Below are positions 1 to 64,000 of a DNA stretch of 64,000 nt, in pieces. Position 1 is the first letter of the stretch; every line of letters starts with the position of its first letter. The stretch is taken from contig PLZD01000058.1 in NCBI GenBank assembly GCA_003151975.1, positions 52,046 through 116,045 on the forward strand. Direction: 5' to 3'. The DNA comes from Elusimicrobiota bacterium. GTDB lineage: Bacteria > Elusimicrobiota > Elusimicrobia > UBA1565 > UBA9628. A program made the translations under genes and the position numbers. The notes beneath the pieces were generated by a model, which did no database searches, had not been told where the DNA came from, and saw only the letters and a program-made list of their open reading frames with translations.

Positions 1-845
1 TGGTTGAGCGTCTGTTCGCGCTCGTCGTGGCCGCCGGAGGTGGCACCGCTGCGCGTCTTGCCCAGCGCATCGAGTTCGTCGATGAACACGATGCAAGGTG
101 CCTTGGCCTCGGCCTGTTCGAACAGGTCGCGGACGCGCGACGCCCCGACGCCGACGAACATCTCGACGAACTCGGAGGCCGAGGCCGCGAAAAAAGGCAC
201 GCCAGCCTCGCCGGCGACCGCGCGGGCCAGCAAGGTCTTGCCCGTTCCCGGAGGCCCGAAGAGCAGCACGCCGCGGGGCATCTTACCGCCGAGCTTGGTG
301 AATTTCTCGGGCGACTTCAAGAAATCGACGATCTCGACGAGCTCTTCCTTGGACTCGTCGCAGCCGGCCACGTCGGCGAAGGTCGTCTTCTTTTTCTTCT
401 CGTCGACCTGCTTGGCGCGGCTGCGGCCGAAGGACATGGCCTGCTTGCCGCCGACGTTGACCTGGCGGATGACGAGCAGATACCAAAGTCCGAAGAACAG
501 GATGATCCAGCCGATGTTGACGATCAGGCCCGTGACCCATGAGCGATCGGGCTCGCCCTTGAACTCGTCGACCTTGTATTTCTCGAGATCGGAAACCAAA
601 TTAAGATCGGGCAAGGGTAATGTACGGAACTTCTCCGTCTTGCCGTTCTCCATTTTCATGTCGCCCTGGATGAGGTCGGGCCGCATGCGGACTTTGGAGA
701 TGGCGCCAACGGAGAGCTTGGCCTTGAAATCGGAGTACGGGATCTCGCTCTCGGGCTGGGGCGGGTGGATGCCCTGGAACAGCAGGATCACGAGCACCAG
801 GCCCATCGCCCAGACCGCCAACTGCTTGAGGTTCCTATTTTCCAT
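1..845 (-). CDS. ftsH: ATP-dependent zinc metalloprotease FtsH, N-terminal part (truncated by window edge)
   Basis: Membrane-anchored AAA+ protease that extracts and degrades membrane and soluble proteins. The 281 residues present show two transmembrane helices (about 8-24 and 105-126) flanking the periplasmic FtsH extracellular domain, then the AAA module with Walker A GPPGTGKT (about 197-204) and Walker B IVFIDE (about 252-257). The rest of the AAA domain, the second region of homology and the HEXXH protease domain lie beyond base 1. The start ATG (843-845) lies inside the end of hpt (11-base overlap), so the two genes are translationally coupled. The hpt-ftsH order is common in bacteria. 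Identity is very secure; only the 3' part is missing. Confidence 0.97.
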
Positions 846-1395
846 CGGTCTTCAGCACCCCGACATAGGGAAGATTTCGATATTTCTCGTCGTAGTCGAG
901 CCCGAAGCCGACGACGAAGTGGTTCGGGATCTTAAAGCCCACGTATTTTGCGTACACGGGAACCTTCCGGCACTCGGCCTTGTCGAGCAAGGCGCAGACC
1001 TCGACGGATTTTGGTCCGCGCGTCTTGAGATTGTCCAGCAGGTAGTGCAAAGTCAGGCCGGTGTCGACGATGTCTTCTACGATAAGAAGGTCGCGCCCTT
1101 CGGCGCTGTCGCGCAGGTCGAGCAGGAAGCGCACGACCCCGGTCGAGCCCTTGCCGGAATACGAGGACAGGCACATGAAATCGACCGTGCAGTCGATCGT
1201 GATCGCGCGCATGAGGTCGCTGAGAAAAATGACGCTGCCCTTGAGAATTCCCACGATGGTGAGCTTGCGGCCGGCGTAATCGCGCGAGATCTGCTTGCCC
1301 ATTTCCTTAATACGAGCCTGAAGCTGGCTTTCTTCCAGCAATATTCTCTCGATATCCGGGTGGACCGGGCGAGTCTGGATGGATTTGGCTGGCAT
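835..1395 (-). CDS. hpt: hypoxanthine phosphoribosyltransferase
   Basis: Purine salvage enzyme that transfers phosphoribose from PRPP to hypoxanthine or guanine. About 186 residues, the usual length for bacterial Hpt. The PRPP-binding signature is visible as [14 protein letters not shown], preceded by the [13 protein letters not shown] motif and followed by the [19 protein letters not shown]-terminal motif typical of the family. The frame stays open to 1437, but ATG at 1395 gives the normal N-terminus and follows a promoter at 1413-1441. First gene of an hpt-ftsH unit. Its salvage role matches the nucleoside cluster at 48320-50750. Confidence 0.95.
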
Positions 1396-1412
1396 GGACG
1401 CGTTGATCGGAT

Positions 1413-1441
1413 AGGATAACTTTATTGCGCAGGACAATCAA
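1413..1441 (-). promoter_or_regulatory. hpt promoter
   Basis: On the minus strand TTGATT (1441-1436), a 17-base spacer and TATCCT (1418-1413) form a sigma70-like promoter. The predicted start leaves only about a 10-base leader before the hpt ATG. It overlaps the divergent kinase promoter at 1425-1453, so the two should compete or be co-regulated. Confidence 0.6.
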
Positions 1442-1453
1442 GCCTGCTAGAAT
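1425..1453 (+). promoter_or_regulatory. leaderless-type promoter of the hybrid kinase operon
   Basis: TTGCGC (1425-1430), 17-base spacer, TAGAAT (1448-1453) with an extended TGC before it. Only 5 bases separate the -10 from the ATG at 1459, so the predicted transcription start coincides with the start codon. No Shine-Dalgarno site is present. Confidence 0.65.
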
Positions 1454-1458
1454 GACCC

Positions 1459-2997
1459 ATGGAATCGTCCGGCGCGCCCCTCTCGGTCCTGATCATCGCC
1501 GACGATCCGCAGCTCGCCTTGAAGCTGGAAAATCGGCTTTCCGCCGTCGAAGGCTGGAGCGCCGAGACGATAGTTTCGCGCGCGGGCGAGGCGCTGTGGA
1601 AGACGCTTACCGCGGCGCCGCGCGACCTCGTATTCCTTGATGAACGCCTTGAGAGTGCCGACGTCTTGGAGGTGCTCGCCAAGCTCCGCCAGCTCCACCC
1701 CAAGTCCGCGGTCGTCGTCACGGCGGCTTCCGGAAACGACAAGCTCGCCGTGGCCGCGATGAAAGCGGGCGCTGCCGACTACCTGACCGACGCCGAGATG
1801 GAAGACGCCGACCTCAGCCACCTGTTCCGCCGCGTCGTGGACCGCCGGTATCTCGTCGACCAGAACATGGAGCTGCGCCAGGTCAACCAGATGAAGAACG
1901 AGTTCATCGCCAACGTCTCCCACGAGCTGCGCACGCCTCTTTCCGTCATCATCGGCTACGCCGAGACGCTCAAGACCGGCGGCCCGGGGACCTTGACCGA
2001 ACCCCAAGCCAAGGCGGTGGACTCCATCATCGCGCGCGCCGAGCAGCTGTTGGAGACATTGAACCGCATACTCAAGCTGCGCGAAAGCCACGAGGGCAAG
2101 CAGCAGCTCTGGCTCAAGCCCGTGGAGCTGGGCGCCTTCCTACGTCTGCAGGCGGGCCTGGCCAACCGCGAGCGCGACAAGAAAACCATCACGGTCCTCA
2201 CGGCTCTGCCCAAGGAAGAAGTCTGGGTGCTCAGCGACCGCGACAAGCTCGGCGAGGTCGTGGCCAACCTGCTTTCTAATTCCTACAAGTTCGGCCCGGC
2301 GTCGAGCACGGTGCGCCTGAGCCTGACCGTCAAGGATGACCGCGCCGTCGTCTCGATCTCGGACCAAGGGCGCGGCATCGCGCCCGAGATGCTGCCGCGC
2401 CTTTTCGAGCGCTTCTCCGCCTCCTCTCAAGGCCCCACGCGCCAGCACGGGGGCTTGGGCCTGGGCCTGCCTTTGTGCAAGCAGCTGCTCGAGCAGCAGG
2501 GCGGGCGCATTTGGCTCGAGTCGACCCCCGGCGCCGACGGGACGACGGCCTTCTTCTCGCTTCCGCTCTCGGACAAGGATACCCCGGCCCAGCAGGTCGA
2601 GCGCCCTGCGCTGCTCACGAAGAAGCGCATCCTCATCGTCGAGGACAACGAGGACCTTATTGATGTTCTCAAGCTCTTCCTGACGCATTTCAGCCAGAAC
2701 CTCGAGCTCACCACCGCGCGCAACGGCTTCGAGGCGTTGGACTCCGTGAAGAACTCCATCCCTCATCTGATCATTCTCGACGTAATGATGCCCGGCATGG
2801 ACGGCTTCGAGGTCATCGCGCGCCTCAAAAAGCTTCCCGCGACCGAGCGCATACCGATCCTCATCCTGACCGGCTACCAGCAGGCGGCTCACAGGGCCCG
2901 CCAGCTCGGCGTCGACGTTCTGCTCAAGCCTTTCGAGAAGAACGCGTTCATCGACAAGATGCTCAGGCTCCTCGGAGCCGCGGAGGCCGTCAAGTGA
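1459..2997 (+). CDS. soluble hybrid histidine kinase (receiver - HisKA - HATPase - receiver)
   Basis: Signal-transduction kinase of 512 residues with no transmembrane segment. Order: N-terminal receiver (about 8-125, D61 as likely phospho-acceptor in FLDERL), HisKA with NVSHELRTPL (H155), HATPase_c with N box (NLLSNSYKFG), DQGRGI and GLGLGL motifs (about 255-375), and a C-terminal receiver (about 390-508, D441 in ILDVMMPGMDG, LLKPF lysine present). The N-terminal receiver lacks the conserved lysine normally in DYLxKP (it reads DYLTDAE), so it may not switch conventionally. The stop overlaps the next start by 4 bases (GTGA), coupling it to the AAA ATPase gene. No DNA-binding output domain is present; the partner is unknown. 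Confidence 0.9.
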   Translation: MESSGAPLSVLIIADDPQLALKLENRLSAVEGWSAETIVSRAGEALWKTLTAAPRDLVFLDERLESADVLEVLAKLRQLHPKSAVVVTAASGNDKLAVAAMKAGAADYLTDAEMEDADLSHLFRRVVDRRYLVDQNMELRQVNQMKNEFIANVSHELRTPLSVIIGYAETLKTGGPGTLTEPQAKAVDSIIARAEQLLETLNRILKLRESHEGKQQLWLKPVELGAFLRLQAGLANRERDKKTITVLTALPKEEVWVLSDRDKLGEVVANLLSNSYKFGPASSTVRLSLTVKDDRAVVSISDQGRGIAPEMLPRLFERFSASSQGPTRQHGGLGLGLPLCKQLLEQQGGRIWLESTPGADGTTAFFSLPLSDKDTPAQQVERPALLTKKRILIVEDNEDLIDVLKLFLTHFSQNLELTTARNGFEALDSVKNSIPHLIILDVMMPGMDGFEVIARLKKLPATERIPILILTGYQQAAHRARQLGVDVLLKPFEKNAFIDKMLRLLGAAEAVK

Positions 2998-4496
2998 ATC
3001 CGACCAGCGCCCAGGAAAATGAGCTCGAAGTCCTCATCCGCGCCCGCTACCCGCTGATCTATCTGGTCTCCTGGGAAGAGGAGCGCGCCGGCGCCATGCT
3101 CGCGCGCCTGGCCGCCAAGGGCAACAAGCGCCTGTTCTTTTGGAGCGTGACGCAGGGCATCGTCGAGCCCTCCTCCGGCGGCGACGCGTCGGTCACGTCG
3201 CCCAAAGGGGCGATCGAATTCGCCTCCAAGGTCGACGAACCCTCGATCTTCGTCTTCAAGGATCTGCATCCCTTCCTGCAGGACGCCGCGGTCATCCGGG
3301 GCCTGCGCGATCTCGTCGCGAAGTTCAAGTCGAGCTACAAGACGCTGGTCATCCTCTCCCCAAATCTCGTCATCCCCGTCGAGCTCGAGAAAGAGATCAC
3401 GGTCGTCGACTACGACCTTCCCGGCGTCGACGAGTTGACCGCGATGTTCGAGCAGGTCGTGGCCGCGTCGCAGTCGGGCGCGCGCTTCGTGGTGGATTTC
3501 AAGCCCGGCGAAAAAGAACGGCTGATTCAATCGATCCAGGGCCTCACGCTCGAGGAGGCCGAGAGCACGCTCGCGCGCGCCGTCGTGCAGAACGGCAAGC
3601 TCGACGCGGGAGCCATCGACGTCATCCTCAAGGAGATCAAGCAGATCGTCCGCAAGTCGCACCTCTTGGAGTACTTCGAGGCCAAGGAGGCGATGGACGG
3701 CGTCGGCGGCCTCGTCCCTCTCAAGGACTGGCTCCACAAGCGCGGGCGCGCCTTCTCGGAGGAGGCGCACAAATTCGGCTTGTCCCAGCCCAAGGGCGTG
3801 CTCATCCTCGGCGTGCAAGGCTGCGGCAAGTCGCTGACCTGCAAGGCCATCTCGGATTTATGGAAGCTCCCGCTGCTCAGACTCGACATGGGCCAAGTCT
3901 TCGGCGGCATCGTCGGGGAATCCGAGCAGAACATGCGCCGCGCGATCAAGACGGCCGAGGCCGTCGCGCCCTGCGTGCTTTGGCTCGACGAGATCGAGAA
4001 GGGACTGGCCGGCACCGGCTCGTCGAACATGTCGGACGCCGGCACGACGGCGCGCGTGTTTTCCACCTTCCTCACGTGGCTTCAGGAAAAATCCAAGGCC
4101 GTCTTCGTCGCGGCGACCGCCAACGACATCTCGATGCTGCCGCCCGAACTGCTGCGCAAGGGCCGCTTCGACGAGATTTTCTTCGTCGATCTTCCCGGCG
4201 ACAACGAGCGCCAGCAGATTTTTCAGATCCACATCGCCAAGCGCAAACGCGACCCCAAAGCCTTCGACGTCCCCAAGCTCTCGAAGCTCGCGGCCGGCTA
4301 TTCCGGCGCCGAGATCGAGCAGGCCATCGTCGAGGCCCTGGCCGACGCCTTCAACCAAGGCCGCGACATCAACACCGACGACGTGGCCAAGGCGCTCCAG
4401 TCCTCCGTCCCGCTCTCCACCACGATGCGCGAGGACATCGACAAGCTCCGCCACTGGGCCGCCACGCGCGCGCGTCCCGCCTCGATCAACAGTTAG
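2994..4496 (+). CDS. AAA+ ATPase of the Ycf46-like family
   Basis: 500-residue single-AAA protein. The N-terminus ([21 protein letters not shown]) and the long N-domain before a C-terminal AAA module match the Ycf46-like group known from cyanobacteria and scattered bacteria, whose biochemical role is poorly defined. Walker A is GVQGCGKS (about 265-272), Walker [10 protein letters not shown], followed by sensor/arginine region [14 protein letters not shown]. Starts with GTG inside the stop of the hybrid kinase gene and is followed 2 bases later by a membrane-anchored repeat protein, so all three should be co-expressed. A role as a remodeller controlled by the kinase is inference only. Confidence 0.85.
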
Positions 4497-4498
4497 GC

Positions 4499-5107
4499 AT
4501 GACCGACGGGCCATTCGACCATCTCGAGATCAAGGGCGACGAGAGCAACCTGCCCGAAGAGCTCAAGCCCGCCCTGCGCAACTGCATGTGCAAACGCCTT
4601 GAATTCGGCCCGGCGCTCACCGCCTCGGGTAAGGTCATGGCCCTGCGCACCGAGCGCGGCAAGCTTTGGTACGCGAACGACGAGATGATGCCGGCCTGGT
4701 TCGACGACCTGCTGCACTTCGTCGGCGAGCGCGGCCTGACTCCCGCCTTTCAAGACCTCGCGCGGAGCATGGACATTTCCGCCGTCCTCGTCGAGAGCCT
4801 GCCGGCCAAGGCCGCCCCGCCCGGGACGCCGGCGGCGCCGAACTTCGACGTCGAGAATTGGAGCCCAGAAAAAGGCGCGCCCACCGGGGAACAACTGGAC
4901 AGCATCCCTGCGACCAGGACGCAATGGCTGCTCCGCGGGCTCGTCGCCCTCCTCCCAATCCTGGCCTGGCTCGCCTACCAGGCCTACTACCTTCATCTTC
5001 CCGAGGCAGGCCGCCGCAAGATGCTGGCTCGCGAATGGTGCCTCAAAAACCTGAGAACCTTCAATTACGACATGGACAAATGCATGGCCGTCTGGGATCG
5101 GCACTGA
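4499..5107 (+). CDS. membrane-anchored protein with FDHLEI motif and one copy of an unrecognised repeat domain
   Basis: 202 residues, function unknown. The N-terminus carries FDHLEI (residues 6-11). Residues 54-90 (GKLWYANDEMMPAWFDDLLHF...) match a repeat found twice in the next protein (pattern G-K/I-x-Y-x-x-x-D-x-x-x-x-P-x-x-x-x-x-L-x-x-x-x-x-x-x-G). One transmembrane helix lies at about 144-163, leaving a short basic C-terminal tail with two cysteines. Start ATG sits 2 bases after the AAA gene stop; no good ribosome binding site is seen. Third gene of the kinase-AAA operon. Co-localisation suggests a membrane adaptor or client, which is inference. Confidence 0.75.
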   Translation: MTDGPFDHLEIKGDESNLPEELKPALRNCMCKRLEFGPALTASGKVMALRTERGKLWYANDEMMPAWFDDLLHFVGERGLTPAFQDLARSMDISAVLVESLPAKAAPPGTPAAPNFDVENWSPEKGAPTGEQLDSIPATRTQWLLRGLVALLPILAWLAYQAYYLHLPEAGRRKMLAREWCLKNLRTFNYDMDKCMAVWDRH

Positions 5108-5116
5108 TTTCAGTGC

Positions 5117-5122
5117 TAGAAT
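5117..5122 (+). promoter_or_regulatory. extended -10 promoter, leaderless geometry
   Basis: TGCTAGAAT with TAGAAT at 5117-5122, then 6 bases, then ATG at 5129. No convincing -35; the TGn extension would compensate. It gives the zinc-ribbon repeat protein its own promoter inside the cluster. Confidence 0.55.
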
Positions 5123-5128
5123 GATTCC

Positions 5129-6040
5129 ATGCCCGCCGACCGATTCGACAAGCTCGAGGGAGACAACCCGCTTCCGGGCGCGGTCAAAGAGGCGCTCTCC
5201 AACCTCGGACGCTTCGACCATCTCGAGATCGGCACCAGGCCGCCGTCCGCGCCCGCGGCGGCGCTTTCCCCCGGCAAAGAAATTCCCCAGCCCGAGAAGC
5301 TGCTCTGCCTGCACTGCGGCCAGGCCAACGAAAAAGAGCGCTCGACCTGCTGGGCGTGCTTCCAGCCTCTGCGCGGACCCGTGGCCAAACCGGCGCACAA
5401 AGGCCCCGAGGACGTCACGATCGTGCTCGACGGCATCAACTACAAGTCCTCCGATCCCAATCTTCCGCCCGACGTCAAAGAGCTCATGCGCCGCATCACG
5501 GAGCAGGGCTTCAGCCAGGAATTGCTGGCCGGCTGGCGCAACTGGCGCGCCTCGCGCAACGAGCCGCCCACGGGAGAGCCCCTCGTCGCCGACGCCAAGC
5601 TCGTTCCCGTCGAGAACGTCGGCAAGGACCCGCTGACGGGCAACGAGGTCTTCAAAGGCCAGCGCTCGGCCGTGATCCGCCTCGACGGCAAGATCTACAC
5701 CTCGACCGACATGGAGCTCACCCCCGAGATTCGCGAGCTCTTCCGCTACATCGAGGCTCACGGGGTCACGCCCGCGCTCATGGAGCACCTGCGCCAGGTC
5801 GGCAAGAAGGCCACCGTGGTCCCGGCCACGACGGCCGCACCCTCCGTCGAGGACCTCGCGTTCTGGGACCACGCGCAGCAGACTCAGCAGCAGCAACAGC
5901 CGCTGTCCGACCCGCCGGAGCAGCAGGGCGCGACCTTCCAGGACCCGGCTGACGCCGGCCGGCGCATGACGACCGGCGTCGTCATCATCGCCGCGGTCAT
6001 CCTGTACGTCATCATCCGGGCTCTGTCCGGAAATCATTAA
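5129..6040 (+). CDS. zinc-ribbon, tail-anchored protein with two copies of the unrecognised repeat domain
   Basis: 303 residues. FDKLE (6-10) and FDHLEI (29-34) echo the preceding protein. A zinc-ribbon-like CxxC pair follows (C60, C63, C74, C77). Two tandem repeats at about 96-136 and 181-221 share LDGxxYxSxDxxLxPxxxEL and a following Gly; the same repeat occurs once in the 4499-5107 product. A Gln-rich stretch (about 240-247) precedes a C-terminal membrane helix at about 282-299, so the bulk is likely cytosolic and tail-anchored. Not recognised as a named family. Context links it to the hybrid kinase and AAA ATPase. Confidence 0.75.
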   Translation: MPADRFDKLEGDNPLPGAVKEALSNLGRFDHLEIGTRPPSAPAAALSPGKEIPQPEKLLCLHCGQANEKERSTCWACFQPLRGPVAKPAHKGPEDVTIVLDGINYKSSDPNLPPDVKELMRRITEQGFSQELLAGWRNWRASRNEPPTGEPLVADAKLVPVENVGKDPLTGNEVFKGQRSAVIRLDGKIYTSTDMELTPEIRELFRYIEAHGVTPALMEHLRQVGKKATVVPATTAAPSVEDLAFWDHAQQTQQQQQPLSDPPEQQGATFQDPADAGRRMTTGVVIIAAVILYVIIRALSGNH

Positions 6041-6062
6041 CCGAGAATTTGTCGTCTGGACA

Positions 6063-6091
6063 TTGAGTCTCCCGCCGCGCCGGACTATACT
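6063..6091 (+). promoter_or_regulatory. sigma70 promoter, leaderless geometry
   Basis: TTGAGT (6063-6068), exactly 17 bases, TATACT (6086-6091), then 6 bases to ATG at 6098. The predicted transcription start is the A of the start codon. Confidence 0.7.
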
Positions 6092-6097
6092 TTCTTC

Positions 6098-6568
6098 ATG
6101 AACAAACTCATCGCCCTCGCCGTCCTGCTCGCCGCGCCGAGCTTTGCCGCCGACAAACCCGTCAAGCTCGCGGTCTCGGTCACCGACGACCCCCTGTTCA
6201 AGGTCAGCTTTCGGATCAAGGCCGAGGATCTTTCCGAAGCGGGAAGCTTCGTCATCCAGTCGGGCACGGAGGCCGATTATCACGTCGGGGGCGAGGACCC
6301 CCTCCAGATCGACAAAGCCGTCGAATTCAAAAAGCACAACACTTCGGTGAGCTGCATCCCGGTCACCAATCCCACCAACGGGCTGATCCACGCCGAGTGC
6401 CAGTTCGAAATCTCAGGCTACCGGCGTCCGGTGGGAGACATCAAAGAGCCTCCGACGATCTCGTTCCAGCTCAAGACCGCCTTCGACGTCCGCCCCGGCA
6501 AGACGCTTTTGCTCGTCGACGACGAGACGCGCCGCGTCGAGGTCAAAATCGAGGAGCTCAAGCCCTAG
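6098..6568 (+). CDS. secreted protein of unknown function
   Basis: 156 residues with a clear Sec signal peptide (MNKLIALAVLLAAPSFA, cleavage after AFA/A-type site near 17-18). The mature part is beta-rich in appearance with two cysteines (about residues 87 and 106) and no motif I recognise. It may be periplasmic. The following macro-domain gene starts 2 bases after its stop, so the two are probably co-transcribed, but I see no functional link. Confidence 0.7.
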   Translation: MNKLIALAVLLAAPSFAADKPVKLAVSVTDDPLFKVSFRIKAEDLSEAGSFVIQSGTEADYHVGGEDPLQIDKAVEFKKHNTSVSCIPVTNPTNGLIHAECQFEISGYRRPVGDIKEPPTISFQLKTAFDVRPGKTLLLVDDETRRVEVKIEELKP

Positions 6569-6570
6569 CC

Positions 6571-7110
6571 GTGCAAAAGAAAATCGGCGGCGCGCTCATC
6601 ACTCTGGCGCAGGGCGACATCACGAAGATCGCCGTCGACGCGATCGTCAACGCGGCCAACTGCGAACTCATCGGCGGCGGAGGAGTCGACGGCGCGATCC
6701 ACCGCGCGGCCGGCCCCGAGCTCATGCGCGAGCTGAGTTCGGTGCGCCCGCCCAACGGTTGCCCGACGGGCTCGGCCGTCATCACGAAGGCCTACAAATT
6801 GCCGGCGCAGTGGGTCATACACGCCGTGGGGCCCGTCTGGCGCGGCGGCGATTTTCAAGAGGACCTCGATCTGGCCGACGCGCACAAGAAAAGCCTCGAG
6901 CTCGCCGGCGAGAAAAACGCCGTCCGCGTCTCGTTTCCCGCGATCAGCACCGGGGTCTACGGCTACCCCGTCGAGAAGGCCGCGGCCGTTGCGCTCGGCA
7001 CCGTCGCGAGCATCCTGCGCGACGGCAAGACTTCCGTCAAGGAAGCGGTCTTTGTCTTGTTCAGCAAGGGCGCGCTGGAAACCTTCGAGAAGGCCCTCGA
7101 GAGTCTCTGA
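6571..7110 (+). CDS. macro domain protein, probable O-acetyl-ADP-ribose deacetylase / ADP-ribose hydrolase
   Basis: About 179 residues forming one macro domain. Diagnostic segments are GDITKIAVDAIVNAAN, the GGGGVDGAIHRAAG loop that binds the diphosphate, and FPAISTGVYGYP near the distal ribose. These are the features of the YmdB/MacroD-type hydrolases that remove acetyl or ADP-ribose groups. GTG start at 6571, 2 bases after the upstream stop, with no strong ribosome binding site. A hairpin repeat (7120-7150) follows the stop by about 10 bases. Substrate within the cell cannot be told from sequence. Confidence 0.9.
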   Translation: MQKKIGGALITLAQGDITKIAVDAIVNAANCELIGGGGVDGAIHRAAGPELMRELSSVRPPNGCPTGSAVITKAYKLPAQWVIHAVGPVWRGGDFQEDLDLADAHKKSLELAGEKNAVRVSFPAISTGVYGYPVEKAAAVALGTVASILRDGKTSVKEAVFVLFSKGALETFEKALESL

Positions 7111-7118
7111 CGCACTCG

Positions 7119-7153
7119 TCCAGCGTGATGCGGAAAAAGTCATCACGCTGAAG
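7119..7153 (+). repeat. dispersed hairpin repeat, copy 1
   Basis: Perfect 10-base inverted repeat CAGCGTGATG (7121-7130) / CATCACGCTG (7141-7150) around a 10-base A-rich loop. A homologous element lies at 20549-20588 in the opposite orientation, with the same loop length and a compensatory G-C to A-T change in the stem. Both follow a stop codon in the sense direction. Confidence 0.6.
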
Positions 7154-7211
7154 GGACTCCAAGGATGAACCCGCGGCGGCCGCCTTCGCTTCGAAAGCCC
7201 GCGAAAAACGC

Positions 7212-7217
7212 TACAAT
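7212..7217 (+). promoter_or_regulatory. ddl -10 element, leaderless geometry
   Basis: TACAAT at 7212-7217 followed by 6 bases and GTG at 7224. The -35 is weak (TTCGAA at 7190-7195, 16-base spacer). The fixed 6-base spacing supports GTG 7224 as the start. Confidence 0.5.
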
Positions 7218-7223
7218 AGGCTC

Positions 7224-8297
7224 GTGAGAAAGACCAGGGTCCTCGTCTTGTGCGGCGGCAAGTCCGCCGAACACCTCGTCTCTTTGGTCTCGGCCCGCAC
7301 CGTGCTGGCCAACATCGATCCCAAGAAATACGAGGCGGAACTCGTGTTCATCGACTCGAAGGGTCGCTGGCTTTCCGCCGATCCAAAACGGTTGACTTCC
7401 TCGGTAGCCACTAAAGAAGTCGACGTCGCGCGCGGCTCCAAGGAACTCGTCCCCACGCAAAAACTTTCCGGAGCATCCCGCCCCGACGTCGTCTTCCCCG
7501 TGCTGCACGGGCCGATGGGCGAGGACGGCACGATCCAAGGCCTCTTCGAATTGGCCGGCGTTCCTTACGTCGGCTGCGGCGTGCTGGGCTCGGCGGTCGG
7601 CATGGACAAGGAGTTCACCAAGCTGCTCGCCGAGAAAGCCGGTCTGCCGGTCTTGCCGTGGGGCGCGATCCACGACCCAAAAGAGGCGCCCGTTCTCGCC
7701 AAGCGGCTCGGCTACCCGGTCTTCGTCAAGCCCGCGCGCATGGGTTCGTCGGTCGGCGTCTCGAAGGTGCGCAACCCCGGCCAGCTCGCCAAGGCCGTGA
7801 AGGCCGCGTTCCGGTTCGACGACAAGGTCCTCATCGAGAAAGGCGTCAATGCTCGCGAGATCGAGGTCGCCGTGCTGGGAGATCCGTACGCCAAGCGCGG
7901 AGATCCGCTCATGCTTTCCTGCTCGGTCGTCGGCGAGATCATCCCCAACGCGGACTTCTACGACTACAAGACGAAGTACCTCGACCCGGACCGGGCCAAG
8001 CTCGCGATCCCCGCGCCGATCTCCAAGAGCCAGGCCGAGACGGTCTGGAGGCTGGCCGCGCGCGCGTTCTGGGCGCTGGACCTCTACGGCATGGCCCGCG
8101 TCGATTTCCTGATGGACAAGAAGGGCGGCAAGCTCTGGTTCAATGAGGCGAACACGATCCCGGGATTTACGGCGGCCAGCATGTACCCGCTGCTCTGGCG
8201 CGAGGCCGGCGTCCCCACGCCGGAGCTCATCGACCGCCTGATCCGCCTGGCCGTGCGCCGCCAAAAGGCCCGAGCCCGCCTCAAAACCACCCCCTAA
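7224..8297 (+). CDS. ddl: D-alanine--D-alanine ligase
   Basis: ATP-grasp enzyme that joins two D-alanines for peptidoglycan precursor synthesis in the cytoplasm. 357 residues, normal for the family. N-terminal signature VLCGGKSAEHLVSLVSA, central PVLHGPMGEDGTIQGLFE, ATP-grasp loop FVKPARMGSSVGVSKV, and C-terminal metal-binding FNEANTIPGFTAASMYP are all present. The C-terminal ten residues are a basic extension. GTG start chosen from the -10 spacing and because it is immediately before the conserved VLVLCGG strand. The gene stands apart from other cell wall genes. Confidence 0.95.
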   Translation: MRKTRVLVLCGGKSAEHLVSLVSARTVLANIDPKKYEAELVFIDSKGRWLSADPKRLTSSVATKEVDVARGSKELVPTQKLSGASRPDVVFPVLHGPMGEDGTIQGLFELAGVPYVGCGVLGSAVGMDKEFTKLLAEKAGLPVLPWGAIHDPKEAPVLAKRLGYPVFVKPARMGSSVGVSKVRNPGQLAKAVKAAFRFDDKVLIEKGVNAREIEVAVLGDPYAKRGDPLMLSCSVVGEIIPNADFYDYKTKYLDPDRAKLAIPAPISKSQAETVWRLAARAFWALDLYGMARVDFLMDKKGGKLWFNEANTIPGFTAASMYPLLWREAGVPTPELIDRLIRLAVRRQKARARLKTTP

Positions 8298-8316
8298 AAG
8301 ACCCGTGAAAAGACGC

Positions 8317-8340
8317 GAACTTTCCGCGATTTGGGCCGTA
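8317..8340 (+). promoter_or_regulatory. candidate ECF-type promoter (GAAC-16-CGTA) upstream of the ECF sigma gene
   Basis: GAAC at 8317-8320, exactly 16 bases, CGTA at 8337-8340. This matches the AAC-N16-CGT architecture known for many ECF sigma factors such as SigW. A housekeeping-like TAATAT overlaps at 8339-8344. Suggests autoregulation of the operon. Confidence 0.5.
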
Positions 8341-8374
8341 ATATTAGAGGAAGGTCGAAGGAGGTCTTCTCCCG

Positions 8375-8932
8375 TTGGCGCGCAAGCCTGAGATTTCGTT
8401 CTCCGAGCTGATCGCCAAGCACGGTGAAAAGGCCTACAACTTCGCCTACCGCTTGTCGGGCAACGAGCACGACGCGCGGGATTTGGTGCAGGGAGCGTAC
8501 GCGAAAGCCTATGCGCACTTTAAAGACTACGATCCGAACCGGCCGTTCGACTCTTGGCTCTGCCGCATCCTGCACAATATTTATCTCGACGGAGTCCGGC
8601 TCTACGCGCATGGGCACGTCGTTTCGCTGGATGCGCCAGCGCCGGTCGACGACTCAAGCTGGGACGAAATACTCCCCGGCGACGATCCGGACCCCACGGC
8701 GGGGCTGACGCGCAAGGAGGAAGACGCTTTCCTCCAAAAAGCTTTGAATTCGGTGCCGGTGCATTACCGCACGGCCGTGACGCTCTGTGACGTCGAAGGC
8801 CTTTCGTACGAGGAGATCAGCAAGATCATGGCGTGCCCCGTGGGGACCGTCAGATCGCGGATCCATCAAGGACGCGCGCTCATACGCGAGGCTTACGAGA
8901 AGCTGGAAAGAAGCGGGAGAAAGCTGCAATGA
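8375..8932 (+). CDS. ECF-type RNA polymerase sigma factor
   Basis: 185 residues with only sigma regions 2 and 4, as in extracytoplasmic-function sigma factors. Region 2 reads AYNFAYRLSGNEHDARDLVQGAYAKAY and region 4 ends in LSYEEISKIMACPVGTVRSRIHQGR, the recognition helix. TTG start at 8375 is set by a strong AAGGAGG (8358-8364) ten bases upstream, unusual here since most operon heads look leaderless. The stop overlaps the anti-sigma start (ATGA). With the zinc anti-sigma and RseB-like genes behind it, this resembles a SigE/RseA/RseB envelope-stress module. Confidence 0.93.
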   Translation: MARKPEISFSELIAKHGEKAYNFAYRLSGNEHDARDLVQGAYAKAYAHFKDYDPNRPFDSWLCRILHNIYLDGVRLYAHGHVVSLDAPAPVDDSSWDEILPGDDPDPTAGLTRKEEDAFLQKALNSVPVHYRTAVTLCDVEGLSYEEISKIMACPVGTVRSRIHQGRALIREAYEKLERSGRKLQ

Positions 8933-9420
8933 ACCAACATAACGAGCACGAAGAGAACATTTTGCTCTCGGCCCTCATCGACGGCGAGCTCGCCGTCTCC
9001 GAGAAGTCGCGCGTCGAATCCCACTTGGCGTTATGCAAGGAATGCCGCGAGGAAGTGGAATCCCTGCGCTTCATGAAGTCCGTGCTGGCCGCGGCACCCC
9101 GCCGCGCCATGCCCCCCGAGCTGATCTCCGACATTGAACGCGCCGCCGAGACGCCAGCGTGGCGCCGCCTGCCGCAGCTGATCCTCGCCCCCCGCTTCTT
9201 CATGCCCGCGGGCGCGCTGGCGGCGCTGGCGCTGGTCGCCAGCCTCTGGGTCGGCGCTCGGCGCGAGAAGCCCGAGGATTTCATTCCCCTGGAGCCGCTC
9301 ATGAGCGCGCACGCGCGCTACTCGGCGGAGACTTTGGTCCCGCAGGGAAGCCTGGTTTCGTCGACGTACTCGTCCCAGCTGACGGCGTCTTCCGATGCCC
9401 AGGATCAGGAACCCGACTAA
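8929..9420 (+). CDS. anti-sigma factor with zinc-binding N-terminal domain and one membrane helix
   Basis: 163 residues. The N-terminus has the ZAS-type zinc finger: an early His (HEEN) and HLALCKEC, that is HxxxCxxC. A single transmembrane helix lies at about 88-106 (FFMPAGALAALALVASLWV), followed by a short periplasmic tail. This layout binds the ECF sigma in the cytoplasm and responds to envelope signals. Its start overlaps the sigma stop by 4 bases, and its end overlaps the RseB-like gene by 26 bases, so the three are tightly coupled. Confidence 0.85.
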   Translation: MNQHNEHEENILLSALIDGELAVSEKSRVESHLALCKECREEVESLRFMKSVLAAAPRRAMPPELISDIERAAETPAWRRLPQLILAPRFFMPAGALAALALVASLWVGARREKPEDFIPLEPLMSAHARYSAETLVPQGSLVSSTYSSQLTASSDAQDQEPD

Positions 9421-10429
9421 GCTTGGCCGGCTGCTGATCCTGCTGCTGGTCCCGGCTCTGGCCGGGGCCGAGCCCGCCACGCCCGACGCCCTCAAGCTCC
9501 TCGACGACTCGCTCTCCCCCGAAGTCTCATTCCGCGGCCGCATGATGGTCACGCACTGGTTCGGCAAGCAGACGCGCGCCGAGGAAGTCGAGGTCTACCA
9601 CGGCCCGGGCAACCTCTACCGGCGCGAGTTCCTCTCGCCCGACGGCATCGTCACGCGCGTGCAAGTCTCGGACGGGGATATCGAGGAGAACCTGCTCGTC
9701 AAGCACCATAAGGTCGTCTCGGGCGACGCGGTCAAGAGCTACGAGAAGGTCATGAAGCCCGAGCGCGAGATGGAGCTGCTGCTCGCCAACTACGAGATCT
9801 CGGTGTCCACCAAGCCCGACGAGGTCGCCGGCCGCAAGGCCTGGGTCCTGGAACTAAAACCGAAAATCGCGGGCAAGCCCTGGCAGAAGCTTTGGATCGA
9901 CCAGGAGCACGCGCTCATCCTCGAGAACAAGCGCTATCTGCCCAAGAAGCGCTTCGCCGTGCTCTCGCGCTACTCGCGCATCGAGGTCGCCAAGCAGCTC
10001 GACCCCAAGCTCTTCGAGCTGAGCCTGTCCTCGCGCGCCGTCATGGGCGGCGCCCATGGCCTGGAGCCCGATTTCAAGACGCTCGAGGAGCTCAAGAAAG
10101 CCACGGGCAAGGACGTCTCCTTCCCGCTGGAGCTGCCGGCGGGTTTCGCCTTCGAGAGCTGCGACGACATCCACTGGGGCCCGCAGATCATCCTGCACGC
10201 GCGCTACACCGACGGGCTGGCCGTGCTGTCCTTATTTCAGACCGATAAGCCCGTGCGCCTGCCCGCGGGCGCGACCGCCACGATCGAGGCGCCGTCGACC
10301 AAGACCGGCTCGATCCGCTGGGCCGTCGTCGGCAAGGTGCTCAGCTGGCAGCACGGCAAGCATTACTTCACGCTCATGGGCGACGTCTCGACGGAAGTCC
10401 TCCAAGAAATCTCCGCGAAGCTCAAATAA
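9395..10429 (+). CDS. RseB/MucB-like periplasmic regulator of the sigma factor
   Basis: 344 residues with a signal peptide (GRLLILLLVPALAGA, mature from about residue 25). The mature N-terminal half (FRGRMMVTHWFGKQTRAEEVEVYHGPGNLYRREFLSPDG...) has the LolA-like fold signature of MucB/RseB; the C-terminal part (from about 235) resembles the second RseB or DUF4367-type domain. Such proteins shield the anti-sigma from site-1 protease and sense mislocalised lipoproteins or lipopolysaccharide. Position directly after sigma and anti-sigma genes supports this role. The family match is by pattern, not by search. Confidence 0.75.
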   Translation: MPRIRNPTKLGRLLILLLVPALAGAEPATPDALKLLDDSLSPEVSFRGRMMVTHWFGKQTRAEEVEVYHGPGNLYRREFLSPDGIVTRVQVSDGDIEENLLVKHHKVVSGDAVKSYEKVMKPEREMELLLANYEISVSTKPDEVAGRKAWVLELKPKIAGKPWQKLWIDQEHALILENKRYLPKKRFAVLSRYSRIEVAKQLDPKLFELSLSSRAVMGGAHGLEPDFKTLEELKKATGKDVSFPLELPAGFAFESCDDIHWGPQIILHARYTDGLAVLSLFQTDKPVRLPAGATATIEAPSTKTGSIRWAVVGKVLSWQHGKHYFTLMGDVSTEVLQEISAKLK

Positions 10430-10431
10430 CC

Positions 10432-10437
10432 TAGAAT
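10432..10437 (+). promoter_or_regulatory. -10 element with leaderless geometry before the SSS transporter
   Basis: TAGAAT at 10432-10437, six bases, ATG at 10444. No clear -35. It overlaps the stop region of the RseB-like gene. Confidence 0.45.
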
Positions 10438-10443
10438 TCAAAG

Positions 10444-11799
10444 ATGATCGATCTGGTCATCATCGGCGCGTGCCTGGCCGCCGCTTTGCTGCTCGGCGCA
10501 CGCCCGCCGGGTGCTGCCGCGGGCCTTTCCGACTACGTCGTCGCGGGCCGGCGCCTGACCTTGCCGCTCTTCGTGGCGACCTTGGTGCCGAGCTTCTACG
10601 GCGGCGTGCTCGGCGTCGGCGAGTTCACCTGGCAGAACGGGCTGTCCAATTGGCTCGCGATGGCCTTCCCTTATTACGTCTTCGCCGCGCTCTACGCGTT
10701 GTTCCTGGCTGGGCGCGTGCGGCTCAAGGAAGGCCTGACCATACCCGACCACATCGAATCGGCCTACGGCCGGCCCGCCGCGGCGTGGTCGGCGTTTCTG
10801 GTCTTCTGGCTGGCCAGCCCCGCCGACGAACTGCTGATGCTCGGCACAGTCGCATCACTTCTGTTGGGTATCGGTCTTCCCGCAGCGATGACGCTCTGCG
10901 CGGCTTTCACCGTTCTGCTGCTGCTGCGCGGCGGGCTCAGATCGGACGTCGGCGCCAACCGCCTCCAATTCGTCGTCATGTTCGCGGGCTTTGCGCTGAT
11001 CCTGCCGTTTGCCTGGACTCGCGTCGGCGGCTTCACCCATCTCAAGATGATGCTGCCCGCCGCCCACTTGCGCTGGACCGGGGATTTGAGCCCATGGAAG
11101 CTCGCCGGCTGGTGGCTCATCGCGGTGTGGACCTTGGTCGACCCGGCCTTCCACCAGCGCTGCGCCGCGGCCAAAGACCCGCGCACCGCGCGCATCGGCA
11201 TCTTCGTCTGCATCATTTTCTGGGCGGTCTTCGATTTCATGACGACGGCCGCCGGCCTCTTCGCGCGCGCCTGCCTGCCGAGTCTCGCCAACCCCGTGCT
11301 CGCCTTTCCCATGCTGGCCGACCTGCTTCTGCCGAGAGTCGCGCGCGGGATTTTTTTCGCGGCCATGATCTGCTCGATGCTCGCGGCGCTCCAAAGCAAG
11401 TGCCTGCTCTCGGGCTTGAGCCTCGGCAAAGACGGCCTCGGGCGCTGGCTCGGCGCAAATGAGGAGCTCCAGAAAACCTGGTCGCGCGGCGCCATGGCCG
11501 TGTCGGCGCTCTTGGCGCTGGGCTTAGGGCTTGCGATCCCGTCGGTCGTCGGCTTGTGGTGGGCGATCGGTTCTTCCATAATTCCCGGATTGCTGCTGCC
11601 TTTGCTCGGCGTCTACTTCCCGAGTATGCGCGCGAAGCCCGCGTGGGCGTTGTCTTCGTCTCTGCTCGGCGTTTTGTCGTCGGGCGCGTGGCTGATCTGG
11701 GAGAACAAACTGGGCGCGGCTCCGCTCGGAATCGAGCCGATGTTCCCGGGACTCATTCTTTCCGCCGCCGTGTGGTCAGGCTCCTTCCTAGCCCCATAA
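10444..11799 (+). CDS. sodium:solute symporter (SSS) family transporter
   Basis: 451 residues with about 12 hydrophobic helices through the inner membrane. LSDYVVAGRRLTLPLFVATLVPSFYGG near the N-terminus is the SSS pattern (xDYxxAGR then a helix with a broken GG), and WTLVDPAFHQRCAAAKD matches the conserved loop after TM6-7 seen in pantothenate/proline-type symporters. Substrate cannot be assigned. Start ATG at 10444 supported by the -10 at 6 bases. A hairpin (11791-11832) overlaps the stop codon. Confidence 0.88.
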   Translation: MIDLVIIGACLAAALLLGARPPGAAAGLSDYVVAGRRLTLPLFVATLVPSFYGGVLGVGEFTWQNGLSNWLAMAFPYYVFAALYALFLAGRVRLKEGLTIPDHIESAYGRPAAAWSAFLVFWLASPADELLMLGTVASLLLGIGLPAAMTLCAAFTVLLLLRGGLRSDVGANRLQFVVMFAGFALILPFAWTRVGGFTHLKMMLPAAHLRWTGDLSPWKLAGWWLIAVWTLVDPAFHQRCAAAKDPRTARIGIFVCIIFWAVFDFMTTAAGLFARACLPSLANPVLAFPMLADLLLPRVARGIFFAAMICSMLAALQSKCLLSGLSLGKDGLGRWLGANEELQKTWSRGAMAVSALLALGLGLAIPSVVGLWWAIGSSIIPGLLLPLLGVYFPSMRAKPAWALSSSLLGVLSSGAWLIWENKLGAAPLGIEPMFPGLILSAAVWSGSFLAP

Positions 11800-11832
11800 G
11801 TCCCGGTTGTCTCTGGGACCTATGCCTGGGGC
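11791..11832 (+). repeat. imperfect hairpin overlapping the symporter stop codon
   Basis: GTCCC (11800-11804) pairs with GGGAC (11815-11819), CATA (11795-11798) with TATG (11821-11824), and GCCC (11791-11794) with GGGC (11829-11832) across a small bulge. No T tract follows, so it is not a standard intrinsic terminator; it may stabilise the 3' end. Confidence 0.4.
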
Positions 11833-11874
11833 CTTGCGGGCCAAAGGACTCTAAGACGCGCGCGGCATCGGGCT

Positions 11875-11880
11875 TATAAT
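11875..11880 (+). promoter_or_regulatory. consensus -10 element of the candidate small RNA
   Basis: Perfect TATAAT at 11875-11880 in a 190-base intergenic stretch. The predicted transcription start is 11887. No good -35 was found at 16-18 bases. Confidence 0.55.
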
Positions 11881-11886
11881 TAAATC

Positions 11887-11975
11887 GTGACGCTCGTACC
11901 CGACATGACATCACGATGACCCCCGCGGGCGTCACACTGAGGCCCTCCGCCTGATCCGGAGGGCCTCATTATTTA
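11887..11975 (+). ncRNA. candidate small structured RNA (or leader) with its own terminator
   Basis: Bounded by TATAAT (11875-11880) and an intrinsic terminator (11938-11975). The 5' end GTGACGC (11887-11893) can pair with GCGTCAC (11929-11935), enclosing about 35 bases; an alternative 7-base pairing ATCGTGA (11884-11890) / TCACGAT (11911-11917) uses the same 5' bases. A 10-codon reading frame (GTG 11887 to TGA 11919) starts exactly at the predicted transcript start, so a leaderless leader peptide is an alternative reading. The TauE-type transporter starts at 11990, just after the terminator, so this could be an attenuator instead of a free RNA. No known riboswitch class recognised. Confidence 0.45.
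11938..11975 (+). terminator. strong intrinsic terminator
   Basis: Twelve-base perfect stem TGAGGCCCTCCG (11938-11949) / CGGAGGGCCTCA (11957-11968), 7-base loop, then TTATTTATA. It ends the candidate small RNA and would also stop read-through from the symporter gene. Confidence 0.85.
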
Positions 11976-11977
11976 TA

Positions 11978-11983
11978 TAGACT
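11978..11983 (+). promoter_or_regulatory. possible -10 element of the TauE-type gene
   Basis: TAGACT at 11978-11983, six bases before GTG at 11990, immediately after the terminator. Weak -35; call rests on the recurring spacing. Confidence 0.35.
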
Positions 11984-11989
11984 GCCACC

Positions 11990-12769
11990 GTGCTCGAAGG
12001 CTTCACGCTCTCCCAGATTTTTTTTCTCGCGATCCTGATTTTCTTCGCGGGCGTCGTCGACGCGCTGGCCGGCGGCGGCGGCCTGATCACCTTGCCGGCG
12101 TATCTCGCCGCGGGCTTGAACCCCGCCCTGCTGCTCGGGACCAACAAGCTCGCCTCCTCGATCGGCACGCTGGCGGCCGCCGTCAAATATCAACGCGGGC
12201 ACGCGATAAGGCTCGGCGCTCTCGTCCTGCCGCTGTCGGCCTGCGCGCTGGGCTCCCTGCTCGGCGCGCGGCTCTCGTCTCTGATCGACCCCGCGAAGTT
12301 CAAATACATCCTGCTCGTCGTGCTGCCCGGGGTGGGCTGGCTCGTCTACTCGCACCACCAGTTCGGACGCGAGGACAACAGCAAGGAGCTCGGGGACGCG
12401 CTCGTGTTCCGGCGCACGATGCTGATGAGCCTGGGCTTTGGCGGCTACGACGGCTTCATCGGCCCCGGCACGGGGACTTTCTTCGCGCTGGCGCTCGCGC
12501 GCTGGTGCCGCTACGACCTATTGGGCTCGACGGCGCGCGCCAAATTCCTTAATCTCGCGACGAACTTGGCGGCGCTCGGATTTTTTCTGCACGCGGGCCG
12601 CGTGCACATCCGCTTGGGCCTTACAATGGGAGCCGTCAGCGTGCTCGGGAATTGGACCGGCTCGCACCTGGGCCTCAAGAAAGGCGCCGACGCGATCCGG
12701 CCCGTCGTGATCCTCGTCTGCGCGAGCCTCTTCGTGAAGCTTCTCGCGGACAGCCTTTTGCTAAAATAG
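11990..12769 (+). CDS. TauE/SafE family membrane transporter (sulfite/organosulfonate exporter type)
   Basis: 259 residues, about 8 transmembrane helices in two related halves. The family signature VDALAGGGGLITLPAYLAAGLNP in the first half and GGYDGFIGPGTGTFFALALAR in the second half are both present. Members export sulfite, sulfoacetate or related anions; the substrate here is not deducible. GTG start at 11990 just downstream of a terminator and a possible -10. The next gene begins 4 bases after the stop but has its own -10 within this gene's end. Confidence 0.9.
   Translation: MLEGFTLSQIFFLAILIFFAGVVDALAGGGGLITLPAYLAAGLNPALLLGTNKLASSIGTLAAAVKYQRGHAIRLGALVLPLSACALGSLLGARLSSLIDPAKFKYILLVVLPGVGWLVYSHHQFGREDNSKELGDALVFRRTMLMSLGFGGYDGFIGPGTGTFFALALARWCRYDLLGSTARAKFLNLATNLAALGFFLHAGRVHIRLGLTMGAVSVLGNWTGSHLGLKKGADAIRPVVILVCASLFVKLLADSLLLK
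12762..12767 (+). promoter_or_regulatory. extended -10 promoter, leaderless geometry
   Basis: TGCTAAAAT with TAAAAT at 12762-12767, six bases before ATG 12774, embedded in the last codons of the transporter gene. Confidence 0.5.
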
Positions 12770-12773
12770 ACCC

Positions 12774-13529
12774 ATGCGCGCGTTGATGATCGTTTCGTTG
12801 ATGCTGTTAGCCCAGCCCGGGTTTTGCGGCTGGCTGTGGTGGGGCTCCAAGGCCGAGAGCGCCTGGACGCCCAAGACCATCGAGGTCGACGGCAGCGAGG
12901 CCGCGTGGAAGAACCGCGACCTCGATGACGATGCGGGCCTCTCGTTCTCGTTCTCCAACGACGACCAGAACCTTTATTTTTTCGTGCGGCCCCACACGAC
13001 CTGGACCAAGGATCAGATGCAGGGCGTCTACGGCCAAAGCCTGACGCTCTGGCTCGACGGCTCGGGCGGCACGCGCAAGGCGACCGCGGTCCGCCTGCTC
13101 AAGCCCGCGCACGACATGGCCGGCGGCCCCCGCGAGCTCGAGCTCGTCGGCGTCGACACGATGACCATATTCGCTCAGCCCGAGGCCATGGTCGGCCCGA
13201 TCGACGAGCGCGGCGGGCTTGAGGCGCGCATCCCGCTGGTTTATTTCGGCAGCCGTCTTCCCGAGCGCGTCAGCGTCGGCGTCATCGCATCAAGGCCCGA
13301 GCATCTCCCGGAGAAGAAAAAGCGTCCCGTCGCGGAGGGCGACTCTTCCGGCGGCGGCAAGGGAGGCGGCGAGGGCGGCGGCGGCTCCGAGCAGGGCGGC
13401 GGCGGCAGTGGCGGCAGGCGCGGCGGCAAGGGCGGCCGCGGCGGCGGCAAGCCGCCTCCGATGGAGGAGTCTTACGATTCCATCGAGCTATGGATCCGCG
13501 TCAAATTGGCGAAAGCGCCGACGCCTTGA
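12774..13529 (+). CDS. secreted protein with CBM9/DOMON-like beta domain and Gly-rich tail
   Basis: 251 residues with an N-terminal signal peptide (MRALMIVSLMLLAQPGFCG). The mature part starts with W-x-P-K-T-I-E-V-D-G-S-E-A-A-W, a pattern common to carbohydrate-binding module 9-like and heme-binding DOMON-like sugar/ligand sandwich domains, running to about residue 175. A Gly/Ser/Arg-rich low-complexity linker (about 192-228) follows, then a short hydrophobic strand. The lipobox is poor, so lipidation is unlikely. Ligand unknown. Confidence 0.65.
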   Translation: MRALMIVSLMLLAQPGFCGWLWWGSKAESAWTPKTIEVDGSEAAWKNRDLDDDAGLSFSFSNDDQNLYFFVRPHTTWTKDQMQGVYGQSLTLWLDGSGGTRKATAVRLLKPAHDMAGGPRELELVGVDTMTIFAQPEAMVGPIDERGGLEARIPLVYFGSRLPERVSVGVIASRPEHLPEKKKRPVAEGDSSGGGKGGGEGGGGSEQGGGGSGGRRGGKGGRGGGKPPPMEESYDSIELWIRVKLAKAPTP

Positions 13530-13554
13530 CGCTTCCGCTCAAAGTTGATAACAT
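13526..13554 (+). promoter_or_regulatory. infC operon promoter
   Basis: TTGACG (13526-13531), 17-base spacer, TAACAT (13549-13554). Predicted start near 13561 leaves a leader of about 39 bases that carries an AGGAG site, unlike the leaderless promoters elsewhere in the window. Confidence 0.65.
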
Positions 13555-13599
13555 CTCTATTCCTATTTTAAACGCCTCGAGCGATTTTTCAGGAGAGAT

Positions 13600-14142
13600 A
13601 TAAACAACAAATACGGGCACGGTTACCAAGGAAACAAGGACACAACCCGGGTCAACAACAGGATTTCCGCGAAAGACGTTCGCGTGATTGACTCGGACGG
13701 CACGCAGCTCGGGATCAAGCCCATCTCGGAAGCCTTGGCGATCGCGCGGCAGAGGGGATTCGACCTCATCGAGATCGCGCCCTTGGCCAATCCGCCGGTC
13801 TGCAAGATTCTCGATTACTCAAAGTACAAGTACGAGCAGGACAAGAAGGTGCGCGAGTCCCGGCGCAAGCAAAAAGCGGGGCTTTTGAAGGAAGTGCGTT
13901 TCAAGCCGCATATCGGAATGCACGACCTTGAAGTGAAGATCAAGCACATTTCCGAGTTCTTGGCCGCCCACGACAAGGTGCGCATCACCGTCGTCTTCAA
14001 GGGCCGCGAGATGCAGCACAAGGACATCGGGATGAAGCTTTTAGACACGATCAAAGAGCGACTGGTGGCTCTGGCGGCGGTCGAGCAGGAACCGATCCCC
14101 GACCGCAACCGCCTCGTCATGACTTTGATCCCGAAGCACTAA
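13600..14142 (+). CDS. infC: translation initiation factor IF-3, non-canonical ATA start
   Basis: Binds the 30S subunit and enforces start codon fidelity. The product has the full IF3-N (RVNNRISAKDVRVID...GFDLIEIAP...CKILDYSKYKY) and IF3-C domains, about 180 residues. The only ATG/GTG/TTG in frame is GTG 13684, but conserved N-terminal residues RINxxISAxDVRVID lie upstream of it, and stops occur at 13546-13551. The only plausible start with a Shine-Dalgarno site is ATA 13600, 4-5 bases after AGGAG (13591-13595). Non-AUG starts in infC are a known autoregulatory device, since IF3 discriminates against them. Head of infC-rpmI-rplT-pheS-pheT. Confidence 0.93.
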   Translation: MNNKYGHGYQGNKDTTRVNNRISAKDVRVIDSDGTQLGIKPISEALAIARQRGFDLIEIAPLANPPVCKILDYSKYKYEQDKKVRESRRKQKAGLLKEVRFKPHIGMHDLEVKIKHISEFLAAHDKVRITVVFKGREMQHKDIGMKLLDTIKERLVALAAVEQEPIPDRNRLVMTLIPKH

Positions 14143-14160
14143 ACAGGAGACTCAAAGACG

Positions 14161-14358
14161 ATGCCGAAGATGAAATCGCACAGCGGCGCCAAGAAGCGCT
14201 TCCACAAGACGGCCGGCGGCAAGTGGCGCCATCAGAAGGCCGGACGACGCCATCTTCTCGCGCCCATGGGCAGCTCGCACCGCCACGCCTTGCGCCGGAA
14301 GAACGAAATTAACAAGACCGAGGGCCGCATCCTCGACGTGTATTTGCCGTACGCATAA
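14161..14358 (+). CDS. rpmI: 50S ribosomal protein L35
   Basis: 65 residues, very basic, starting [21 protein letters not shown], the diagnostic L35 N-terminus, and ending with the [10 protein letters not shown]-type tail. Preceded by AGGAG (about 14147) with an 8-base spacing. Lies between infC and rplT, the universal order. The infC-rpmI-rplT operon is often controlled by L20 binding its own leader; I see no obvious L20 mimic structure in the short 19-base infC-rpmI gap. Confidence 0.97.
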
Positions 14359-14367
14359 GGAACAGCC

Positions 14368-14712
14368 ATGAGAATCAAGTCAGGCGTAAAGACTCGCGCT
14401 CACAAGAAGAAGTACTTTAAACGGGCCAAGGGAAACTACTCCGCCAAGCGCTCGCGCTGGCGGATGGTCAAGCAGCAGGTCGAAGCGTCGATGCACCGCG
14501 CCTACACCGGGCGCAAGGACCGCAAGGGCGACTTCCGCTCGCTGTGGATCCAGCGCATCAACGCCGCCTGCCGCGAGAACGGCACCAGCTACAGCCAGTT
14601 CATGGCCGGCCTCAAGAAGGTGGGCGTCCTGCTCAACCGCAAGATGCTCTCCGAGATGGCCGTCCGCGACGGGCAGTCCTTCAAGCAGCTGGTCACGCTG
14701 GCGCGCGGCTAA
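14368..14712 (+). CDS. rplT: 50S ribosomal protein L20
   Basis: 114 residues, basic helical protein needed for early 50S assembly. Contains [40 protein letters not shown] and [11 protein letters not shown], all typical of L20. Starts 9 bases after rpmI with AAGGA upstream. pheS follows 9 bases after the stop, so ribosomal and tRNA synthetase genes are in one unit. Confidence 0.97.
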
Positions 14713-14721
14713 GGGCTTCCC

Positions 14722-15786
14722 ATGGCGGCGGTCACCCGCGCGCATTGGGAAAAGGAGCTCGCGCAGCTTGAGGCGTTCCTAAAAGCTCACCCGCTCGCTG
14801 CAGCTTCGGACCTCGCCGCGCTCGACGAACTGCGCGTCGCCGTCCTGGGCCGCAGCGGCTCGCTGACCAGCCTGCTCAAGGCGCTCAAGGACCTCTCGCT
14901 CGACGATAAAAAAGAGCTCGGGCCGAAGGCGCAAAGCCTGCGCGTCGACCTCGACGCCGCCATCGAGGCGCGCAAGGCCGAACTCGAGGCCGCGTCCGAC
15001 CTGGCGCTATCAAGCGAAGACGCGCTCGACCTGACGCTTCCCGCCTACGCGCCGGCGCGCGGACGCGTGCATCCTCTCACCAGCACGCTCGAGGAGATGA
15101 CGGGCATACTTTCGCTGATGGGCTTCTCGTGGGCCGAGGGGCCGCTGGCCGAATCCGACGACAACAACTTCACCAAGCTCAACATTCCCGAGCATCATCC
15201 GGCGCGCGGCATGTTCGACACGTTCTATCTCGAGAACTCGCCGCTCCTGATGCGCACGCACACTTCTCCAGTACAAATTCGGGCGATGGAGACCTCGCGC
15301 CCGCCGCTCAGGATCATGGCTCCAGGGCGAGTGTTCCGCCACGAGGCCGTCGACGCGACTCACTCGGCGGTGTTCCATCAAGTCGAAGGGCTCTACATCG
15401 ACAAGAACGTGACCTTCGCCGACCTCAAAGGCACGCTCGACGTTTTCATGCAGAAGCTCTTCGGCGCGCAGACCAAGACGCGCTTTCGCCCCTCGTACTT
15501 CCCGTTCACGGAGCCCTCGGCGGAAGTCGACGTCTCGTGCCTGTTCTGCGCGGGCTCGGGCTGCCCGATCTGCAAGCACTCCGGCTGGATCGAGCTTTTG
15601 GGCGCGGGCCTGGTGCACCCAAACGTTCTCAAGGCCGTCGACTACGACCCGCAAGTTTGGTCGGGTTTCGCCTTCGGCGTCGGCGTCGAGCGCATCGCGA
15701 TGCTCCGGCTCGGCGTTAAGGATATCCGCGCTTTCTACGAAAACGACATGCGCTTCCTCGAGCAATTCGATGAAAATCTCGTATAA
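14722..15786 (+). CDS. pheS: phenylalanyl-tRNA synthetase alpha subunit
   Basis: Catalytic subunit of the (alpha-beta)2 enzyme charging tRNA-Phe. 354 residues: N-terminal coiled coil (about 1-95), then the class II core with motif 2 region (RTHTSPVQIRAMETSRPPLRIMAPGRVFRHEAVDATHSAVFHQVEG) and motif 3 (GFAFGVGVERIAMLRLGVKDIR). A cysteine cluster (CLFCAGSGCPICK) in the insertion is typical of some PheS proteins. ATG at 14722. The end overlaps pheT by 17 bases, ensuring equal subunit synthesis. Confidence 0.97.
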   Translation: MAAVTRAHWEKELAQLEAFLKAHPLAAASDLAALDELRVAVLGRSGSLTSLLKALKDLSLDDKKELGPKAQSLRVDLDAAIEARKAELEAASDLALSSEDALDLTLPAYAPARGRVHPLTSTLEEMTGILSLMGFSWAEGPLAESDDNNFTKLNIPEHHPARGMFDTFYLENSPLLMRTHTSPVQIRAMETSRPPLRIMAPGRVFRHEAVDATHSAVFHQVEGLYIDKNVTFADLKGTLDVFMQKLFGAQTKTRFRPSYFPFTEPSAEVDVSCLFCAGSGCPICKHSGWIELLGAGLVHPNVLKAVDYDPQVWSGFAFGVGVERIAMLRLGVKDIRAFYENDMRFLEQFDENLV

Positions 15787-18151
15787 CTGGCTCAAGGAGC
15801 ACATCGATCCGGGCATCTCCGCCCATGATCTGTCGACGCATTTGCTCCAGCTCGGCTTTGAGGTCTCGGCGCACGAGAAGCGCGGGCCCGCGTTCTCGGG
15901 TGTCATCACGGCGCAAATACTCGAGATCGGCAAGCACCCCAACGCCGACCGCCTCTCGCTGTGCCAAGTCACAGATGGAAGCCGCCAGCTCTCGATTGTC
16001 TGCGGCGCCAAGAACATCGCCGTCGGCCAGAAAGTACCGCTGGCGGTCATCGGCGCCAAGCTTCCGGGCGGAAAGGAAATAACGCCGGCCAAAATCCGCG
16101 GCGTCGAGTCGCAAGGCATGATCTGCTCGGCCTCGGAGCTCGGCCTTGCAGGCGAGAACGGCGGCATCCTCGTGCTCGACCCAGGCACGGCGCTGGGGAA
16201 AGATTTCGGCGCGGGCCAAAGCTCCGGCGATGATATTATGGAAGTGGAAATCACGCCCAATCGGCCTGATTGTCTTTCGCACCTGGGTTTGGCGCGGGAG
16301 CTTGCCGCCTATTTTCGCATGCCGCTGAAGGAGCGTCCTAAGGCGGTCTTGCCCAGCGCAATCGGGGACTCCTGGCCCGTTGAGCTCGCCGAGCCCGGCG
16401 CCTGCCCGCGGTACATGGGCCGCGTCCTCACCGATTTGGTCGTGGGGCCCAGCCCCGGCTGGCTTGCCGCGAAACTCGAATCCGTCGGCCTGCGCTCGAT
16501 CAACAACGTCGTCGATATCACCAATTACATTTTGATGGACATCGGCCAGCCGATGCACGCCTTCGACCTCGACAAGCTCGAAGGCGGCAAGATCGTCGTG
16601 AGATTCGCGAAGGCCGGCGAGAAGATCAAGGCGCTGGATGAGAAAGAATACAAGCTAAGCCCTGACATACTGGTCATCGCCGACGCCAAAAATCCGCAGG
16701 CCATCGCCGGCGTCATGGGCGGACTGGCTTCCGCCGTCGGCCTCAAGACGACGAAAATCTTCCTTGAGAGCGCGCACTTCGCGCCGCCCGCCATACGCAA
16801 GGCGACCGCGAACTTGCGCCTGCGCTCGGACTCGTCCTTCCGCTTCGAGCGCGGCACCGATCTCGGCGCCGTGGAAATCGCATCGAATCGCGCGACCGAG
16901 CTGATCCTGAGCGTCTGCGGCAAGCAGGCGCAGGCCGCCGCGGCGCGCGACGAGGGACAAAGGGTTCCCGAACGCGTCACGATCACGACCTCCATCGCGC
17001 GGCTCAATCACATTTTGGGCTCGGACTTCCCCGAGGTCCAGGCCGCCGGCACGCTCAAGCGCATCGCAGAGACCTGCGGAAACGACGGCGGCAAGATTTC
17101 CTTCGTGCCGCCGAGCTGGCGGGCGGACCTGCAGACGCCGTGGGACCTGGCCGAGGAACTGGCGCGCATGTTCGGCTACCAGAATATCCCGGCCAAGGCG
17201 TCTCCGGTCGTCATGCGCCCTTCCCGCATAACGCCGAGCCAGTCGCTGGCGGGCACGGTCCGCGCGCGGCTGGCGGGCTTCGGCCTCTGCGAGGCGTACA
17301 ACTACGATTTCATCTCGGAAAAATCGCTCGAGCGCTGCGGCCTGACGGGCGACTTCGCCAAGCTCGCCAACCCGATCTCCGAGGACTGGACGGTCCTGAG
17401 ACCAAGCCTCCTTCCTGGGCTCCTTCACAACGCCTCGTCGAATCTCAATCACGGCGCCGAGCGCGTGCGGCTCTTCGAGATCGGCAAGGTCTTTACCAAG
17501 AACGCCGAGGGCGTTGAGGAGCGCGCCCAGCTCGCCGGCGTTTTGCTTGGTCCGGTCACCGAGGCGTTCTGGCAGCCCGCGCGCGTTTGGCGCTCGGGCG
17601 CCTACGACGCGCTCGGCGTGGTCGAAGGCTTGCTTGCCGGAGTTCCCGGAATCACGTTCGCCGCCGGCACGGGAGTTCAGCCGCTGCTGCGCCCGCACGG
17701 CTGGCGGAGCGTCGAGTCGGCCAAAGGGCCGCTGGGCTTTGTCGGCGCGCTGAGCCCCAAGGCCGCGCGCGCCTGGGACCTGGAGCGCGAGGACGCCAGC
17801 GTCTTCATGCTCGACCTCGAGCGCCTGCTCGAGCTCTCGGCGACCGGCCGGCGCTTCTCGCCCTTCTCCCAATTTCCCAGCGTCAAGCGCGACCTTTCGG
17901 TCCTCATCGACGCCAAGACGCATTACGCGGAACTGCTCAAGGCTCTGCCCGCCGCGAAGGAGCTGACGCCCCGCGTGGAACTCATCGACCTCTTCACGGG
18001 CAAAAGCGTGCCCGCGGGCAAGAAGAGCCTGACCTTGCGCTTCACCTTCTCGCGCCTCGACCGCACTTTGCGCGACGACGAGGTCAACGCCGCGATGGAC
18101 GCGATTCTCGGCGCTCTCAAGGAAAAACTCGGCGCGGCGCTCCGGTCGTAA
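15770..18151 (+). CDS. pheT: phenylalanyl-tRNA synthetase beta subunit
   Basis: 793 residues, usual full length. Domain order visible: N-terminal B1, EMAP/tRNA-binding OB domain (about 40-150; KHPNADRLSLCQV...), B3/B4 editing domain, B5, the pseudo-catalytic core, and a C-terminal ferredoxin-like anticodon-binding domain (FSQFPSVKRDLSVLID...RSLTLRF-type region near the end). Starts within pheS. The next gene, a ZapB-like coiled coil, starts 3 bases after the stop, so cell-division genes follow in the same transcript. Confidence 0.97.
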   Translation: MKISYNWLKEHIDPGISAHDLSTHLLQLGFEVSAHEKRGPAFSGVITAQILEIGKHPNADRLSLCQVTDGSRQLSIVCGAKNIAVGQKVPLAVIGAKLPGGKEITPAKIRGVESQGMICSASELGLAGENGGILVLDPGTALGKDFGAGQSSGDDIMEVEITPNRPDCLSHLGLARELAAYFRMPLKERPKAVLPSAIGDSWPVELAEPGACPRYMGRVLTDLVVGPSPGWLAAKLESVGLRSINNVVDITNYILMDIGQPMHAFDLDKLEGGKIVVRFAKAGEKIKALDEKEYKLSPDILVIADAKNPQAIAGVMGGLASAVGLKTTKIFLESAHFAPPAIRKATANLRLRSDSSFRFERGTDLGAVEIASNRATELILSVCGKQAQAAAARDEGQRVPERVTITTSIARLNHILGSDFPEVQAAGTLKRIAETCGNDGGKISFVPPSWRADLQTPWDLAEELARMFGYQNIPAKASPVVMRPSRITPSQSLAGTVRARLAGFGLCEAYNYDFISEKSLERCGLTGDFAKLANPISEDWTVLRPSLLPGLLHNASSNLNHGAERVRLFEIGKVFTKNAEGVEERAQLAGVLLGPVTEAFWQPARVWRSGAYDALGVVEGLLAGVPGITFAAGTGVQPLLRPHGWRSVESAKGPLGFVGALSPKAARAWDLEREDASVFMLDLERLLELSATGRRFSPFSQFPSVKRDLSVLIDAKTHYAELLKALPAAKELTPRVELIDLFTGKSVPAGKKSLTLRFTFSRLDRTLRDDEVNAAMDAILGALKEKLGAALRS

Positions 18152-18154
18152 ACC

Positions 18155-18388
18155 ATGATCGACACGCACCGCCTGCGCGACCTCGAGATCTTGGTCTCCG
18201 AGGCGGCCAAGACCATCAAGGCCCTAGCCGAGGAAAACGCGCGCCTCTCGAAGGCGAACACGAAATTCGAGGTCGACAACAAGCAGCTCCGCGAGGACGT
18301 GCGCCGCTACTCGGCGGCATCCTCCCGCCAGGACAAGCTGCGCTCGCGCCTGGAAAAAATTTCTCAGAAGCTGGCTAAATTCGGATGA
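18155..18388 (+). CDS. short coiled-coil protein, ZapB-like
   Basis: 77 residues, predicted almost entirely coiled coil (heptads from about residue 5 to 72, rich in Glu, Lys, Arg and Leu). Size and position directly before a ZapA-like gene (stop overlaps the next ATG by 4 bases) suggest a cell division ring accessory factor, as ZapB in other bacteria. There is no catalytic motif and coiled coils attract false matches, so the name is contextual. Confidence 0.6.
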   Translation: MIDTHRLRDLEILVSEAAKTIKALAEENARLSKANTKFEVDNKQLREDVRRYSAASSRQDKLRSRLEKISQKLAKFG

Positions 18389-18684
18389 ACGAAAAAGTCG
18401 AGATCGAGATCGCCAAGCGGCGGCTGACCGTCGAAATGGAGGGCCTCACGCCCCTGCAAATCATGGAGCTCGCGCGCCAAGTGCAGAACAAGCTCGATGA
18501 GGCCGCCTCCCACAACCCCAACACCGTGGACACCTCCAAGCTCGCCATCCTCGCGGCGCTCGAGATGGCCGCCGAACTGCACCAGCTCAGGGACGCGCAG
18601 GCCATGGACCGCGACGCCGTCGAGACCAAGCTCTCCGAGTTCGCGCTCGCGCTCAAGAGCGCGCTCTCTCAAGCCAAGCGCTAG
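18385..18684 (+). CDS. ZapA-like cell division protein
   Basis: 99 residues. The N-terminal strand pattern (EKVEIEIAKRRLTVEMEG) followed by a long helix (LARQVQNKLDEAA...LAILAALEMAAELHQL) matches ZapA, which crosslinks FtsZ filaments at midcell. Overlaps the ZapB-like gene by 4 bases and is followed 1 base later by rarA. ZapA next to pheT is a common arrangement, which supports the call. Confidence 0.8.
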   Translation: MNEKVEIEIAKRRLTVEMEGLTPLQIMELARQVQNKLDEAASHNPNTVDTSKLAILAALEMAAELHQLRDAQAMDRDAVETKLSEFALALKSALSQAKR

Positions 18685-18685
18685 C

Positions 18686-19969
18686 ATGTCCGACGAGCTG
18701 TTTTCCTCAGAAACGCCGGCGTCATCTCAACCTCTCGCCGCGCGCTTGGCGCCGCAAAAACTCGACGATTTCGCGGGCCAGGAACACCTGCTCGGTCAGG
18801 GCAAGATGCTGCGGCGCTTGATCGAGGCGGGCAAGTTCTCCTCGGCCTTGTTCTTCGGCCCGCCGGGCGTGGGCAAGACGGCGCTGGCGCGCCACATCGC
18901 GCGCCAAGCCAAGGCCGCCGTCGTCGAGCTCAACGCGGTCACCGCGGGTGTCGCCGATCTCAAGAAAGTGCTGGAACAGGCCAAATACGAGCGCTCTTTG
19001 CATCAGACCGGCACCTTGCTGCTCGTCGACGAGATCCACCACTTCAACCGCACCCAACAAGATGTCCTGCTGCCCTCCGCCGAGCGCGGCGACATACTGC
19101 TCATCGGCATGACGACCGAGAATCCGTCTTTCTACGTCAACGCGGCTTTACTCTCGCGCATGACGACCTTCGAGTTTCAGCCGCTCTCCGACGAGCACCT
19201 GCGCAGCATACTCGCGCGCGGCGCCAAGGAAGTTTCCGTCGAGCTTTCCCCCGACGCCGCCAAGCACCTCGTGCGGATGTGCGGCGGCGACGCGCGAAAA
19301 CTGCTCAACGCGCTCGAGCTTGCCGCCATCTCGACCGCGCCGGATTCCAAAGGCCGCAAGCTGATTTCACTTGAGGTCGCCGAGGAATCCATCTCGCGCC
19401 GCGCGATCCGCTACGACAAGAAGTCCGACGACCACTACGACCACATCTCGGCCTTCATCAAGTCCATGCGCGGCTCGGATCCCGACGCGGCGCTCTACTG
19501 GATGGCTAAGATGCTGGCCGCGGGCGAAGACCCGCGCTTCATCGCGCGGCGCGTGCTCATCTGCGCCTCCGAGGATGTGGGCCTGGCCGATTTCCGCGCG
19601 CTTCTCATTGCAAACGCAGCATTTTCAGCCGTTGAATTTTTGGGCATGCCCGAGGCACGCATACCTCTCTCCCAAGCGGTGATCTATATCGCGACCGCAC
19701 CCAAGTCGAACTCGGCCTACATGGCCGTCGACGCGGCGCTCTCCGAGGCCAAGACCGGCCCCGCCCGCGAGGTGCCCCTGCACCTGCGCGACGCCAACAT
19801 GGACGCCAAGACGCGCGGCCACGGCCAGGGCTACAAATACGCCCACGACTTCCCCGGCCATTGGGTGGAGCAGGAATACATGCCCAAGCCCGCCAAATTC
19901 TACGAGCCCGGCGAACTCGGCGACGAGAAGCGCTTGAAAGAGCGCCTCAACGAACTGCGCAAAGGCTAA
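18686..19969 (+). CDS. rarA: replication-associated recombination protein A (RarA/MgsA AAA+ ATPase)
   Basis: 427 residues. Clamp-loader-like AAA ATPase acting at stalled forks. RLAPQKLDDFAGQEHLLGQGK opens the protein, Walker A is GPPGVGKT, Walker B LLLVDEIHHFNRTQQD, and the C-terminal tetramerisation domain carries DDHYDHISAFIKSMRGSDPDAALYWMAKML and ASEDVGLAD, all family hallmarks. ATG 18686 chosen because it lies 1 base after the zapA-like stop; the frame is open further upstream but that part is not conserved. Its stop overlaps the convergent membrane gene by 4 bases. Confidence 0.96.
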   Translation: MSDELFSSETPASSQPLAARLAPQKLDDFAGQEHLLGQGKMLRRLIEAGKFSSALFFGPPGVGKTALARHIARQAKAAVVELNAVTAGVADLKKVLEQAKYERSLHQTGTLLLVDEIHHFNRTQQDVLLPSAERGDILLIGMTTENPSFYVNAALLSRMTTFEFQPLSDEHLRSILARGAKEVSVELSPDAAKHLVRMCGGDARKLLNALELAAISTAPDSKGRKLISLEVAEESISRRAIRYDKKSDDHYDHISAFIKSMRGSDPDAALYWMAKMLAAGEDPRFIARRVLICASEDVGLADFRALLIANAAFSAVEFLGMPEARIPLSQAVIYIATAPKSNSAYMAVDAALSEAKTGPAREVPLHLRDANMDAKTRGHGQGYKYAHDFPGHWVEQEYMPKPAKFYEPGELGDEKRLKERLNELRKG

Positions 19970-20478
19970 AGGCCCGAGGGCGAGCCGCCCTGCAGTTTCG
20001 TCCGGTAGATCTCGCGGTAGCGCTCTTCCGACGGGAAATTGTTGAGGGCCAACCCCCAGAACAGCAAAGTGCTCGAAGCGTTGAGCCAGTACAGCGGCTG
20101 GCGCGCCGCGATGCCGCTGGTGCCGGCCAGAAAGCAGACGACAAAGCCAAGCAGCGCGGGCCCCTCGCGCGTCGCCCACAGCATGATCTCGGCGGTCTGT
20201 ATGCGCTCGGGGGCCGACGCCGCCGTCGTTCCGCGCGAGGCTTTGTACTGTTGCTCGGTCAAGAACCAGCCCATCGCATAGGACGAGACCACCATGAAGG
20301 CGTGCACCGCGCTGAGCACCGGCAATGCGCCGTCGCCGGCCGGCGGGACCTTGCCTTGCGCCTTCAGCGACAGCATCACCGTCACGCCCGCCATCATGAG
20401 CAAGCCCATGCACATCGCGCCGATGATGACGCGCATGCTCTGCACCACGGGCGACAGGGCCTTCTCGAATTCGTCCAT
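19966..20478 (-). CDS. four-helix integral membrane protein, unknown
   Basis: 170 residues with about four transmembrane helices (near 18-40, 55-78, 98-120 and 126-146). No motif recognised. The start at 20478 is fixed by a consensus promoter ending 6 bases upstream (20485-20513), which places the transcript start on the ATG. The gene converges on rarA with a 4-base overlap of their ends. Likely a monocistronic, leaderless message. Confidence 0.75.
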   Translation of the reverse strand: MDEFEKALSPVVQSMRVIIGAMCMGLLMMAGVTVMLSLKAQGKVPPAGDGALPVLSAVHAFMVVSSYAMGWFLTEQQYKASRGTTAASAPERIQTAEIMLWATREGPALLGFVVCFLAGTSGIAARQPLYWLNASSTLLFWGLALNNFPSEERYREIYRTKLQGGSPSGL

Positions 20479-20484
20479 GGCGCA

Positions 20485-20513
20485 AGTATAAGCGGCCGCG
20501 CCGCGCCTGTCAA
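20485..20513 (-). promoter_or_regulatory. consensus sigma70 promoter, leaderless geometry
   Basis: On the minus strand TTGACA (20513-20508), exactly 17 bases, TATACT (20490-20485), then 6 bases to ATG at 20478. It is one of the two best promoters in the window. Confidence 0.8.
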
Positions 20514-20548
20514 TCCCGGGGCAACGCGGCCGGAGCACCACCGAGTTT

Positions 20549-20588
20549 CCCTCCAGCGTAATGTCTTTTCTTGCATTACGCTGGAGGG
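20549..20588 (-). repeat. dispersed hairpin repeat, copy 2
   Basis: Fifteen-base perfect inverted repeat (20549-20563 and 20574-20588) with a 10-base loop. Read on the minus strand it matches the 7120-7150 element: stem AGCGTRATG / CATYACGCT with compensatory changes and an A-rich loop. It overlaps the stop codon of the HTH gene and may also end that transcript, although no T tract follows. Confidence 0.65.
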
Positions 20589-20965
20589 GTTCGAGGGAGC
20601 AAGGCCGGGCCCTCATCCCACAGGTATTTCTGCTGCGGGATGCGCATGTACTGGTCGGCCAGGGCGTCACCGGGGCGTTTTCGCGCGAGTGGCAGTATCA
20701 GCAAGTCGCAGAACATCGCGTCAAGCAGGCGCCGGATCGTCGCGACATGGCACAAGGCCGCGCCGCGCTCGATCCGGGCGATGTGCGCTTGCTCCACTCC
20801 GCTGCGCAGCGCTAGCTGGCGCTGACTCATGCGCAGGGCCGAGCGTAAAGCGCGTAAATAAACGCGCGGCTCCAAGCGTGCTTGCTGAGGCGCCGCGCGC
20901 GTGTACGCCAACGCGCGCGTCAGTGCTCGTTGATGGACGATCGATACTCGTGTTTGGCTAGGCAT
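20576..20965 (-). CDS. XRE-type helix-turn-helix regulator
   Basis: 129 residues. An HTH of the Cro/C1 class covers about 34-93 (YLRALRSALRMSQRQLALRSGVEQAHIARIERG), where SQRQLALRSGVEQAHIARIE is the two-helix motif. The C-terminal tail (ARKRPGDALADQ...) is a short unknown extension; the N-terminus is basic. Start ATG 20965 is chosen because a TATACT box ends 4 bases before it, though the frame is open to 21118. No partner toxin is adjacent. An inverted repeat at 20985-21017 is a candidate operator. Confidence 0.8.
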   Translation of the reverse strand: MPSQTRVSIVHQRALTRALAYTRAAPQQARLEPRVYLRALRSALRMSQRQLALRSGVEQAHIARIERGAALCHVATIRRLLDAMFCDLLILPLARKRPGDALADQYMRIPQQKYLWDEGPALLPRTPPA

Positions 20966-20969
20966 AAAG

Positions 20970-20975
20970 AGTATA
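20970..20975 (-). promoter_or_regulatory. -10 element of the HTH gene
   Basis: TATACT on the minus strand (20975-20970), 4 bases before ATG 20965. The -35 region is poor, which would suit a regulated promoter. Confidence 0.5.
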
Positions 20976-20984
20976 CGATTGACT

Positions 20985-21017
20985 CCCCGAAAAAGTTCCA
21001 CTTCGACACTTTCGGGG
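20985..21017. promoter_or_regulatory. inverted repeat, candidate operator
   Basis: Perfect 8-base arms CCCCGAAA (20985-20992) and TTTCGGGG (21010-21017), 17 bases apart, centred in the intergenic region between the HTH gene and xseA, starting about 10 bases upstream of the HTH -10. Plausible autoregulatory site; a stem-loop is the alternative. Confidence 0.4.
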
Positions 21018-21102
21018 CCCCGCCGGCGTCGAATAGATACCCCCTCCTTAATATAGCTCGCTGCCTGAAAAAGCGGTAATATCAGGCTGATTGCGCGCGC
21101 CC

Positions 21103-22311
21103 ATGAACAGCGATCCAACGACGCCCCGCATTTTGACCGTCAGCGAGCTCAACTCGCAAATTCACGATCTATTGGAGAACTCCTTCTCGGAATTATGGGT
21201 CGAGGGCGAGATCTCCAACTGCAAAAGCTACCCCTCCGGCCACACCTACATGACGTTAAAAGACGCCGGCGCGCAGATCAAGGCGGTTTTGTTCAAGGGT
21301 TCCGCCTTTCGCGTAAAATTTCAGCCGGCCGATGGGCTCAAGGTGCTCGTGCGCGGGCGCGTGTCCTCCTATGCGCCGCGCGGCGATCTGCAGTTGATTC
21401 TGTCTTCGATGGAACCGCGAGACAAGGGCGCTTTGCAGCTGGCCTTCGAGCAGCTCAAGGCAAAACTCGAGGCCGAGGGGCTTTTCGCGGAAGAGCGCAA
21501 GAAGCCGCTGCCGCCCTACCCTAAGTCGGTGGGCATCGTGACTTCCTTGCAGGGCGCGGCAGTGCGCGACATGCTCTCGGTTCTCCAGCGCCGCTGGCCG
21601 GGGCTCGAGATTCTGATTTATCCGGTCGCCGTGCAAGGCGAGGGCGCCGCGGCGCAGATCGCGGGCGCCATCGAGGATTTTAATGAGCATTTGCCCACGA
21701 CCGACGTTCTGCTCGTAGGCCGCGGCGGGGGCTCGATCGAGGACCTTTGGGCGTTCAACGAGGAGATCGTCGCGCGCGCCATCGGGGGCTCGAAGATCCC
21801 GATCGTCTCGTGCGTGGGCCACGAGACCGATTTTACGATCGCCGATTTCGTCGCCGACCGACGCGCGCCCACGCCCTCGGCCGCGGCCGAGCTCGCCGTG
21901 CCCGAGAAAGAGGCCGTCTCCGACGCCGTGCTGGGCTTGGCCGACGACATGGAAAGCGAAATGCTTGAGATCATCCGGCGCCTGGGCGAACGCCTCTCGC
22001 GCGCGGCGGAGCATCCGTTTTTGCAAAGCCCGCACCGCATGTACGAGGAGCGCATCCGCCGCGTCGACGAGCTTTACGCGCGCCTGCCCGACGCCGTGCG
22101 CCGAGCATTGCTGAACGCCGAGAAAGATTTGCAGCTTCAAGCCGAGAAGCTGGACGCGATCTCTCCGCTCAAAGTCCTGTCGCGCGGCTACGCGATCGCG
22201 ACGAAGTCGCCCGGCGGCGAGATTCTGCGCAAGGCATCAGAGGTCAAGGCCGGCGACAAGCTGCGCGTGCGCCTTCACGAGGGACAAATCGATTGCGAGG
22301 TGACATCATGA
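21103..22311 (+). CDS. xseA: exodeoxyribonuclease VII large subunit
   Basis: 402 residues. Catalytic subunit of ExoVII, which degrades single-stranded DNA. N-terminal OB domain (LTVSELNSQIHDLLENSFSELWVEGEISN...) and the conserved catalytic part (PKSVGIVTSLQGAAVRDMLSVLQRRWP, LLVGRGGGSIEDLWAFNEE, VSCVGHETDFTIADFVADRRAPTPSAAAE) are complete, then a coiled-coil C-terminus. ATG 21103 taken; a TTG at 21091 is in frame and lies 8 bases after a TAATAT box (21077-21082), so it could be the true start. Overlaps xseB by 4 bases. Confidence 0.96.
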   Translation: MNSDPTTPRILTVSELNSQIHDLLENSFSELWVEGEISNCKSYPSGHTYMTLKDAGAQIKAVLFKGSAFRVKFQPADGLKVLVRGRVSSYAPRGDLQLILSSMEPRDKGALQLAFEQLKAKLEAEGLFAEERKKPLPPYPKSVGIVTSLQGAAVRDMLSVLQRRWPGLEILIYPVAVQGEGAAAQIAGAIEDFNEHLPTTDVLLVGRGGGSIEDLWAFNEEIVARAIGGSKIPIVSCVGHETDFTIADFVADRRAPTPSAAAELAVPEKEAVSDAVLGLADDMESEMLEIIRRLGERLSRAAEHPFLQSPHRMYEERIRRVDELYARLPDAVRRALLNAEKDLQLQAEKLDAISPLKVLSRGYAIATKSPGGEILRKASEVKAGDKLRVRLHEGQIDCEVTS

Positions 22312-22547
22312 GCAAGACGGCCAAGAAAGAAGGCTTTGAAGAATCCCTTTCGGCCTTGGAGGAGATCGTGCGGGGACTTGAGGCCGGCGACAAGGGCCTC
22401 GAGGAATCGCTCGAGCTCTTCGAGAAAGGCATTACGCTGGCCAAGACCTTGTCCAAGCAGCTCGAGGACGCCAAGAAGAAAGTCGAAGTCCTGACCAAGG
22501 AGGGCGGAAAGCTTTCTCGTAAGGCGTTGGAAGGAAACGACGATTGA
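22308..22547 (+). CDS. xseB: exodeoxyribonuclease VII small subunit
   Basis: 79 residues, the usual size. Contains the XseB pattern FEESLSALEEIVRGLEAGDKGLEESLELFEKG. It forms the complex with XseA in several copies. ATG overlaps the xseA stop (ATGA), and its own stop overlaps the next TTG start, making a tight three-gene unit. Confidence 0.95.
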   Translation: MSKTAKKEGFEESLSALEEIVRGLEAGDKGLEESLELFEKGITLAKTLSKQLEDAKKKVEVLTKEGGKLSRKALEGNDD

Positions 22548-23623
22548 CCGATAAAGCCCCGGGCAGGCTGCTCTCGCTCGACGTCTTCCGCGGCATGACG
22601 ATCGCGGGGATGATCCTCGTCAATTGCCCGGGCAACGACAATCCCTACCCCGTGCTCGCGCACGCCGAATGGGACGGCTGGACCTTCGCCGACCTCATCT
22701 TCCCCGCGTTTCTCGTGATCATGGGCTTTTCGCTGACGCTTTCAATGAGCCGCCGTCTCGACAAAGGAGATAAGCCGTTCGACGTCCTCGGTCAGGCATT
22801 TCGACGGTCGACGATCATCTTCCTGCTGGGCCTGATCGTCTCGGCGGTGATGATTCCGACTTTGGGCGTTTTCCGGATTCCAGGGGTCTTGCAGAGAATC
22901 GCCGTATGCAATTTCTTCTGCGCGTTTTTGTACTTAAGGACCAAGCCGCGCACGCAGGCCTTCACCGCGCTGGCCTTGATCGCCGTCTACAGCGCGCTCA
23001 TGATGATGCCGGGCGATCTGTCTCCCAGCGGCAATTTGGCCTCGCAGGTCGACCGCTACATCTTCGGCGACCACATCTGGGCCGAGACGCACGACCCGGA
23101 AGGCTTGCTGTCCACCTTGCCGGCGATCGCGAGCTCGCTGCTCGGCGTCTGGGCGGCCGGCTGGGTGCGCGCGGGCGTGCGGCCGGAAAAGCGCAACAAC
23201 GAGCTGTTCCTGGCGGGTGCTGCGCTCATCGCCCTGGGACTGATCGCCTCGCATTGGATTCCCATCAACAAGAATCTTTGGTCGGGCTCGTTTACCCTGT
23301 TTACGGGCGGCGTCGCGCTGTGCGTCCTGGCGTTCTGCCGGCTCGTCATCGACCAGCTGGGTTTTGCGGCGTGGAGCAAGCCCTTCGAGGTCTTCGGCCG
23401 CAACGCGCTGGCCTCGTATTTCCTCTCCGAGTTGTTTTACGGCGTGCAGGAGTTCATCCACCTGCCAGGCCGCGACGAGAATATCAAGGAATGGATCACC
23501 GCGACCATATTCGGCGGCCTAAGCGAGCCCAACGCGGCACTGGCCTACGCGCTTTGCTACCTGGCGTTTTCCCTCGGCGTCATGTCCGTGCTGTACCGCA
23601 AGAAGATCTTCATCAAAGTCTAA
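22544..23623 (+). CDS. HGSNAT/NagX-like membrane acyltransferase
   Basis: 359 residues, about ten transmembrane helices. The opening RLLSLDVFRGMTIAGMILVNCPGN followed by W-x-F-A-D-L-I-F-P-A-F-L matches the heparan-alpha-glucosaminide N-acetyltransferase-like group (DUF1624/DUF5009 type), which moves acetyl groups across the membrane onto sugars. TTG start overlaps the xseB stop, with AAGGA 9 bases upstream. Sugar substrate unknown; envelope glycan acetylation would be a guess. Confidence 0.85.
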   Translation: MTDKAPGRLLSLDVFRGMTIAGMILVNCPGNDNPYPVLAHAEWDGWTFADLIFPAFLVIMGFSLTLSMSRRLDKGDKPFDVLGQAFRRSTIIFLLGLIVSAVMIPTLGVFRIPGVLQRIAVCNFFCAFLYLRTKPRTQAFTALALIAVYSALMMMPGDLSPSGNLASQVDRYIFGDHIWAETHDPEGLLSTLPAIASSLLGVWAAGWVRAGVRPEKRNNELFLAGAALIALGLIASHWIPINKNLWSGSFTLFTGGVALCVLAFCRLVIDQLGFAAWSKPFEVFGRNALASYFLSELFYGVQEFIHLPGRDENIKEWITATIFGGLSEPNAALAYALCYLAFSLGVMSVLYRKKIFIKV

Positions 23624-23627
23624 GTGT

Positions 23628-23633
23628 TACACT
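23628..23633 (+). promoter_or_regulatory. extended -10 promoter, leaderless geometry
   Basis: TGTTACACT with TACACT at 23628-23633 and 7 bases to ATG 23641. It overlaps the end of the acyltransferase gene. Confidence 0.45.
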
Positions 23634-23640
23634 GTAAGCG

Positions 23641-23856
23641 ATGAAGCCCTCACGAACCGATTTCCCGAATCTCTCGAAGCTGCAAGACGGCCGGCTGTAC
23701 TGGATGCGCGGCAAGGAAGTTCCGCTGGTCTACGACCCGGCCTCCCGCGCCTGGGTGCGCGACCCGAAAGTGACCATCGGCGCGGTCAGCGACTCCGTGC
23801 CATTGCACGAGCTCGACCTGCCCGCCTTGATCCAAGCCGGCATCATCGCCAAGTAG
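23641..23856 (+). CDS. small hypothetical protein
   Basis: 71 residues, soluble, rich in Pro and charged residues; no motif recognised. A short beta-like segment (GRLYWMRGKEVPLVYDPASRAWV) is followed by a probable helix. The own extended -10 with 7-base spacing and codon use like the neighbours argue that it is real. Its end faces the convergent gene at 23875, 18 bases away. Confidence 0.6.
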   Translation: MKPSRTDFPNLSKLQDGRLYWMRGKEVPLVYDPASRAWVRDPKVTIGAVSDSVPLHELDLPALIQAGIIAK

Positions 23857-23874
23857 TGGCGCCCCCGCAAGATT

Positions 23875-24507
23875 TTAAGGGGTGATGCGCTTGACGGCCT
23901 TGCCCTGCGGGTCACGGAACTCGAGGCTCGCCTCGCCGACGTCGGTGACCGTCATGACGAGCCTCGGGTTTCCCGCCTTGTCGAAGAGCTTGACGACCGA
24001 GTCGGGGCCCGACTTGCCGGCAAAGAAGCGCTCCCCGAAGCGCCCCTGCTTCTGGCCGTCCTCGTGGACTTCCTTCATGATGGCGTCGCGCTCGTCTTTG
24101 GCCGTCGCCCGCGCTGCCTTGTCCACCTTGACGAGCAGGGGCTGCATCGAGCCCTCGGGCTGGTCCCACAATTCTAGACCCGCGTTGCGCTTGCCGTCGG
24201 TCTCGTTGTAATTGAGGGCCATGATCTGGTCCTGCTTGAATTGGTCGAAGGTGAGCATCGTCGAAGCGGTCTGATGGCCGTCCTTGAGCGCGCTGTGGAA
24301 CAGATAGCCGCCGACCTCGTCGCCGTCGTCGTTGAAGAAGAGAAAGCCGCCCCGCGGAGCCTCGTCGGTCTCGCGCCACGGGTGCCGGTACTCCTTGCCG
24401 TTCATGTAGATCCCGGGAAAGCGCGGTCGGTTCGAGATGATCACGCGCGGCTTGCCGTCGGGCTCGACGACGTTGAGGCGCTCGACGGTGAGCTCGTCGA
24501 TTTTCAT
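23875..24507 (-). CDS. conserved-type hypothetical protein with repeated beta motifs
   Basis: 210 residues, no signal peptide. Two related segments, ERLNVVEPDGKPRVIISN near the N-terminus and KLFDKAGNPRLVMTVTDVG...LEFRDPQGK near the C-terminus, look like repeats of a D-x-x-G-x-P-R-L-V-hydrophobic hairpin. The middle (GFLFFNDDGDEVGGYLF) has the same flavour. I have seen this style in uncharacterised bacterial proteins but cannot name a family. Start ATG 24507, divergent from the pseudouridine synthase gene. Confidence 0.7.
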   Translation of the reverse strand: MKIDELTVERLNVVEPDGKPRVIISNRPRFPGIYMNGKEYRHPWRETDEAPRGGFLFFNDDGDEVGGYLFHSALKDGHQTASTMLTFDQFKQDQIMALNYNETDGKRNAGLELWDQPEGSMQPLLVKVDKAARATAKDERDAIMKEVHEDGQKQGRFGERFFAGKSGPDSVVKLFDKAGNPRLVMTVTDVGEASLEFRDPQGKAVKRITP

Positions 24508-24564
24508 GCTCCGAGCCTACAAAATATCGCTCAGGCTGGGCGTCCCGGGGATTTCCCGGTTTGG

Positions 24565-24570
24565 TAGAAT
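24565..24570 (+). promoter_or_regulatory. extended -10 promoter, leaderless geometry
   Basis: TGGTAGAAT with TAGAAT at 24565-24570 and 5 bases to ATG 24576. Confidence 0.5.
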
Positions 24571-24575
24571 AGGTC

Positions 24576-25505
24576 ATGCCCGACATGGTCGAGGTCCCGT
24601 TCGAGGTCCAGAGGCCGCAAAACGGCCTGCGCGTCGACCAGTACCTGGCGCAGCGCCTGGCGCGCTACTCGCGGGCGCAAATCCAGCGCATCATCGAAGA
24701 CGGGCAAGTATTTTTGCGCGGCCGCGCGGCCAAGGCCTCATCACGAGTCGCCGCGGGCGAGACGGTTTATGTGAAGTACCCCAAGACCGTCGAGGCGACG
24801 TGCGCTTACTCGTCGCTTCCGGTGCTGTATGAAGACCAGGACCTGCTCGCCGTCAACAAGCCGGGGGATGTGCTGTCGCATCCGACCGACAAGATCGTCG
24901 AGAACTCGGCGACTTCCATATTGAAGAAACAGTTCCCCTCGACGCCGTTGTTCCTCGCCCATCGCCTGGACCGGGAGACCAGCGGGGTGCTCTTGTTCGC
25001 CAAGAGCAAGCGCTGCGCGAGCCGGCTGAGCGGGCAGTTCTTGCGGCGCGAGGTGTCAAAAGAGTACTGGGCGATCGTGCGGGGAACGGTCTCGTGGAAG
25101 AAGAAGATGGTGGACGCGCCCGTTGGACGCGAGGGTTTGGGGATTTATGTGCGGCAGATGGTGGGCAAGGGGCAGACGGCGGTGACGGAATTTTCGCTGC
25201 TGCGGACGGGGCTTGCGCTTTCGCTGGTGGCGGCGCGGCCTCAGACCGGGCGGCTGCATCAAATCAGGGTGCATCTGGCGCATGTCGGGCATCCGATCGT
25301 GGGCGACAAACTTTATACAGGCAACGGCGAGCTGTACATGAAGACCGTCGACGGCACGCTGACACCCCGAGACTACGACCTATTGGGTGCCGAGCGGCAG
25401 ATGCTGCACGCAGCGTCGATCGAGCTCGAGCAGCCTATGACGGGCAAGGCGATCGTGATTGAAGCCCCCGCGCCGGACGACTTCAAAGCGCTTCTCCCCG
25501 CCTGA
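24576..25505 (+). CDS. RluA/RluD-family RNA pseudouridine synthase
   Basis: 309 residues. An N-terminal S4 RNA-binding domain (about 10-60: LRVDQYLAQRLARYSRAQIQRIIEDGQVFLRG) precedes the catalytic domain with HRLDRETSGVLLFAKS, where the Asp is the catalytic residue, and RPQTGRLHQIRVHLAHVGHPIVGDKLY. It converts uridine to pseudouridine in rRNA or tRNA; RluA, RluC and RluD cannot be separated by eye, though the S4 domain favours the C/D type. Confidence 0.92.
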   Translation: MPDMVEVPFEVQRPQNGLRVDQYLAQRLARYSRAQIQRIIEDGQVFLRGRAAKASSRVAAGETVYVKYPKTVEATCAYSSLPVLYEDQDLLAVNKPGDVLSHPTDKIVENSATSILKKQFPSTPLFLAHRLDRETSGVLLFAKSKRCASRLSGQFLRREVSKEYWAIVRGTVSWKKKMVDAPVGREGLGIYVRQMVGKGQTAVTEFSLLRTGLALSLVAARPQTGRLHQIRVHLAHVGHPIVGDKLYTGNGELYMKTVDGTLTPRDYDLLGAERQMLHAASIELEQPMTGKAIVIEAPAPDDFKALLPA

Positions 25506-25544
25506 CCGGTTCCGCCGCTCCCTCCAGTCTCCGTCGAGACGAGG

Positions 25545-25889
25545 CTAGAACTCGGTGTACTTGCGCGCGCTGCCGCGCGCTTTCTTCACTGGATATTTCG
25601 CGGCGCTCTTCTTGATTTTCTTGGCCGCCGCGTCGACCAAGTCGATGCCGTAGTGCGCGGCGATGCGCAAGAGATAAATGTAGGTATCGGCGAGCTCGTC
25701 GGCAAGTTCTTCGACCTTGGCCTTGGGCAGTTCCCGGCTTTGCTTTTCAGTCAGCCACTGAAATAGCTCGACGACCTCGGCGGCCTCGACGGACATGGCC
25801 ATCGCGAGGTTCTTGGGCGTGTGGAACTGCTCCCAGTCGCGCTCGCGGGCGAATTTGACCAGCTCGTTCTGCAATCTTTCGATTTTCAT
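25545..25889 (-). CDS. MazG-like nucleotide pyrophosphohydrolase
   Basis: 114 residues. It has the MazG-type helical pattern: FARERDWEQFHTPKNLAMAMSVEAAEVVELFQW with the metal-binding EAAE, then ELADELADTYIYLLRIA containing the second ExxD pair. Enzymes of this short (dCTPase/RS21-C6-like) class clean up non-canonical nucleoside triphosphates. The C-terminus is a Lys-rich tail. It follows the DenV-like repair gene, starting 6 bases after it, so the two house-cleaning or repair functions share a transcript. Confidence 0.88.
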   Translation of the reverse strand: MKIERLQNELVKFARERDWEQFHTPKNLAMAMSVEAAEVVELFQWLTEKQSRELPKAKVEELADELADTYIYLLRIAAHYGIDLVDAAAKKIKKSAAKYPVKKARGSARKYTEF

Positions 25890-25894
25890 ATTTA

Positions 25895-26224
25895 TCACAC
25901 CCGGCACTCGCAGCCTTTTCTCTTGAGGAGTTCCCGCTGCCGCGACGGCCGGTCGACGAACGACCTCTGCGCGCGCGCGCCCGTGGCCAGGCGCGCCGGC
26001 AGCGGCGTGCGATGCTTGTAGCCGCGGCGGACCATCTCGACGGCAAGTTTGTTGTGCCGCGCGAACAACGCAGCCTGCTTGCCTACCCAGCGCAAAGTCT
26101 CGGGATGGCGGCTGTAGCCTTTGTGCCCTTTCACGAGGATGTTCCACAGCCCGTGCAGTTCCCGGTGCTCTCCCAGCAGATGCTGGCGGCATAGCAGGCG
26201 CGGCGGCAAGTCCCAAACTCTCAT
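25895..26224 (-). CDS. pyrimidine dimer DNA glycosylase / DenV-like endonuclease family protein
   Basis: 109 residues. MRVWDLPPRLLCRQHLLGEHRELHGLWNIL and HPETLRWVGKQAALFARHNKLAVEMVRRGYKH match the Pyr_excise family founded by T4 endonuclease V, in which the residue after Met is the catalytic amine and E in the LGEHRE helix is essential. Here residue 2 is Arg, as in many cellular members, so glycosylase activity is not assured. Start 26224 is supported by TATAAT ending 7 bases upstream. Divergent from the Xre-RES operon. Confidence 0.8.
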   Translation of the reverse strand: MRVWDLPPRLLCRQHLLGEHRELHGLWNILVKGHKGYSRHPETLRWVGKQAALFARHNKLAVEMVRRGYKHRTPLPARLATGARAQRSFVDRPSRQRELLKRKGCECRV

Positions 26225-26231
26225 GGCCGAT

Positions 26232-26237
26232 ATTATA
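26232..26237 (-). promoter_or_regulatory. -10 element of the DenV-like gene, leaderless geometry
   Basis: Consensus TATAAT on the minus strand (26237-26232), 7 bases before ATG 26224. Its -35 zone (26255-26260) touches the left half-site of the Xre operator region. Confidence 0.55.
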
Positions 26238-26259
26238 CCCCGCGCCCGCGCCGGCGATT

Positions 26260-26295
26260 AGTCCATTATAGCTTGACAAAGTCCATTATTGGACT
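26260..26295. promoter_or_regulatory. candidate Xre operator: palindrome plus direct half-site
   Basis: AGTCCA-TTAT-TGGACT at 26280-26295 is a perfect palindrome that fills the promoter spacer. The string AGTCCATTAT also occurs at 26260-26269, exactly 20 bases (two helical turns) upstream. This is a typical layout for autorepression by an antitoxin. Confidence 0.65.
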
Positions 26296-26301
26296 TATAC
26301 T
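26273..26301 (+). promoter_or_regulatory. consensus sigma70 promoter of the xre-res operon, leaderless geometry
   Basis: TTGACA (26273-26278), 17 bases, TATACT (26296-26301), six bases, ATG 26308. Near-perfect promoter whose spacer is the operator palindrome, so it should be strong when derepressed. Confidence 0.8.
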
Positions 26302-26307
26302 AAGGCC

Positions 26308-26706
26308 ATGACCGCGACCCTGCGCCTCAAGCCCGACCCCAAGACCCATTCCGCGCCCGCGCTCAAAGCCTTCTTTCGCATGGCGTCGCGCTGGGACCTC
26401 AGCGCCGACGAGCAGATGACCCTACTCGGTCTGTCTGCGCGCTCGACGTTCTTCAAATGGAAGAAGGACCACGACGGCCACCTCTCGATGGACACCTTGG
26501 AACGCATCTCCTACCTGCTCGGCATATTCAAGGCCCTGCACGTTCTGCTGCCCGATGAGGACGCGGCCGACTCGTGGATCCGCAAACCCAACATGGCGCC
26601 GTTGTTTGCCGGCAAGCCGGCGCTCACCCGCATGCTGTCCGGGCGCGTCAGCGATCTTTTTCTCGTGCGCCAGTATCTCGACGCGCAGCGCGGGGGCTGG
26701 GCGTGA
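26308..26706 (+). CDS. Xre/MbcA/ParS-type antitoxin
   Basis: 132 residues. N-terminal HTH (about 20-60: LSADEQMTLLGLSARSTFFKWKKD) followed by the DUF2384-type toxin-binding domain ending in GKPALTRMLSGRVSDLFLVRQYLDAQRGGW. It neutralises the RES toxin encoded next and should repress the operon through the palindrome at 26280-26295. The start is at the predicted transcript start. Stop overlaps the toxin GTG by 4 bases. Confidence 0.9.
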   Translation: MTATLRLKPDPKTHSAPALKAFFRMASRWDLSADEQMTLLGLSARSTFFKWKKDHDGHLSMDTLERISYLLGIFKALHVLLPDEDAADSWIRKPNMAPLFAGKPALTRMLSGRVSDLFLVRQYLDAQRGGWA

Positions 26707-27341
26707 GCGTCTCGACCCACCATGTCGGTTGGAATCCATGCTGGCGCGTGATCCCGACTAAGTACGCCGAAAAGCGCGTGCTGGGAAAGCTCGCCATCGG
26801 CAAGGACTTGGAAGCGGTCGAGGAACTCGAGCGCATGACCAGCGAGCGCCTACGCAAAAGCCGCGGCGCGCCGGGCAACGACTACGTGATGGCCGCGTTT
26901 TCCTACCGGCACCCCAGCCGCTTCTCCGACGGAACCTACGGCGTCTTCTACGCGGCCAAGACTTTGGAGACCGCCATCGCGGAGGCCAAGTTCCACCGCC
27001 AAGCGTTCATGTCGGCGACCAAGGAAGCCCCGATGCGCCTGGAGCAGCGCGCGCTGACCGCCGAGCTCGACGCCAGTCTCCACGACCTGCGCGGCAAAGA
27101 GGAGCAGTACGCGCACGTCTACAGCAAAACGAGCTACACGGCCTCACAAAACTTGGCCCGGGAGCTCGTAGAGCAGTCCAACGGCCTCGTCTACGACAGC
27201 GTGCGCGACGGCGGCGGCGAGTGCGCGGCCGTGTTCAATCCCGACGCCGTCGGCGATTGCCGCCCGGAGCGCAGCATCGTCTTCGAGTGGGACGGCAAGA
27301 AAATCGCGATGATTTACGAACTTCACGAGCGGCGCGGCTAG
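26703..27341 (+). CDS. RES-domain toxin (NAD-degrading type)
   Basis: 212 residues. RES-domain landmarks are present: the Arg in SYRHPSRF with DGTYGVFYAAKT, the Glu in ETAIAEAKFH, and the Ser in LVYDSVRDGGGECAAVFNPDAV. Characterised RES toxins deplete NAD+ by phosphorolysis or hydrolysis and stop growth. GTG start at 26703 overlaps the antitoxin stop. The 3' end overlaps the convergent transsulfuration gene by 4 bases. Confidence 0.9.
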   Translation: MSVSTHHVGWNPCWRVIPTKYAEKRVLGKLAIGKDLEAVEELERMTSERLRKSRGAPGNDYVMAAFSYRHPSRFSDGTYGVFYAAKTLETAIAEAKFHRQAFMSATKEAPMRLEQRALTAELDASLHDLRGKEEQYAHVYSKTSYTASQNLARELVEQSNGLVYDSVRDGGGECAAVFNPDAVGDCRPERSIVFEWDGKKIAMIYELHERRG

Positions 27342-28504
27342 ACCGCGCTGCGCAGGATGGCTTGATCTATGTCGTCGATTAGGTCCTGCGCGTCCTCGAT
27401 GCCGACCGACAGCCGGATGAGCCCGTCGACGAGGCCGGACTTCAATCTCTCTTCTCTCGGTATCGATCCGTGCGTCATCGTCGGCGGATGGCCGATAAGC
27501 GACTCGACGCCTCCCAAAGACTCGGCCAGCGAGAAGATGCGCGTCATCGAGATCATGCGCTTGGCGCGCTCGAGGTCTCCTTTAAGTTCAAAGGATATCA
27601 TGCCTCCAAAGCCGCACATCTGGACTTTCGCTATGGCGTGGCCCGGGTGCTCAGGCAGCCCAGGGTAGTGGACCTTCGCGATTTGCTTATGCGCCTTCAA
27701 ATGCTTGGCGACCAGCATTGCGTTCTCGCAGTGCTTGACCATGCGCAGGGGCAAGGTCTTCGTCCCGCGCAGCAAGAGAAAGCAGTCCAGCGGCCCGGGC
27801 ACGGCGCCCACCGCGTTCTGCAGGAACTTAAGCTTGTCGAACGTTTCTTTATCGTTGGTCACGATCGCGCCGCCGATCACGTCCGAGTGGCCGCCCATGT
27901 ATTTGGTCGTCGAGTGCACGACGATATCGGCCCCGAGAGCCAAGGGGCGCTGCAGCGCCGGCGAGGCGAAGGTGTTGTCGACGACGACCTTGACGCCCTT
28001 TTTGTGCGCCAGCGCGCAGGCCTTTTTAATGTCGGTGATGCGCAGCATCGGGTTTGAGGGCGTCTCGATCCAGAGCAGTTTGGTCTTTTTCGTGATCGCC
28101 TTCTCGATGGCCTTCATGTCGGTGGCGTCCACGAAGGTGAAGCTCATGCCGTGGCGCGCGAAGACTTTCGTGAAGACGCGGTAGGTGCCGCCGTAGAGAT
28201 CGTTGCACGAGACCACGTGGTCGCCCGCGTCGAGCATCTCGATGATCGTCGAGGTCGCCGCCATGCCCGACGCAAAGCAGAGACCGTGCGCGCCGCCCTC
28301 AAGCGACGCGATGTTGGCCTCCAGCGCCAAGCGCGTCGGATGCACCGTGCGGGCGTAGTCGAAGCCCTTGTGCACGCCGGGGCCTTCCTGAACGTAAGTC
28401 GAAGTGAGATAGACGGGCGTCATGATGGCGCCGGTGGTCGGATCGGGACGCTGGCCCGCGTGCACGGCGCGCGTGGCAAAACCGGCTTCTTTATTGCTGC
28501 TCAT
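27338..28504 (-). CDS. Cys/Met metabolism PLP enzyme, cystathionine gamma-lyase or gamma-synthase
   Basis: 388 residues. PLP-dependent fold with FATRAVHAGQ at the N-terminus, YARTVHPTR, and the Schiff-base lysine in VVHSTTKYMGGHSDVIGG. Sequence alone does not separate gamma-synthase (MetB) from gamma-lyase (CGL). A cystathionine beta-synthase gene lies upstream in the same gene train, which favours reverse transsulfuration, hence gamma-lyase. ATG 28504 overlaps the end of the peptidase gene by 14 bases. Confidence 0.92.
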   Translation of the reverse strand: MSSNKEAGFATRAVHAGQRPDPTTGAIMTPVYLTSTYVQEGPGVHKGFDYARTVHPTRLALEANIASLEGGAHGLCFASGMAATSTIIEMLDAGDHVVSCNDLYGGTYRVFTKVFARHGMSFTFVDATDMKAIEKAITKKTKLLWIETPSNPMLRITDIKKACALAHKKGVKVVVDNTFASPALQRPLALGADIVVHSTTKYMGGHSDVIGGAIVTNDKETFDKLKFLQNAVGAVPGPLDCFLLLRGTKTLPLRMVKHCENAMLVAKHLKAHKQIAKVHYPGLPEHPGHAIAKVQMCGFGGMISFELKGDLERAKRMISMTRIFSLAESLGGVESLIGHPPTMTHGSIPREERLKSGLVDGLIRLSVGIEDAQDLIDDIDQAILRSAV

Positions 28505-30353
28505 GGGATGCGGCCTCCTTGGGTGCGGCGAGATGTTTCGTGAAAAACTCAACGGTCTTCTTCATGTAATCGATGCGGTTCTTGCGGCGCGTGAAGCCGT
28601 GGCCCTCGTCGGGATAGACGACCATGTCGACGTCGCGGCCCATGGCTTTGAGTTTGTCGTAGATGAGCCTGCTCTCTTCCTCAGGCACGTTGGTGTCGTT
28701 GGCGCCTTGGAAGATCAACAGGGGCGCCTTCATGTCGTCGAGATAATTGATCGCCGAGCGCTCCGAGAACAGTTTCTCGCTGGTCTTCGGGTCGCCCATC
28801 ATCGTCTGGTACCAGTCGCCGAAGCGATCCTTCGTCAGCTCATAATCCTTAATAAGGTCGGGCATGCCGTAGGCCTCGACGCCGGCGGCCCACTCGCCCT
28901 TGTTCTTGGCCAGCGCGTACAAGGTCATGTAGCCGCCGTAGCTGCCGCCGGTGATGCCGACGCGCTTGGGGTCCACCTCGCCGCGCTTGGCGAGGAACTT
29001 GACGGCCTCGATGAGATCGCGTCTATCGCCGCCGCCCCAGTCTTTTTGGTTGGCCTCCAAAAATTCTTTTCCGTACCCGGTGGATCCGCGGTAGTTGGGC
29101 GCGATGACCGCAAAGCCCGCCTCGGCTAAAGCTTGACGTTCTGGGTCAAAGTCGTCGTAGACCTGCCAGTCGGGCCCGCCGTGGACGTAGACGACGGCCG
29201 GCGCGGGATAGCCCAGGCGATGGCCGTTGGGGCGCAAGTAGAGCATGACGACTTTCTCGCCGTCGAAACTGTCGTAGCTCAAAAGCTCCGCCTTGGAGAG
29301 CGTCTCGGAGCGCACAGCCGGCGTCATGGATTTGGTCACGCGTTCCGACACGAGCGACTTGAGATTGAGGACCCAGGCATCCGGCGCGTGGGTGGAGTCG
29401 CTCCACAAATAAACGGCTTTCTCGCCAGCGCGGTCCAAGTCGAAATTCTCGATGCGGCCGCGCGCTTTGAGCAATTGCTGGGGCTCCTCGTCGGGCGTGC
29501 GCATGCGATACATCGCCGACACTCCGCCCTCGTTGCGCGTGAATATAATGCCCGCCAACGGATGATAGGCGGCCTTGTCGACGTCCCACTCGTCGTAGCC
29601 GATGAAATTGCCCTGGCCGGAGGCGACCTCGAGCATGTAGAGCTGGAGATAGCCCTTCTCGTTGCGCGCCAGGCACAGCAGGAAGCGGCTGAACGGGTCG
29701 AACTCTTCCGGTATGATGATGCCGCCGGGAACCGGGGGTGCTACGCTGCGCGTGAAATCGGCGGCAAGCTCCGTGATCAACAGCTCGCCCTTCTGGTCGT
29801 CGCCCGAGCGCAAGGTCGCGATCATCTTGCCGTTGGGAGACCAGACCGGGAAATTAAGCTTGAGCGTCTCTTGGGTCAGCTGCTTGGATTTTTTCGTGGC
29901 GAGGTCCATGACCATCAGCTGGAAGAGGAACGGCTTATCGGGATCGGAGAGGTACGCTATCTTCGTCCCGTCGGGCGAGAAGCGCGGCGAGATCTCGGCC
30001 GCCGTGGACTTCGTGATATTCTCGACGTCGCCGGACTCGAGGTCGGCGACGAACAAGTCGGGCCGCTCGTCGCCGCCGTAGTCCGAGGCGAAGACGAGCT
30101 TGCGGCCGTCGGCCGAGTAGCGCAGCTCGGAGGCCTGCTGCCCCAGCATCGTGAGCTGATCGGGAAAGCCCCCCTTCGCGGGCGCGCTCCACACCTCAAG
30201 CGCGCCGGTGATGTCTATTATAAAGGAAACGGTCTGGCCGTTGGGCGCGATGACGGCCTCGGTCACGTCGCGCGTGAGGGCCAAGCGCTCGGCGGAGTAG
30301 GGCTCGCGCCCCCATGAAAGGCTCGCCAGCGACAGGAAAACCAGCAGCGTCAT
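28491..30353 (-). CDS. secreted S9-family prolyl oligopeptidase-like serine peptidase
   Basis: 620 residues. Signal peptide MTLLVFLSLASLSWG, a beta-propeller with TolB/DPP-like blades (for example ISPRFSPDGTKIAYLSD and FPVWSPNGKMIATLRS) over about 20-370, then an alpha/beta-hydrolase domain with catalytic GGSYGGY (S471), GANDTNVP (D553) and DEGHGF (H585). It cleaves small peptides, probably in the periplasm. ATG 30353 overlaps the stop of the M20 peptidase gene, so two exported peptidases are coupled. Confidence 0.93.
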   Translation of the reverse strand: MTLLVFLSLASLSWGREPYSAERLALTRDVTEAVIAPNGQTVSFIIDITGALEVWSAPAKGGFPDQLTMLGQQASELRYSADGRKLVFASDYGGDERPDLFVADLESGDVENITKSTAAEISPRFSPDGTKIAYLSDPDKPFLFQLMVMDLATKKSKQLTQETLKLNFPVWSPNGKMIATLRSGDDQKGELLITELAADFTRSVAPPVPGGIIIPEEFDPFSRFLLCLARNEKGYLQLYMLEVASGQGNFIGYDEWDVDKAAYHPLAGIIFTRNEGGVSAMYRMRTPDEEPQQLLKARGRIENFDLDRAGEKAVYLWSDSTHAPDAWVLNLKSLVSERVTKSMTPAVRSETLSKAELLSYDSFDGEKVVMLYLRPNGHRLGYPAPAVVYVHGGPDWQVYDDFDPERQALAEAGFAVIAPNYRGSTGYGKEFLEANQKDWGGGDRRDLIEAVKFLAKRGEVDPKRVGITGGSYGGYMTLYALAKNKGEWAAGVEAYGMPDLIKDYELTKDRFGDWYQTMMGDPKTSEKLFSERSAINYLDDMKAPLLIFQGANDTNVPEEESRLIYDKLKAMGRDVDMVVYPDEGHGFTRRKNRIDYMKKTVEFFTKHLAAPKEAASHEQQ

Positions 30354-31762
30354 CGCGCGTTCTGGGCGGGGGCGTTGGTCACTGATGCGACCTTGAGCAC
30401 GATGGCGCGCATGAACTGCGCGTACCAATCGAGCGCGGCCGTGGAGAGGCGCTCATCCACCCCGTGGATGCGGCCGCCGTCCTCGTCGGTCACGGGCGGG
30501 TCGACGCCGTACATCAGCGTGCCCTGCGCGCGCAGGTCCTGCGAGTCGGTGGTCCACGCGGCCATAAACGGCGTGACCGGCGCGCGCGGCGCCATGTCGG
30601 CCGCGGCGGATTGGACTGCGCGGAAGAATTCGTTGTCGGTCGGCATCGTGCCGACGGGCCTGCGCGTCGGCGGGTCGTAGCGCAGCTCGATGGCGGAATC
30701 GGCGATGGCCTCGCGGACCTCGGAAATCAAATCTTCCGCCTTAACGCCGGGCAGGAGGCGCGCGTTGAACACGGCGGTGGCCTCGCCCGGGATGACGTTG
30801 GCCTTATAGCCCGCGTTCAGAATCGTCGGCGTGACGGTGTTGCGCAGCATGGCGGCGTATTCGGGGTCGGCGGTCGCCAGGCGGTCGGCGGCGAGATCCA
30901 GCATCGGGCCGGGTTTGGATTCGAGCGCCATAACGATTGCCGCCTTCTGCTCGCCTTGCGCGCCGGCGGCCTGAGTTTCCAAAAAACGCCTGGCCACGGC
31001 GTTTATTGAGGCCGGAAATCTGTGCTCGGAGAGCCGCATGACGGCGCGCGCGAGTTTAGCGACCGCGTTGTCGGGGCGCGGCACGGAGGCGTGGCCCGCC
31101 TGGCCGTGCGCGACGAGCGTGATGTCCATGTATTCCTTCTCGGCGGACTCGACGCGAATCTCGGATGGCCCTTGGTCGGTCCAAATCGTGTCGCCGCCCT
31201 CGTTGATGCCGAACTCGGCGGCCACTTCGCCTGCGTGCTCGCGCATGACCCAATCGATGTGGCGCTCCTTGTTGCCGGTCTCCTCGTCGGCCTCGGCGAA
31301 GAAGATCACGTCGCGCGACAGCGGGGTCTTCGTGCGTTTGAGCCAGACGAGCAGAGAGGCTTCCACGGCGCACATGCTCTTGATGTCGGCCGCCCCGCGG
31401 CCCCAGATGTAGCCGTCCTTCTCGACGGCGTCAAAGGGCGGCACCGACCAGTCCTTGGCGGCCGCCGGCACGACGTCGGTGTGGCACATGAGCACGATCG
31501 GACGCTTGGAGCCGTCGCCCTTGATCCTGGCCATGAGGCTCGAGCGCGTCGGGCTCGAGGTGAATATGTCAGACGTGATGCCGTCTTTGGCGAGCTCCTT
31601 CTTGAGGTAGCGCGCCGCGAGAATCTCGTTGCCCGGCGGGTTGGAGGTGTCGAGGCGAATGAGCGCCTTGAGGCGCTCGCGCGTCTCGGAGAGATACGCG
31701 GCGTTGGGGTCGGCGGCGGATGCTCCGCCCGCGCCCAGCAGCAGCGCCAGCAGTAAAATCAC
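30350..31762 (-). CDS. secreted M20-family metallopeptidase
   Basis: 470 residues with signal peptide (MILLLALLLGAGGASA). Metal-binding motifs of the M20/ArgE/CPG2 group are CHTDVVP, GRGAADIKS (bridging Asp), EADEETGN (catalytic and ligand Glu), and the late GRIHGVDE histidine. A dimerisation domain lies between about 215 and 340. It hydrolyses dipeptides or N-acyl amino acids; substrate not resolved. It starts inside the end of the TPR-protein gene (4-base overlap) and couples to the S9 peptidase. Confidence 0.92.
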   Translation of the reverse strand: MILLLALLLGAGGASAADPNAAYLSETRERLKALIRLDTSNPPGNEILAARYLKKELAKDGITSDIFTSSPTRSSLMARIKGDGSKRPIVLMCHTDVVPAAAKDWSVPPFDAVEKDGYIWGRGAADIKSMCAVEASLLVWLKRTKTPLSRDVIFFAEADEETGNKERHIDWVMREHAGEVAAEFGINEGGDTIWTDQGPSEIRVESAEKEYMDITLVAHGQAGHASVPRPDNAVAKLARAVMRLSEHRFPASINAVARRFLETQAAGAQGEQKAAIVMALESKPGPMLDLAADRLATADPEYAAMLRNTVTPTILNAGYKANVIPGEATAVFNARLLPGVKAEDLISEVREAIADSAIELRYDPPTRRPVGTMPTDNEFFRAVQSAAADMAPRAPVTPFMAAWTTDSQDLRAQGTLMYGVDPPVTDEDGGRIHGVDERLSTAALDWYAQFMRAIVLKVASVTNAPAQNAR

Positions 31763-33300
31763 GGCTTGGCCGGCGGCGCTGGATTGGGCGAGGCCGTCGT
31801 GTCGAGCTTCTCCAAACGGCTCGAGGCTTTCTTAGCTTGCTTGGCGCCCGGGAAATTCGCCGCGAGTTCCTTATATAGCGCGATCGCCTGCTGATCGTCC
31901 TTGAGATCTTCCTCGGCGGTCGTGGCCGCGTTCCAAAGCTCTTCGGGAGCTTCTTTGGCCGAAGCGTAGTTCTTGGCGATGCTGTGGCGGATCTCGACTT
32001 CCTGCTTGAAGTCCTTGAGATCCTTGCGCGCGATGGTAGCCGCGTCCTGCAAAGCGGCCACACCCGCGGTCGGGAACATCTCGGCCAGGCGCTGGTCGGT
32101 CTTGATCGCGTCCTGAGGCGCCTTCAAGCGCTCGCGCTGCAGAGACGCTTCATCTCGTAACGCCGAGAGGGCTCCGTCGGTCTTCGGGAACAACTTGACG
32201 ATCTTTTCGTCGATCTCGACGGCGAGCTGGTACTGCCTGAGCTTGTCGGAGTACAAACCCGCCGAGCGCTGCAAAGAAGGCAGGACCTCGGGCGAGCTCG
32301 GGTATTTCTCGACGACGTCGGCGAAAGCCTCGACGGCCTTCTTGTAGTCCTTGATATTGTCGGCGTAGAGCGCGCCGACGGCGAACTGCGTCTTCGGGCG
32401 CAAGGCGCTCTCGGGATGGACCGCGAGCAGTTCCTCGTAGGCAACGAGAGCGGAGGCGGGTTGATTGGCTTTCTCGTGCAGCTGGCCGAGGCTCCACTGC
32501 ATCTTGTCGGCGCCGGCGTAATCGGGGAAGCGCGCCTCAAAATGGTGGATCATGTCGACGGAGGCGTCGTACATGTTGTCTTCCATGCCGGCGCCGAGGT
32601 TCTCGGCCAGCGATGCCAGGCGCTCGGTCTTGTCGTCGGATTTCGGCGCCTTGGCGAGCGCCTCCTCGGCGGGCTTGAATTTCCGCGAGAACTTCTTTCC
32701 GGCGCCGTCCAGGAAATCGGAGCGCGCCTTCATGGCGTACTTGGACTCGGGATACTCGTAGGCCAGGCGCAGCAGATCGACGAGGCCGCCTTTGACGTCG
32801 CCGCGCTTTTGGCGCAGGCCGGCCAGAAGATACAGCGCGTCGGGCCGCATCGAAGCGTCTCGGTACTTCTCGATGAAAACCTTAAGATGCTCGATGACGC
32901 CGTCCTGGATCTCGCCGTCGGCGCTCTGCGCGCGCGCGCTGAGGTACTTCCATTCGGCCTGCAGGCGTTCCTCGGGCGAGAGCGGCGAGGGTGCGGGTTT
33001 CTCCTCGGCCTTCGGAGCCTCCACGGCCGTTTCTTTCTTTTTTTCCGCCGGCTTAGGCGCTTCCTTTTTCTTTTCTTCTTTCGGAGCTTCGGCCTTTTTC
33101 TCCTGGGGCTTCGGCTCTTCCTTCGCCGCCTCGGCTTTCGGCTCTTCTTTGGCGGGCGCTGCGGGCTCGGCCGCGGGCTCGGCTTTCGCGGGAGCTTCCG
33201 CCGCCGGCGCTTCGGCCGGCGGGGCGGCCTTGGGCTCATCCTCGGCAAAGGCGACCGCTCCCGCAAGACACAACGCCGCGAATATCGTCAGAGCTTTCAT
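31759..33300 (-). CDS. exported TPR-repeat protein with Ala/Glu/Lys/Pro-rich linker
   Basis: 513 residues. Signal peptide (ALTIFAALCLAGAVAFA) followed by a low-complexity segment (about 20-105) of alternating A, E, K and P, then many tetratricopeptide-like helices (about 110-490; for example DYAGADKMQWSLGQLHEKANQPASALVAYEELL). The disordered linker could span peptidoglycan, as in TolA or YbgF-like proteins. Function unknown; a scaffold in the periplasm is plausible. Preceded 9 bases by the cystathionine beta-synthase gene. Confidence 0.8.
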   Translation of the reverse strand: MKALTIFAALCLAGAVAFAEDEPKAAPPAEAPAAEAPAKAEPAAEPAAPAKEEPKAEAAKEEPKPQEKKAEAPKEEKKKEAPKPAEKKKETAVEAPKAEEKPAPSPLSPEERLQAEWKYLSARAQSADGEIQDGVIEHLKVFIEKYRDASMRPDALYLLAGLRQKRGDVKGGLVDLLRLAYEYPESKYAMKARSDFLDGAGKKFSRKFKPAEEALAKAPKSDDKTERLASLAENLGAGMEDNMYDASVDMIHHFEARFPDYAGADKMQWSLGQLHEKANQPASALVAYEELLAVHPESALRPKTQFAVGALYADNIKDYKKAVEAFADVVEKYPSSPEVLPSLQRSAGLYSDKLRQYQLAVEIDEKIVKLFPKTDGALSALRDEASLQRERLKAPQDAIKTDQRLAEMFPTAGVAALQDAATIARKDLKDFKQEVEIRHSIAKNYASAKEAPEELWNAATTAEEDLKDDQQAIALYKELAANFPGAKQAKKASSRLEKLDTTASPNPAPPAKP

Positions 33301-33309
33301 CGCAATCTC

Positions 33310-34719
33310 CTAGGCTTGGCCGTTCTGCGCCGACTTGTCGCCGGCGAATTTCGACACGGCGTTGAGAATGTCGTACTTGGTGATGATCTCGTAATTGGTT
33401 TTCGCCGTCTGCACGAGCACGGCGGGCCGCTCGGGCCGGATGAGGCGCATGATCGACTCGATGCGCGCCTCGGGGCTGACCACCGGCAGGGCCTCGCCCA
33501 TCGCCTCGCGCACGATCATCTTCTTGATCTCGCGGCCCTTGAGCATGAGGCCGAGGATGGCGTCCTCGTAGATCGCGCCGACGAGCTTCTTGCCCTCAAA
33601 TACTGGCAGCTGCGAGATGTCCTGCTTGCGCATCGCGTGCAGGGCGGCGATCAGCGTATCGGTCGTGCGCCCCTGGACGAGCTTGCGCTCCTTGCCGCCG
33701 CCGTAGTGCTTGGAGGCCAGCACGTCGCGCGCGTAGATGTGCAGCTCGGTCTCCTGGTACTGGTTTTCCTTCATCCACTCGTCGTTGTAGATCTTCGACA
33801 GATAGCGCATGCCGGTGTCGGGAAGCAGGATGACCATGAAATCCTTCTCGGACAGTTTCTCGGCGTATTTCAACGCCGCCCAAACCGCGGCGCCGCCCGA
33901 GCCCCCGGTCATCACGCCTTCCAGGCGCACGAGCCGGCGCGTCGCGACGAACGCGTCGCGGTCGGGGACCTGCAAAACGTCGTCGACGATCTTGAGGTTC
34001 ATCGTTCCTGGGAAGATGTCCTCGCCGATGCCCTCGATCACATAGGGATGGGCCTTGCCCACCTTGTTGAACTTGATCTTCTCGTAGTACAGCGAGCCGA
34101 TCGGGTCGGCGCCAATGATCTTGATCTTGGGGTTTTGTTCCTTAAGATACTTTCCCACGCCCGAGATCGTGCCGCCCGTGCCCATGCCCGCGACGAAATG
34201 CGTGATCTTGCCCAGGGTGTCCTTCCAGATCTCGGGGCCGGTGTATTTGTAGTGCGCGGCGGGGTTCTGCGGGTTCTCGTACTGGTTCGGGTAATACGCG
34301 TTGGGGATTTCCTTGGCGAGCTTGGCGGCGACCGAGTAGTAGCTGCGCGGGTCGGAGGGCTCGACGGCCGTGGGACAAACGATGACCTCGGCGCCCATGG
34401 CCTTGAGCAGGTTGATCTTCTCGCGGCTTTGCTTGTCGGTGATCGTGAAAATGAGCTTATAGCCGCGGATGGCCGCGACCAGCGCGAGGCCTATGCCGGT
34501 GTTGCCCGAGGTGCCCTCGATGATCGTACCGCCGGGCTTGAGCAGGCCGCGCCGTTCGGCGTCGTCGATCATGGTCGTGCCGATGCGGTCCTTGACCGAG
34601 CCGCCGGGATTGAAGAACTCGCACTTCAAATAAATCTTGGGCTTAAGGCCCTCGGCCATGCGGTTGAGGCGCACCATGGGCGTGTTGCCCATCGTCTCCA
34701 GAATGTTCTCGTAGAGCAT
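33310..34719 (-). CDS. cystathionine beta-synthase with C-terminal CBS domains
   Basis: 469 residues. The PLP domain (1 to about 320) carries NPGGSVKDR with the PLP lysine, EGTSGNTGIGLA and GMGTGGTISGVGKYL. Two CBS domains (about 335-460) at the C-terminus give the layout of cystathionine beta-synthase rather than plain cysteine synthase. It condenses serine (or O-acetylserine) with homocysteine. ATG 34719 has GGAGG upstream, and the gene follows recR by 1 base. Pairs with the gamma-lyase-like enzyme at 27338-28504 for reverse transsulfuration. Confidence 0.9.
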   Translation of the reverse strand: MLYENILETMGNTPMVRLNRMAEGLKPKIYLKCEFFNPGGSVKDRIGTTMIDDAERRGLLKPGGTIIEGTSGNTGIGLALVAAIRGYKLIFTITDKQSREKINLLKAMGAEVIVCPTAVEPSDPRSYYSVAAKLAKEIPNAYYPNQYENPQNPAAHYKYTGPEIWKDTLGKITHFVAGMGTGGTISGVGKYLKEQNPKIKIIGADPIGSLYYEKIKFNKVGKAHPYVIEGIGEDIFPGTMNLKIVDDVLQVPDRDAFVATRRLVRLEGVMTGGSGGAAVWAALKYAEKLSEKDFMVILLPDTGMRYLSKIYNDEWMKENQYQETELHIYARDVLASKHYGGGKERKLVQGRTTDTLIAALHAMRKQDISQLPVFEGKKLVGAIYEDAILGLMLKGREIKKMIVREAMGEALPVVSPEARIESIMRLIRPERPAVLVQTAKTNYEIITKYDILNAVSKFAGDKSAQNGQA

Positions 34720-34720
34720 C

Positions 34721-35317
34721 TTAAACCTCCGTTCTTCCGGTCAGGGCGTGCGAGAGCGTGCGTTCATCGATGTAGTCGAGGTCGCCGCCCATCGGCACGC
34801 CGTGCGCGATGCGCGTGATCTTGACCGTTCCGGCTTCCTTAAGCCGTTGGGTGAGATAAAGCGCGGTGGCCTCGCCCTCGGCATCGGGGTCGGTGGCCAG
34901 GACCACCTCGCGCAACGTGCCTTTGGCGGCCGCGACCCGCGCGAGCAGTTCCTTGATGCGCAAAGACTCCGGTCCGATGCCGTCCAGCGGCGAGAGCGCG
35001 CCGTGCAAAACATGGTAGAGCCCCTTGTAGCCCCGCGAGCGCTCAAGCGCCGTGACATCCTGCGGCTCGGATACGACGCACAGCAGTCCGCGATCGCGGT
35101 CGGTGTCCTTGCACAGCGCGCAGAGCTCTTGATCGGTCAAATCGAAGCATTGCTTGCAGGGCCGTATGGCGGCTTTGGCCTCGCGCACGGCCGCGATCAG
35201 ATTGTCGGCCTCGAAATCCGGCGCGCGCAGCAGGAAGATGGCCAGGCGCTCGGCCTGCTTGGGGCCGACGCCGGGCAGGCGCTTGAGGCTGGAAACCAGC
35301 TTCGCGAAACTCTTCAT
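34721..35317 (-). CDS. recR: recombination mediator protein RecR
   Basis: 198 residues. Helix-hairpin-helix (LVSSLKRLPGVGPKQAERLAIFLL), four-cysteine zinc finger (CKQCFDLTDQELCALC), Toprim domain (LLCVVSEPQDVTALERS...GYKGLYHVLHGALSPLDGIGPE...VVLATDPDAEGEATA) and a C-terminal Walker-B-like TRIAHGVPMGGDLDY. It loads RecA with RecO/RecF. Starts directly at the dnaX stop (TAGATG). The usual YbaB/EbfC gene between dnaX and recR is absent here. Confidence 0.97.
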   Translation of the reverse strand: MKSFAKLVSSLKRLPGVGPKQAERLAIFLLRAPDFEADNLIAAVREAKAAIRPCKQCFDLTDQELCALCKDTDRDRGLLCVVSEPQDVTALERSRGYKGLYHVLHGALSPLDGIGPESLRIKELLARVAAAKGTLREVVLATDPDAEGEATALYLTQRLKEAGTVKITRIAHGVPMGGDLDYIDERTLSHALTGRTEV

Positions 35318-36931
35318 CTAGGGCTTCTTAATGATCCGGACTTTGCCGCCCAGGATCTGCTGGGCTTTTTTGAGCGCCTCGGGAGAAGAAGCGGGCGTCT
35401 TTTCCGTCACGTCTTTCCAGGCCCCGCCCGGCTGAGCCGCGGGAGCATCCTCGTCGACAGGCGCCGGCGTCGGTGTGTGGCCAATTTGGCCCAACTCGAG
35501 CGAAATCTTAGTCGCCGCGCCTGTTAATGTGGCCACTTTGGCCTCAATCCAGGGCAGCGCCCTTTTGGCCTGATCCAGGTCGAATTGCTTGGCGAAAGCC
35601 AGCTTCCAGGGCCCCGTCTCGGGCGTGACGGCGCGGACCCGCTCGAGAGTCATGGCCAAGCCCGGCTTCTCCTGCTTGGCGGCGGAAAGAAAGCGCGCCC
35701 AGGCATTGCCCCCCGATGCCAGCGGAGCGGGCGCTTCACCCTCTTCCGGCTCAGGCTCATCATCGGCCGTGGCGGCCACCGGCGCGGCAGCCGGGGCGCT
35801 GGAGGCCAGCCGCTTTTCCAGAGCCTCCAAGCGGTTGGCCCAGGCCGTGAGGTCCCAGGCGGCTTCGAGGCAGGTGAACAGGCTCAGCTCCAAGGACAGC
35901 CTCGGCGAGTCGCCCCAGCGCAGCTCCTCGAGCGCGCGGTTCATGCGCTTGAGCAGAAAGCCCAGAGCCTCGGCGGTCATCGCCGACGACGCCTTGGCCC
36001 AGCTCGACGGTATTGGCGAAGGCAGGCCGAGCTTCGAAAGATAGAGCGCTTCTAGGGCGGCTCGCAAATCCTTCAGCAATTGAGCAGGCTCGACGCCCTC
36101 GTCGTAGACCTTCTGCAGCCACTGAGCCAATTGCTTGGCGTTTTTAGAGAAGAGCGATTCGGCCAAGCCCAACAGCATCTCTTGCGGGACGAAGCCGAAC
36201 ATCTCCCGAACGCTGGCCGCGGTGACCTTCTTGTCCGAGAACGAGCGGCACTGATCCAGCAGACTGACCGCGTCGCGCAGCGAGCCCTCGGCCGTGCGCG
36301 CGAGCAGTTCCAGCGCGTCGTCTTCGATGTCGATCTTCTCTTTCTTGGCCAGGGCGCCGAGATGCTCCTGAAGCAGCTCGACGGGAACTGGGCGGAACTT
36401 GAAGCGCTGGCAGCGCGAGGCGATGGTGGCCGGCACCTTGGCCGACTCGGTTGTGGCCAAAATGAACACAACGTGCGCGGGCGGCTCTTCCAGGGTTTTG
36501 AGCAGGGCGTTGAAGGCCGCCGTCGAGAGCATGTGCGCCTCGTCGATGATGAAGACCTTGTAGCGGTCCCGCGAGGGCGCCAAGGCGACGGTGTCGATGA
36601 TGACCTGCCGGACGTTGTCGACGCCGGTGTGCGAGGCGGCGTCCATCTCGAGCACATCCAGCGACGAGGAGGCCGTGATTTCCATGCACGGCTGGCACTC
36701 GCCGCACGGCTCGGGTGTGGGCCCCTTGACGCAGTTGAGGGCTTTGGCCAAAATGCGCGCCATCGTGGTTTTGCCGACGCCGCGCGGACCCGTAAAAAGG
36801 TAGGCGTGGGCTATTTTTTTTGACGCTATCGAATTCTTGATCGTGACCGCGACGGCCGGCTGGCCGAGCAGTTCCTCGAAGCCTTGCGGGCGGTATTTGC
36901 GCGCGAGAACGATATAGGCGGATTTTGGCAC
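35318..36931 (-). CDS. dnaX: DNA polymerase III subunits gamma/tau
   Basis: 537 residues. Clamp-loader ATPase: VLARKYRPQGFEELLGQ, Walker A GPRGVGKTT, zinc module (CVKGPTPEPCGECQPC), Walker B VFIIDEAHMLS, and SRC motif (ASRCQRFKFRPV). Domain III follows, then a Pro/Ala/Glu-rich linker (about 355-400) and a short tau-like C-terminal part. GTG start at 36931 with GGGAGA upstream, 10 bases after the DoxX gene. No slippery A-run was noticed, so a programmed frameshift product is not supported. Confidence 0.96.
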   Translation of the reverse strand: MPKSAYIVLARKYRPQGFEELLGQPAVAVTIKNSIASKKIAHAYLFTGPRGVGKTTMARILAKALNCVKGPTPEPCGECQPCMEITASSSLDVLEMDAASHTGVDNVRQVIIDTVALAPSRDRYKVFIIDEAHMLSTAAFNALLKTLEEPPAHVVFILATTESAKVPATIASRCQRFKFRPVPVELLQEHLGALAKKEKIDIEDDALELLARTAEGSLRDAVSLLDQCRSFSDKKVTAASVREMFGFVPQEMLLGLAESLFSKNAKQLAQWLQKVYDEGVEPAQLLKDLRAALEALYLSKLGLPSPIPSSWAKASSAMTAEALGFLLKRMNRALEELRWGDSPRLSLELSLFTCLEAAWDLTAWANRLEALEKRLASSAPAAAPVAATADDEPEPEEGEAPAPLASGGNAWARFLSAAKQEKPGLAMTLERVRAVTPETGPWKLAFAKQFDLDQAKRALPWIEAKVATLTGAATKISLELGQIGHTPTPAPVDEDAPAAQPGGAWKDVTEKTPASSPEALKKAQQILGGKVRIIKKP

Positions 36932-36940
36932 GGCGTCTCC

Positions 36941-37327
36941 CTAGGTCGAGCGCGAACGGCGCCCCTCGAGGCTCAAGGCCCCCGGCCCGAAGGCCAGGAC
37001 CTGCAAAAGGCCGCCGAGAATCGCGAGGTTCTTGAGCAAGTGGATGCGCTGCTCGGGGCCCGTGTGGAAGATCCAGGTCGCCATGATCAGGAAGGCCGAC
37101 AGCGCCGCCGCGCCCCAGCGCGCGTGAAAGCCCAGGATCAGCGAGATGCCGCCCAAGGCCTCGACGGCGGCGGCCAAGGCGCAGAGCAGCACCGCCCAAG
37201 GAACGCCGTGGCTTTCCATGTACTTGACCGTGTCGGAGAAATCGGTGATCTTGCCGAAGGCCGAGGACAGGAAGATGATCGCGATCAGCAAACGCCCCGC
37301 CAGAGCGAGGATGTCCTCGTGGTCCAC
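36941..37327 (-). CDS. DoxX-family membrane protein
   Basis: 128 residues with four transmembrane helices. The DoxX pattern is GRLLIAIIFLSSAFGKITDF near the N-terminus and AAAVEALGGISLILGFHARWGA in the middle. Family members are quinone-linked or redox-related small membrane proteins of uncertain role. GTG 37327 is chosen because TATTCT ends exactly 6 bases upstream; an ATG at 37363 would overlap the divergent gene. First gene of the dnaX-recR train. Confidence 0.85.
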   Translation of the reverse strand: MDHEDILALAGRLLIAIIFLSSAFGKITDFSDTVKYMESHGVPWAVLLCALAAAVEALGGISLILGFHARWGAAALSAFLIMATWIFHTGPEQRIHLLKNLAILGGLLQVLAFGPGALSLEGRRSRST

Positions 37328-37333
37328 GCAGGC

Positions 37334-37339
37334 AGAATA
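37334..37339 (-). promoter_or_regulatory. -10 element heading the DoxX-dnaX gene train, leaderless geometry
   Basis: TATTCT on the minus strand (37339-37334), six bases before GTG 37327. TTGATG at 37363-37358 is a possible -35 with an 18-base spacer. Confidence 0.55.
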
Positions 37340-37350
37340 CCACAAAGTGA

Positions 37351-37356
37351 TATACT
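37351..37356 (+). promoter_or_regulatory. extended -10 promoter, leaderless geometry
   Basis: TGATATACT with TATACT at 37351-37356 and six bases to ATG 37363. It is divergent from and interleaved with the DoxX promoter: the two -10 boxes lie 11 bases apart. Confidence 0.55.
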
Positions 37357-37362
37357 CCATCA

Positions 37363-38010
37363 ATGCGCGGGACGGCGGTCCTTCTCGTTTTATTTTCGGC
37401 GGCAGCGCCCTGCTTTGCCGCCGATGCCGCGGCGCCCAGCCTCTGGCAGGAGATGTACGTCTGGGACGCGCTGCTGACCGCGCGCGACAAGGCGGCGCGC
37501 GCGCAAAGCGACCCCGCGCTGATCCCGGTCATGAAGTCCATCGCGGGCCAGGTCGCCCAGCAGGTCGCCAACCTCGCGCAGATCGACGCGTACGTCAAAG
37601 CCCAGCAGGACAACCTGCGCTACGCGTTCAGCCAGGAAGATCCCGGCGGCAGCCTCGACACGATCGGCGCCAACTTCGACACGCTGGCCAAGGGCGCCGA
37701 CCAAATCCGCAACAACCTTTATTTCCTGACGGTGCGCTGCCGCATCGCGTCCTCCCAGGCGTTATCAGATCCCGAGATGTACCAGGCCGCCCTGCTGATC
37801 TTGGGCCAGGTCCAGCAATTGCAGCTGCGGCTCAACGCTTTATATCTTGACGCCAACGACGCGCACAAGCTCGTCGGCGAGAATTCCTGGGCGACCGACA
37901 AGGAGTTCCGCCACCGCTCGGACTACCTCATGAGAACCGTCGTGCGCGTGCAGGACTCGGTGTTCGCTGTCTACAACTCGGGCTACGAGCTCGCGATGCG
38001 CGCGCGCTAG
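37363..38010 (+). CDS. secreted helical protein of unknown function
   Basis: 215 residues. Signal peptide MRGTAVLLVLFSAAAPCFA, then a mostly alpha-helical mature part with regular Ala, Gln and Leu spacing, no cysteine pair and no known motif. Probably periplasmic. It has its own promoter and is followed by 158 bases before the next start, so it is likely monocistronic. Confidence 0.7.
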   Translation: MRGTAVLLVLFSAAAPCFAADAAAPSLWQEMYVWDALLTARDKAARAQSDPALIPVMKSIAGQVAQQVANLAQIDAYVKAQQDNLRYAFSQEDPGGSLDTIGANFDTLAKGADQIRNNLYFLTVRCRIASSQALSDPEMYQAALLILGQVQQLQLRLNALYLDANDAHKLVGENSWATDKEFRHRSDYLMRTVVRVQDSVFAVYNSGYELAMRAR

Positions 38011-38132
38011 CTCGGCACGCAGCGCCTGCCGCTTACCGCGTTGTCCTCTCAAAAGATTGGCTACTTTTCCCGCCATATGGCTATTAAAGTCGACGATATT
38101 CGCGGGGATGAACCCGCCTGACAGCGGCATCC

Positions 38133-38161
38133 TTGCACGCCGCGACGCCAGACGCTATACT
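38133..38161 (+). promoter_or_regulatory. sigma70 promoter, near-leaderless geometry
   Basis: TTGCAC (38133-38138), 17 bases, TATACT (38156-38161), seven bases, ATG 38169. The stretch 38011-38132 upstream holds no other feature that I can identify. Confidence 0.7.
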
Positions 38162-38168
38162 GACAGAG

Positions 38169-39197
38169 ATGCGCGCCGCTTCACCGACGACGTCCTGGCT
38201 GATCAGCCCGAAAGCCGACATCCTTTTTATCGCCAACGCGACCTGGCCGCTGTTCGCGCTGCTGTTGTGGCTCAACAAGTACGCCTGGCACATGGACATC
38301 GACCTCTACTTGATGTTCGTGATCGGCACGCCGCACCGCTGGGTCACCTTGCCATTGGTGGGCATGGACAAGGAGCGGCTCAAGTCGAATTGGCCGACCT
38401 TGGCGTTCGTCGGCGTCGCCACGACCGCGGCGTTCTTCGCGATCTTGGGGCGCACGCACGACATCCGCCTGATGATCCTGCTCGCTTATCTTTGGAATCT
38501 TTGGCACGTCGCCGCGCAGAACGCGGGTGTCGTGCGCATCTACGGCATCAACGGCCAGCCCGAAAAGCGCGCGTCGGGCACGCTGGAAAAATGGCTGCTG
38601 CGGACCTTCATGCTCTACGCGTTTCTGCGCGTCGGCAGCCTCGGCGTCGACTACCAAAACTCGATCCCTTTGGTCGGCTACATCACGCGCTTCAGCGTGC
38701 ACGCCGGAACCTACGACTGGTTTTCCCTGCTGATTCCGATTTTCCTTTTCATTCGCGAAGCGCGCGGCTACGACCCGCGCCTGCACCCGAAATACATCCA
38801 TCTTTCGAGCGTTCTGCTTAACTATTCCGCGATGATCGTGCTCTGTCACCTTCACAAGCCGGGCTTGGTGCTCGCCGTGGCGGCTTCCAACGCCTTGTTC
38901 CACGCGACCGAGTACTACGGCATACTGACTTGGATGGTCAGCCGCCGCGCCGACCCGGGCAAGGCGTGGTTTCTTCCCGGCCTGCTCAAGCACTGGACCG
39001 TCACCTTGATCGTGTTCCTCTACGGCATGGCGGCGCTGAGCTACGTGCTCGTCATGCGCTTTACTTATTTCTGGATGGTCGCCAATACTTTGGTCGCGTG
39101 CCTGCACTACGCCTATGACGGCGTCATCTGGAAGATGCCGGCCGTCTTCAAGCGCGCTCCGGCGGCGGCGCCGGCCGGGCTCGCGGCGGCCGCGTAG
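38169..39197 (+). CDS. polytopic membrane protein with conserved-looking histidines, unknown
   Basis: 342 residues, about nine transmembrane helices. Histidines lie in helix-border motifs: GTPHRW, WNLWHVAAQN, LFHATEYYGI and CLHYAYDGVIW. Such spacing recalls membrane di-metal or heme enzymes, but I cannot name a family. The ATG at 38169 follows a 17-spaced promoter, so upstream in-frame TTG 38133 is rejected. An alpha/beta hydrolase gene starts 1 base after its stop. Confidence 0.75.
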   Translation: MRAASPTTSWLISPKADILFIANATWPLFALLLWLNKYAWHMDIDLYLMFVIGTPHRWVTLPLVGMDKERLKSNWPTLAFVGVATTAAFFAILGRTHDIRLMILLAYLWNLWHVAAQNAGVVRIYGINGQPEKRASGTLEKWLLRTFMLYAFLRVGSLGVDYQNSIPLVGYITRFSVHAGTYDWFSLLIPIFLFIREARGYDPRLHPKYIHLSSVLLNYSAMIVLCHLHKPGLVLAVAASNALFHATEYYGILTWMVSRRADPGKAWFLPGLLKHWTVTLIVFLYGMAALSYVLVMRFTYFWMVANTLVACLHYAYDGVIWKMPAVFKRAPAAAPAGLAAAA

Positions 39198-39198
39198 A

Positions 39199-39888
39199 AT
39201 GAACCTCCTCGCCTCGCTTTTTCTTGCCTCGGCCTTCGCGCTCTCGCCGGCCCAGCCCTGGGGAATGAACTTCAAGACGAAGGACGGCTGGGAGATCGCG
39301 GCCCTCTACCACTCATCATTAAAAAGCAAGCCGATGGTCATCCTCGTGCACGGCGTCGCGGCCGGCAAGGGCGAGTGGCAGAAGCTCTGCGCGGCGCTCT
39401 GGAAGATGGGTTACGGGACTTTGGCCATCGACCTGCGCGGACACGGCGAGAGCGTCATGAAAGGAAAGACGAAGTCTACTTTCCAGGACTTCGACCGGAC
39501 CGGCGAATGGCCTCGCGCCGAGGAGGACATCCACGCGGCCATCAGATTTCTCGAGGGCCGAGGAGTCGCGCCCTCGCGGATCGGCCTGGTCGGCGGCTCG
39601 ATCGGCGCCAACCTCGTTTCGCAAGCCGCGGCCAAGGAAAAAATTCGTTGGGTGATCCTGCTTTCACCCGGCGAAAATTACCGCGGCGTGGGAATCGCCG
39701 ATCTCTCCGGCCGCAAGGCCGTGGTCGCCGCCTCGCCGGGCGACGCCTACGCGCATCAGACTTCGGTGAGTCTCGCGATGCAGCCCAATGGTCCGGTATT
39801 CCTCGAGGCCAAGCAAGGCCACGGCGCGCAATTGATCGACGATCCGGAGTTCCTGGCGAAGCTGCTGGACTGGATTAAGAAGAACTAA
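39199..39888 (+). CDS. exported alpha/beta-hydrolase
   Basis: 229 residues with a probable signal peptide (MNLLASLFLASAFALS). The fold is shown by VILVHGVAAGKGEWQKL (oxyanion region), AIDLRGHGES, the nucleophile elbow GGSIGANL, and a late His in KQGHGAQLI. An acidic residue in VVAASPGDAYAH fits the triad. Substrate unknown. Starts 1 base after the preceding membrane protein, so they are co-expressed. Its end abuts the convergent CAP_ED gene. Confidence 0.85.
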   Translation: MNLLASLFLASAFALSPAQPWGMNFKTKDGWEIAALYHSSLKSKPMVILVHGVAAGKGEWQKLCAALWKMGYGTLAIDLRGHGESVMKGKTKSTFQDFDRTGEWPRAEEDIHAAIRFLEGRGVAPSRIGLVGGSIGANLVSQAAAKEKIRWVILLSPGENYRGVGIADLSGRKAVVAASPGDAYAHQTSVSLAMQPNGPVFLEAKQGHGAQLIDDPEFLAKLLDWIKKN

Positions 39889-40329
39889 CTAGGCGGCAAC
39901 GAGTTCGGAGTTCTTCTTCTTGCGGCTCGCGATGAGAGCCAGCGCGCGGACGCGCAGGTCGGGGTTCTCGTGGAAGATGATCTCGAGGGCTTCCTGCGGG
40001 ATCACGAAGACCAGCGTTCCGCCCTCGTCGGAGCGCACGGTGGCGCCCGCCGTGCCCATCTCCACGATCGAGGTCTCCCCGAAAACCTCGCCCGGCCCGA
40101 GGATCGCGGCCTGGACGGGAATCTTGCCGCCCTTGGCGGGCCGCACCCAGACCGAGACCTTGCCCGACGCCACGACATAAAGGCCGTCGACCGTCGTGCC
40201 GCGGAAGAGCACGGTCTGGCCTTGCGCGAAGCTCTTCTGCTCGGTCACGATCGCAAGCTGGTTCGCTTGCTCGGGCGTCAAGCCCGTCAAGAACGGGACC
40301 TTCGACTGCAGGAATTCCGTGACAGTCAT
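39889..40329 (-). CDS. cyclic nucleotide-binding (CAP_ED) domain protein without DNA-binding domain
   Basis: 146 residues consisting of one cNMP-binding domain: FAQGQTVLFRGTTVDGLYVVASGKVSVWV then LGPGEVFGETSIVEMGTAGATVRSDEGG, the phosphate-binding cassette being GEVFGETSIVEMGTAGATV. The usual Arg in RxAxV is replaced by GATV, so cAMP binding is uncertain. No C-terminal HTH, so it is not a CRP-type regulator. The start is ATG 40329; a TTG at 40335 is in frame and also close to the TATACT at 40340-40345. Confidence 0.85.
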   Translation of the reverse strand: MTVTEFLQSKVPFLTGLTPEQANQLAIVTEQKSFAQGQTVLFRGTTVDGLYVVASGKVSVWVRPAKGGKIPVQAAILGPGEVFGETSIVEMGTAGATVRSDEGGTLVFVIPQEALEIIFHENPDLRVRALALIASRKKKNSELVAA

Positions 40330-40339
40330 ACTCAATTAC

Positions 40340-40345
40340 AGTATA
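40340..40345 (-). promoter_or_regulatory. extended -10 promoter of the CAP_ED gene
   Basis: TGATATACT on the minus strand, TATACT at 40345-40340. The predicted transcript start is 4-5 bases before ATG 40329. Confidence 0.5.
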
Positions 40346-40366
40346 TCACCGAACGCCCCCGACGGC

Positions 40367-41395
40367 TTACCCTTGAACGGCGTTAAGTAGATCGGCGGCC
40401 TTTTGCTTCAAGTCGCGCGCGTCCGCGTCGGCCGGAAAGCGCGTGATCCGGTGGTGCAGGACTTCCATCAGATGGCCGATCTTGCGCAGCGAGCGCGGGT
40501 GCTTTTTAGCCTGCGAGATGAAAACCGCATACTCGGCGGGCGTGGCTTCCTTCAATAGGTAGCGCCAGTTGATGAGATCCGAGACGGTCAGCTCCATGTC
40601 GTCGAGCACGACGGCAAGTTCCCGCTTGTGCGTGCGCGGCGACAGGTAGGTCCCGAACAGAACGTCCATGAGCGGGTGCACGATCGTGAAATTCATGCGC
40701 TGGTCCCAGTGGTGCAGGACATGGATGTCCTCGAGCCAGGCGTAGTAGCGGCTTCCCTGATAGGAGTGCTTCACCAGATGGAAGCGCATATGGATGTCGT
40801 CGATGACGTAGATCGCGTAGAGCGCGATCGTGGCGACGAACACGAAAGTGCCGACGTGCACGCCCATCGTGAAGAAGGCCGCGACGCAGGCGATGACGCC
40901 GGGCACCGACCAGGAGAGGCCCAGGCCCGTCTCGGAGGAGACGTACGCGCCTTGCCGTTTATAGAAGCGGCCGATCGGGTAGATGATCATGTGGTGCATC
41001 CAGTGAAACTTTTGGTTGCGACGGAAGACCGAGGATTTTTTCGTGAAGAAGCCGAGGTGCTGGAAGAAGCGGTGGTAGGCGTAGCCGAAAGCCTCGACGG
41101 CGAGCACGGCGCGAATGATCATCGCGAGTGGGTTCAGAAGATAGTCGGTCAAGACGGGGCTCCAGCCCCAGCCGCGCGCCGCGGCGAAAATTTTCGCGCT
41201 CCAAGGCTCCGACCAGGCGAGCACGATGAGCCCGACGAGGCCCACGGCCGTCCAGACGTTCTTGATAATGCGCAGGATCGTAAACTTGCGCGCGGGAAGC
41301 GCCGCCGCGTAGAGCGCCAGCGACGGGCCGGCCGCGTGGATGGCTTCGGGCGAGAGCGCCAAAGTGGACATATCGGTCTGGGTTTTAAGGGACAT
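40367..41395 (-). CDS. fatty acid hydroxylase / sterol desaturase superfamily membrane protein
   Basis: 342 residues. Hydrophobic helices flank the eight-histidine di-iron pattern: HRFFQH, HWMHH, HMRFH and HVLHHWDQRMNF. These enzymes hydroxylate or desaturate lipids, carotenoids or sterols at the membrane. The 100-residue C-terminal tail after the last His box is helical and unusual in length. ATG 41395 has a GGAG site upstream. Divergent from the nagZ-like gene. Substrate not known. Confidence 0.88.
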   Translation of the reverse strand: MSLKTQTDMSTLALSPEAIHAAGPSLALYAAALPARKFTILRIIKNVWTAVGLVGLIVLAWSEPWSAKIFAAARGWGWSPVLTDYLLNPLAMIIRAVLAVEAFGYAYHRFFQHLGFFTKKSSVFRRNQKFHWMHHMIIYPIGRFYKRQGAYVSSETGLGLSWSVPGVIACVAAFFTMGVHVGTFVFVATIALYAIYVIDDIHMRFHLVKHSYQGSRYYAWLEDIHVLHHWDQRMNFTIVHPLMDVLFGTYLSPRTHKRELAVVLDDMELTVSDLINWRYLLKEATPAEYAVFISQAKKHPRSLRKIGHLMEVLHHRITRFPADADARDLKQKAADLLNAVQG

Positions 41396-41441
41396 GGAGG
41401 TTCTCCAAAAAAGGTTTATCGAACTTCCTATATATTATCAT

Positions 41442-42908
41442 ATGCCCATGAAAGGCCCAGGTTACTTGTTTATGTTCGGCATCTACGGCACGCGCGCGAC
41501 CAAGGAGACCGTCGCCCTGCTCAAGAAAACCGGCGCCTCGTCGGTGCTTCTGCTCGGCCGCAACATCGAGACGCCCGCGCAGACCAAAGCCCTGTGCGCC
41601 GAGCTCGTGCAGCGCGTCGGGCGCCCGCTGCTTTTCACCGTCGATCACGAGGGCGGCTGGGTCCTCCGCTTCAAGAGCGGCGTGACGGCGTTCCCGGGCA
41701 ACGCGGCGCTGGGCCGCGCCGGCGATCCGAGGCTCGCGTTCGCCACTGGCGAGATCATGGGCCGCGAATTGCTCTCCATGGGCATCCAGCTCAACCTCGC
41801 TCCCGTTTTGGACGTTCTCACGCCGAACTACAACCCCGGCATCGGCATCCGCTCGTTCGGCACGGACGCCAAGCTCGTCGCGCGACTCGGCGCGGCGTTC
41901 ATCAAGGGCATGCAGAAGCGCGGCGTCTCGGCCTGCGCCAAGCACTTCCCCGGGAAGGGCGCGGCCACCGTCGACGCGCACGTCCAATTGCCGACGATCC
42001 GTATCCAGAAGCCGGAATTTCTGCGCACGCACCTCGCGCCGTTTTCGGCCGCGGTCGAAGCCGGAGTCGACTGCGTCATGACCTCGCACGTGCGCTTTCC
42101 AGCGCTCGATTCGGAAGTCGCGACCTTCTCCCAAAAAATAACCCGTGATCTTCTGCGCAAGAAACTCGGCTTCAAGGGCGTGGTCATCTCGGACGATCTG
42201 TGCATGGGCGCTGTCACCGGTTCGATGCCCGTGCAGCTGGCCGCGGTCCGCGCCATCGAGGCGGGCCACGACCTCTTGATCATCGCGCACGACAAAGCGG
42301 CGATGGGCGAATCGGCGGAACTGCTGGAAGGCGCCGTCGCCGACGGCCTCATCGAGCGCGGCGCTATCGAAGATTCCGCGCGGCGCGTATCGCGTTTGCT
42401 CGAGCGCAAGCGCCCGTCCGCTGCAAAGCCTTCCGCTAAAGAAGGAGCGCGGATCGCCGCCGCCTCGGCGCGCGCGGCGGTCTCCGTGGACCGCGAAGGC
42501 GCGGTGGCGCTTCCGATGAAGCCGGATTTGATCCTGTTCCCGGATTTCGCGCAGGTCAAGGCGCGCTTCACTTTCGAGGGCGGAGCCAATGGGCCGCTCA
42601 ACTGGCTCAAAGCCAAGAGAATCGCGCCGATCGCGTTGACGCCCATCGAGAAAACCGAGCTCGGCGAGATTTCCGCAAAAGTCCGCAGCGCCGAGAGTAT
42701 CTTGTTTTTCTGCTTCGAGGCCCGGCGCTTCCCGGGACAAAAGGCCGCGCTGGAACTGCTCAACCGCCAAGCCCCGGACAAGACCGCCGTCTGCCTCATC
42801 CGCAATTCGTGGGACTTAAAACTCCTACACCCGCGCATGACGGCCGTCGACGCGCGCGGCTACCGGCTCTGCTCGCTGGGAGCGGCGCTTGAAAAAATGC
42901 TTCCATAG
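41442..42908 (+). CDS. glycoside hydrolase family 3 protein, NagZ-like beta-N-acetylhexosaminidase
   Basis: 488 residues. The GH3 barrel carries FTVDHEGGWVLRF, NLAPVLDV and KHFPGKGAATVDAHV; Asp and His of DAH are the acid/base pair of NagZ enzymes. The nucleophile Asp is in GVVISDDLCMGAV. One difference: KHFPGHG reads KHFPGKG, changing a substrate-binding His. A further C-terminal domain (about 350-488) is longer than in minimal NagZ. It probably releases GlcNAc from muropeptides. ATG 41442 sits 5 bases after TATATT; ATG 41448 is an alternative. Confidence 0.87.
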   Translation: MPMKGPGYLFMFGIYGTRATKETVALLKKTGASSVLLLGRNIETPAQTKALCAELVQRVGRPLLFTVDHEGGWVLRFKSGVTAFPGNAALGRAGDPRLAFATGEIMGRELLSMGIQLNLAPVLDVLTPNYNPGIGIRSFGTDAKLVARLGAAFIKGMQKRGVSACAKHFPGKGAATVDAHVQLPTIRIQKPEFLRTHLAPFSAAVEAGVDCVMTSHVRFPALDSEVATFSQKITRDLLRKKLGFKGVVISDDLCMGAVTGSMPVQLAAVRAIEAGHDLLIIAHDKAAMGESAELLEGAVADGLIERGAIEDSARRVSRLLERKRPSAAKPSAKEGARIAAASARAAVSVDREGAVALPMKPDLILFPDFAQVKARFTFEGGANGPLNWLKAKRIAPIALTPIEKTELGEISAKVRSAESILFFCFEARRFPGQKAALELLNRQAPDKTAVCLIRNSWDLKLLHPRMTAVDARGYRLCSLGAALEKMLP

Positions 42909-44028
42909 AATCATGATCCTCTCTCTGCTGATCTTTCTTCAGTCGACGGCGTTTGCGCAAATGAACACGGAGCAGCAGGCGCCGGCGTCCCAGGAGATGA
43001 CGGCCCCGCTCATCGGCGTCACCGTCGACGAGCTCCACAAGGAGTTCATCGAGGCGACCGACGACCTGACGCGAGGCAAGATCATCGACAAACTCGGCCA
43101 CACCGCGCCCGACGGCACGCGCGACATCCAGTCGCTCTTCGATCTGTTCATGCGCTTTCCGGAGACGCAGGTGCGCGACGCCGTGCTGGCCTCACTGGCG
43201 CAGACCAGCTTTCACAGCCCCGACCTGAACCTGCTCTTCGTGCACTACCTCCAGCAGCCCGAGCCCGAGGCCAAGCTGTTCGCGATCAAGGGCGCCTTGC
43301 GCGTGCACGACGCCCAGGCCCTGCCGGTCATCGAGGAGCTCGCCGAAAGGAAATTCGAGTACAAGAGCGCCGACGACGCCGTCCTGCTGACCGACAAGAA
43401 CGGCTGGTGGGTCCAGTACGAGGCGCTGGCGGCGCTCGCCCAGTGGAACGGCGAGCAGGCCTTGCCGCTGCTCCTTAAGAAATCCGCGCAGGCCCCCGAG
43501 ATCGCGCGGATCATGGGCCGCTTTCTCTGGAAGTCCTCCTTGCCCCAGCTGATCAAGTGGGCGGGCGCCTCGTCGAAGATCGACAAGGAGCGCGCGCAAG
43601 CCGGACTGGCCGCGCCCGCGCCCACGCCGGAACTGCGCGACACGCGCGCCGCCATGCTGGCCGTGCTGCGCGATCATTCCGCCCCGCGCGAGGCGCGCCA
43701 CCAGCTGGCGCTCAAGATCGGCGTCTGCTCGACGCACGATGAGATGGCCGATCTTTTTAAGGAGTACAAAGAGCTCAAGGACGACGAGGACAAGCTCATG
43801 TTCAAGGCCGCGCTCTACGCCTCGCGCGACCAGGTCGCCGTGCCCGTGCTCATCGAGACGGCGAAGGGCGACCCCAAAGCCGCCAACAGGTCCGGCGCTC
43901 TAGCACAGCTCGAGGACATGCTCCCGCCCAAGGAACTCAAGCCGTTGCTCGAGTGGGCCGCCAAGTACGACCCCGATCCCGAGAACCGGGACCTGGCCGA
44001 ACGCGACCTCAAAGCCCTCGTCCACTAA
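42889..44028 (+). CDS. exported HEAT-like repeat protein
   Basis: 379 residues. Signal peptide MKKCFHRIMILSLLIFLQSTAFA with a TTG start at 42889; the alternative ATG 42913 would remove all positive charges of the signal. The mature part is all-helical with HEAT-like repeats (for example VRDAVLASLAQTSF and AKLFAIKGALRVHDAQALPVIEEL). Probable periplasmic scaffold. It overlaps the nagZ-like gene by 20 bases, so it is co-transcribed. No catalytic residues recognised. Confidence 0.7.
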   Translation: MKKCFHRIMILSLLIFLQSTAFAQMNTEQQAPASQEMTAPLIGVTVDELHKEFIEATDDLTRGKIIDKLGHTAPDGTRDIQSLFDLFMRFPETQVRDAVLASLAQTSFHSPDLNLLFVHYLQQPEPEAKLFAIKGALRVHDAQALPVIEELAERKFEYKSADDAVLLTDKNGWWVQYEALAALAQWNGEQALPLLLKKSAQAPEIARIMGRFLWKSSLPQLIKWAGASSKIDKERAQAGLAAPAPTPELRDTRAAMLAVLRDHSAPREARHQLALKIGVCSTHDEMADLFKEYKELKDDEDKLMFKAALYASRDQVAVPVLIETAKGDPKAANRSGALAQLEDMLPPKELKPLLEWAAKYDPDPENRDLAERDLKALVH

Positions 44029-44082
44029 GCCCCCTCCTTAAGAGAGTGGTCCGCAGGACTCCTTTCGCCAAATTTGCTACTC

Positions 44083-44088
44083 TAGAAT
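44083..44088 (+). promoter_or_regulatory. -10 element, leaderless geometry
   Basis: TAGAAT at 44083-44088, seven bases to ATG 44096. No strong -35. Confidence 0.45.
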
Positions 44089-44095
44089 TTCACCC

Positions 44096-45337
44096 ATGCA
44101 ATTGGCATTTTTGCTGTTGGCCGTAGTCTGCGCGGGCCTTCTGATCGCCCTCGGGCTGACCCTGCGCGAGCTTTACGCGCGCAAGTCCCGCGAGGCCGGA
44201 AACGACGGCGCCGAGCGCGTCCCGGAGGGCTGGGAGAAGCTCGACGAGTTGCTCTCGATGCTGCTCTCGCTCCAAGAACGCGGCGTCTCGCACTCGGGCG
44301 CTGTCTCCCGCGAGGAGTTCGGCGCGGCGGTGCTCGACAGCGCGCTCTCGCTCATGCGCTGCACGCGCGGCACGGTGATGCTTTGGGACGACAAGGACGG
44401 CGTCCTCAAGATCACCGCGGCCAAGGGCCCGGGCGCCGAGCGCGCCAAAGCCATGAGCTTCAAGCCCGACGAGGGCGTCGCCGGCAAGGCCTTCGCGAGT
44501 GCTACGACCATCTTCATCGAAGACCCCAGCAACGACCCGCGCTACGTCAAATCCGACCACGACACCGCCGAGCCGTTCATCTCGATTCCGCTGCTCGTCA
44601 AGTCCAAGCCCATCGGCGTGCTCAACCTGCACGCGACCGGCGACCACGAGCCCTTCAGCGACTACAACGCGAAATTCTTGAATATTCTCGCGGGCGAGGC
44701 CGCGGTCATGATGCACAACCTCGACCTCTTCGAGCGCCTCGAGACCTTCTACCTCGAGATGGTCAAGACCTTGGCGCGCGCCGTGGACTCGAAGGATCAT
44801 TACACGCACGAGCACTCGGACCGCGCCTCATCAAAGGCGCGCAAGCTCGCCGGCGACATGGGCCTCTCCGAGCAGCAGACGCGCTACGTCGAGTACGCGG
44901 CCCTGCTCCACGACATCGGCAAGATCGGCATCGACGAGGCGATTCTGCTCAAGCCCGGCAAGCTCACTCCCGAGGAATACGAGGAGATGAAGAAGCACCC
45001 CATGATCGGCCACGATATCCTGGCGCCCGTCAAGTTCCTCGGCCCCGTCGCGCAAATGGTGCTCTATCACCAAGAGTGGTTCGACGGCCGCGGTTACCCG
45101 GAAGGACTTAAAGGGGAAGAGATTCCGCTCGGCTCGCGGATCGTCGCCGTCATCGACGCGTGGGACGCCATGACCTCGGACCGCCCTTACCGCAAGGCCC
45201 TGCCGCGCGAGATCGCCGTCGGCGAGCTCAAGAAAGGCGCTGGCACGCAGTTCGATCCCACGGTCGTCGAGCATTTCTTGAAGCTCGAGGATTTAGGCTG
45301 GACCGGCAAAAAGTCCGAGCCCGCGCACAAACATTGA
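44096..45337 (+). CDS. membrane-anchored GAF - HD-GYP protein, probable cyclic di-GMP phosphodiesterase
   Basis: 413 residues. One N-terminal membrane helix (about 3-24), a GAF sensor domain (about 65-210) and an HD-GYP domain (about 225-400). Key residues are H272-D273 in LLHDIGKIG, HPMIGHDIL, HQEWFDGRGYPEGLKG (GYP intact) and DAWDAMTSDRPYR. HD-GYP proteins degrade c-di-GMP or related dinucleotides. The TGATG junction couples it to rsmI. It is the only c-di-GMP-type enzyme in the window; no GGDEF partner is nearby. Confidence 0.92.
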   Translation: MQLAFLLLAVVCAGLLIALGLTLRELYARKSREAGNDGAERVPEGWEKLDELLSMLLSLQERGVSHSGAVSREEFGAAVLDSALSLMRCTRGTVMLWDDKDGVLKITAAKGPGAERAKAMSFKPDEGVAGKAFASATTIFIEDPSNDPRYVKSDHDTAEPFISIPLLVKSKPIGVLNLHATGDHEPFSDYNAKFLNILAGEAAVMMHNLDLFERLETFYLEMVKTLARAVDSKDHYTHEHSDRASSKARKLAGDMGLSEQQTRYVEYAALLHDIGKIGIDEAILLKPGKLTPEEYEEMKKHPMIGHDILAPVKFLGPVAQMVLYHQEWFDGRGYPEGLKGEEIPLGSRIVAVIDAWDAMTSDRPYRKALPREIAVGELKKGAGTQFDPTVVEHFLKLEDLGWTGKKSEPAHKH

Positions 45338-46026
45338 TGCTCACGATCGTTCCGACGCCCATCGGAAATCTCGAGGACATGCCGCCTCGCGCGCTGCGCG
45401 CTTTAAAGGAAGCCTCGGCGGTCTACTGCGAGGACACGCGCCGCACGCGCATCCTGATGAGCCACTTCGGACTCTCGACGCCGCTCTCGCGCTATTCCGA
45501 ACACGATCCCAGAAGCGCGGATCAGCTCCTGGAGCGTCTCAAGAGCGGCTCCAACTGCGCGCTCGTCTCCGACGGCGGCTTGCCCGGAGTCTCCGACCCG
45601 GGGCGCCGCATCGTCGCGATGGCGCGCAAGGCGCATTTGCCCGTGACGGCTTTGCCGGGCCCCTGCGCGGTCGTGACCGCCTTGGCGGGCTCGGGCCTGC
45701 CCTCGGACTCTTTCATCTTCTTGGGATTTCTGCCGCGCTCAGCGGGCCGCCAGCGCAAGGTCATCGCGGAAGCAGCAAGCCTGCATCGCACGATCGTCAT
45801 GTACGAGTCGCCCTTCCGCGTCGTCGAGCTGCTCGAGAACGCCGAGGCCGTTGTCGGCGCCAAGGCCCAGGCCTGCGTCGCGCGCGAGCTCTCCAAGCTC
45901 CACGAGGAATGGCTCTCTGGGACGCTGAGTGAAGTGCGCGCCCAGCTTTCCTCCCGCGAGAAACAGCTGGGAGAATTCGTGGTCATGATCCACCCGGACG
46001 AGGAGCCCACCGATGCTGCCGTGTAA
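45337..46026 (+). CDS. rsmI: 16S rRNA (cytidine-1402-2'-O)-methyltransferase
   Basis: 229 residues. SAM-dependent tetrapyrrole-methylase-fold enzyme. Family motifs are IVPTPIGNLEDMPPRALRAL, VYCEDTRRTRILMSHF, LVSDGGLPGVSDPG, and FLGFLPRS with YESPFRV and ARELSKLHEEW. It modifies C1402 in the decoding centre. Starts in the stop codon of the HD-GYP gene and overlaps the next start by 14 bases. Slightly short at the C-terminus compared with the E. coli protein, as in many phyla. Confidence 0.95.
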   Translation: MLTIVPTPIGNLEDMPPRALRALKEASAVYCEDTRRTRILMSHFGLSTPLSRYSEHDPRSADQLLERLKSGSNCALVSDGGLPGVSDPGRRIVAMARKAHLPVTALPGPCAVVTALAGSGLPSDSFIFLGFLPRSAGRQRKVIAEAASLHRTIVMYESPFRVVELLENAEAVVGAKAQACVARELSKLHEEWLSGTLSEVRAQLSSREKQLGEFVVMIHPDEEPTDAAV

Positions 46027-46663
46027 AACGACCGTCATTAAAGTTCGCGAGGACGGCGGGCTCTCCGACGAGGAGATCTCCAAGATCGCCGCGGCCGCCA
46101 AGGGCTGCAAGATCATCGCGTTCCCGACCGACACGGTCTACGGGCTGGGCTCGACGGGCCTCATCAAGGCCGCCTCGCGCCGCATCTACCAGATCAAGCA
46201 GCGCTCGATGATGAAGCCGTTGCCCGTGCTCGTGCACTCGCAGGCCGCGGCCCTGCGCTGGGTCGAGATGACGCCGCACGGCGAGACGCTCGCGAAGAAA
46301 TTCTGGCCGGGCGGCCTGACCTTGGTGCTCAAGCCCACTCAGGAAGGACGCTTGCTGACGTTTCCGGAATATCAGACGCTGGCCATCCGCGTGCCGAGCC
46401 ATCCGCTTCTGCTCAAGCTCATCGAGGCCTCGGGCGTGCCGTGGGTCTCGACGAGCGCCAACATCTCGGACTCGCCTTCTCTTCTGGACGGGCTCTCGGT
46501 GACCAAGCAATTCGAGGGCCTCGTCGACTTCATCATCGACGGCGGGGCGGCCGGCGGCGTCGAGTCGACCATCGTCGACGTCTCGCACCCGGAAGCGCGC
46601 GTCATGCGCGAAGGCGCACTCTCCAACGACGCCATACAAGAGGCCCTCAGGGCCGCGGTTTAA
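46013..46663 (+). CDS. threonylcarbamoyl-AMP synthase family protein (Sua5/TsaC/YciO)
   Basis: 216 residues, one YrdC domain. [51 protein letters not shown] and VSTSANIS are the nucleotide and threonine site motifs. It makes threonylcarbamoyl-AMP for tRNA t6A37. The sequence lacks the Sua5 C-terminal domain. TsaC versus YciO cannot be settled by eye. Embedded between rsmI and glyA, in a translation-linked cluster. Confidence 0.9.
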
Positions 46664-46674
46664 ACGGAGGACTC

Positions 46675-47943
46675 ATGAACTTTCTCAGACGACAGGATCC
46701 CGAGATTTACGACGCCATCCGCCTCGAGGCGCGGCGCCAAGCCGACAACCTCGAACTGATCGCCTCCGAGAACTACACCTCCGAGGCGGTGCTCGAGGCG
46801 CAGGGCTCCATTCTGACCAACAAATACGCCGAGGGCTATCCCGGCAAGCGCTACTACGGCGGCTGCCAGTTCGTCGACATCGTCGAGACCCTGGCCATCG
46901 AGCGCGCCAAGAAACTGTTCTCGGCCGAGCACGCCAACGTCCAGCCGCACTCGGGCACGCAGGCCAACATCTCGATGTATCTCTCGGTGCTCCAGCCCGG
47001 CGACACGGTCATGGGCCTCAACCTCGCCCACGGCGGCCATCTCTCGCACGGCCATCCGCTGAACTTCTCCGGCAAATTTTTCAAAATCGTGCCAATGAAT
47101 GTGCGCAAGGACGACGAGCTGCTCGATTACGAGGAAGCCGAGAAGCTCGCCGCCGAGCACAAGCCGCGCATGATCTTCGCGGGCGCCTCGAACTACTCGC
47201 GCATTTTCGACTGGGCGCGGCTTAAAAAAATCGCCGATTCCGTCGGCGCCTATTTCGCCGCCGACATGGCCCACTACGCGGGCCTGGTCGCCGCGGGAGT
47301 GTACCCGAGTCCCGTTCCTTACACGGATTTCACGACGACGACCACCCACAAGACCCTGCGCGGACCGCGCGGCGGCATGATCCTCTGCTCGGCCAAGCAC
47401 CAGGCCGCCGTCGACAAGATCAACTTCCCCGGAACCCAGGGCGGCCCGCTCATGCACGTCATCGCGGGCAAGGCCGTGTGCTTCGGCGAAGCGCTCAAGC
47501 CGGAATTTCGCGAGTATCAGAAGAGCGTCGTCGCCAACGCGCGGCGGCTGGCCGGCGCGCTCAAGGACCGCGGCTTTCGCATCGTCGCCGGAGGCACCGA
47601 CTGCCACCTCTTCTCGCTCGACCTGCGCCCGAAGAACGCCACGGGCAAAGAGGCCGAGGAGGCTCTCGACAAGGCCGGCATCACGGTCAACAAGAACGCG
47701 ATCCCCTACGACCCGCAGAAGCCCTTCATCGCCTCGGGCGTTCGCATCGGCACGCCCGCGATCACGACGCGCGGCATGGGCGGCGCCGAGATGGATCAAA
47801 TCGCCGACTACATCGACCAGGCCATCGCGTCCCGCGCCACGGACGCCAAGCTCTCCGCGATCCGCGGCGAGGTCAAGCGCCTCTGCGCGAAGTTCCCGAT
47901 CTATCCCGAGCTCGAGAAGCAATACCTCGCGGAGGCCAAGTGA
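46675..47943 (+). CDS. glyA: serine hydroxymethyltransferase
   Basis: 422 residues. PLP enzyme that converts serine and tetrahydrofolate to glycine and methylene-THF. [21 protein letters not shown], the [11 protein letters not shown] motif, and [14 protein letters not shown] containing the PLP lysine are all present. A good CGGAGG (46665-46670) lies 4 bases before ATG 46675, showing that internal operon genes can use Shine-Dalgarno sites. Overlaps the receiver gene by 4 bases. Confidence 0.97.
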
Positions 47944-48323
47944 TCGCGCAAATTCTCATCGCCGACGACAATGTCGACATCACCAACCTCCTCAACGAGT
48001 ATCTCACGCGGCGCAAGCATCGCGTCATCGTCGTCAACGACGGATTTGCGCTCGCGCAGAAGGCCGCCGAACACAAGCCGCACCTGATCATCACCGACGT
48101 GCAAATGCCCGGCGCCTACGGGTCGTCCGTCTATCAAGTTCTTCAAAAAGATTCCAAGACGGCGGGCATCCCGATCCTGTTCATCTCGGCGCACCCGTTC
48201 GAGAAGCTCAAGAACATCCTGCCTGACGATCCCAAGACGCGCTTTCTCAAGAAGCCGATCCCGTTCGACAAGCTCGACCAAGCCATCAAGGAGCTTCTGC
48301 CGATGGGCGGATACATTCCGTGA
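47940..48323 (+). CDS. single-domain response regulator receiver
   Basis: 127 residues, one receiver domain. Acidic pair in LIADDN, phospho-acceptor Asp in [12 protein letters not shown], Ser in LFISAHP and Lys in FLKKPIPF. No output domain, so it signals through protein contacts as CheY or Spo0F types. GTG start in the glyA stop, and its stop overlaps the MTA phosphorylase start, placing signalling in a metabolic operon. A cognate kinase is not adjacent; the hybrid kinase at 1459 is only a candidate. Confidence 0.9.
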
Positions 48324-49171
48324 TCGGCGTCATCGGCGGCAGCGGCCTCTCTCAGCTTCCGGGTCTCGCCAAGGCCAAGGCCGCCAAGATCAAGACGCCC
48401 TTCGGCGCGCCGTCAGGCCCCGTGACGACCGCCGAGCTCAACGGCGCCAAGATCGCCTTCCTGCCGCGCCACGGCATCGGCCACGTGCTGCTGCCCGGAG
48501 AGATCAACGTGCGCGCCAACATTTGGGCGCTCAAATCATTGGGCTGCGACCGCGTGGTGGCGATGGCCGCCGTAGGCTCGCTCAAGGAAGAGCTCGCGCC
48601 GCGCCACTTCGTTTTTCCCGATCAGCTCGTCGACCGGACCTTGATGAGCCGGCCTTCGACCTTCTTCGGCGGCGGCATCGTCGCCCATACCGCCTTCGAT
48701 AAGCCGTTCTGCCAAGCGCAGAGCGACATACTGCACCAAGCGGCCAAGGGCATCGACATACTCGCCCACCGCGGCGGCACTTACGTCTGCATGGAAGGCC
48801 CGCTCTTCTCGACGAAGGCGGAGTCCGAGTTCCACCGCGCCAACGGCTGGGACGTCATCGGCATGACGGCCGTCACCGAGGCCAAGCTCGCGCGCGAGGC
48901 GGAGCTCTGCTACTCCTTGATCGCGCTCGTGACCGACTACGACTGCTGGAAGGAAGGCGAGGAGGTCTCCTCGTCGGCGGTCGTGGCGACGATGAACGCC
49001 AACGCCGTCAACGTGCAGCGCCTGCTCGTTGAATCCCTTTCCGCCGTGGCCGCGAGGCCTCGCGACTGCCGCTGCGGCCGCGCTCTTGAGGGCGCGATCG
49101 TGACAAACCCCAAGGCCATGAATGCGAAGATCAAGGCCAAGCTCAAGCTGATCATCGGGAAATACCTATGA
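48320..49171 (+). CDS. 5'-methylthioadenosine phosphorylase-type nucleoside phosphorylase
   Basis: 283 residues, PNP/MTAP family 2. Phosphate-site opening GVIGGSGLSQLPG, FLPRHGIGHVLLPGEINVRANIWALKSLGC, MEGPLFSTKAES, and DVIGMTAVTEAKLAREAELCYSLIALVTDYDCWK. The last segment, ending in TDYDCW, favours MTA phosphorylase over purine nucleoside phosphorylase. It recycles 5'-methylthioadenosine from polyamine synthesis. GTG start overlaps the receiver gene stop. Upstream of add and cdd: a nucleoside salvage cluster. Confidence 0.9.
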   Translation: MIGVIGGSGLSQLPGLAKAKAAKIKTPFGAPSGPVTTAELNGAKIAFLPRHGIGHVLLPGEINVRANIWALKSLGCDRVVAMAAVGSLKEELAPRHFVFPDQLVDRTLMSRPSTFFGGGIVAHTAFDKPFCQAQSDILHQAAKGIDILAHRGGTYVCMEGPLFSTKAESEFHRANGWDVIGMTAVTEAKLAREAELCYSLIALVTDYDCWKEGEEVSSSAVVATMNANAVNVQRLLVESLSAVAARPRDCRCGRALEGAIVTNPKAMNAKIKAKLKLIIGKYL

Positions 49172-49200
49172 CCGAAGGGAATAGTTCGACTCCTTAGGAT

Positions 49201-50253
49201 ATGAGAAGAGAACTACTAAAGCTTCCCAAGACCGACATCCACTGCCACCTCGACGGCTCGGTGCGCCCCGCGACGCTGCTCGAGCTCGCCCGACGGCTCA
49301 AGATCAAGCTGCCCGCCGACAACGCCGAGGACCTCAAGCGCTTCGTGCAGGTCTCGCCGACTTGCCGCTCGCTCAAGGAATTCCTCGACATCTTCGAGCT
49401 CATCTACCCGATCCTGCGCGACCCGCTCTCGGTCGAACGCATCGCCTACGAGCTCGTCGAGGACTGCGCCAAGGAGAACACCCGCCACGTGGAGGCGAGA
49501 TTTGCCCCCGTGCTGCAGGAGTCGGCGAAGTTCCCCTGCGAGCAGGTCGTCGAGGCGGCGCTCAAAGGCCTGCGCCGGGGCTTCAAGGATTTCGGCACGA
49601 CGAGCTCGATCATCATCTGCATGATCCGCTCGCACGGCCCCAAGGAAAACCGCCGCGCCTTCGACACGCTCAAGAAATTCTTCCGCGCGCAGGATACGCT
49701 TGAGGAGCCCTGTGTGGTCGCCTTGGATCTGGCCGGCGACGAGGCGCGCTATCCGACGCGCGACTACGCCGCCTTTTATGAGGAGGCCAGGGCGCTGGGC
49801 ATGTGGACGACCTGCCACGCGGGCGAGACCTCGGGCACCGAAAACCTGCGCACGGCGCTCGATCTGCAAGTCGGGCGCATCGGCCACGGCATTCATCTGA
49901 TGGAGGACCAAAAACTCGTCGCCGAGGTCGCGCGGCGCAAGGTCCCCATCGAGATCGGCATATCTTCCAATGTTCTGACCAAATCCGTGCCGGACCTGAT
50001 GAGCCATCCCGCGCTCGACTTCCACCGCGCGGGCGTCGCCATCACTTTGAATACGGATGATCGCGGCATCATCGGCTCCGACCTCACGCGCGAGTACGAG
50101 CAAGCCCTAACGCTCGGCTTCACCTATCCCGAGCTCCAGCGGCTCGCGATCGACTCGACCGACCACCTCTTCCTTCCCGCGCACAACCGCCAAAAGCTTC
50201 GCCGCCGTTTCGAAAGCGAGGCCGCCGCGGTCCTTCAGGAGCAAAAAACATGA
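49201..50253 (+). CDS. add: adenosine deaminase
   Basis: 350 residues. Zinc hydrolase making inosine from adenosine. Motifs: KTDIHCHLDGSVRP (zinc His pair), TCHAGETSGTENL (His and catalytic Glu), RIGHGIHL and LNTDDRGIIGSDLTREY (zinc and catalytic Asp). Length is typical. An AGGA lies 5 bases before ATG 49201. Overlaps cdd by 4 bases. Product inosine or hypoxanthine would feed the hpt enzyme at 835-1395. Confidence 0.93.
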   Translation: MRRELLKLPKTDIHCHLDGSVRPATLLELARRLKIKLPADNAEDLKRFVQVSPTCRSLKEFLDIFELIYPILRDPLSVERIAYELVEDCAKENTRHVEARFAPVLQESAKFPCEQVVEAALKGLRRGFKDFGTTSSIIICMIRSHGPKENRRAFDTLKKFFRAQDTLEEPCVVALDLAGDEARYPTRDYAAFYEEARALGMWTTCHAGETSGTENLRTALDLQVGRIGHGIHLMEDQKLVAEVARRKVPIEIGISSNVLTKSVPDLMSHPALDFHRAGVAITLNTDDRGIIGSDLTREYEQALTLGFTYPELQRLAIDSTDHLFLPAHNRQKLRRRFESEAAAVLQEQKT

Positions 50254-50750
50254 CCGCCAAGCTTCCGCGCCCCATTCAGCGCCTCATCGAGACGGCCATC
50301 TCGGCACAGAAGAACGCGTACTGCCCTTACTCGCGCTATCCGGTCGGTGCGGCGGTGTTGACCGATGGAGGAAGGATTTTCGCCGGCTGCAACGTCGAGA
50401 ACGCCTCCTACGGCCTGTCTCTCTGCGCCGAGCGCGTGGCCGTCTTCAACGCCGTCACGAGACGCCAGACGAGCATCAAGGCGATCTGCGTGGTGGCCAG
50501 CTCCGCTCGCCCCTGCGGCGCCTGCCGCCAGGTCATGTTCGAGTTCGCGAGCAAGGACACAGAGCTGTATCTCGTCGACTTGAGCCCGAACAACCGCCGC
50601 CAGGCCGTGACGCGCACGACGGTCCACAAGATGCTGCCGGGCGCCTTCGATCCGATCGCCTCGGGCCTGCTGCCGCCCAATCCCAAGAACCTGCTGCGCA
50701 ACCGCCAACACACGCGCCGCGCGAAGAAATCCACGCGCAAGAGGAGATAA
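50250..50750 (+). CDS. cdd: cytidine deaminase
   Basis: 166 residues. Zinc-binding motifs are CAERVAVFNAV (Cys, catalytic Glu) and PCGACRQVMFEF, after AYCPYSRYPVGAAVLTDGG and FAGCNVENASYGLSLCAE. The catalytic domain ends near residue 130; a strongly basic tail (NRQHTRRAKKSTRKRR) of about 20 residues is unusual and may bind nucleic acid or polyphosphate, which is a guess. Stop is followed 3 bases later by the accB-like gene. Confidence 0.93.
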   Translation: MTAKLPRPIQRLIETAISAQKNAYCPYSRYPVGAAVLTDGGRIFAGCNVENASYGLSLCAERVAVFNAVTRRQTSIKAICVVASSARPCGACRQVMFEFASKDTELYLVDLSPNNRRQAVTRTTVHKMLPGAFDPIASGLLPPNPKNLLRNRQHTRRAKKSTRKRR

Positions 50751-50753
50751 GCC

Positions 50754-51149
50754 ATGCCCGACACAAGCACCCAAGAAATCTCGGAAGTCCTGTCCTGGCT
50801 CAAGTCGACCGACCTCGTCGAGGTCAGCTACCGCAACGGCGCCAAGGGCTTCTCTCTGGCCACCGCCGAGCCCGGCGCCGCCCAGAATTATCCGGTGCCC
50901 TCCAACCGCTTCACGCCCGTCTGCGCGCCCGCCGTCGGCGTCTTCCAGTGGAACGAGCCGGGCCGCGCGCGCCAAGCCGAAGAGGGCGCCGAGGTCGCCG
51001 ACGGCCAGCGCCTCGGCCTCGTCGAAACGGGCAAGGGGAAATTTTCCGAGATCAAGTCGCCCTCGAACGGGCGCCTGGCGCGAGTCATGATCGACGGCGG
51101 AGCGCCCGTCGATTTCGGCCAGCCCCTGTTCTTCGTGGAGCCGGCTTGA
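50754..51149 (+). CDS. biotin carboxyl carrier protein-like subunit (AccB-like), atypical lysine motif
   Basis: 131 residues. N-terminal helix region (EISEVLSWLKSTDLVEVSY), then a biotinyl/lipoyl domain with APAVGVFQW and the BCCP thumb-like stretch. The acceptor lysine aligns at K94, but the usual EAMKM reads ETGKGK and is followed by EIKSPSNG, closer to lipoyl domains (ETDKA...ESP). The carboxylase gene accC follows after one intervening gene, so an acetyl-CoA carboxylase carrier is likely. Whether it is biotinylated or lipoylated cannot be decided from sequence. Confidence 0.75.
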   Translation: MPDTSTQEISEVLSWLKSTDLVEVSYRNGAKGFSLATAEPGAAQNYPVPSNRFTPVCAPAVGVFQWNEPGRARQAEEGAEVADGQRLGLVETGKGKFSEIKSPSNGRLARVMIDGGAPVDFGQPLFFVEPA

Positions 51150-52273
51150 CGACGGCCGCAACCGCGCAGGACGACTGCTCGATCTGCTCGGAACCGTCGG
51201 AGGGAGGCTCCAGCTGCGGCCGCTGCGGCTATCCCTACGCGGGACTGCCCAAGGTCGCCGTACCTCCCGCTGCGGCGCCAAGGCCCGTTCCCGCGCCACC
51301 GACGCCGCCAGCCGCGCAGGAGCCCCAAGCCTACGCTCAAACGCCGGGCCCTTTGCCTCAGGCGGGCTCGACAACGGCCTTGTCTTACGGCCAGAGCGAG
51401 ACGACGGCGGCCCCTCTCCCTCAAGCCGGCTCGGTGCCGGTCCTGCCGACCAACGAGCCCCCGGCCGGCGAGGGCGTCTTGCCGCAGGCCGGGCGCCGCG
51501 AGAAAAAACTTTTCGAGGACGCGCCGCCGACGCCTCTGCCGCCCCCGCCCACCAGCCCGAAGAATACCGTCAAGCGCGCGGCGCCGCGCGAGCCGCTTCT
51601 ACCCGCGGGCTTCGAGTACCTCATCAAGTCGGCGCTCTCGATCACCTTCCTCGCGGGGCTGGCGATCGCGGGCATCCTTCTCGTCGGCTGGCAGATGAGC
51701 TCGATGAGCGCCAAAAACGCGGCGCCGCGGCTGGCCTCGCGCTATCTCTCCGCTTTGGCCAACACCGATTACGGCAGCGCGTACTACATGCTGTCGGCCC
51801 AGTCGCAAGCTCGCTGCACGATGGATGATTACCGCAAGATGCGCGGGCCGGGCGAGTGGGTCTGGGGCAACGTCAAACTTCTCTCGACCGAGAAGGACGC
51901 CGCCGAGCTCTCCTATGATTGGGCCGCGCCGGGGCAACAAAAGCAGACCGTCTATCTCTTCGCCGTCCGCGAGAACGACCGCTGGGTGATCAGTTACAAT
52001 CTAAACCTGCTGCGCGCCGTCGAGGACGCCATCCGCCAAAGCGATCCCGACCTGGCCCTGCTCGACTCGCAGGAAGCCGTGCGCGTCAACCCGCGCGATC
52101 CGATGGCGCGCGCCTATCTGTGCGAAGCCGCCAATTTTCGCCAGCTTTACGATCAGGCCAGGACCGAGTGCACGGCCGCGCTCAAGCTGGCCTCGCGCTA
52201 TCCGTCCAACTTGTCGGAGCAGAGCGTCGAGCATTTGAAGACGGTCCTGGCCGGCTTAGACGAGGGAAAATAA
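51146..52273 (+). CDS. zinc-ribbon membrane protein with PLPQAG repeats and TPR-like C-terminus
   Basis: 375 residues, TTG start inside the accB-like stop. An N-terminal CxxC pair (CSICSEPSEGGSSCGRCGYPY) forms a zinc ribbon. A Pro/Ala-rich linker holds three copies of (P/V)LPQAG at about 70, 92 and 113. One membrane helix spans about 166-188. The outside part has an NTF2/DUF4878-like segment (YLSALANTDYGSAYYMLSAQSQARCTMDDYRKM...) and a short tetratricopeptide-like end. Unknown function; its place between accB-like and accC genes is unexplained. Confidence 0.7.
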   Translation: MTTAATAQDDCSICSEPSEGGSSCGRCGYPYAGLPKVAVPPAAAPRPVPAPPTPPAAQEPQAYAQTPGPLPQAGSTTALSYGQSETTAAPLPQAGSVPVLPTNEPPAGEGVLPQAGRREKKLFEDAPPTPLPPPPTSPKNTVKRAAPREPLLPAGFEYLIKSALSITFLAGLAIAGILLVGWQMSSMSAKNAAPRLASRYLSALANTDYGSAYYMLSAQSQARCTMDDYRKMRGPGEWVWGNVKLLSTEKDAAELSYDWAAPGQQKQTVYLFAVRENDRWVISYNLNLLRAVEDAIRQSDPDLALLDSQEAVRVNPRDPMARAYLCEAANFRQLYDQARTECTAALKLASRYPSNLSEQSVEHLKTVLAGLDEGK

Positions 52274-53665
52274 ATGTTCAAGAAAATACTCATCTCCAAC
52301 CGCAGCGAGATCGCCGTCCGCGTGATCCGCGCCTGCAAAGAGCTCGGCATTAAGTCGGTCGCGGTCTACTCCGAGGCCGACCGGGAATCCCTGCACGTGC
52401 GCCTCGCCGATGAGGCCGTTTGCATCGGACCGGGGCCAAGCAAGCTCTCGTACCTCAATGTCGAGGCGATCCTGTCGGCCGCGCGCATCACCGGCGCCGA
52501 CGCCGTGCACCCGGGCTACGGCTTCCTTTCCGAGAACGCGGATTTCGCCGACGCCGTTAACGCGTCGGGCATGACCTTCATCGGTCCCAAGGGCGCGGCC
52601 ATGCGCCAGTTGGGCCTAAAGAGCGCCGGCAAGGCCGTGGCGCGCGCCGCGGGCGTGCCCGTCGTGCCCGGCACGCCGGGGCTCGTCGACGCGGAGTACA
52701 TGAAGGATTTGCGCAAGAACGTCACCGAGCAGATCGGCTTCCCGGTCATGATCAAGGCGACCGCCGGCGGCGGCGGAAAGGGCATGCGCCTCGTGCGCGA
52801 CCCGGAACAAATCGAGGCACAGCTCAAGCAGGCCCAATCCGAGGCTCAGGCTTCTTTTAACGACTCCGCCGTGCTCATCGAGAAGTTCGTCGAGGAGCCG
52901 CGCCACGTCGAGATCCAGATCGCCTGCGACCAGCGCGGCAATTACGTGGCCCTGCCGGAGCGCGACTGCACGGTCCAGCGCCGCCACCAGAAGCTCATCG
53001 AGGAGTCGGTCTCGCCGGCGATCTCGCCCGAAACCAGGCGTGCCATGCAAGAAGCCGCCGTTCGCCTGGCCAAAGCGGTCGGCTACACGAATGTGGGCAC
53101 CGTCGAGTTCCTCTTCGACAAGCACGGCAAGTTTTATTTCCTCGAGGTTAATACACGATTACAAGTGGAGCACCCGGTCACCGAGACCGTGACGGGCCTC
53201 GACCTCGTCGTCGCCATGATCATGGCCGCCGCAGGCGAGAAGCTGCCGTTTGATCAGGCGCGAGCTTCCGAGATTCGCTGTCACGCGATCGAGTTCCGCA
53301 TCAACGCCGAAGACCCCACGCGCAATTTCGCGCCGTGTCCCGGCAAAATCACCTCGCTGCAGTTGCCGGGCGGGGCGGGCGTGCGCGTCGACACGCACAT
53401 ATACGCGGGATATACTGTCCCGAGCTACTACGACTCTCTGCTCGCCAAGCTCATCGTCTCGGCGCCCGACCGCATGTCGGCGATCAAGCGCGGCCTGCGC
53501 GCCTTGGACGAACTGGAGGTCGGCGGCATACACACGACCGCGGGCTTCCATAAGAAGGTCATCTCTCATCCCGACTTCCAAAGCGGGAAGTTCGACACTA
53601 GCCTCGTGGAGCGCATGCAAGCTGATGAAGAAAAATCTAGAGCAAAAGATAAAGTCGCAGCTTAA
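52274..53665 (+). CDS. accC: biotin carboxylase (acetyl-CoA carboxylase subunit)
   Basis: 463 residues. ATP-grasp enzyme carboxylating biotin on BCCP. Motifs: FKKILISNRSEIAVRVIRACKELG, VHPGYGFLSENADFA, the ATP lid KATAGGGGKGMR, EKFVEEPRHVEIQ, ERDCTVQRRHQKLIEE, FLEVNTRLQVEHPVTE and the C-terminal barrel. The usual ANRGEIA reads SNRSEIA. Follows the zinc-ribbon gene without a gap. Its end overlaps gmhA by 41 bases, an unusually long overlap. Confidence 0.96.
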   Translation: MFKKILISNRSEIAVRVIRACKELGIKSVAVYSEADRESLHVRLADEAVCIGPGPSKLSYLNVEAILSAARITGADAVHPGYGFLSENADFADAVNASGMTFIGPKGAAMRQLGLKSAGKAVARAAGVPVVPGTPGLVDAEYMKDLRKNVTEQIGFPVMIKATAGGGGKGMRLVRDPEQIEAQLKQAQSEAQASFNDSAVLIEKFVEEPRHVEIQIACDQRGNYVALPERDCTVQRRHQKLIEESVSPAISPETRRAMQEAAVRLAKAVGYTNVGTVEFLFDKHGKFYFLEVNTRLQVEHPVTETVTGLDLVVAMIMAAAGEKLPFDQARASEIRCHAIEFRINAEDPTRNFAPCPGKITSLQLPGGAGVRVDTHIYAGYTVPSYYDSLLAKLIVSAPDRMSAIKRGLRALDELEVGGIHTTAGFHKKVISHPDFQSGKFDTSLVERMQADEEKSRAKDKVAA

Positions 53666-54221
53666 CGACAGCAGCAAGACGATCGCGGCCACGGCAAAGC
53701 AAGCGGCGCTGCTTGCCGAAGCGGGTGCTGCGCTCATCGACTGCTACCGCCGCGGCAACAAGATCATGACCTTCGGCAACGGTGGCTCGGCCTGCGACGC
53801 GCAGAATTTTGCCGACGAGCTGGTGGGGCGCTTTGAGCGCAACCGCCCGCCGCTTCCCGCGATTTCGCTGACGGTCAACTCGTCTGATTTGACCTCGATT
53901 GCCAACGACTTCGGCTACGAGCAAGTCTTCTCGCGCCAGCTGGAAGCCCACGCCAAGCCGGGTGATATGGCGGTCGCGATCTCGACCTCGGGCAATTCCA
54001 AGAACGTGCTCGCCGCCGTCGAGTCGGCCAAGAGAATGGGGCTCTATACAATCGGGCTCTCGGGCGAGAGCGGCGGCAAGCTCAAGGGGATCGTCGACTT
54101 GTGCGTCTGCGTGCCGTCAAAGACGGTGGCGCGCATTCAGGAAGCGCACATCACCGTGATCCAGATCTGGTGCGGCCTCATCGAGGACGCGATGTTCCCG
54201 AACGCGCCCAAAGCCCACTAG
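53625..54221 (+). CDS. gmhA: phosphoheptose isomerase (sedoheptulose-7-phosphate isomerase)
   Basis: 198 residues, SIS fold. It converts sedoheptulose 7-phosphate to D-glycero-D-manno-heptose 7-phosphate, the first step to ADP-heptose for LPS core. Signatures are TFGNGGSACDAQNFADELVGRF, SIANDFGYEQVFSRQLEA, AISTSGNSKNVL and the late QEAHITVIQIWCGLIED. The ATG at 53625 is 40 bases inside accC. With the HldE-type adenylyltransferase at 60095 it indicates heptose-containing lipopolysaccharide or glycoprotein. Confidence 0.94.
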   Translation: MKKNLEQKIKSQLNDSSKTIAATAKQAALLAEAGAALIDCYRRGNKIMTFGNGGSACDAQNFADELVGRFERNRPPLPAISLTVNSSDLTSIANDFGYEQVFSRQLEAHAKPGDMAVAISTSGNSKNVLAAVESAKRMGLYTIGLSGESGGKLKGIVDLCVCVPSKTVARIQEAHITVIQIWCGLIEDAMFPNAPKAH

Positions 54222-54721
54222 CGGAAAAGCCTGACTCCAACCGTATCGGTTCTCGCGTATACTGATTGTTGCGTGTTTCTGGTGACGAGCTGGTATCCTT
54301 TGGCGATGCCGACTATCTCATAAATTCCGGGTCCCGGGAAGCATAGAGAGTCATTGACGATTCCCCGGTCGTAGATAGTCTCCCCCGAGACCACCAGCAT
54401 CGACCTCGCCCTTAATCGATCGAGACTTCCACCTTGCGGGCACGACGGAACCGCGTCCCCATTTTTATCAAATCCCACGAATGTCGCAGAGAACCAGTGA
54501 TCAATAGTTTGGCTACCGTTATAGACACAAGCGATTGTGCCCTTAATTTTCTCCCCCACCTTGAACTCCTTCTTGGGAAAGGTCAGATTGCATTTTAGCC
54601 CGGCAATATTCGCCTCATCCTCAATATACTTTCTCATGGGAGGTAGCTTTGAAGCGGGCCGCCACGCTCTAAAACACAATGCCATGACTACCAACAGTAG
54701 AAAGCTCGCAGCCACTCTCAC
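54218..54721 (-). CDS. hypothetical membrane-anchored protein of AT-richer composition
   Basis: 167 residues from GTG 54721, with an N-terminal signal or anchor helix (MRVAASFLLLVVMALCFRAW). The outside part looks like an immunoglobulin-type beta domain (VGEKIKGTIACVYNGSQ, HWFSATFVGFDKNG), with three cysteines. The frame continues upstream to 54763, but TATACT at 54728-54733 ends exactly 6 bases before the GTG, so I prefer the shorter form. Base composition is clearly more AT-rich than flanking genes, suggesting recent acquisition. Function unknown. Confidence 0.65.
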   Translation of the reverse strand: MRVAASFLLLVVMALCFRAWRPASKLPPMRKYIEDEANIAGLKCNLTFPKKEFKVGEKIKGTIACVYNGSQTIDHWFSATFVGFDKNGDAVPSCPQGGSLDRLRARSMLVVSGETIYDRGIVNDSLCFPGPGIYEIVGIAKGYQLVTRNTQQSVYARTDTVGVRLFR

Positions 54722-54727
54722 GTCATA

Positions 54728-54733
54728 AGTATA
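54728..54733 (-). promoter_or_regulatory. -10 element, leaderless geometry, with ATAGTCCG direct repeats upstream
   Basis: TATACT on the minus strand (54733-54728), six bases before GTG 54721. ATAGTCCG occurs at 54731-54738 and 54742-54749, 11 bases apart, overlapping the -10 and spacer. Confidence 0.5.
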
Positions 54734-54852
54734 GTCCGGCAATAGTCCGACCGCCATGGGCATTCTGCCGGCCCATCTAATTTAGTGGAACAAAATCACC
54801 CCCTCAATCGCATGTATATTAGGGGCCCTTCAGCCGCGCCCAACGCAGCCCC

Positions 54853-54889
54853 TTGAATTCCAGTAGCTTCTACGCTACACTAAAGGAGG
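54853..54889 (+). promoter_or_regulatory. toxin-antitoxin promoter and ribosome binding site
   Basis: TTGAAT (54853-54858), 17 bases, TACACT (54876-54881), then AAGGAGG (54883-54889) six bases before GTG 54896. Unlike the leaderless native promoters, this unit keeps a Shine-Dalgarno site. Confidence 0.65.
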
Positions 54890-54895
54890 CTCGCG

Positions 54896-55231
54896 GTGGA
54901 CATCGTTCCGTTGACGCTCGAGTACTATCGCACCGGCACCGGACGCCGGCCATTCAGAGAATGGCGCCAATCCCTGGACACAGCAGTGCGTCAGATCGTG
55001 GACAACCGCCTTTCTCGATTGGGAAGAGGCCTGCTGGGCGACTCAGAATATCTTGGAGGCGGACTATGGGAACTACGACTCGACGTCGGTCCAGGATACC
55101 GAATCTACGCCGGAAGACTCGGCACGACGATCATCATCCTTCTCACGGGAGGAAGCAAAAAGTGGCAATCCAGCGACATAGCGGCGGCACGCGAACTTTG
55201 GGCGGACCACCTCAGCAGGGGAAACCCATGA
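54896..55231 (+). CDS. RelE/HigB-superfamily toxin (addiction module killer protein)
   Basis: 111 residues. The pattern TGTGRRPFREWRQSLDTAVRQIVDNRLSRLGRG, then GGGLWELRLDVGPGYRIYAGRLGTTIIILLTGGSKKWQSSDI, is that of phage-Gp49/COG3657-type RelE relatives that cleave mRNA on the ribosome. GTG start set by AAGGAGG. Toxin gene first, then antitoxin, the HigBA order, with a 4-base overlap. Located in an AT-richer patch, fitting mobile origin. Confidence 0.88.
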   Translation: MDIVPLTLEYYRTGTGRRPFREWRQSLDTAVRQIVDNRLSRLGRGLLGDSEYLGGGLWELRLDVGPGYRIYAGRLGTTIIILLTGGSKKWQSSDIAAARELWADHLSRGNP

Positions 55232-55518
55232 GCCCGTCCGTCTCTTACCTCGAGGATCTGTATCAAGATTTAGCAGATCCGGAATACGCTCTGGGACTCT
55301 TAAATCTTTGCCTCAAAGACGAGGATTACCAATCCTTCCTGGCCATTTTGAACGATGTCGCCAACGTCCGCGGTGGCATAGGAGCGCTGTCGAGGAAGGC
55401 GAACCTTAACCGCGAGCACATGTTCCGAATGCTTTCGAAGAATGGAAATCCAACCCTGGACAGCTTGCGCCATCTGCTCAAGGCTATGGGCCTCAAGCTG
55501 GTCCTGGAGAACGCCTAG
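55228..55518 (+). CDS. HTH antitoxin of the RelE/HigB-type pair
   Basis: 96 residues. N-terminal toxin-binding helices (LYQDLADPEYALGLLNLCLKDEDYQSFLAILNDVANVRGG), then an XRE-type HTH (IGALSRKANLNREHMFRMLSKNGNPTLDSLRHLLKAMGLKLVL), the layout of the addiction module antidote family (COG3636 type). It should bind its own promoter and the toxin. The end overlaps the convergent HAD gene by 4 bases, so the insertion left the neighbour intact. Confidence 0.88.
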   Translation: MSPSVSYLEDLYQDLADPEYALGLLNLCLKDEDYQSFLAILNDVANVRGGIGALSRKANLNREHMFRMLSKNGNPTLDSLRHLLKAMGLKLVLENA

Positions 55519-56177
55519 CTCAGCAGGGAGCTTATCCGTGTCAGAGACAATCCGCGAAAATCCCGCACGGCGAGCGCTGCCGTCTTGAACTCGTGCGCCT
55601 TGTGCGAAGTCGTAACCGCGACGAGCGTCATGCCCGCGCGACGCACGGCCTCCTCGCCCAACAGCGAGTCTTCAAACACGACGCAGTCTTTGGCCCGCAC
55701 TTTCAGCCGCTCGGCCAAGGTCAGGAAGGTCTCGGGATTGGGCTTTCCCTTTTTCACGTCGCCCGCGCCGACGACCGTCTCGAAATAATGACGGATATTG
55801 AGCCCATCCAGAATAAATCTGACGTTCTCATCCTTCGAGCCCGTCCCAAGCCCCAAACGCAAGCCCGCCGCATGGGCCTTGCTCAACAAAGCGCGCAGGC
55901 CGGGCGCCGCGCGGCGCTTGGGAAGATAAATCCTCCGGTAGAGCGCCTCTTTGGTCTCGTCTAATAGTTTTTCGTCTTTGCGGCTCACGCGCCGCTTGAA
56001 ATAGTAGGCCAGCACGTCGCGCGTGGGCATGCCCATCGTGTTGGCGAGAAAATCGCGCGTCTCGATCTCGATGCCGCGCTTGCGCAAGAACAGCCGCCAC
56101 GCCTCGGTGTGCGCGGGCATGTTGTGGACGACGACACCGTCCATATCGAAGAGCAACGCGCGCCGTAGTTTCGTCAT
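55515..56177 (-). CDS. HAD-superfamily sugar phosphatase / phosphoglucomutase-like hydrolase
   Basis: 220 residues. HAD motif I is LLFDMDGVV, motif II in GLRLGLGTGS, motif III Lys in KKGKPNPETF and motif IV in CVVFEDSLLGEEAVRRAGM. The cap is the small helical type (about 18-85). These features fit the beta-phosphoglucomutase/phosphatase class; substrate unknown. ATG 56177 overlaps the stop of the upstream membrane gene by 4 bases. Confidence 0.88.
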   Translation of the reverse strand: MTKLRRALLFDMDGVVVHNMPAHTEAWRLFLRKRGIEIETRDFLANTMGMPTRDVLAYYFKRRVSRKDEKLLDETKEALYRRIYLPKRRAAPGLRALLSKAHAAGLRLGLGTGSKDENVRFILDGLNIRHYFETVVGAGDVKKGKPNPETFLTLAERLKVRAKDCVVFEDSLLGEEAVRRAGMTLVAVTTSHKAHEFKTAALAVRDFRGLSLTRISSLLS

Positions 56178-56728
56178 GGCGCCTTGCGCGAGAACTGGAA
56201 CAGCCACGCCGCCGGAATTCCCAGCACGCCGCCGAGATAAGAAGAGTTGTGCATGTAGCCCGCGCACAGAAAGCGCCGAAGATGGACCACGTGATTCGGA
56301 ACGTACCAGTCGCTGTAAAGCGCCGGCTTGAGATGCGCGGTGCGCAGGTAGCCGAAAAGAAGACCGCAGAGGCCGCTGAGCATCGCGACGCCGATGACGA
56401 TGGCAAAAGATGCAAACGCGTCCTTCATCATCCTGCGCCAATCGCCGTGGCGCAGGCCTGGCAGGACCACGAGCAGTCCGATCGGAATCCCCATCCACCA
56501 CGACGCCAGAAAGCCGACCATGGCGGCCCGCGCACGATCGGGCACGGCCACCATCCCCTCGAAACCAAACTGAGCGAACTTAAAGCGCGTGAAGTACTCC
56601 GGCCCGACCGTGTAGCTGATCTGGTTGTGGAGCATTCCGTAAAGGCCCGCGGCGATACAACCGGCCGCCATCGTCGCGAAAATCACCGCGATCTCCCGGC
56701 CGTCGATCTTGCGATTCTTGAACTCCAC
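56174..56728 (-). CDS. integral membrane protein of unknown function
   Basis: 184 residues with about four transmembrane helices (near 13-32, 64-85, 102-125 and 155-175). Contains HNQISYTVGPEYFTRFKFAQFGF near the start, a segment that I have seen in uncharacterised membrane proteins but cannot name. GTG start 56728 is six bases after a TAGAAT box, so the message should be leaderless. Coupled to the HAD gene. Confidence 0.7.
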   Translation of the reverse strand: MEFKNRKIDGREIAVIFATMAAGCIAAGLYGMLHNQISYTVGPEYFTRFKFAQFGFEGMVAVPDRARAAMVGFLASWWMGIPIGLLVVLPGLRHGDWRRMMKDAFASFAIVIGVAMLSGLCGLLFGYLRTAHLKPALYSDWYVPNHVVHLRRFLCAGYMHNSSYLGGVLGIPAAWLFQFSRKAP

Positions 56729-56734
56729 GGCTAC

Positions 56735-56740
56735 ATTCTA
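56735..56740 (-). promoter_or_regulatory. -10 element, leaderless geometry
   Basis: TAGAAT on the minus strand (56740-56735), exactly six bases before GTG 56728. No clear -35. Confidence 0.5.
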
Positions 56741-56794
56741 GCGAAAACAAGCCGAGCGCGCCGGGACCTCGCGATCCCGGCGCGCCCGACGAAG

Positions 56795-58003
56795 TTACGC
56801 GTGCTCGACGCGCAGACGCGCGACGGGCCAGGTCGCCGTCAGATACCCCATGCAGATCAGCGCGCAGGCGAGAAACACATATTCTTTTATGTCCCCCCCG
56901 TACACCGCGTTGACCATGAGCCCCAGCGTCAGCGCGCCCAGCGGCAAGGCGCGCGTGAGCGCGAAGGTCCAGTCGACGATCCGCGAGACATGCAGCGCCA
57001 GCAGCGGCAGTGAGAACGCCGCCGCGAGCGCCAACGCCAGCGGCACGCCGATCTGCCCTTTCAAGCCCAGCACCCCGAAGTTCAGGAAGAACAACGAGTA
57101 GGTCGAAGCCAGCGGCAGGAAGTCCGTCCAGCGGAAGGACTTCGTGCGTCCCGGGCTGTAGAGCTCGCAGACGTACCAGAAGCCGCCGCCGAACAAAAGG
57201 ACGGCGACGCCCACCAGCCGGAACAGCAGGAAGACCCGGCTGATCGGGCTGCCGTCCTGCGGTATGTCGACGATGATGGGCCGGTCGGAGACGAGGTTGC
57301 CCGCCTCCCAGGAGAGCACCGAGCCGTTTTGCGCCGTGGGCTGCATCGCATGGTCCGGCACCGAGAACGCCGGCACCTGCGACGCATCGAGCCTCAGCTT
57401 AAGCTCGCGCACGCGCGCGGCGGGCATCAGCCGGTAGACGAACCGGTCGCCGCCGGAGGCGAGGAATCCCGCCTCCAGCGTCGTCTCCGGTCCGTCCGGA
57501 AGTTTTCCGGTCCAGTGTATGCCGCGATGGTCGTAGACGGTCTCCGGCGCTTCTTTTTTGCCGTCGGGCGTGACGAAGTACAAGTACACGTCGCGCGCCT
57601 CCGTCGTGCCGAGCGGGAACGGGAAGTCCAGCCTCACCGGCTGGCCCGCCTCGCGGTTGAGCACGACGAACCGCCCCTTGAACTCGGCCTCGGTGCGCGT
57701 GTAGACGGTCGAGCCGTAGCGCCGCTGCGAAGCCCCCAGCTTCATGTCGATGTCGGCCGTGCGGAAGTACGGCAGGCCCTCTCTCGGCGCGGCCACCGGA
57801 CGAGACTCCTCCTCCCGCAGCGACATCCGGTCGGCGTCGGCTTGCGCCGCCGCCTCCGAGACGCTGCGGTTGCGAGACTGCGCGAGCTTCACGAACTGCG
57901 GCACCGCGATCGCCGAGAGCACGCCCATGATGCCGACGACGACCAGCAGCTCGATGAGCGTGAAGCCCGAGCGCCGTGCGCGCCTTCTTGTTACCTTCGT
58001 CAT
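56795..58003 (-). CDS. type IV prepilin-like N-terminus fused to a large domain and five membrane helices
   Basis: 402 residues. The N-terminus is a textbook prepilin: basic leader, GFTLIELLVVVGIMGVLSAIAVPQF with cleavage after G13 and Glu at mature position 5. Residues 45-250 form a soluble, probably exported beta-rich region (YVYLYFVTPDGKKEAP-like strands). Then five hydrophobic helices follow at about 257-279, 295-315, 319-338, 352-368 and 375-392. A pilin with a polytopic C-terminus is not a layout that I know; topology of the tail faintly recalls CreD-like membrane proteins. Strong GGGG site before ATG 58003. Not near other pilus genes. Confidence 0.75.
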   Translation of the reverse strand: MTKVTRRRARRSGFTLIELLVVVGIMGVLSAIAVPQFVKLAQSRNRSVSEAAAQADADRMSLREEESRPVAAPREGLPYFRTADIDMKLGASQRRYGSTVYTRTEAEFKGRFVVLNREAGQPVRLDFPFPLGTTEARDVYLYFVTPDGKKEAPETVYDHRGIHWTGKLPDGPETTLEAGFLASGGDRFVYRLMPAARVRELKLRLDASQVPAFSVPDHAMQPTAQNGSVLSWEAGNLVSDRPIIVDIPQDGSPISRVFLLFRLVGVAVLLFGGGFWYVCELYSPGRTKSFRWTDFLPLASTYSLFFLNFGVLGLKGQIGVPLALALAAAFSLPLLALHVSRIVDWTFALTRALPLGALTLGLMVNAVYGGDIKEYVFLACALICMGYLTATWPVARLRVEHA

Positions 58004-58154
58004 CTGACCCCCCTTGCGCCGTTAGTTATGGATGTATTAATGAGGGAATATTTTACGGATCGGCGCTCGCTGTCAGGCGACAACGATAGTATGCGCCGGC
58101 CAGGTGGACTTTGTGTGGTCGCCGTCTGGTCGAATTGTGAAGGCGGCGACAGCC

Positions 58155-58997
58155 TTAGGGGTGCTGCAGCGGCGCGCCCATCAAGGTCTTGATCCCGCGC
58201 AGGGGGGAAGGGTCCGCATCGAGCACGCCCTTCTCGTAGAGCATGATCACCGTGCTGCCCATGTTGAAAACGCCGAACTCGTCGCCGCGGCGCAGCGTCA
58301 GGGCCGGCTCGTAGTCGAGCTTGGTGGTGCCCGACTCTCCCGCGTGGGCGGCGGAGTCCAACGTCCGGTCGAAGAACAGCGTCATGTTGCCGACGCCGAC
58401 GGCGGCGACCATCACAAGCGCCGCGAGCCCTTTCTCCGTCTCGATGACCGCCAGCGCGCGCTCGTTGCGGGCGAAGAGTCCGTCCACGTTCTCGACGCTC
58501 GCGAAGTTGACCGGCCAAAGGACGCCCGGGATGTGCGCGCCCGCAATCACGCGCCCGTCGACCGGCGCGTGCACGCGGTGATAGTCCGTCGGGCAAAGAT
58601 AGTAAGTGAGGTAGTGCCCGCCCTCGAAGCGCGACGCGAACTGATTCCCCCCCAGCAGGCCCGACACGGTGTAAGTCTTGCCCTTGGCTTGAATCAAAGT
58701 GCCGGCGTCGACAAGGCCGGCCTGCGTGATGAGCGCGTCGGCCGGATGCACGACGCCGGGGCCGATCGGCCGCAAGCCGGGCTTAAGCCGCCGCGTAAAG
58801 AACTCGCCGATCGTGCGGTACTCGGAAAGCGGACGCTCGGCGGCGGCCGTGTCGATGTCGTAGAATTTCGCGAAGGACTCGATCGACTTGCGGCCCAAGG
58901 GCTGGGGCAGAGGAAGGTTCACGAGTCCGCCGACCAGCCGGCTGAAAGCGCGTTTGGGCAGCAGCCCCATCGCGAAGCGCCAGAGAGAACCGTTCAT
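58155..58997 (-). CDS. psd: phosphatidylserine decarboxylase
   Basis: 280 residues. It makes phosphatidylethanolamine; the proenzyme self-cleaves at a Gly-Ser bond to form a pyruvoyl group. Motifs: LPLPQPLGRKSIESFAKFYDID, EFFTRRLKPGLRPI, FEGGHYLTYYLCPTDYHRVHAPVDG with the conserved His, and the cleavage site FNMGSTVIML (MGST instead of the common LGST). ATG 58997 gives the usual length; the frame is open further upstream but that part is not conserved. The 58004-58154 gap towards the prepilin gene holds no gene. Confidence 0.95.
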   Translation of the reverse strand: MNGSLWRFAMGLLPKRAFSRLVGGLVNLPLPQPLGRKSIESFAKFYDIDTAAAERPLSEYRTIGEFFTRRLKPGLRPIGPGVVHPADALITQAGLVDAGTLIQAKGKTYTVSGLLGGNQFASRFEGGHYLTYYLCPTDYHRVHAPVDGRVIAGAHIPGVLWPVNFASVENVDGLFARNERALAVIETEKGLAALVMVAAVGVGNMTLFFDRTLDSAAHAGESGTTKLDYEPALTLRRGDEFGVFNMGSTVIMLYEKGVLDADPSPLRGIKTLMGAPLQHP

Positions 58998-59004
58998 GGC
59001 GCGG

Positions 59005-59994
59005 CTAGGGCGTCGCGTCGAAGAATGGATCGCGCAGCCAAACATTGGCCATGCGCGAGCCCGGGTTGGTTTGGCGATCGCACGCTTGGCCGCCGCAGAA
59101 ATGCCTCGCGTCCCAGGCGCTCTCGCCGGGATAGCCGTAAGGTCCCAGGTCGTCGACGAACGCGGAAGAAGGATGCGACTCCGGCTCGCCGACATTGTTC
59201 CAGCGCGCGCCCGGGCCTTTGAGCTCGGCCAGCTTAAATTCTCCTTTGCCGTCCATGGCTTCGCGGCAGCTCCACGCCGAGTACGCCGAAGGCTTGCCGT
59301 CGATTGCGGCGTCGAAGTATTGGTGGTGCTTGCCGCCCGAGAGATAAATCCAGGGATGCGTCCCGGCCAGGAAGCGCGCGTCGGCCTTGGGCCAGACGAA
59401 GCCCCAGTTTTCGACCGCGGACAGCCGGAAGGTGCGGCCGTCGTCGTACGACTCGGCTCTCACGCCGACGACTTGGATGTCGCCTTTGTGGTCGTCGCGG
59501 CAGAAGCGCGAGATCACATAGCCGCCGTCCTGTCGCCAGATCGTGTTGTAGAGGATGTGGACCGCGATGGGGGCGGGGCCGCACTTTGGGCGCGGGCCGA
59601 CGCAGCCCACGGGCCGGACTTGAAAGGCCACGACCGGCTCGTCGGGACGGCGCGCGTTCTCGCGGCTGTCGAAGATCAAAAACGGCCGGAAGGCGTCGGC
59701 AAGTTCCCCTTCCACGGCATCGGCCAGGCCGTCGCGGTCGGCGTCCTCCGAAAGATCGCGCGCCAAAATCGAGCGGCTCAGGGTCACTGACTCCGGGAAA
59801 TTCGTCGACGCCTGCGCGGCCGGCCCCAGATCCCGCGAGACGACCGCGGCCGCTCGCGGGGTTGCGGCGCCCGGCGCCGACGCGTCGCCCGCCAATCCCT
59901 TTAGCTCGGCCAAGGCGCGCCCGTCGTCCGCGGAAGCTGCCGCGGTCGCCAGACAGGCGACGAAAAGCGCGAGAATCCCTCGACGGAGAATCAT
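59005..59994 (-). CDS. exported Vps62-like domain protein
   Basis: 329 residues with signal peptide (MILRRGILALFVACLATAAASA). After a disordered stretch, DADRDGLADAVEGELA resembles a calcium-binding DxDxDG loop, then LADAFRPFLIFDSREN and YLSGGKHHQYFDAAIDG suggest a Vps62-like fold. Six cysteines fit a periplasmic or secreted location. ATG 59994 is 9 bases after TAAACT with a TG extension (60004-60009). psd starts 7 bases after its stop, so the pair is likely one unit. Function unknown. Confidence 0.65.
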   Translation of the reverse strand: MILRRGILALFVACLATAAASADDGRALAELKGLAGDASAPGAATPRAAAVVSRDLGPAAQASTNFPESVTLSRSILARDLSEDADRDGLADAVEGELADAFRPFLIFDSRENARRPDEPVVAFQVRPVGCVGPRPKCGPAPIAVHILYNTIWRQDGGYVISRFCRDDHKGDIQVVGVRAESYDDGRTFRLSAVENWGFVWPKADARFLAGTHPWIYLSGGKHHQYFDAAIDGKPSAYSAWSCREAMDGKGEFKLAELKGPGARWNNVGEPESHPSSAFVDDLGPYGYPGESAWDARHFCGGQACDRQTNPGSRMANVWLRDPFFDATP

Positions 59995-60079
59995 CCTGGA
60001 TCAAGTTTACCAAATGGCCCGGCTTCCCGCCTGAGCCCTTGGGCCCAGACCCTCCGATGGAACTCAAATCACGAAATGC

Positions 60080-60085
60080 TAGGAT
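60080..60085 (+). promoter_or_regulatory. extended -10 element of hldE
   Basis: TGCTAGGAT with TAGGAT at 60080-60085, nine bases before ATG 60095; the predicted leader is only 2-3 bases. Confidence 0.4.
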
Positions 60086-60094
60086 GGACCAATC

Positions 60095-60565
60095 ATGGCT
60101 CGCTCGACAGATAAAATTCGCGCGCTCAAGAAACTGCTGACCCTTCGCGACCTCTGGCGCTGGGAAGGCAAGAAAGTCGTCTTCACCAACGGCGTGTTCG
60201 ACATCTTTCACGCAGGCCACGTGGCGCTATTAGAAAAGTGCCGGAGCCTGGGCGACGTGCTCGTGCTGGGCCTCAACTCCGACGCCTCGGCCAAGCGCCT
60301 GGGCAAGGGGCCGGAGCGGCCGATCAACAAGTGGCAGGACCGCGCGGCCGTACTCTGCGCGCTTTCCTGCGTGGACGCCGTCATTGAGTTTTCCGAGGAC
60401 ACGCCCGCCGAGCTCCTCGCGAAGCTCCGGCCGGACATTTTGGTCAAAGGCGGCGACTACAGGAAAGATCAGGTCGCGGGCCGCGAGTCGGCGGGCAAGG
60501 TCGTCATCGTCCCTCTCAAGAAAGGCTACTCGACGACTTCTATCGTGAACCGCCTGCGGCGTTAA
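60095..60565 (+). CDS. hldE: D-glycero-beta-D-manno-heptose 1-phosphate adenylyltransferase
   Basis: 156 residues. Nucleotidyltransferase fold with TNGVFDIFHAGHVALLEKCRSLGD (HxGH site), LGLNSDASAKRLGKGPERPINKWQDRAAVL, ILVKGGDYRKDQVAGRE and the GYSTTSIVNRLR tail. This corresponds to the C-terminal half of bifunctional HldE (HldC/RfaE2 type); the kinase half is not encoded here. It makes ADP-heptose together with GmhA (53625-54221). Confidence 0.93.
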   Translation: MARSTDKIRALKKLLTLRDLWRWEGKKVVFTNGVFDIFHAGHVALLEKCRSLGDVLVLGLNSDASAKRLGKGPERPINKWQDRAAVLCALSCVDAVIEFSEDTPAELLAKLRPDILVKGGDYRKDQVAGRESAGKVVIVPLKKGYSTTSIVNRLRR

Positions 60566-60671
60566 GCAGGCGCTTGAGCTCGGCAAGGCGCGACTTCAGA
60601 GTATCATTCGGACGGCGCGGCGCGCACGCGATCCCGACGATCAACAGGGCCGAGAAGATCACATCTACCAT
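60540..60671 (-). CDS. candidate 43-residue single-helix membrane peptide
   Basis: Small reading frame starting MVDVIFSALLIVGIACAPRR, a single hydrophobic helix followed by a positively charged helix (LKSRLAELKRLL). TATCCT on the minus strand (60683-60678) lies exactly six bases before the ATG, the same geometry as at other starts. Its last 26 bases run antisense to the end of hldE. No homolog known to me; could be chance, but the promoter spacing and peptide character argue for a real gene. Confidence 0.4.
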   Translation of the reverse strand: MVDVIFSALLIVGIACAPRRPNDTLKSRLAELKRLLNAAGGSR

Positions 60672-60738
60672 TCCCCAAGGATAGTCCGGAAACTCCGCCG
60701 CAGCTAGAGGATCTTGGTCACGCGGGCCGTGACTTGCG

Positions 60739-62190
60739 TCACTTCACCGCTTCTTTGATGAGCTTGTTGACGAGCGCCGGGTTGGCCTTGCCCTTCGAGA
60801 GCTTCATGACGGCGCCGACGATGCGGCCCGCGGCGGCTTCTTTTCCCGACTTGAGGTCGGCCGCGGCCTGAGGGTTGGCGGCCAGGGCCTCGCTCACCCA
60901 GCCTTTGACCTGACCTTCGTCCAAGACCTGCGAGAGGCCCAGCTTCTCGACCAGGACTTTCGGGTCCTCGCGCGTCTCGAAAGCTTTCGCGAAAACTTCC
61001 TTGGCGCCCTTGCTCGAAATAGTGTTGTTGAGCGTGAGCTCGACAAGGCTCGCCATCATTTTGGGAGTGACTGGGCTCTCGGCGATGGACTTGCCTTCTT
61101 TATTGAGGCGGCCGAGCAGCTCGGTCGTGATGAGATTGGCCAGCGGCTTGGCGAATTCCTTCGGCCGGCCCGACATGGCCTCGTCGAAATAAGCGCTCAG
61201 CGTCTTCTCGGAGGTCAGGACCTCGGCGTCGTAGGCGGAGAGCGCAAAGGTGGACGCAAGGCGCAGGCGGCGCGCTTCGGGAAGTTCAGGCAAGGCGGCT
61301 TTTAGCTTCGCGACCCAGACCGGGTCGGCGTGGAGCGGCACGAGATCGGGATCGGGAAAGTAGCGGTAGTCGTGCGCCTCTTCCTTGGAGCGCATCGACT
61401 CGGTGCGCATGTTGACGGCGTCCCAAAGGCGCGTCTCCTGCTTGATCGTCCCGCCGGATTCTATGATCTCGATCTGCCGGCGGTACTCGTACTCAAGCGC
61501 GTCCTTGACGTTCTTGAATGAGTTTACATTCTTGATCTCGGCGCGCGTGCCGAATTTTGTCGAGCCCGCGAGCATGACCGACACGTTGGCGTCGCAGCGC
61601 ATCTCGCCTTTTTCCATGTCGCAGCGCGAAACGCCGACGAATTGCAGGACTTCCTTCAAAGCGGTCAGGTACGCATAGGCCTCGTCCGAACTGCGGATGT
61701 CGGGCTCGGTCACGATCTCGATGAGCGGCACGCTGGAGCGGTTGAAGTCGACCAGCGAATAGTCGAGCTCTTCGGAGCCGATCTCATGAAGAAGCTTTCC
61801 CGCGTCCTCTTCGAGATGGATGCGGTGGATGCGCACGCGCTTGCGCGAGCCGTCCGGGAGCTTGGTGTCGAGGCCCCCGTGCTGCGAGAAGGGCTCCTCG
61901 TACTGGGAAATCTGATACGCCTTCGGCAGGTCGGGATAGAAATAATTCTTGCGCGCGAAGATCGAGGTCGCGGCGAGCTTGCAGTCCAGCGCCAGCGCGG
62001 CCTGAAAAGCGAGCTCGACGGCCCGTTTATTCAACACGGGAAGAACGCCGGGCTGGCCCGTGCAGACCGGGCAGATGCGCGAATTGGCCGTCATGCCGAA
62101 GCCGTCGTTGGCGCAGCCGCAGAAGAGCTTGGTGCGCGTGCCGAGCTGGCAGTGAACCTCGAGGCCCACGACCATTTCGTACTTGTTCAC
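60739..62190 (-). CDS. gatB: aspartyl/glutamyl-tRNA amidotransferase subunit B
   Basis: 483 residues. Subunit of GatCAB that phosphorylates and amidates Glu-tRNA-Gln or Asp-tRNA-Asn. MVVGLEVHCQLGTRTKLFCGCAN, CPVCTGQPGVLPVLN, RKNYFYPDLPKAYQISQYEEPF and DFNRSSVPLIEIVTEPDIRS are diagnostic, with the helical and YqeY-like tail domain from about 290. GTG 62190 overlaps the Nudix stop. The full length is present. Confidence 0.97.
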   Translation of the reverse strand: MNKYEMVVGLEVHCQLGTRTKLFCGCANDGFGMTANSRICPVCTGQPGVLPVLNKRAVELAFQAALALDCKLAATSIFARKNYFYPDLPKAYQISQYEEPFSQHGGLDTKLPDGSRKRVRIHRIHLEEDAGKLLHEIGSEELDYSLVDFNRSSVPLIEIVTEPDIRSSDEAYAYLTALKEVLQFVGVSRCDMEKGEMRCDANVSVMLAGSTKFGTRAEIKNVNSFKNVKDALEYEYRRQIEIIESGGTIKQETRLWDAVNMRTESMRSKEEAHDYRYFPDPDLVPLHADPVWVAKLKAALPELPEARRLRLASTFALSAYDAEVLTSEKTLSAYFDEAMSGRPKEFAKPLANLITTELLGRLNKEGKSIAESPVTPKMMASLVELTLNNTISSKGAKEVFAKAFETREDPKVLVEKLGLSQVLDEGQVKGWVSEALAANPQAAADLKSGKEAAAGRIVGAVMKLSKGKANPALVNKLIKEAVK

Positions 62191-62588
62191 TTGGCGCTCC
62201 AAAGTTCCAGGAGCTTGAAATCGGACGGGTACTTGAGCTTCTTCGCGGCGGCCTCTTGCGGGACCCACTTCGCGTCCATGATCTCGCGCGCGTCGGGCTT
62301 GCCGACTTTCTCGATGGGCTCCATGCGGTACCACTTCACCTTTTTCGCGACCGGCCGGCCTTGCCGCGAAAAGTTATAAGCGACCGTCGTGAGGACCCCG
62401 AGCGACTTGCAGCGCCAGCCGGTCTCTTCCTCGACCTCGCGCAGCGCCGCCTTGAGCGGCGTCTCGCCCGCGTCGAGATGGCCCTTCGGGAAGGTCCAGA
62501 CTTTTTCGCCGGCCAAATTGGTCACCTTGATGAGCAGCAGCTTCCCGCCGTGCCCAACGATGCCGCCCGCCGCGTATTCCTTATCCAT
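62187..62588 (-). CDS. Nudix hydrolase between gatA and gatB
   Basis: 133 residues. Nudix box GX5EX7REUXEEXGU is intact: GHLDAGETPLKAALREVEEETGW. N-terminus AAGGIVGHGGKLLLIKV. It resembles the bis(5'-nucleosyl)-tetraphosphatase or MutT-like class, removing toxic nucleotides. It overlaps gatA by 8 bases and gatB by 4 bases, so it is translated as part of the gat operon, an uncommon position. Confidence 0.9.
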   Translation of the reverse strand: MDKEYAAGGIVGHGGKLLLIKVTNLAGEKVWTFPKGHLDAGETPLKAALREVEEETGWRCKSLGVLTTVAYNFSRQGRPVAKKVKWYRMEPIEKVGKPDAREIMDAKWVPQEAAAKKLKYPSDFKLLELWSAK

Positions 62589-64000
62589 TGAGTTTGGGAA
62601 ACGGGCTGGCGTTCTCGAGCGCGCCGGCCGCGCGCAGCAAGGTCCCTTCCGAAAACGCGGGGCCGATCAACTGCAGGCCGATCGGCAGGCCGAGCCGGGT
62701 CAGCCCGCACGGAATGGAGATCGAGGCGTTGCCCGCCATGTTCGAGGGGATCGTGAAGACGTCGGAGAGATACATCGCCAGGGGGTCGTCGACTTTCTCG
62801 CCGAACTTGAAGGCGGCCGTGGGCGCTGTCGGCGTCGCGAGCACATCGACCTCGCGAAACACATCGTCAAAATCGCGCGCGATGAGCGTGCGCACGCGCT
62901 GGGCCTTTCCGTAGTAGGCGTCATAGTAGCCCGACGACAAGGCGTAGGTGCCGAGCATGATGCGGCGCTTGACCTCGGGGCCGAACCCCGCGCCGCGCGT
63001 GGCCTCGTAGACTTCCTCGAGGCTCTTGGACTCGGGCGAGCTCAGTCCGTAGCGGATGCCGTCGAAACGCGCGAGGTTCGAGCTCGCCTCCGACGGCGCT
63101 ACGATGTAGTAGGAGCCGACGGCGTAAGAGCTGTGCGGCAAAGAAACGTCCTTGACGACCGCGCCCAATTTCTTAAGAGTCTCGACGGCGGCGAGCACCG
63201 CGCCCTCGACTTCGGCGTCGGTCCCTTTGATGAAATACTCTTTGGGCAAACCGATGCGCAGGCCCTTGATCTGACCCTTGAGTCCCGCGAGCGCCTCACC
63301 AGGCGTTTTAAGGGAAGACGTCGTGTCCCGCGCGTCGTGTCCGCCGATGACCGAGAGCAAGAGGGCGGCATCCTCGGTCGTGCGCGCGAACGGCCCGATC
63401 TGATCGAGCGAGGAGGCAAACGCGATGAGCCCGAAGCGCGAGACGAGGCCGTAGGTCGGCTTCAACCCCACCACGCCGCAAAAGGATGCGGGCTGGCGGA
63501 TCGAGCCGCCGGTGTCGGAGCCCAGCGCCAACGGGGCCATGCGCGCGGCCACCGCCGCGGCCGATCCCCCCGACGAGCCGCCGGGGACGCGGTCCGTGTC
63601 CCAAGGATTGGCCGTCTTGAAGAAAGCGGAGTTCTCGGTAGACGAGCCCATCGCGAACTCGTCGAGATTCGTTTTGCCGATGAACACGGCGTCCTCGGCT
63701 TTCATGCGCTCGACAACGGTCGCGTCGTAGGCGGCGCGATAGCCCTTGAGTATTTTCGACGAGCAGGTCGTCTCGACGCCTTCGAGCAGAATATTGTCCT
63801 TGAGCGCGACGGGAACGCCGGCCAGGCGGCCCAACTTCTCGCCGCGAGCGCGCTTAGCGTCGACGGCCGCGGCGCGCTTCATCGCGTCTTCCTCTAATAA
63901 GGTCACGAAAGCCTTGATCTTGGGTTCGAGCGCGCGGACGCGCTCAAAATGCGCCTTGGCGACCTCGACGGCGGACAATTTCCCGGAAGCCACCGCGTCG
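62581..64000 (-). CDS. gatA: aspartyl/glutamyl-tRNA amidotransferase subunit A (5' end outside window)
   Basis: More than 470 residues of an amidase-signature protein that releases ammonia from glutamine for GatB. The catalytic Lys is in VALKDNI, with cis-Ser and nucleophile Ser in PGGSSGGSAAAVAA and GSDTGGSIRQPASFCGVVGLKPTYG. The C-terminus is complete; the start lies beyond 64000, where gatC may also be. Followed by Nudix and gatB. Confidence 0.96.
   Translation of the reverse strand, partial: DAVASGKLSAVEVAKAHFERVRALEPKIKAFVTLLEEDAMKRAAAVDAKRARGEKLGRLAGVPVALKDNILLEGVETTCSSKILKGYRAAYDATVVERMKAEDAVFIGKTNLDEFAMGSSTENSAFFKTANPWDTDRVPGGSSGGSAAAVAARMAPLALGSDTGGSIRQPASFCGVVGLKPTYGLVSRFGLIAFASSLDQIGPFARTTEDAALLLSVIGGHDARDTTSSLKTPGEALAGLKGQIKGLRIGLPKEYFIKGTDAEVEGAVLAAVETLKKLGAVVKDVSLPHSSYAVGSYYIVAPSEASSNLARFDGIRYGLSSPESKSLEEVYEATRGAGFGPEVKRRIMLGTYALSSGYYDAYYGKAQRVRTLIARDFDDVFREVDVLATPTAPTAAFKFGEKVDDPLAMYLSDVFTIPSNMAGNASISIPCGLTRLGLPIGLQLIGPAFSEGTLLRAAGALENASPFPKLNG

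Follow-up and report, generated by a model that had tools for sequence, protein, structure and literature searches.

Three described arrangements come closest to the spacer between the symporter and TauE genes studied here. An intrinsic (Rho-independent) terminator between tandem genes combines a G+C-rich perfect stem, a short loop and a T-rich tail on one strand, and the start of the next gene follows directly behind it. The spacer shares these features, in a layout that recurs in its own genome; however, 138 nt separate the terminator here from the stop codon of the preceding gene, and this interval holds a TATAAT and a stem. Leaderless mRNA promoters of bacteria carry a -10 box approximately 6 nt before ATG or GTG and no Shine–Dalgarno sequence, as is also seen here, but the candidate -10 box of TauE is a weak match and the box at 11875 leads only into a 10-codon frame. 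Peptide-leader attenuators, such as that of the trp operon, place a short frame and a terminator 5' of the regulated gene. The spacer resembles them in this respect; however, it contains neither an antiterminator nor a run of regulatory codons, and TauE seems to start independently past the terminator.

We consider it likely that the locus, which looks ordinary, is the boundary of two head-to-tail transcription units and that TauE has an independent, leaderless start. Polymerase arriving from upstream, on the symporter mRNA and/or on an RNA of approximately 85 nt starting from the TATAAT, would be stopped by the 12-bp terminator. TauE would then be transcribed from its own promoter directly past the terminator, with a transcript beginning at or beside its GTG start codon.

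A predicted terminator between the symporter and TauE genes

We analyzed the locus within the window, i.e., the whole stretch of 64,000 nucleotides, and took genome statistics from 390 kb of its own genome, sampled as stretches, in which a simple purpose-made gene caller identified 281 genes. The spacer between the symporter and TauE is 190 bp long (Table 1). As the original prediction stated, it contains a 12-base-pair terminator with a T-rich tail: all 12 pairs of the stem (11938-11949/11957-11968) are perfect, 9 of them are G-C, and the 7-nt loop and the tail TTATTTAT complete the element. Alone, the terminator folds at -24.3 kcal/mol (z -4.8), and the T tail is present for the + strand only. 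That is, as in intrinsic terminators, a T-rich stretch comes immediately after a stable G+C-rich hairpin. Perfect stems of at least 10 bp with a T-rich tail occur only about half a dozen times in the 390 kb of the genome; this rarity places the terminator beyond chance, and the element is probably functional.

TauE had been described as beginning 15 bases after the terminator. The closeness held, although the exact distances are 21 bases from the stem and approximately 13 from the T-rich tail. The distance on the upstream side speaks against a simple boundary: other gene-trailing terminators in the sampled genome lie roughly 15-30 nt past the stop codon, compared with 138 nt here. Therefore, something else may be transcribed between the symporter and the terminator. 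Two small hairpins (GTCCCGG...CTGGGAC and a GGGCC-type hairpin) lie directly 3' of the symporter stop at 11800-11845 of the window; we found no relatives of them, and their fold is not significant (z -1.0).

Table 1. Features of the symporter–TauE region (window coordinates).
Feature	Position	Strand	Remarks
Sodium:solute symporter family gene	10444..11799	+	Upstream neighbour, same strand; Pfam PF00474, E 2.6e-18
TATAAT, possible -10 box	11875..11880	+	6 nt, then GTG at 11887; no recognisable -35
10-codon frame GTG...TGA (stop inside coordinates)	11887..11919	+	Begins at predicted transcript start; codon use unlike genes
Predicted 11-pair closing stem, possible short RNA	11887..11935	+	Arms 11887-11897 / 11925-11935
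Intrinsic terminator	11938..11976	+	Perfect 12-bp stem, 7-nt loop, T-rich tail
Candidate leaderless TauE start (TAGACT, 6 nt, GTG)	11978..11992	+	
TauE/SafE family transporter gene	11990..12769	+	Pfam PF01925, E 3.9e-37

Leaderless gene starts in the genome

At 55 of the 281 called genes, a TANNNT-type box sits 4-8 nt (mostly 6) ahead of an ATG or GTG in frame, compared with 3 and 9 for control codons, indicating that leaderless or near-leaderless starts are common in this genome; 117 genes, in a slightly different count, showed a Shine–Dalgarno match only. The TauE gene of the window has this layout (TAGACT-N6-GTG) and no Shine–Dalgarno sequence. TAGACT may serve as the -10 box of TauE; against this, it matches the -10 consensus at only 4 of 6 positions, and no -35 accompanies it. 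Many orthologues of this TauE gene have leaderless-type starts; several of those in the same family show such layouts, for example TTGACC followed by GAGAAT 5-6 nt before ATG, TATAAT 5 nt before ATG, and GACAAT 6 nt before GTG.

Two other strong terminators (contig positions 126546 and 149822) each have a leaderless-type start of the next gene within a few bases behind them; therefore, the short distance between the terminator and TauE is that of a normal gene boundary here. Together with the strong, locally rare + strand terminator and with stems that stay clear of it, these observations argue for two independent units. Leaderless-type starts appear common in the family (the sampled genome and the TauE orthologue loci L010-L026), some of them directly behind a strong terminator. 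Because leaderless starts can sit right behind terminators, finding a strong terminator just in front of a gene does not by itself point to attenuation in this lineage. The significance of this point is small beyond annotation.

The TATAAT box and a possible short RNA

The perfect TATAAT of the original prediction was confirmed, and a -10 box ending at this position is expected, from promoter spacing, to start a transcript at approximately 11886-11888. A scan for -35/-10 promoters passed none. We counted 17 TATAAT in a 46-kb intergenic sample; hexamers with these letters in another order averaged 11.5, a control mean that is inflated because palindromes were counted on both strands. The box is thus only modestly enriched between genes. 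Both of the 7-base pairings that had been reported are present, that of 11887-11893 with 11929-11935 as part of the 11-pair stem in the predicted fold, and that of 11884-11890 with 11911-11917. The 10-codon frame likewise begins at the predicted transcript start.

We then compared the folds with controls. At -19.8 kcal/mol (z -3.3 versus its own shuffles), the fold of the 51-nt body that separates the TATAAT from the terminator is matched in strength by 7% of the intergenic 51-mers with similar GC, and by 15% when all intergenic 51-mers are counted, so that the body structure is ordinary for the genome. The whole of 11887-11975 folds with a z of -6.3. Two competing 7-bp stems occurred in 0.4% of shuffles and in 0.9% of intergenic 57-mers, which is mildly unusual, yet this feature was chosen after the fact.

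We built one covariance model for the 86-nt element and another for the 68-nt body, both from the single window sequence. In 147 genomes of the class, with the genus represented by this genome alone, they gave a strong score only for the locus's own copy (1e-20 and 4e-23, respectively); the conserved stems that such a search would reveal in relatives were thus not found among them. The other covariance matches were weak, and those inspected were mostly ordinary terminators. DNA searches of the same 147 genomes returned, besides the own copy, only short matches, several of which fall within coding sequence; that is, the relatives searched lacked the conserved sequence or structure expected for a small RNA gene. 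No Rfam family passed its gathering cut-off in the whole window (the best match of the region was 6C RNA, at 19.5 bits versus a cut-off of 47), and no known RNA family fits the element. Five relatives (L016, L019, L022, L023 and L024) have the symporter next to TauE, with gaps of none to approximately 50 bp and no hairpin in the gap; therefore, the 190-bp spacer appears lineage-specific. A TauE scan of genome contigs returned mostly Sphingomonas and Sphingopyxis, which are too distant for leader alignment.

We also considered other identities for the region. A repeat or mobile insertion was ruled out, as the element is single copy in the genome. The upstream part (11796-11872) gave only short, near-chance matches as a recurrent motif. 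A coding-gene remnant was rejected because the similarity is short, covering approximately 40 bases (83% and 80%) of a gene that by eye resembles an Xaa-Pro aminopeptidase in L002 and L004, two congeneric species, and because the frame has no Pfam match.

Short RNA or incidental 3' sequence

Of the proposed transcript of approximately 90 bases, the bounding elements were confirmed; no -35 is recognisable, no relative turned up in the 147 genomes of the class, and many intergenic stretches are as structured as the body. The chances that a short lineage-specific RNA is made from the TATAAT are about even. Slightly below this we place an orphan RNA of approximately 85 nt that acts in trans, with the 11-pair stem closing it and the terminator ending it, a reading that is compatible with the transcription boundary. 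The TATAAT, stem and terminator stand in the correct order for it, and the fold of the complete element is strong. In addition, two intergenic TATAAT sites far from protein gene starts sit just 5' of tRNA genes; such boxes are therefore able to serve RNA genes here. The missing -35, the modest enrichment of TATAAT, the ordinary body, and the covariance and Rfam results weigh against it. Most of these same observations fit a tentative reading, to which we give somewhat less than an even chance, in which the TATAAT is unused, the terminator ends the symporter mRNA and the upstream stem is incidental 3' untranslated sequence: no -35 is present, the intergenic frequency of the box is close to background, and 7-15% of intergenic stretches equal the stem in strength. 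However, the terminator is unusually distant from the symporter stop codon, and TATAAT-N6-GTG has the form that leaderless gene starts take locally. A confirmed short RNA would add to the lineage-specific small RNAs from a group that has been little studied.

Proposed attenuation of TauE

It had also been suggested that the competing stems could switch and that TauE may be regulated by attenuation. An attenuator, in which a transcript from the TATAAT runs into TauE and either the competing stems or translation of the short frames sets the action of the terminator, would account for the succession of a promoter-like box, a short frame, competing stems and a terminator 5' of a transporter gene. 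A second short frame of 12 codons (ATG at 11916) also overlaps the first at ATGA and has its stop in the terminator loop. However, three bases required by the competing stem, 11884-11886, precede the predicted transcript start (approximately 11887); from 11887 only 4 pairs are left, and forcing them costs 6.3 kcal/mol. Switching between the stems is therefore not supported. Neither 7-bp stem overlaps the terminator, and folding of the short RNA revealed no antiterminator pairing with a terminator arm. Without the terminator, the best fold lost 19.2 kcal/mol in the short RNA and approximately 10 kcal/mol in read-through RNA from the symporter; i.e., we found no alternative pairing that disrupts the terminator in the way an attenuator requires. 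The two short frames do not show the codon use of genes (log scores of -4.5 and -0.3), and the arrangement is not conserved with TauE.

TauE itself lacks a Shine–Dalgarno sequence through which it could be translated from a long leader, and it shows a leaderless layout, which suggests a start of its own past the terminator and makes attenuation doubtful. We thus regard the attenuator as very unlikely. A genus-specific leader RNA, in which the leaderless 10-codon frame is coupled at ATGA to the 12-codon frame and ribosomes on the latter hold the terminator open so that transcription proceeds into TauE, strikes us as exceedingly improbable.

Other features of the window

Two TATAAT boxes approximately 33 bases apart lie on the minus strand at 26225-26300, preceded by an inverted repeat (AAGTCCA-ATAA-TGGACTT) that looks like a repressor operator. 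In addition, the infC (IF3) frame is open 5' of its first ATG/GTG/TTG at 13684 (window 13591-13690), and an ATA in frame (13600-13602) stands behind a Shine–Dalgarno-like AGGAGAG (13591-13597). This infC may start at the rare AUA codon, reminiscent of E. coli infC, whose start codon is AUU.
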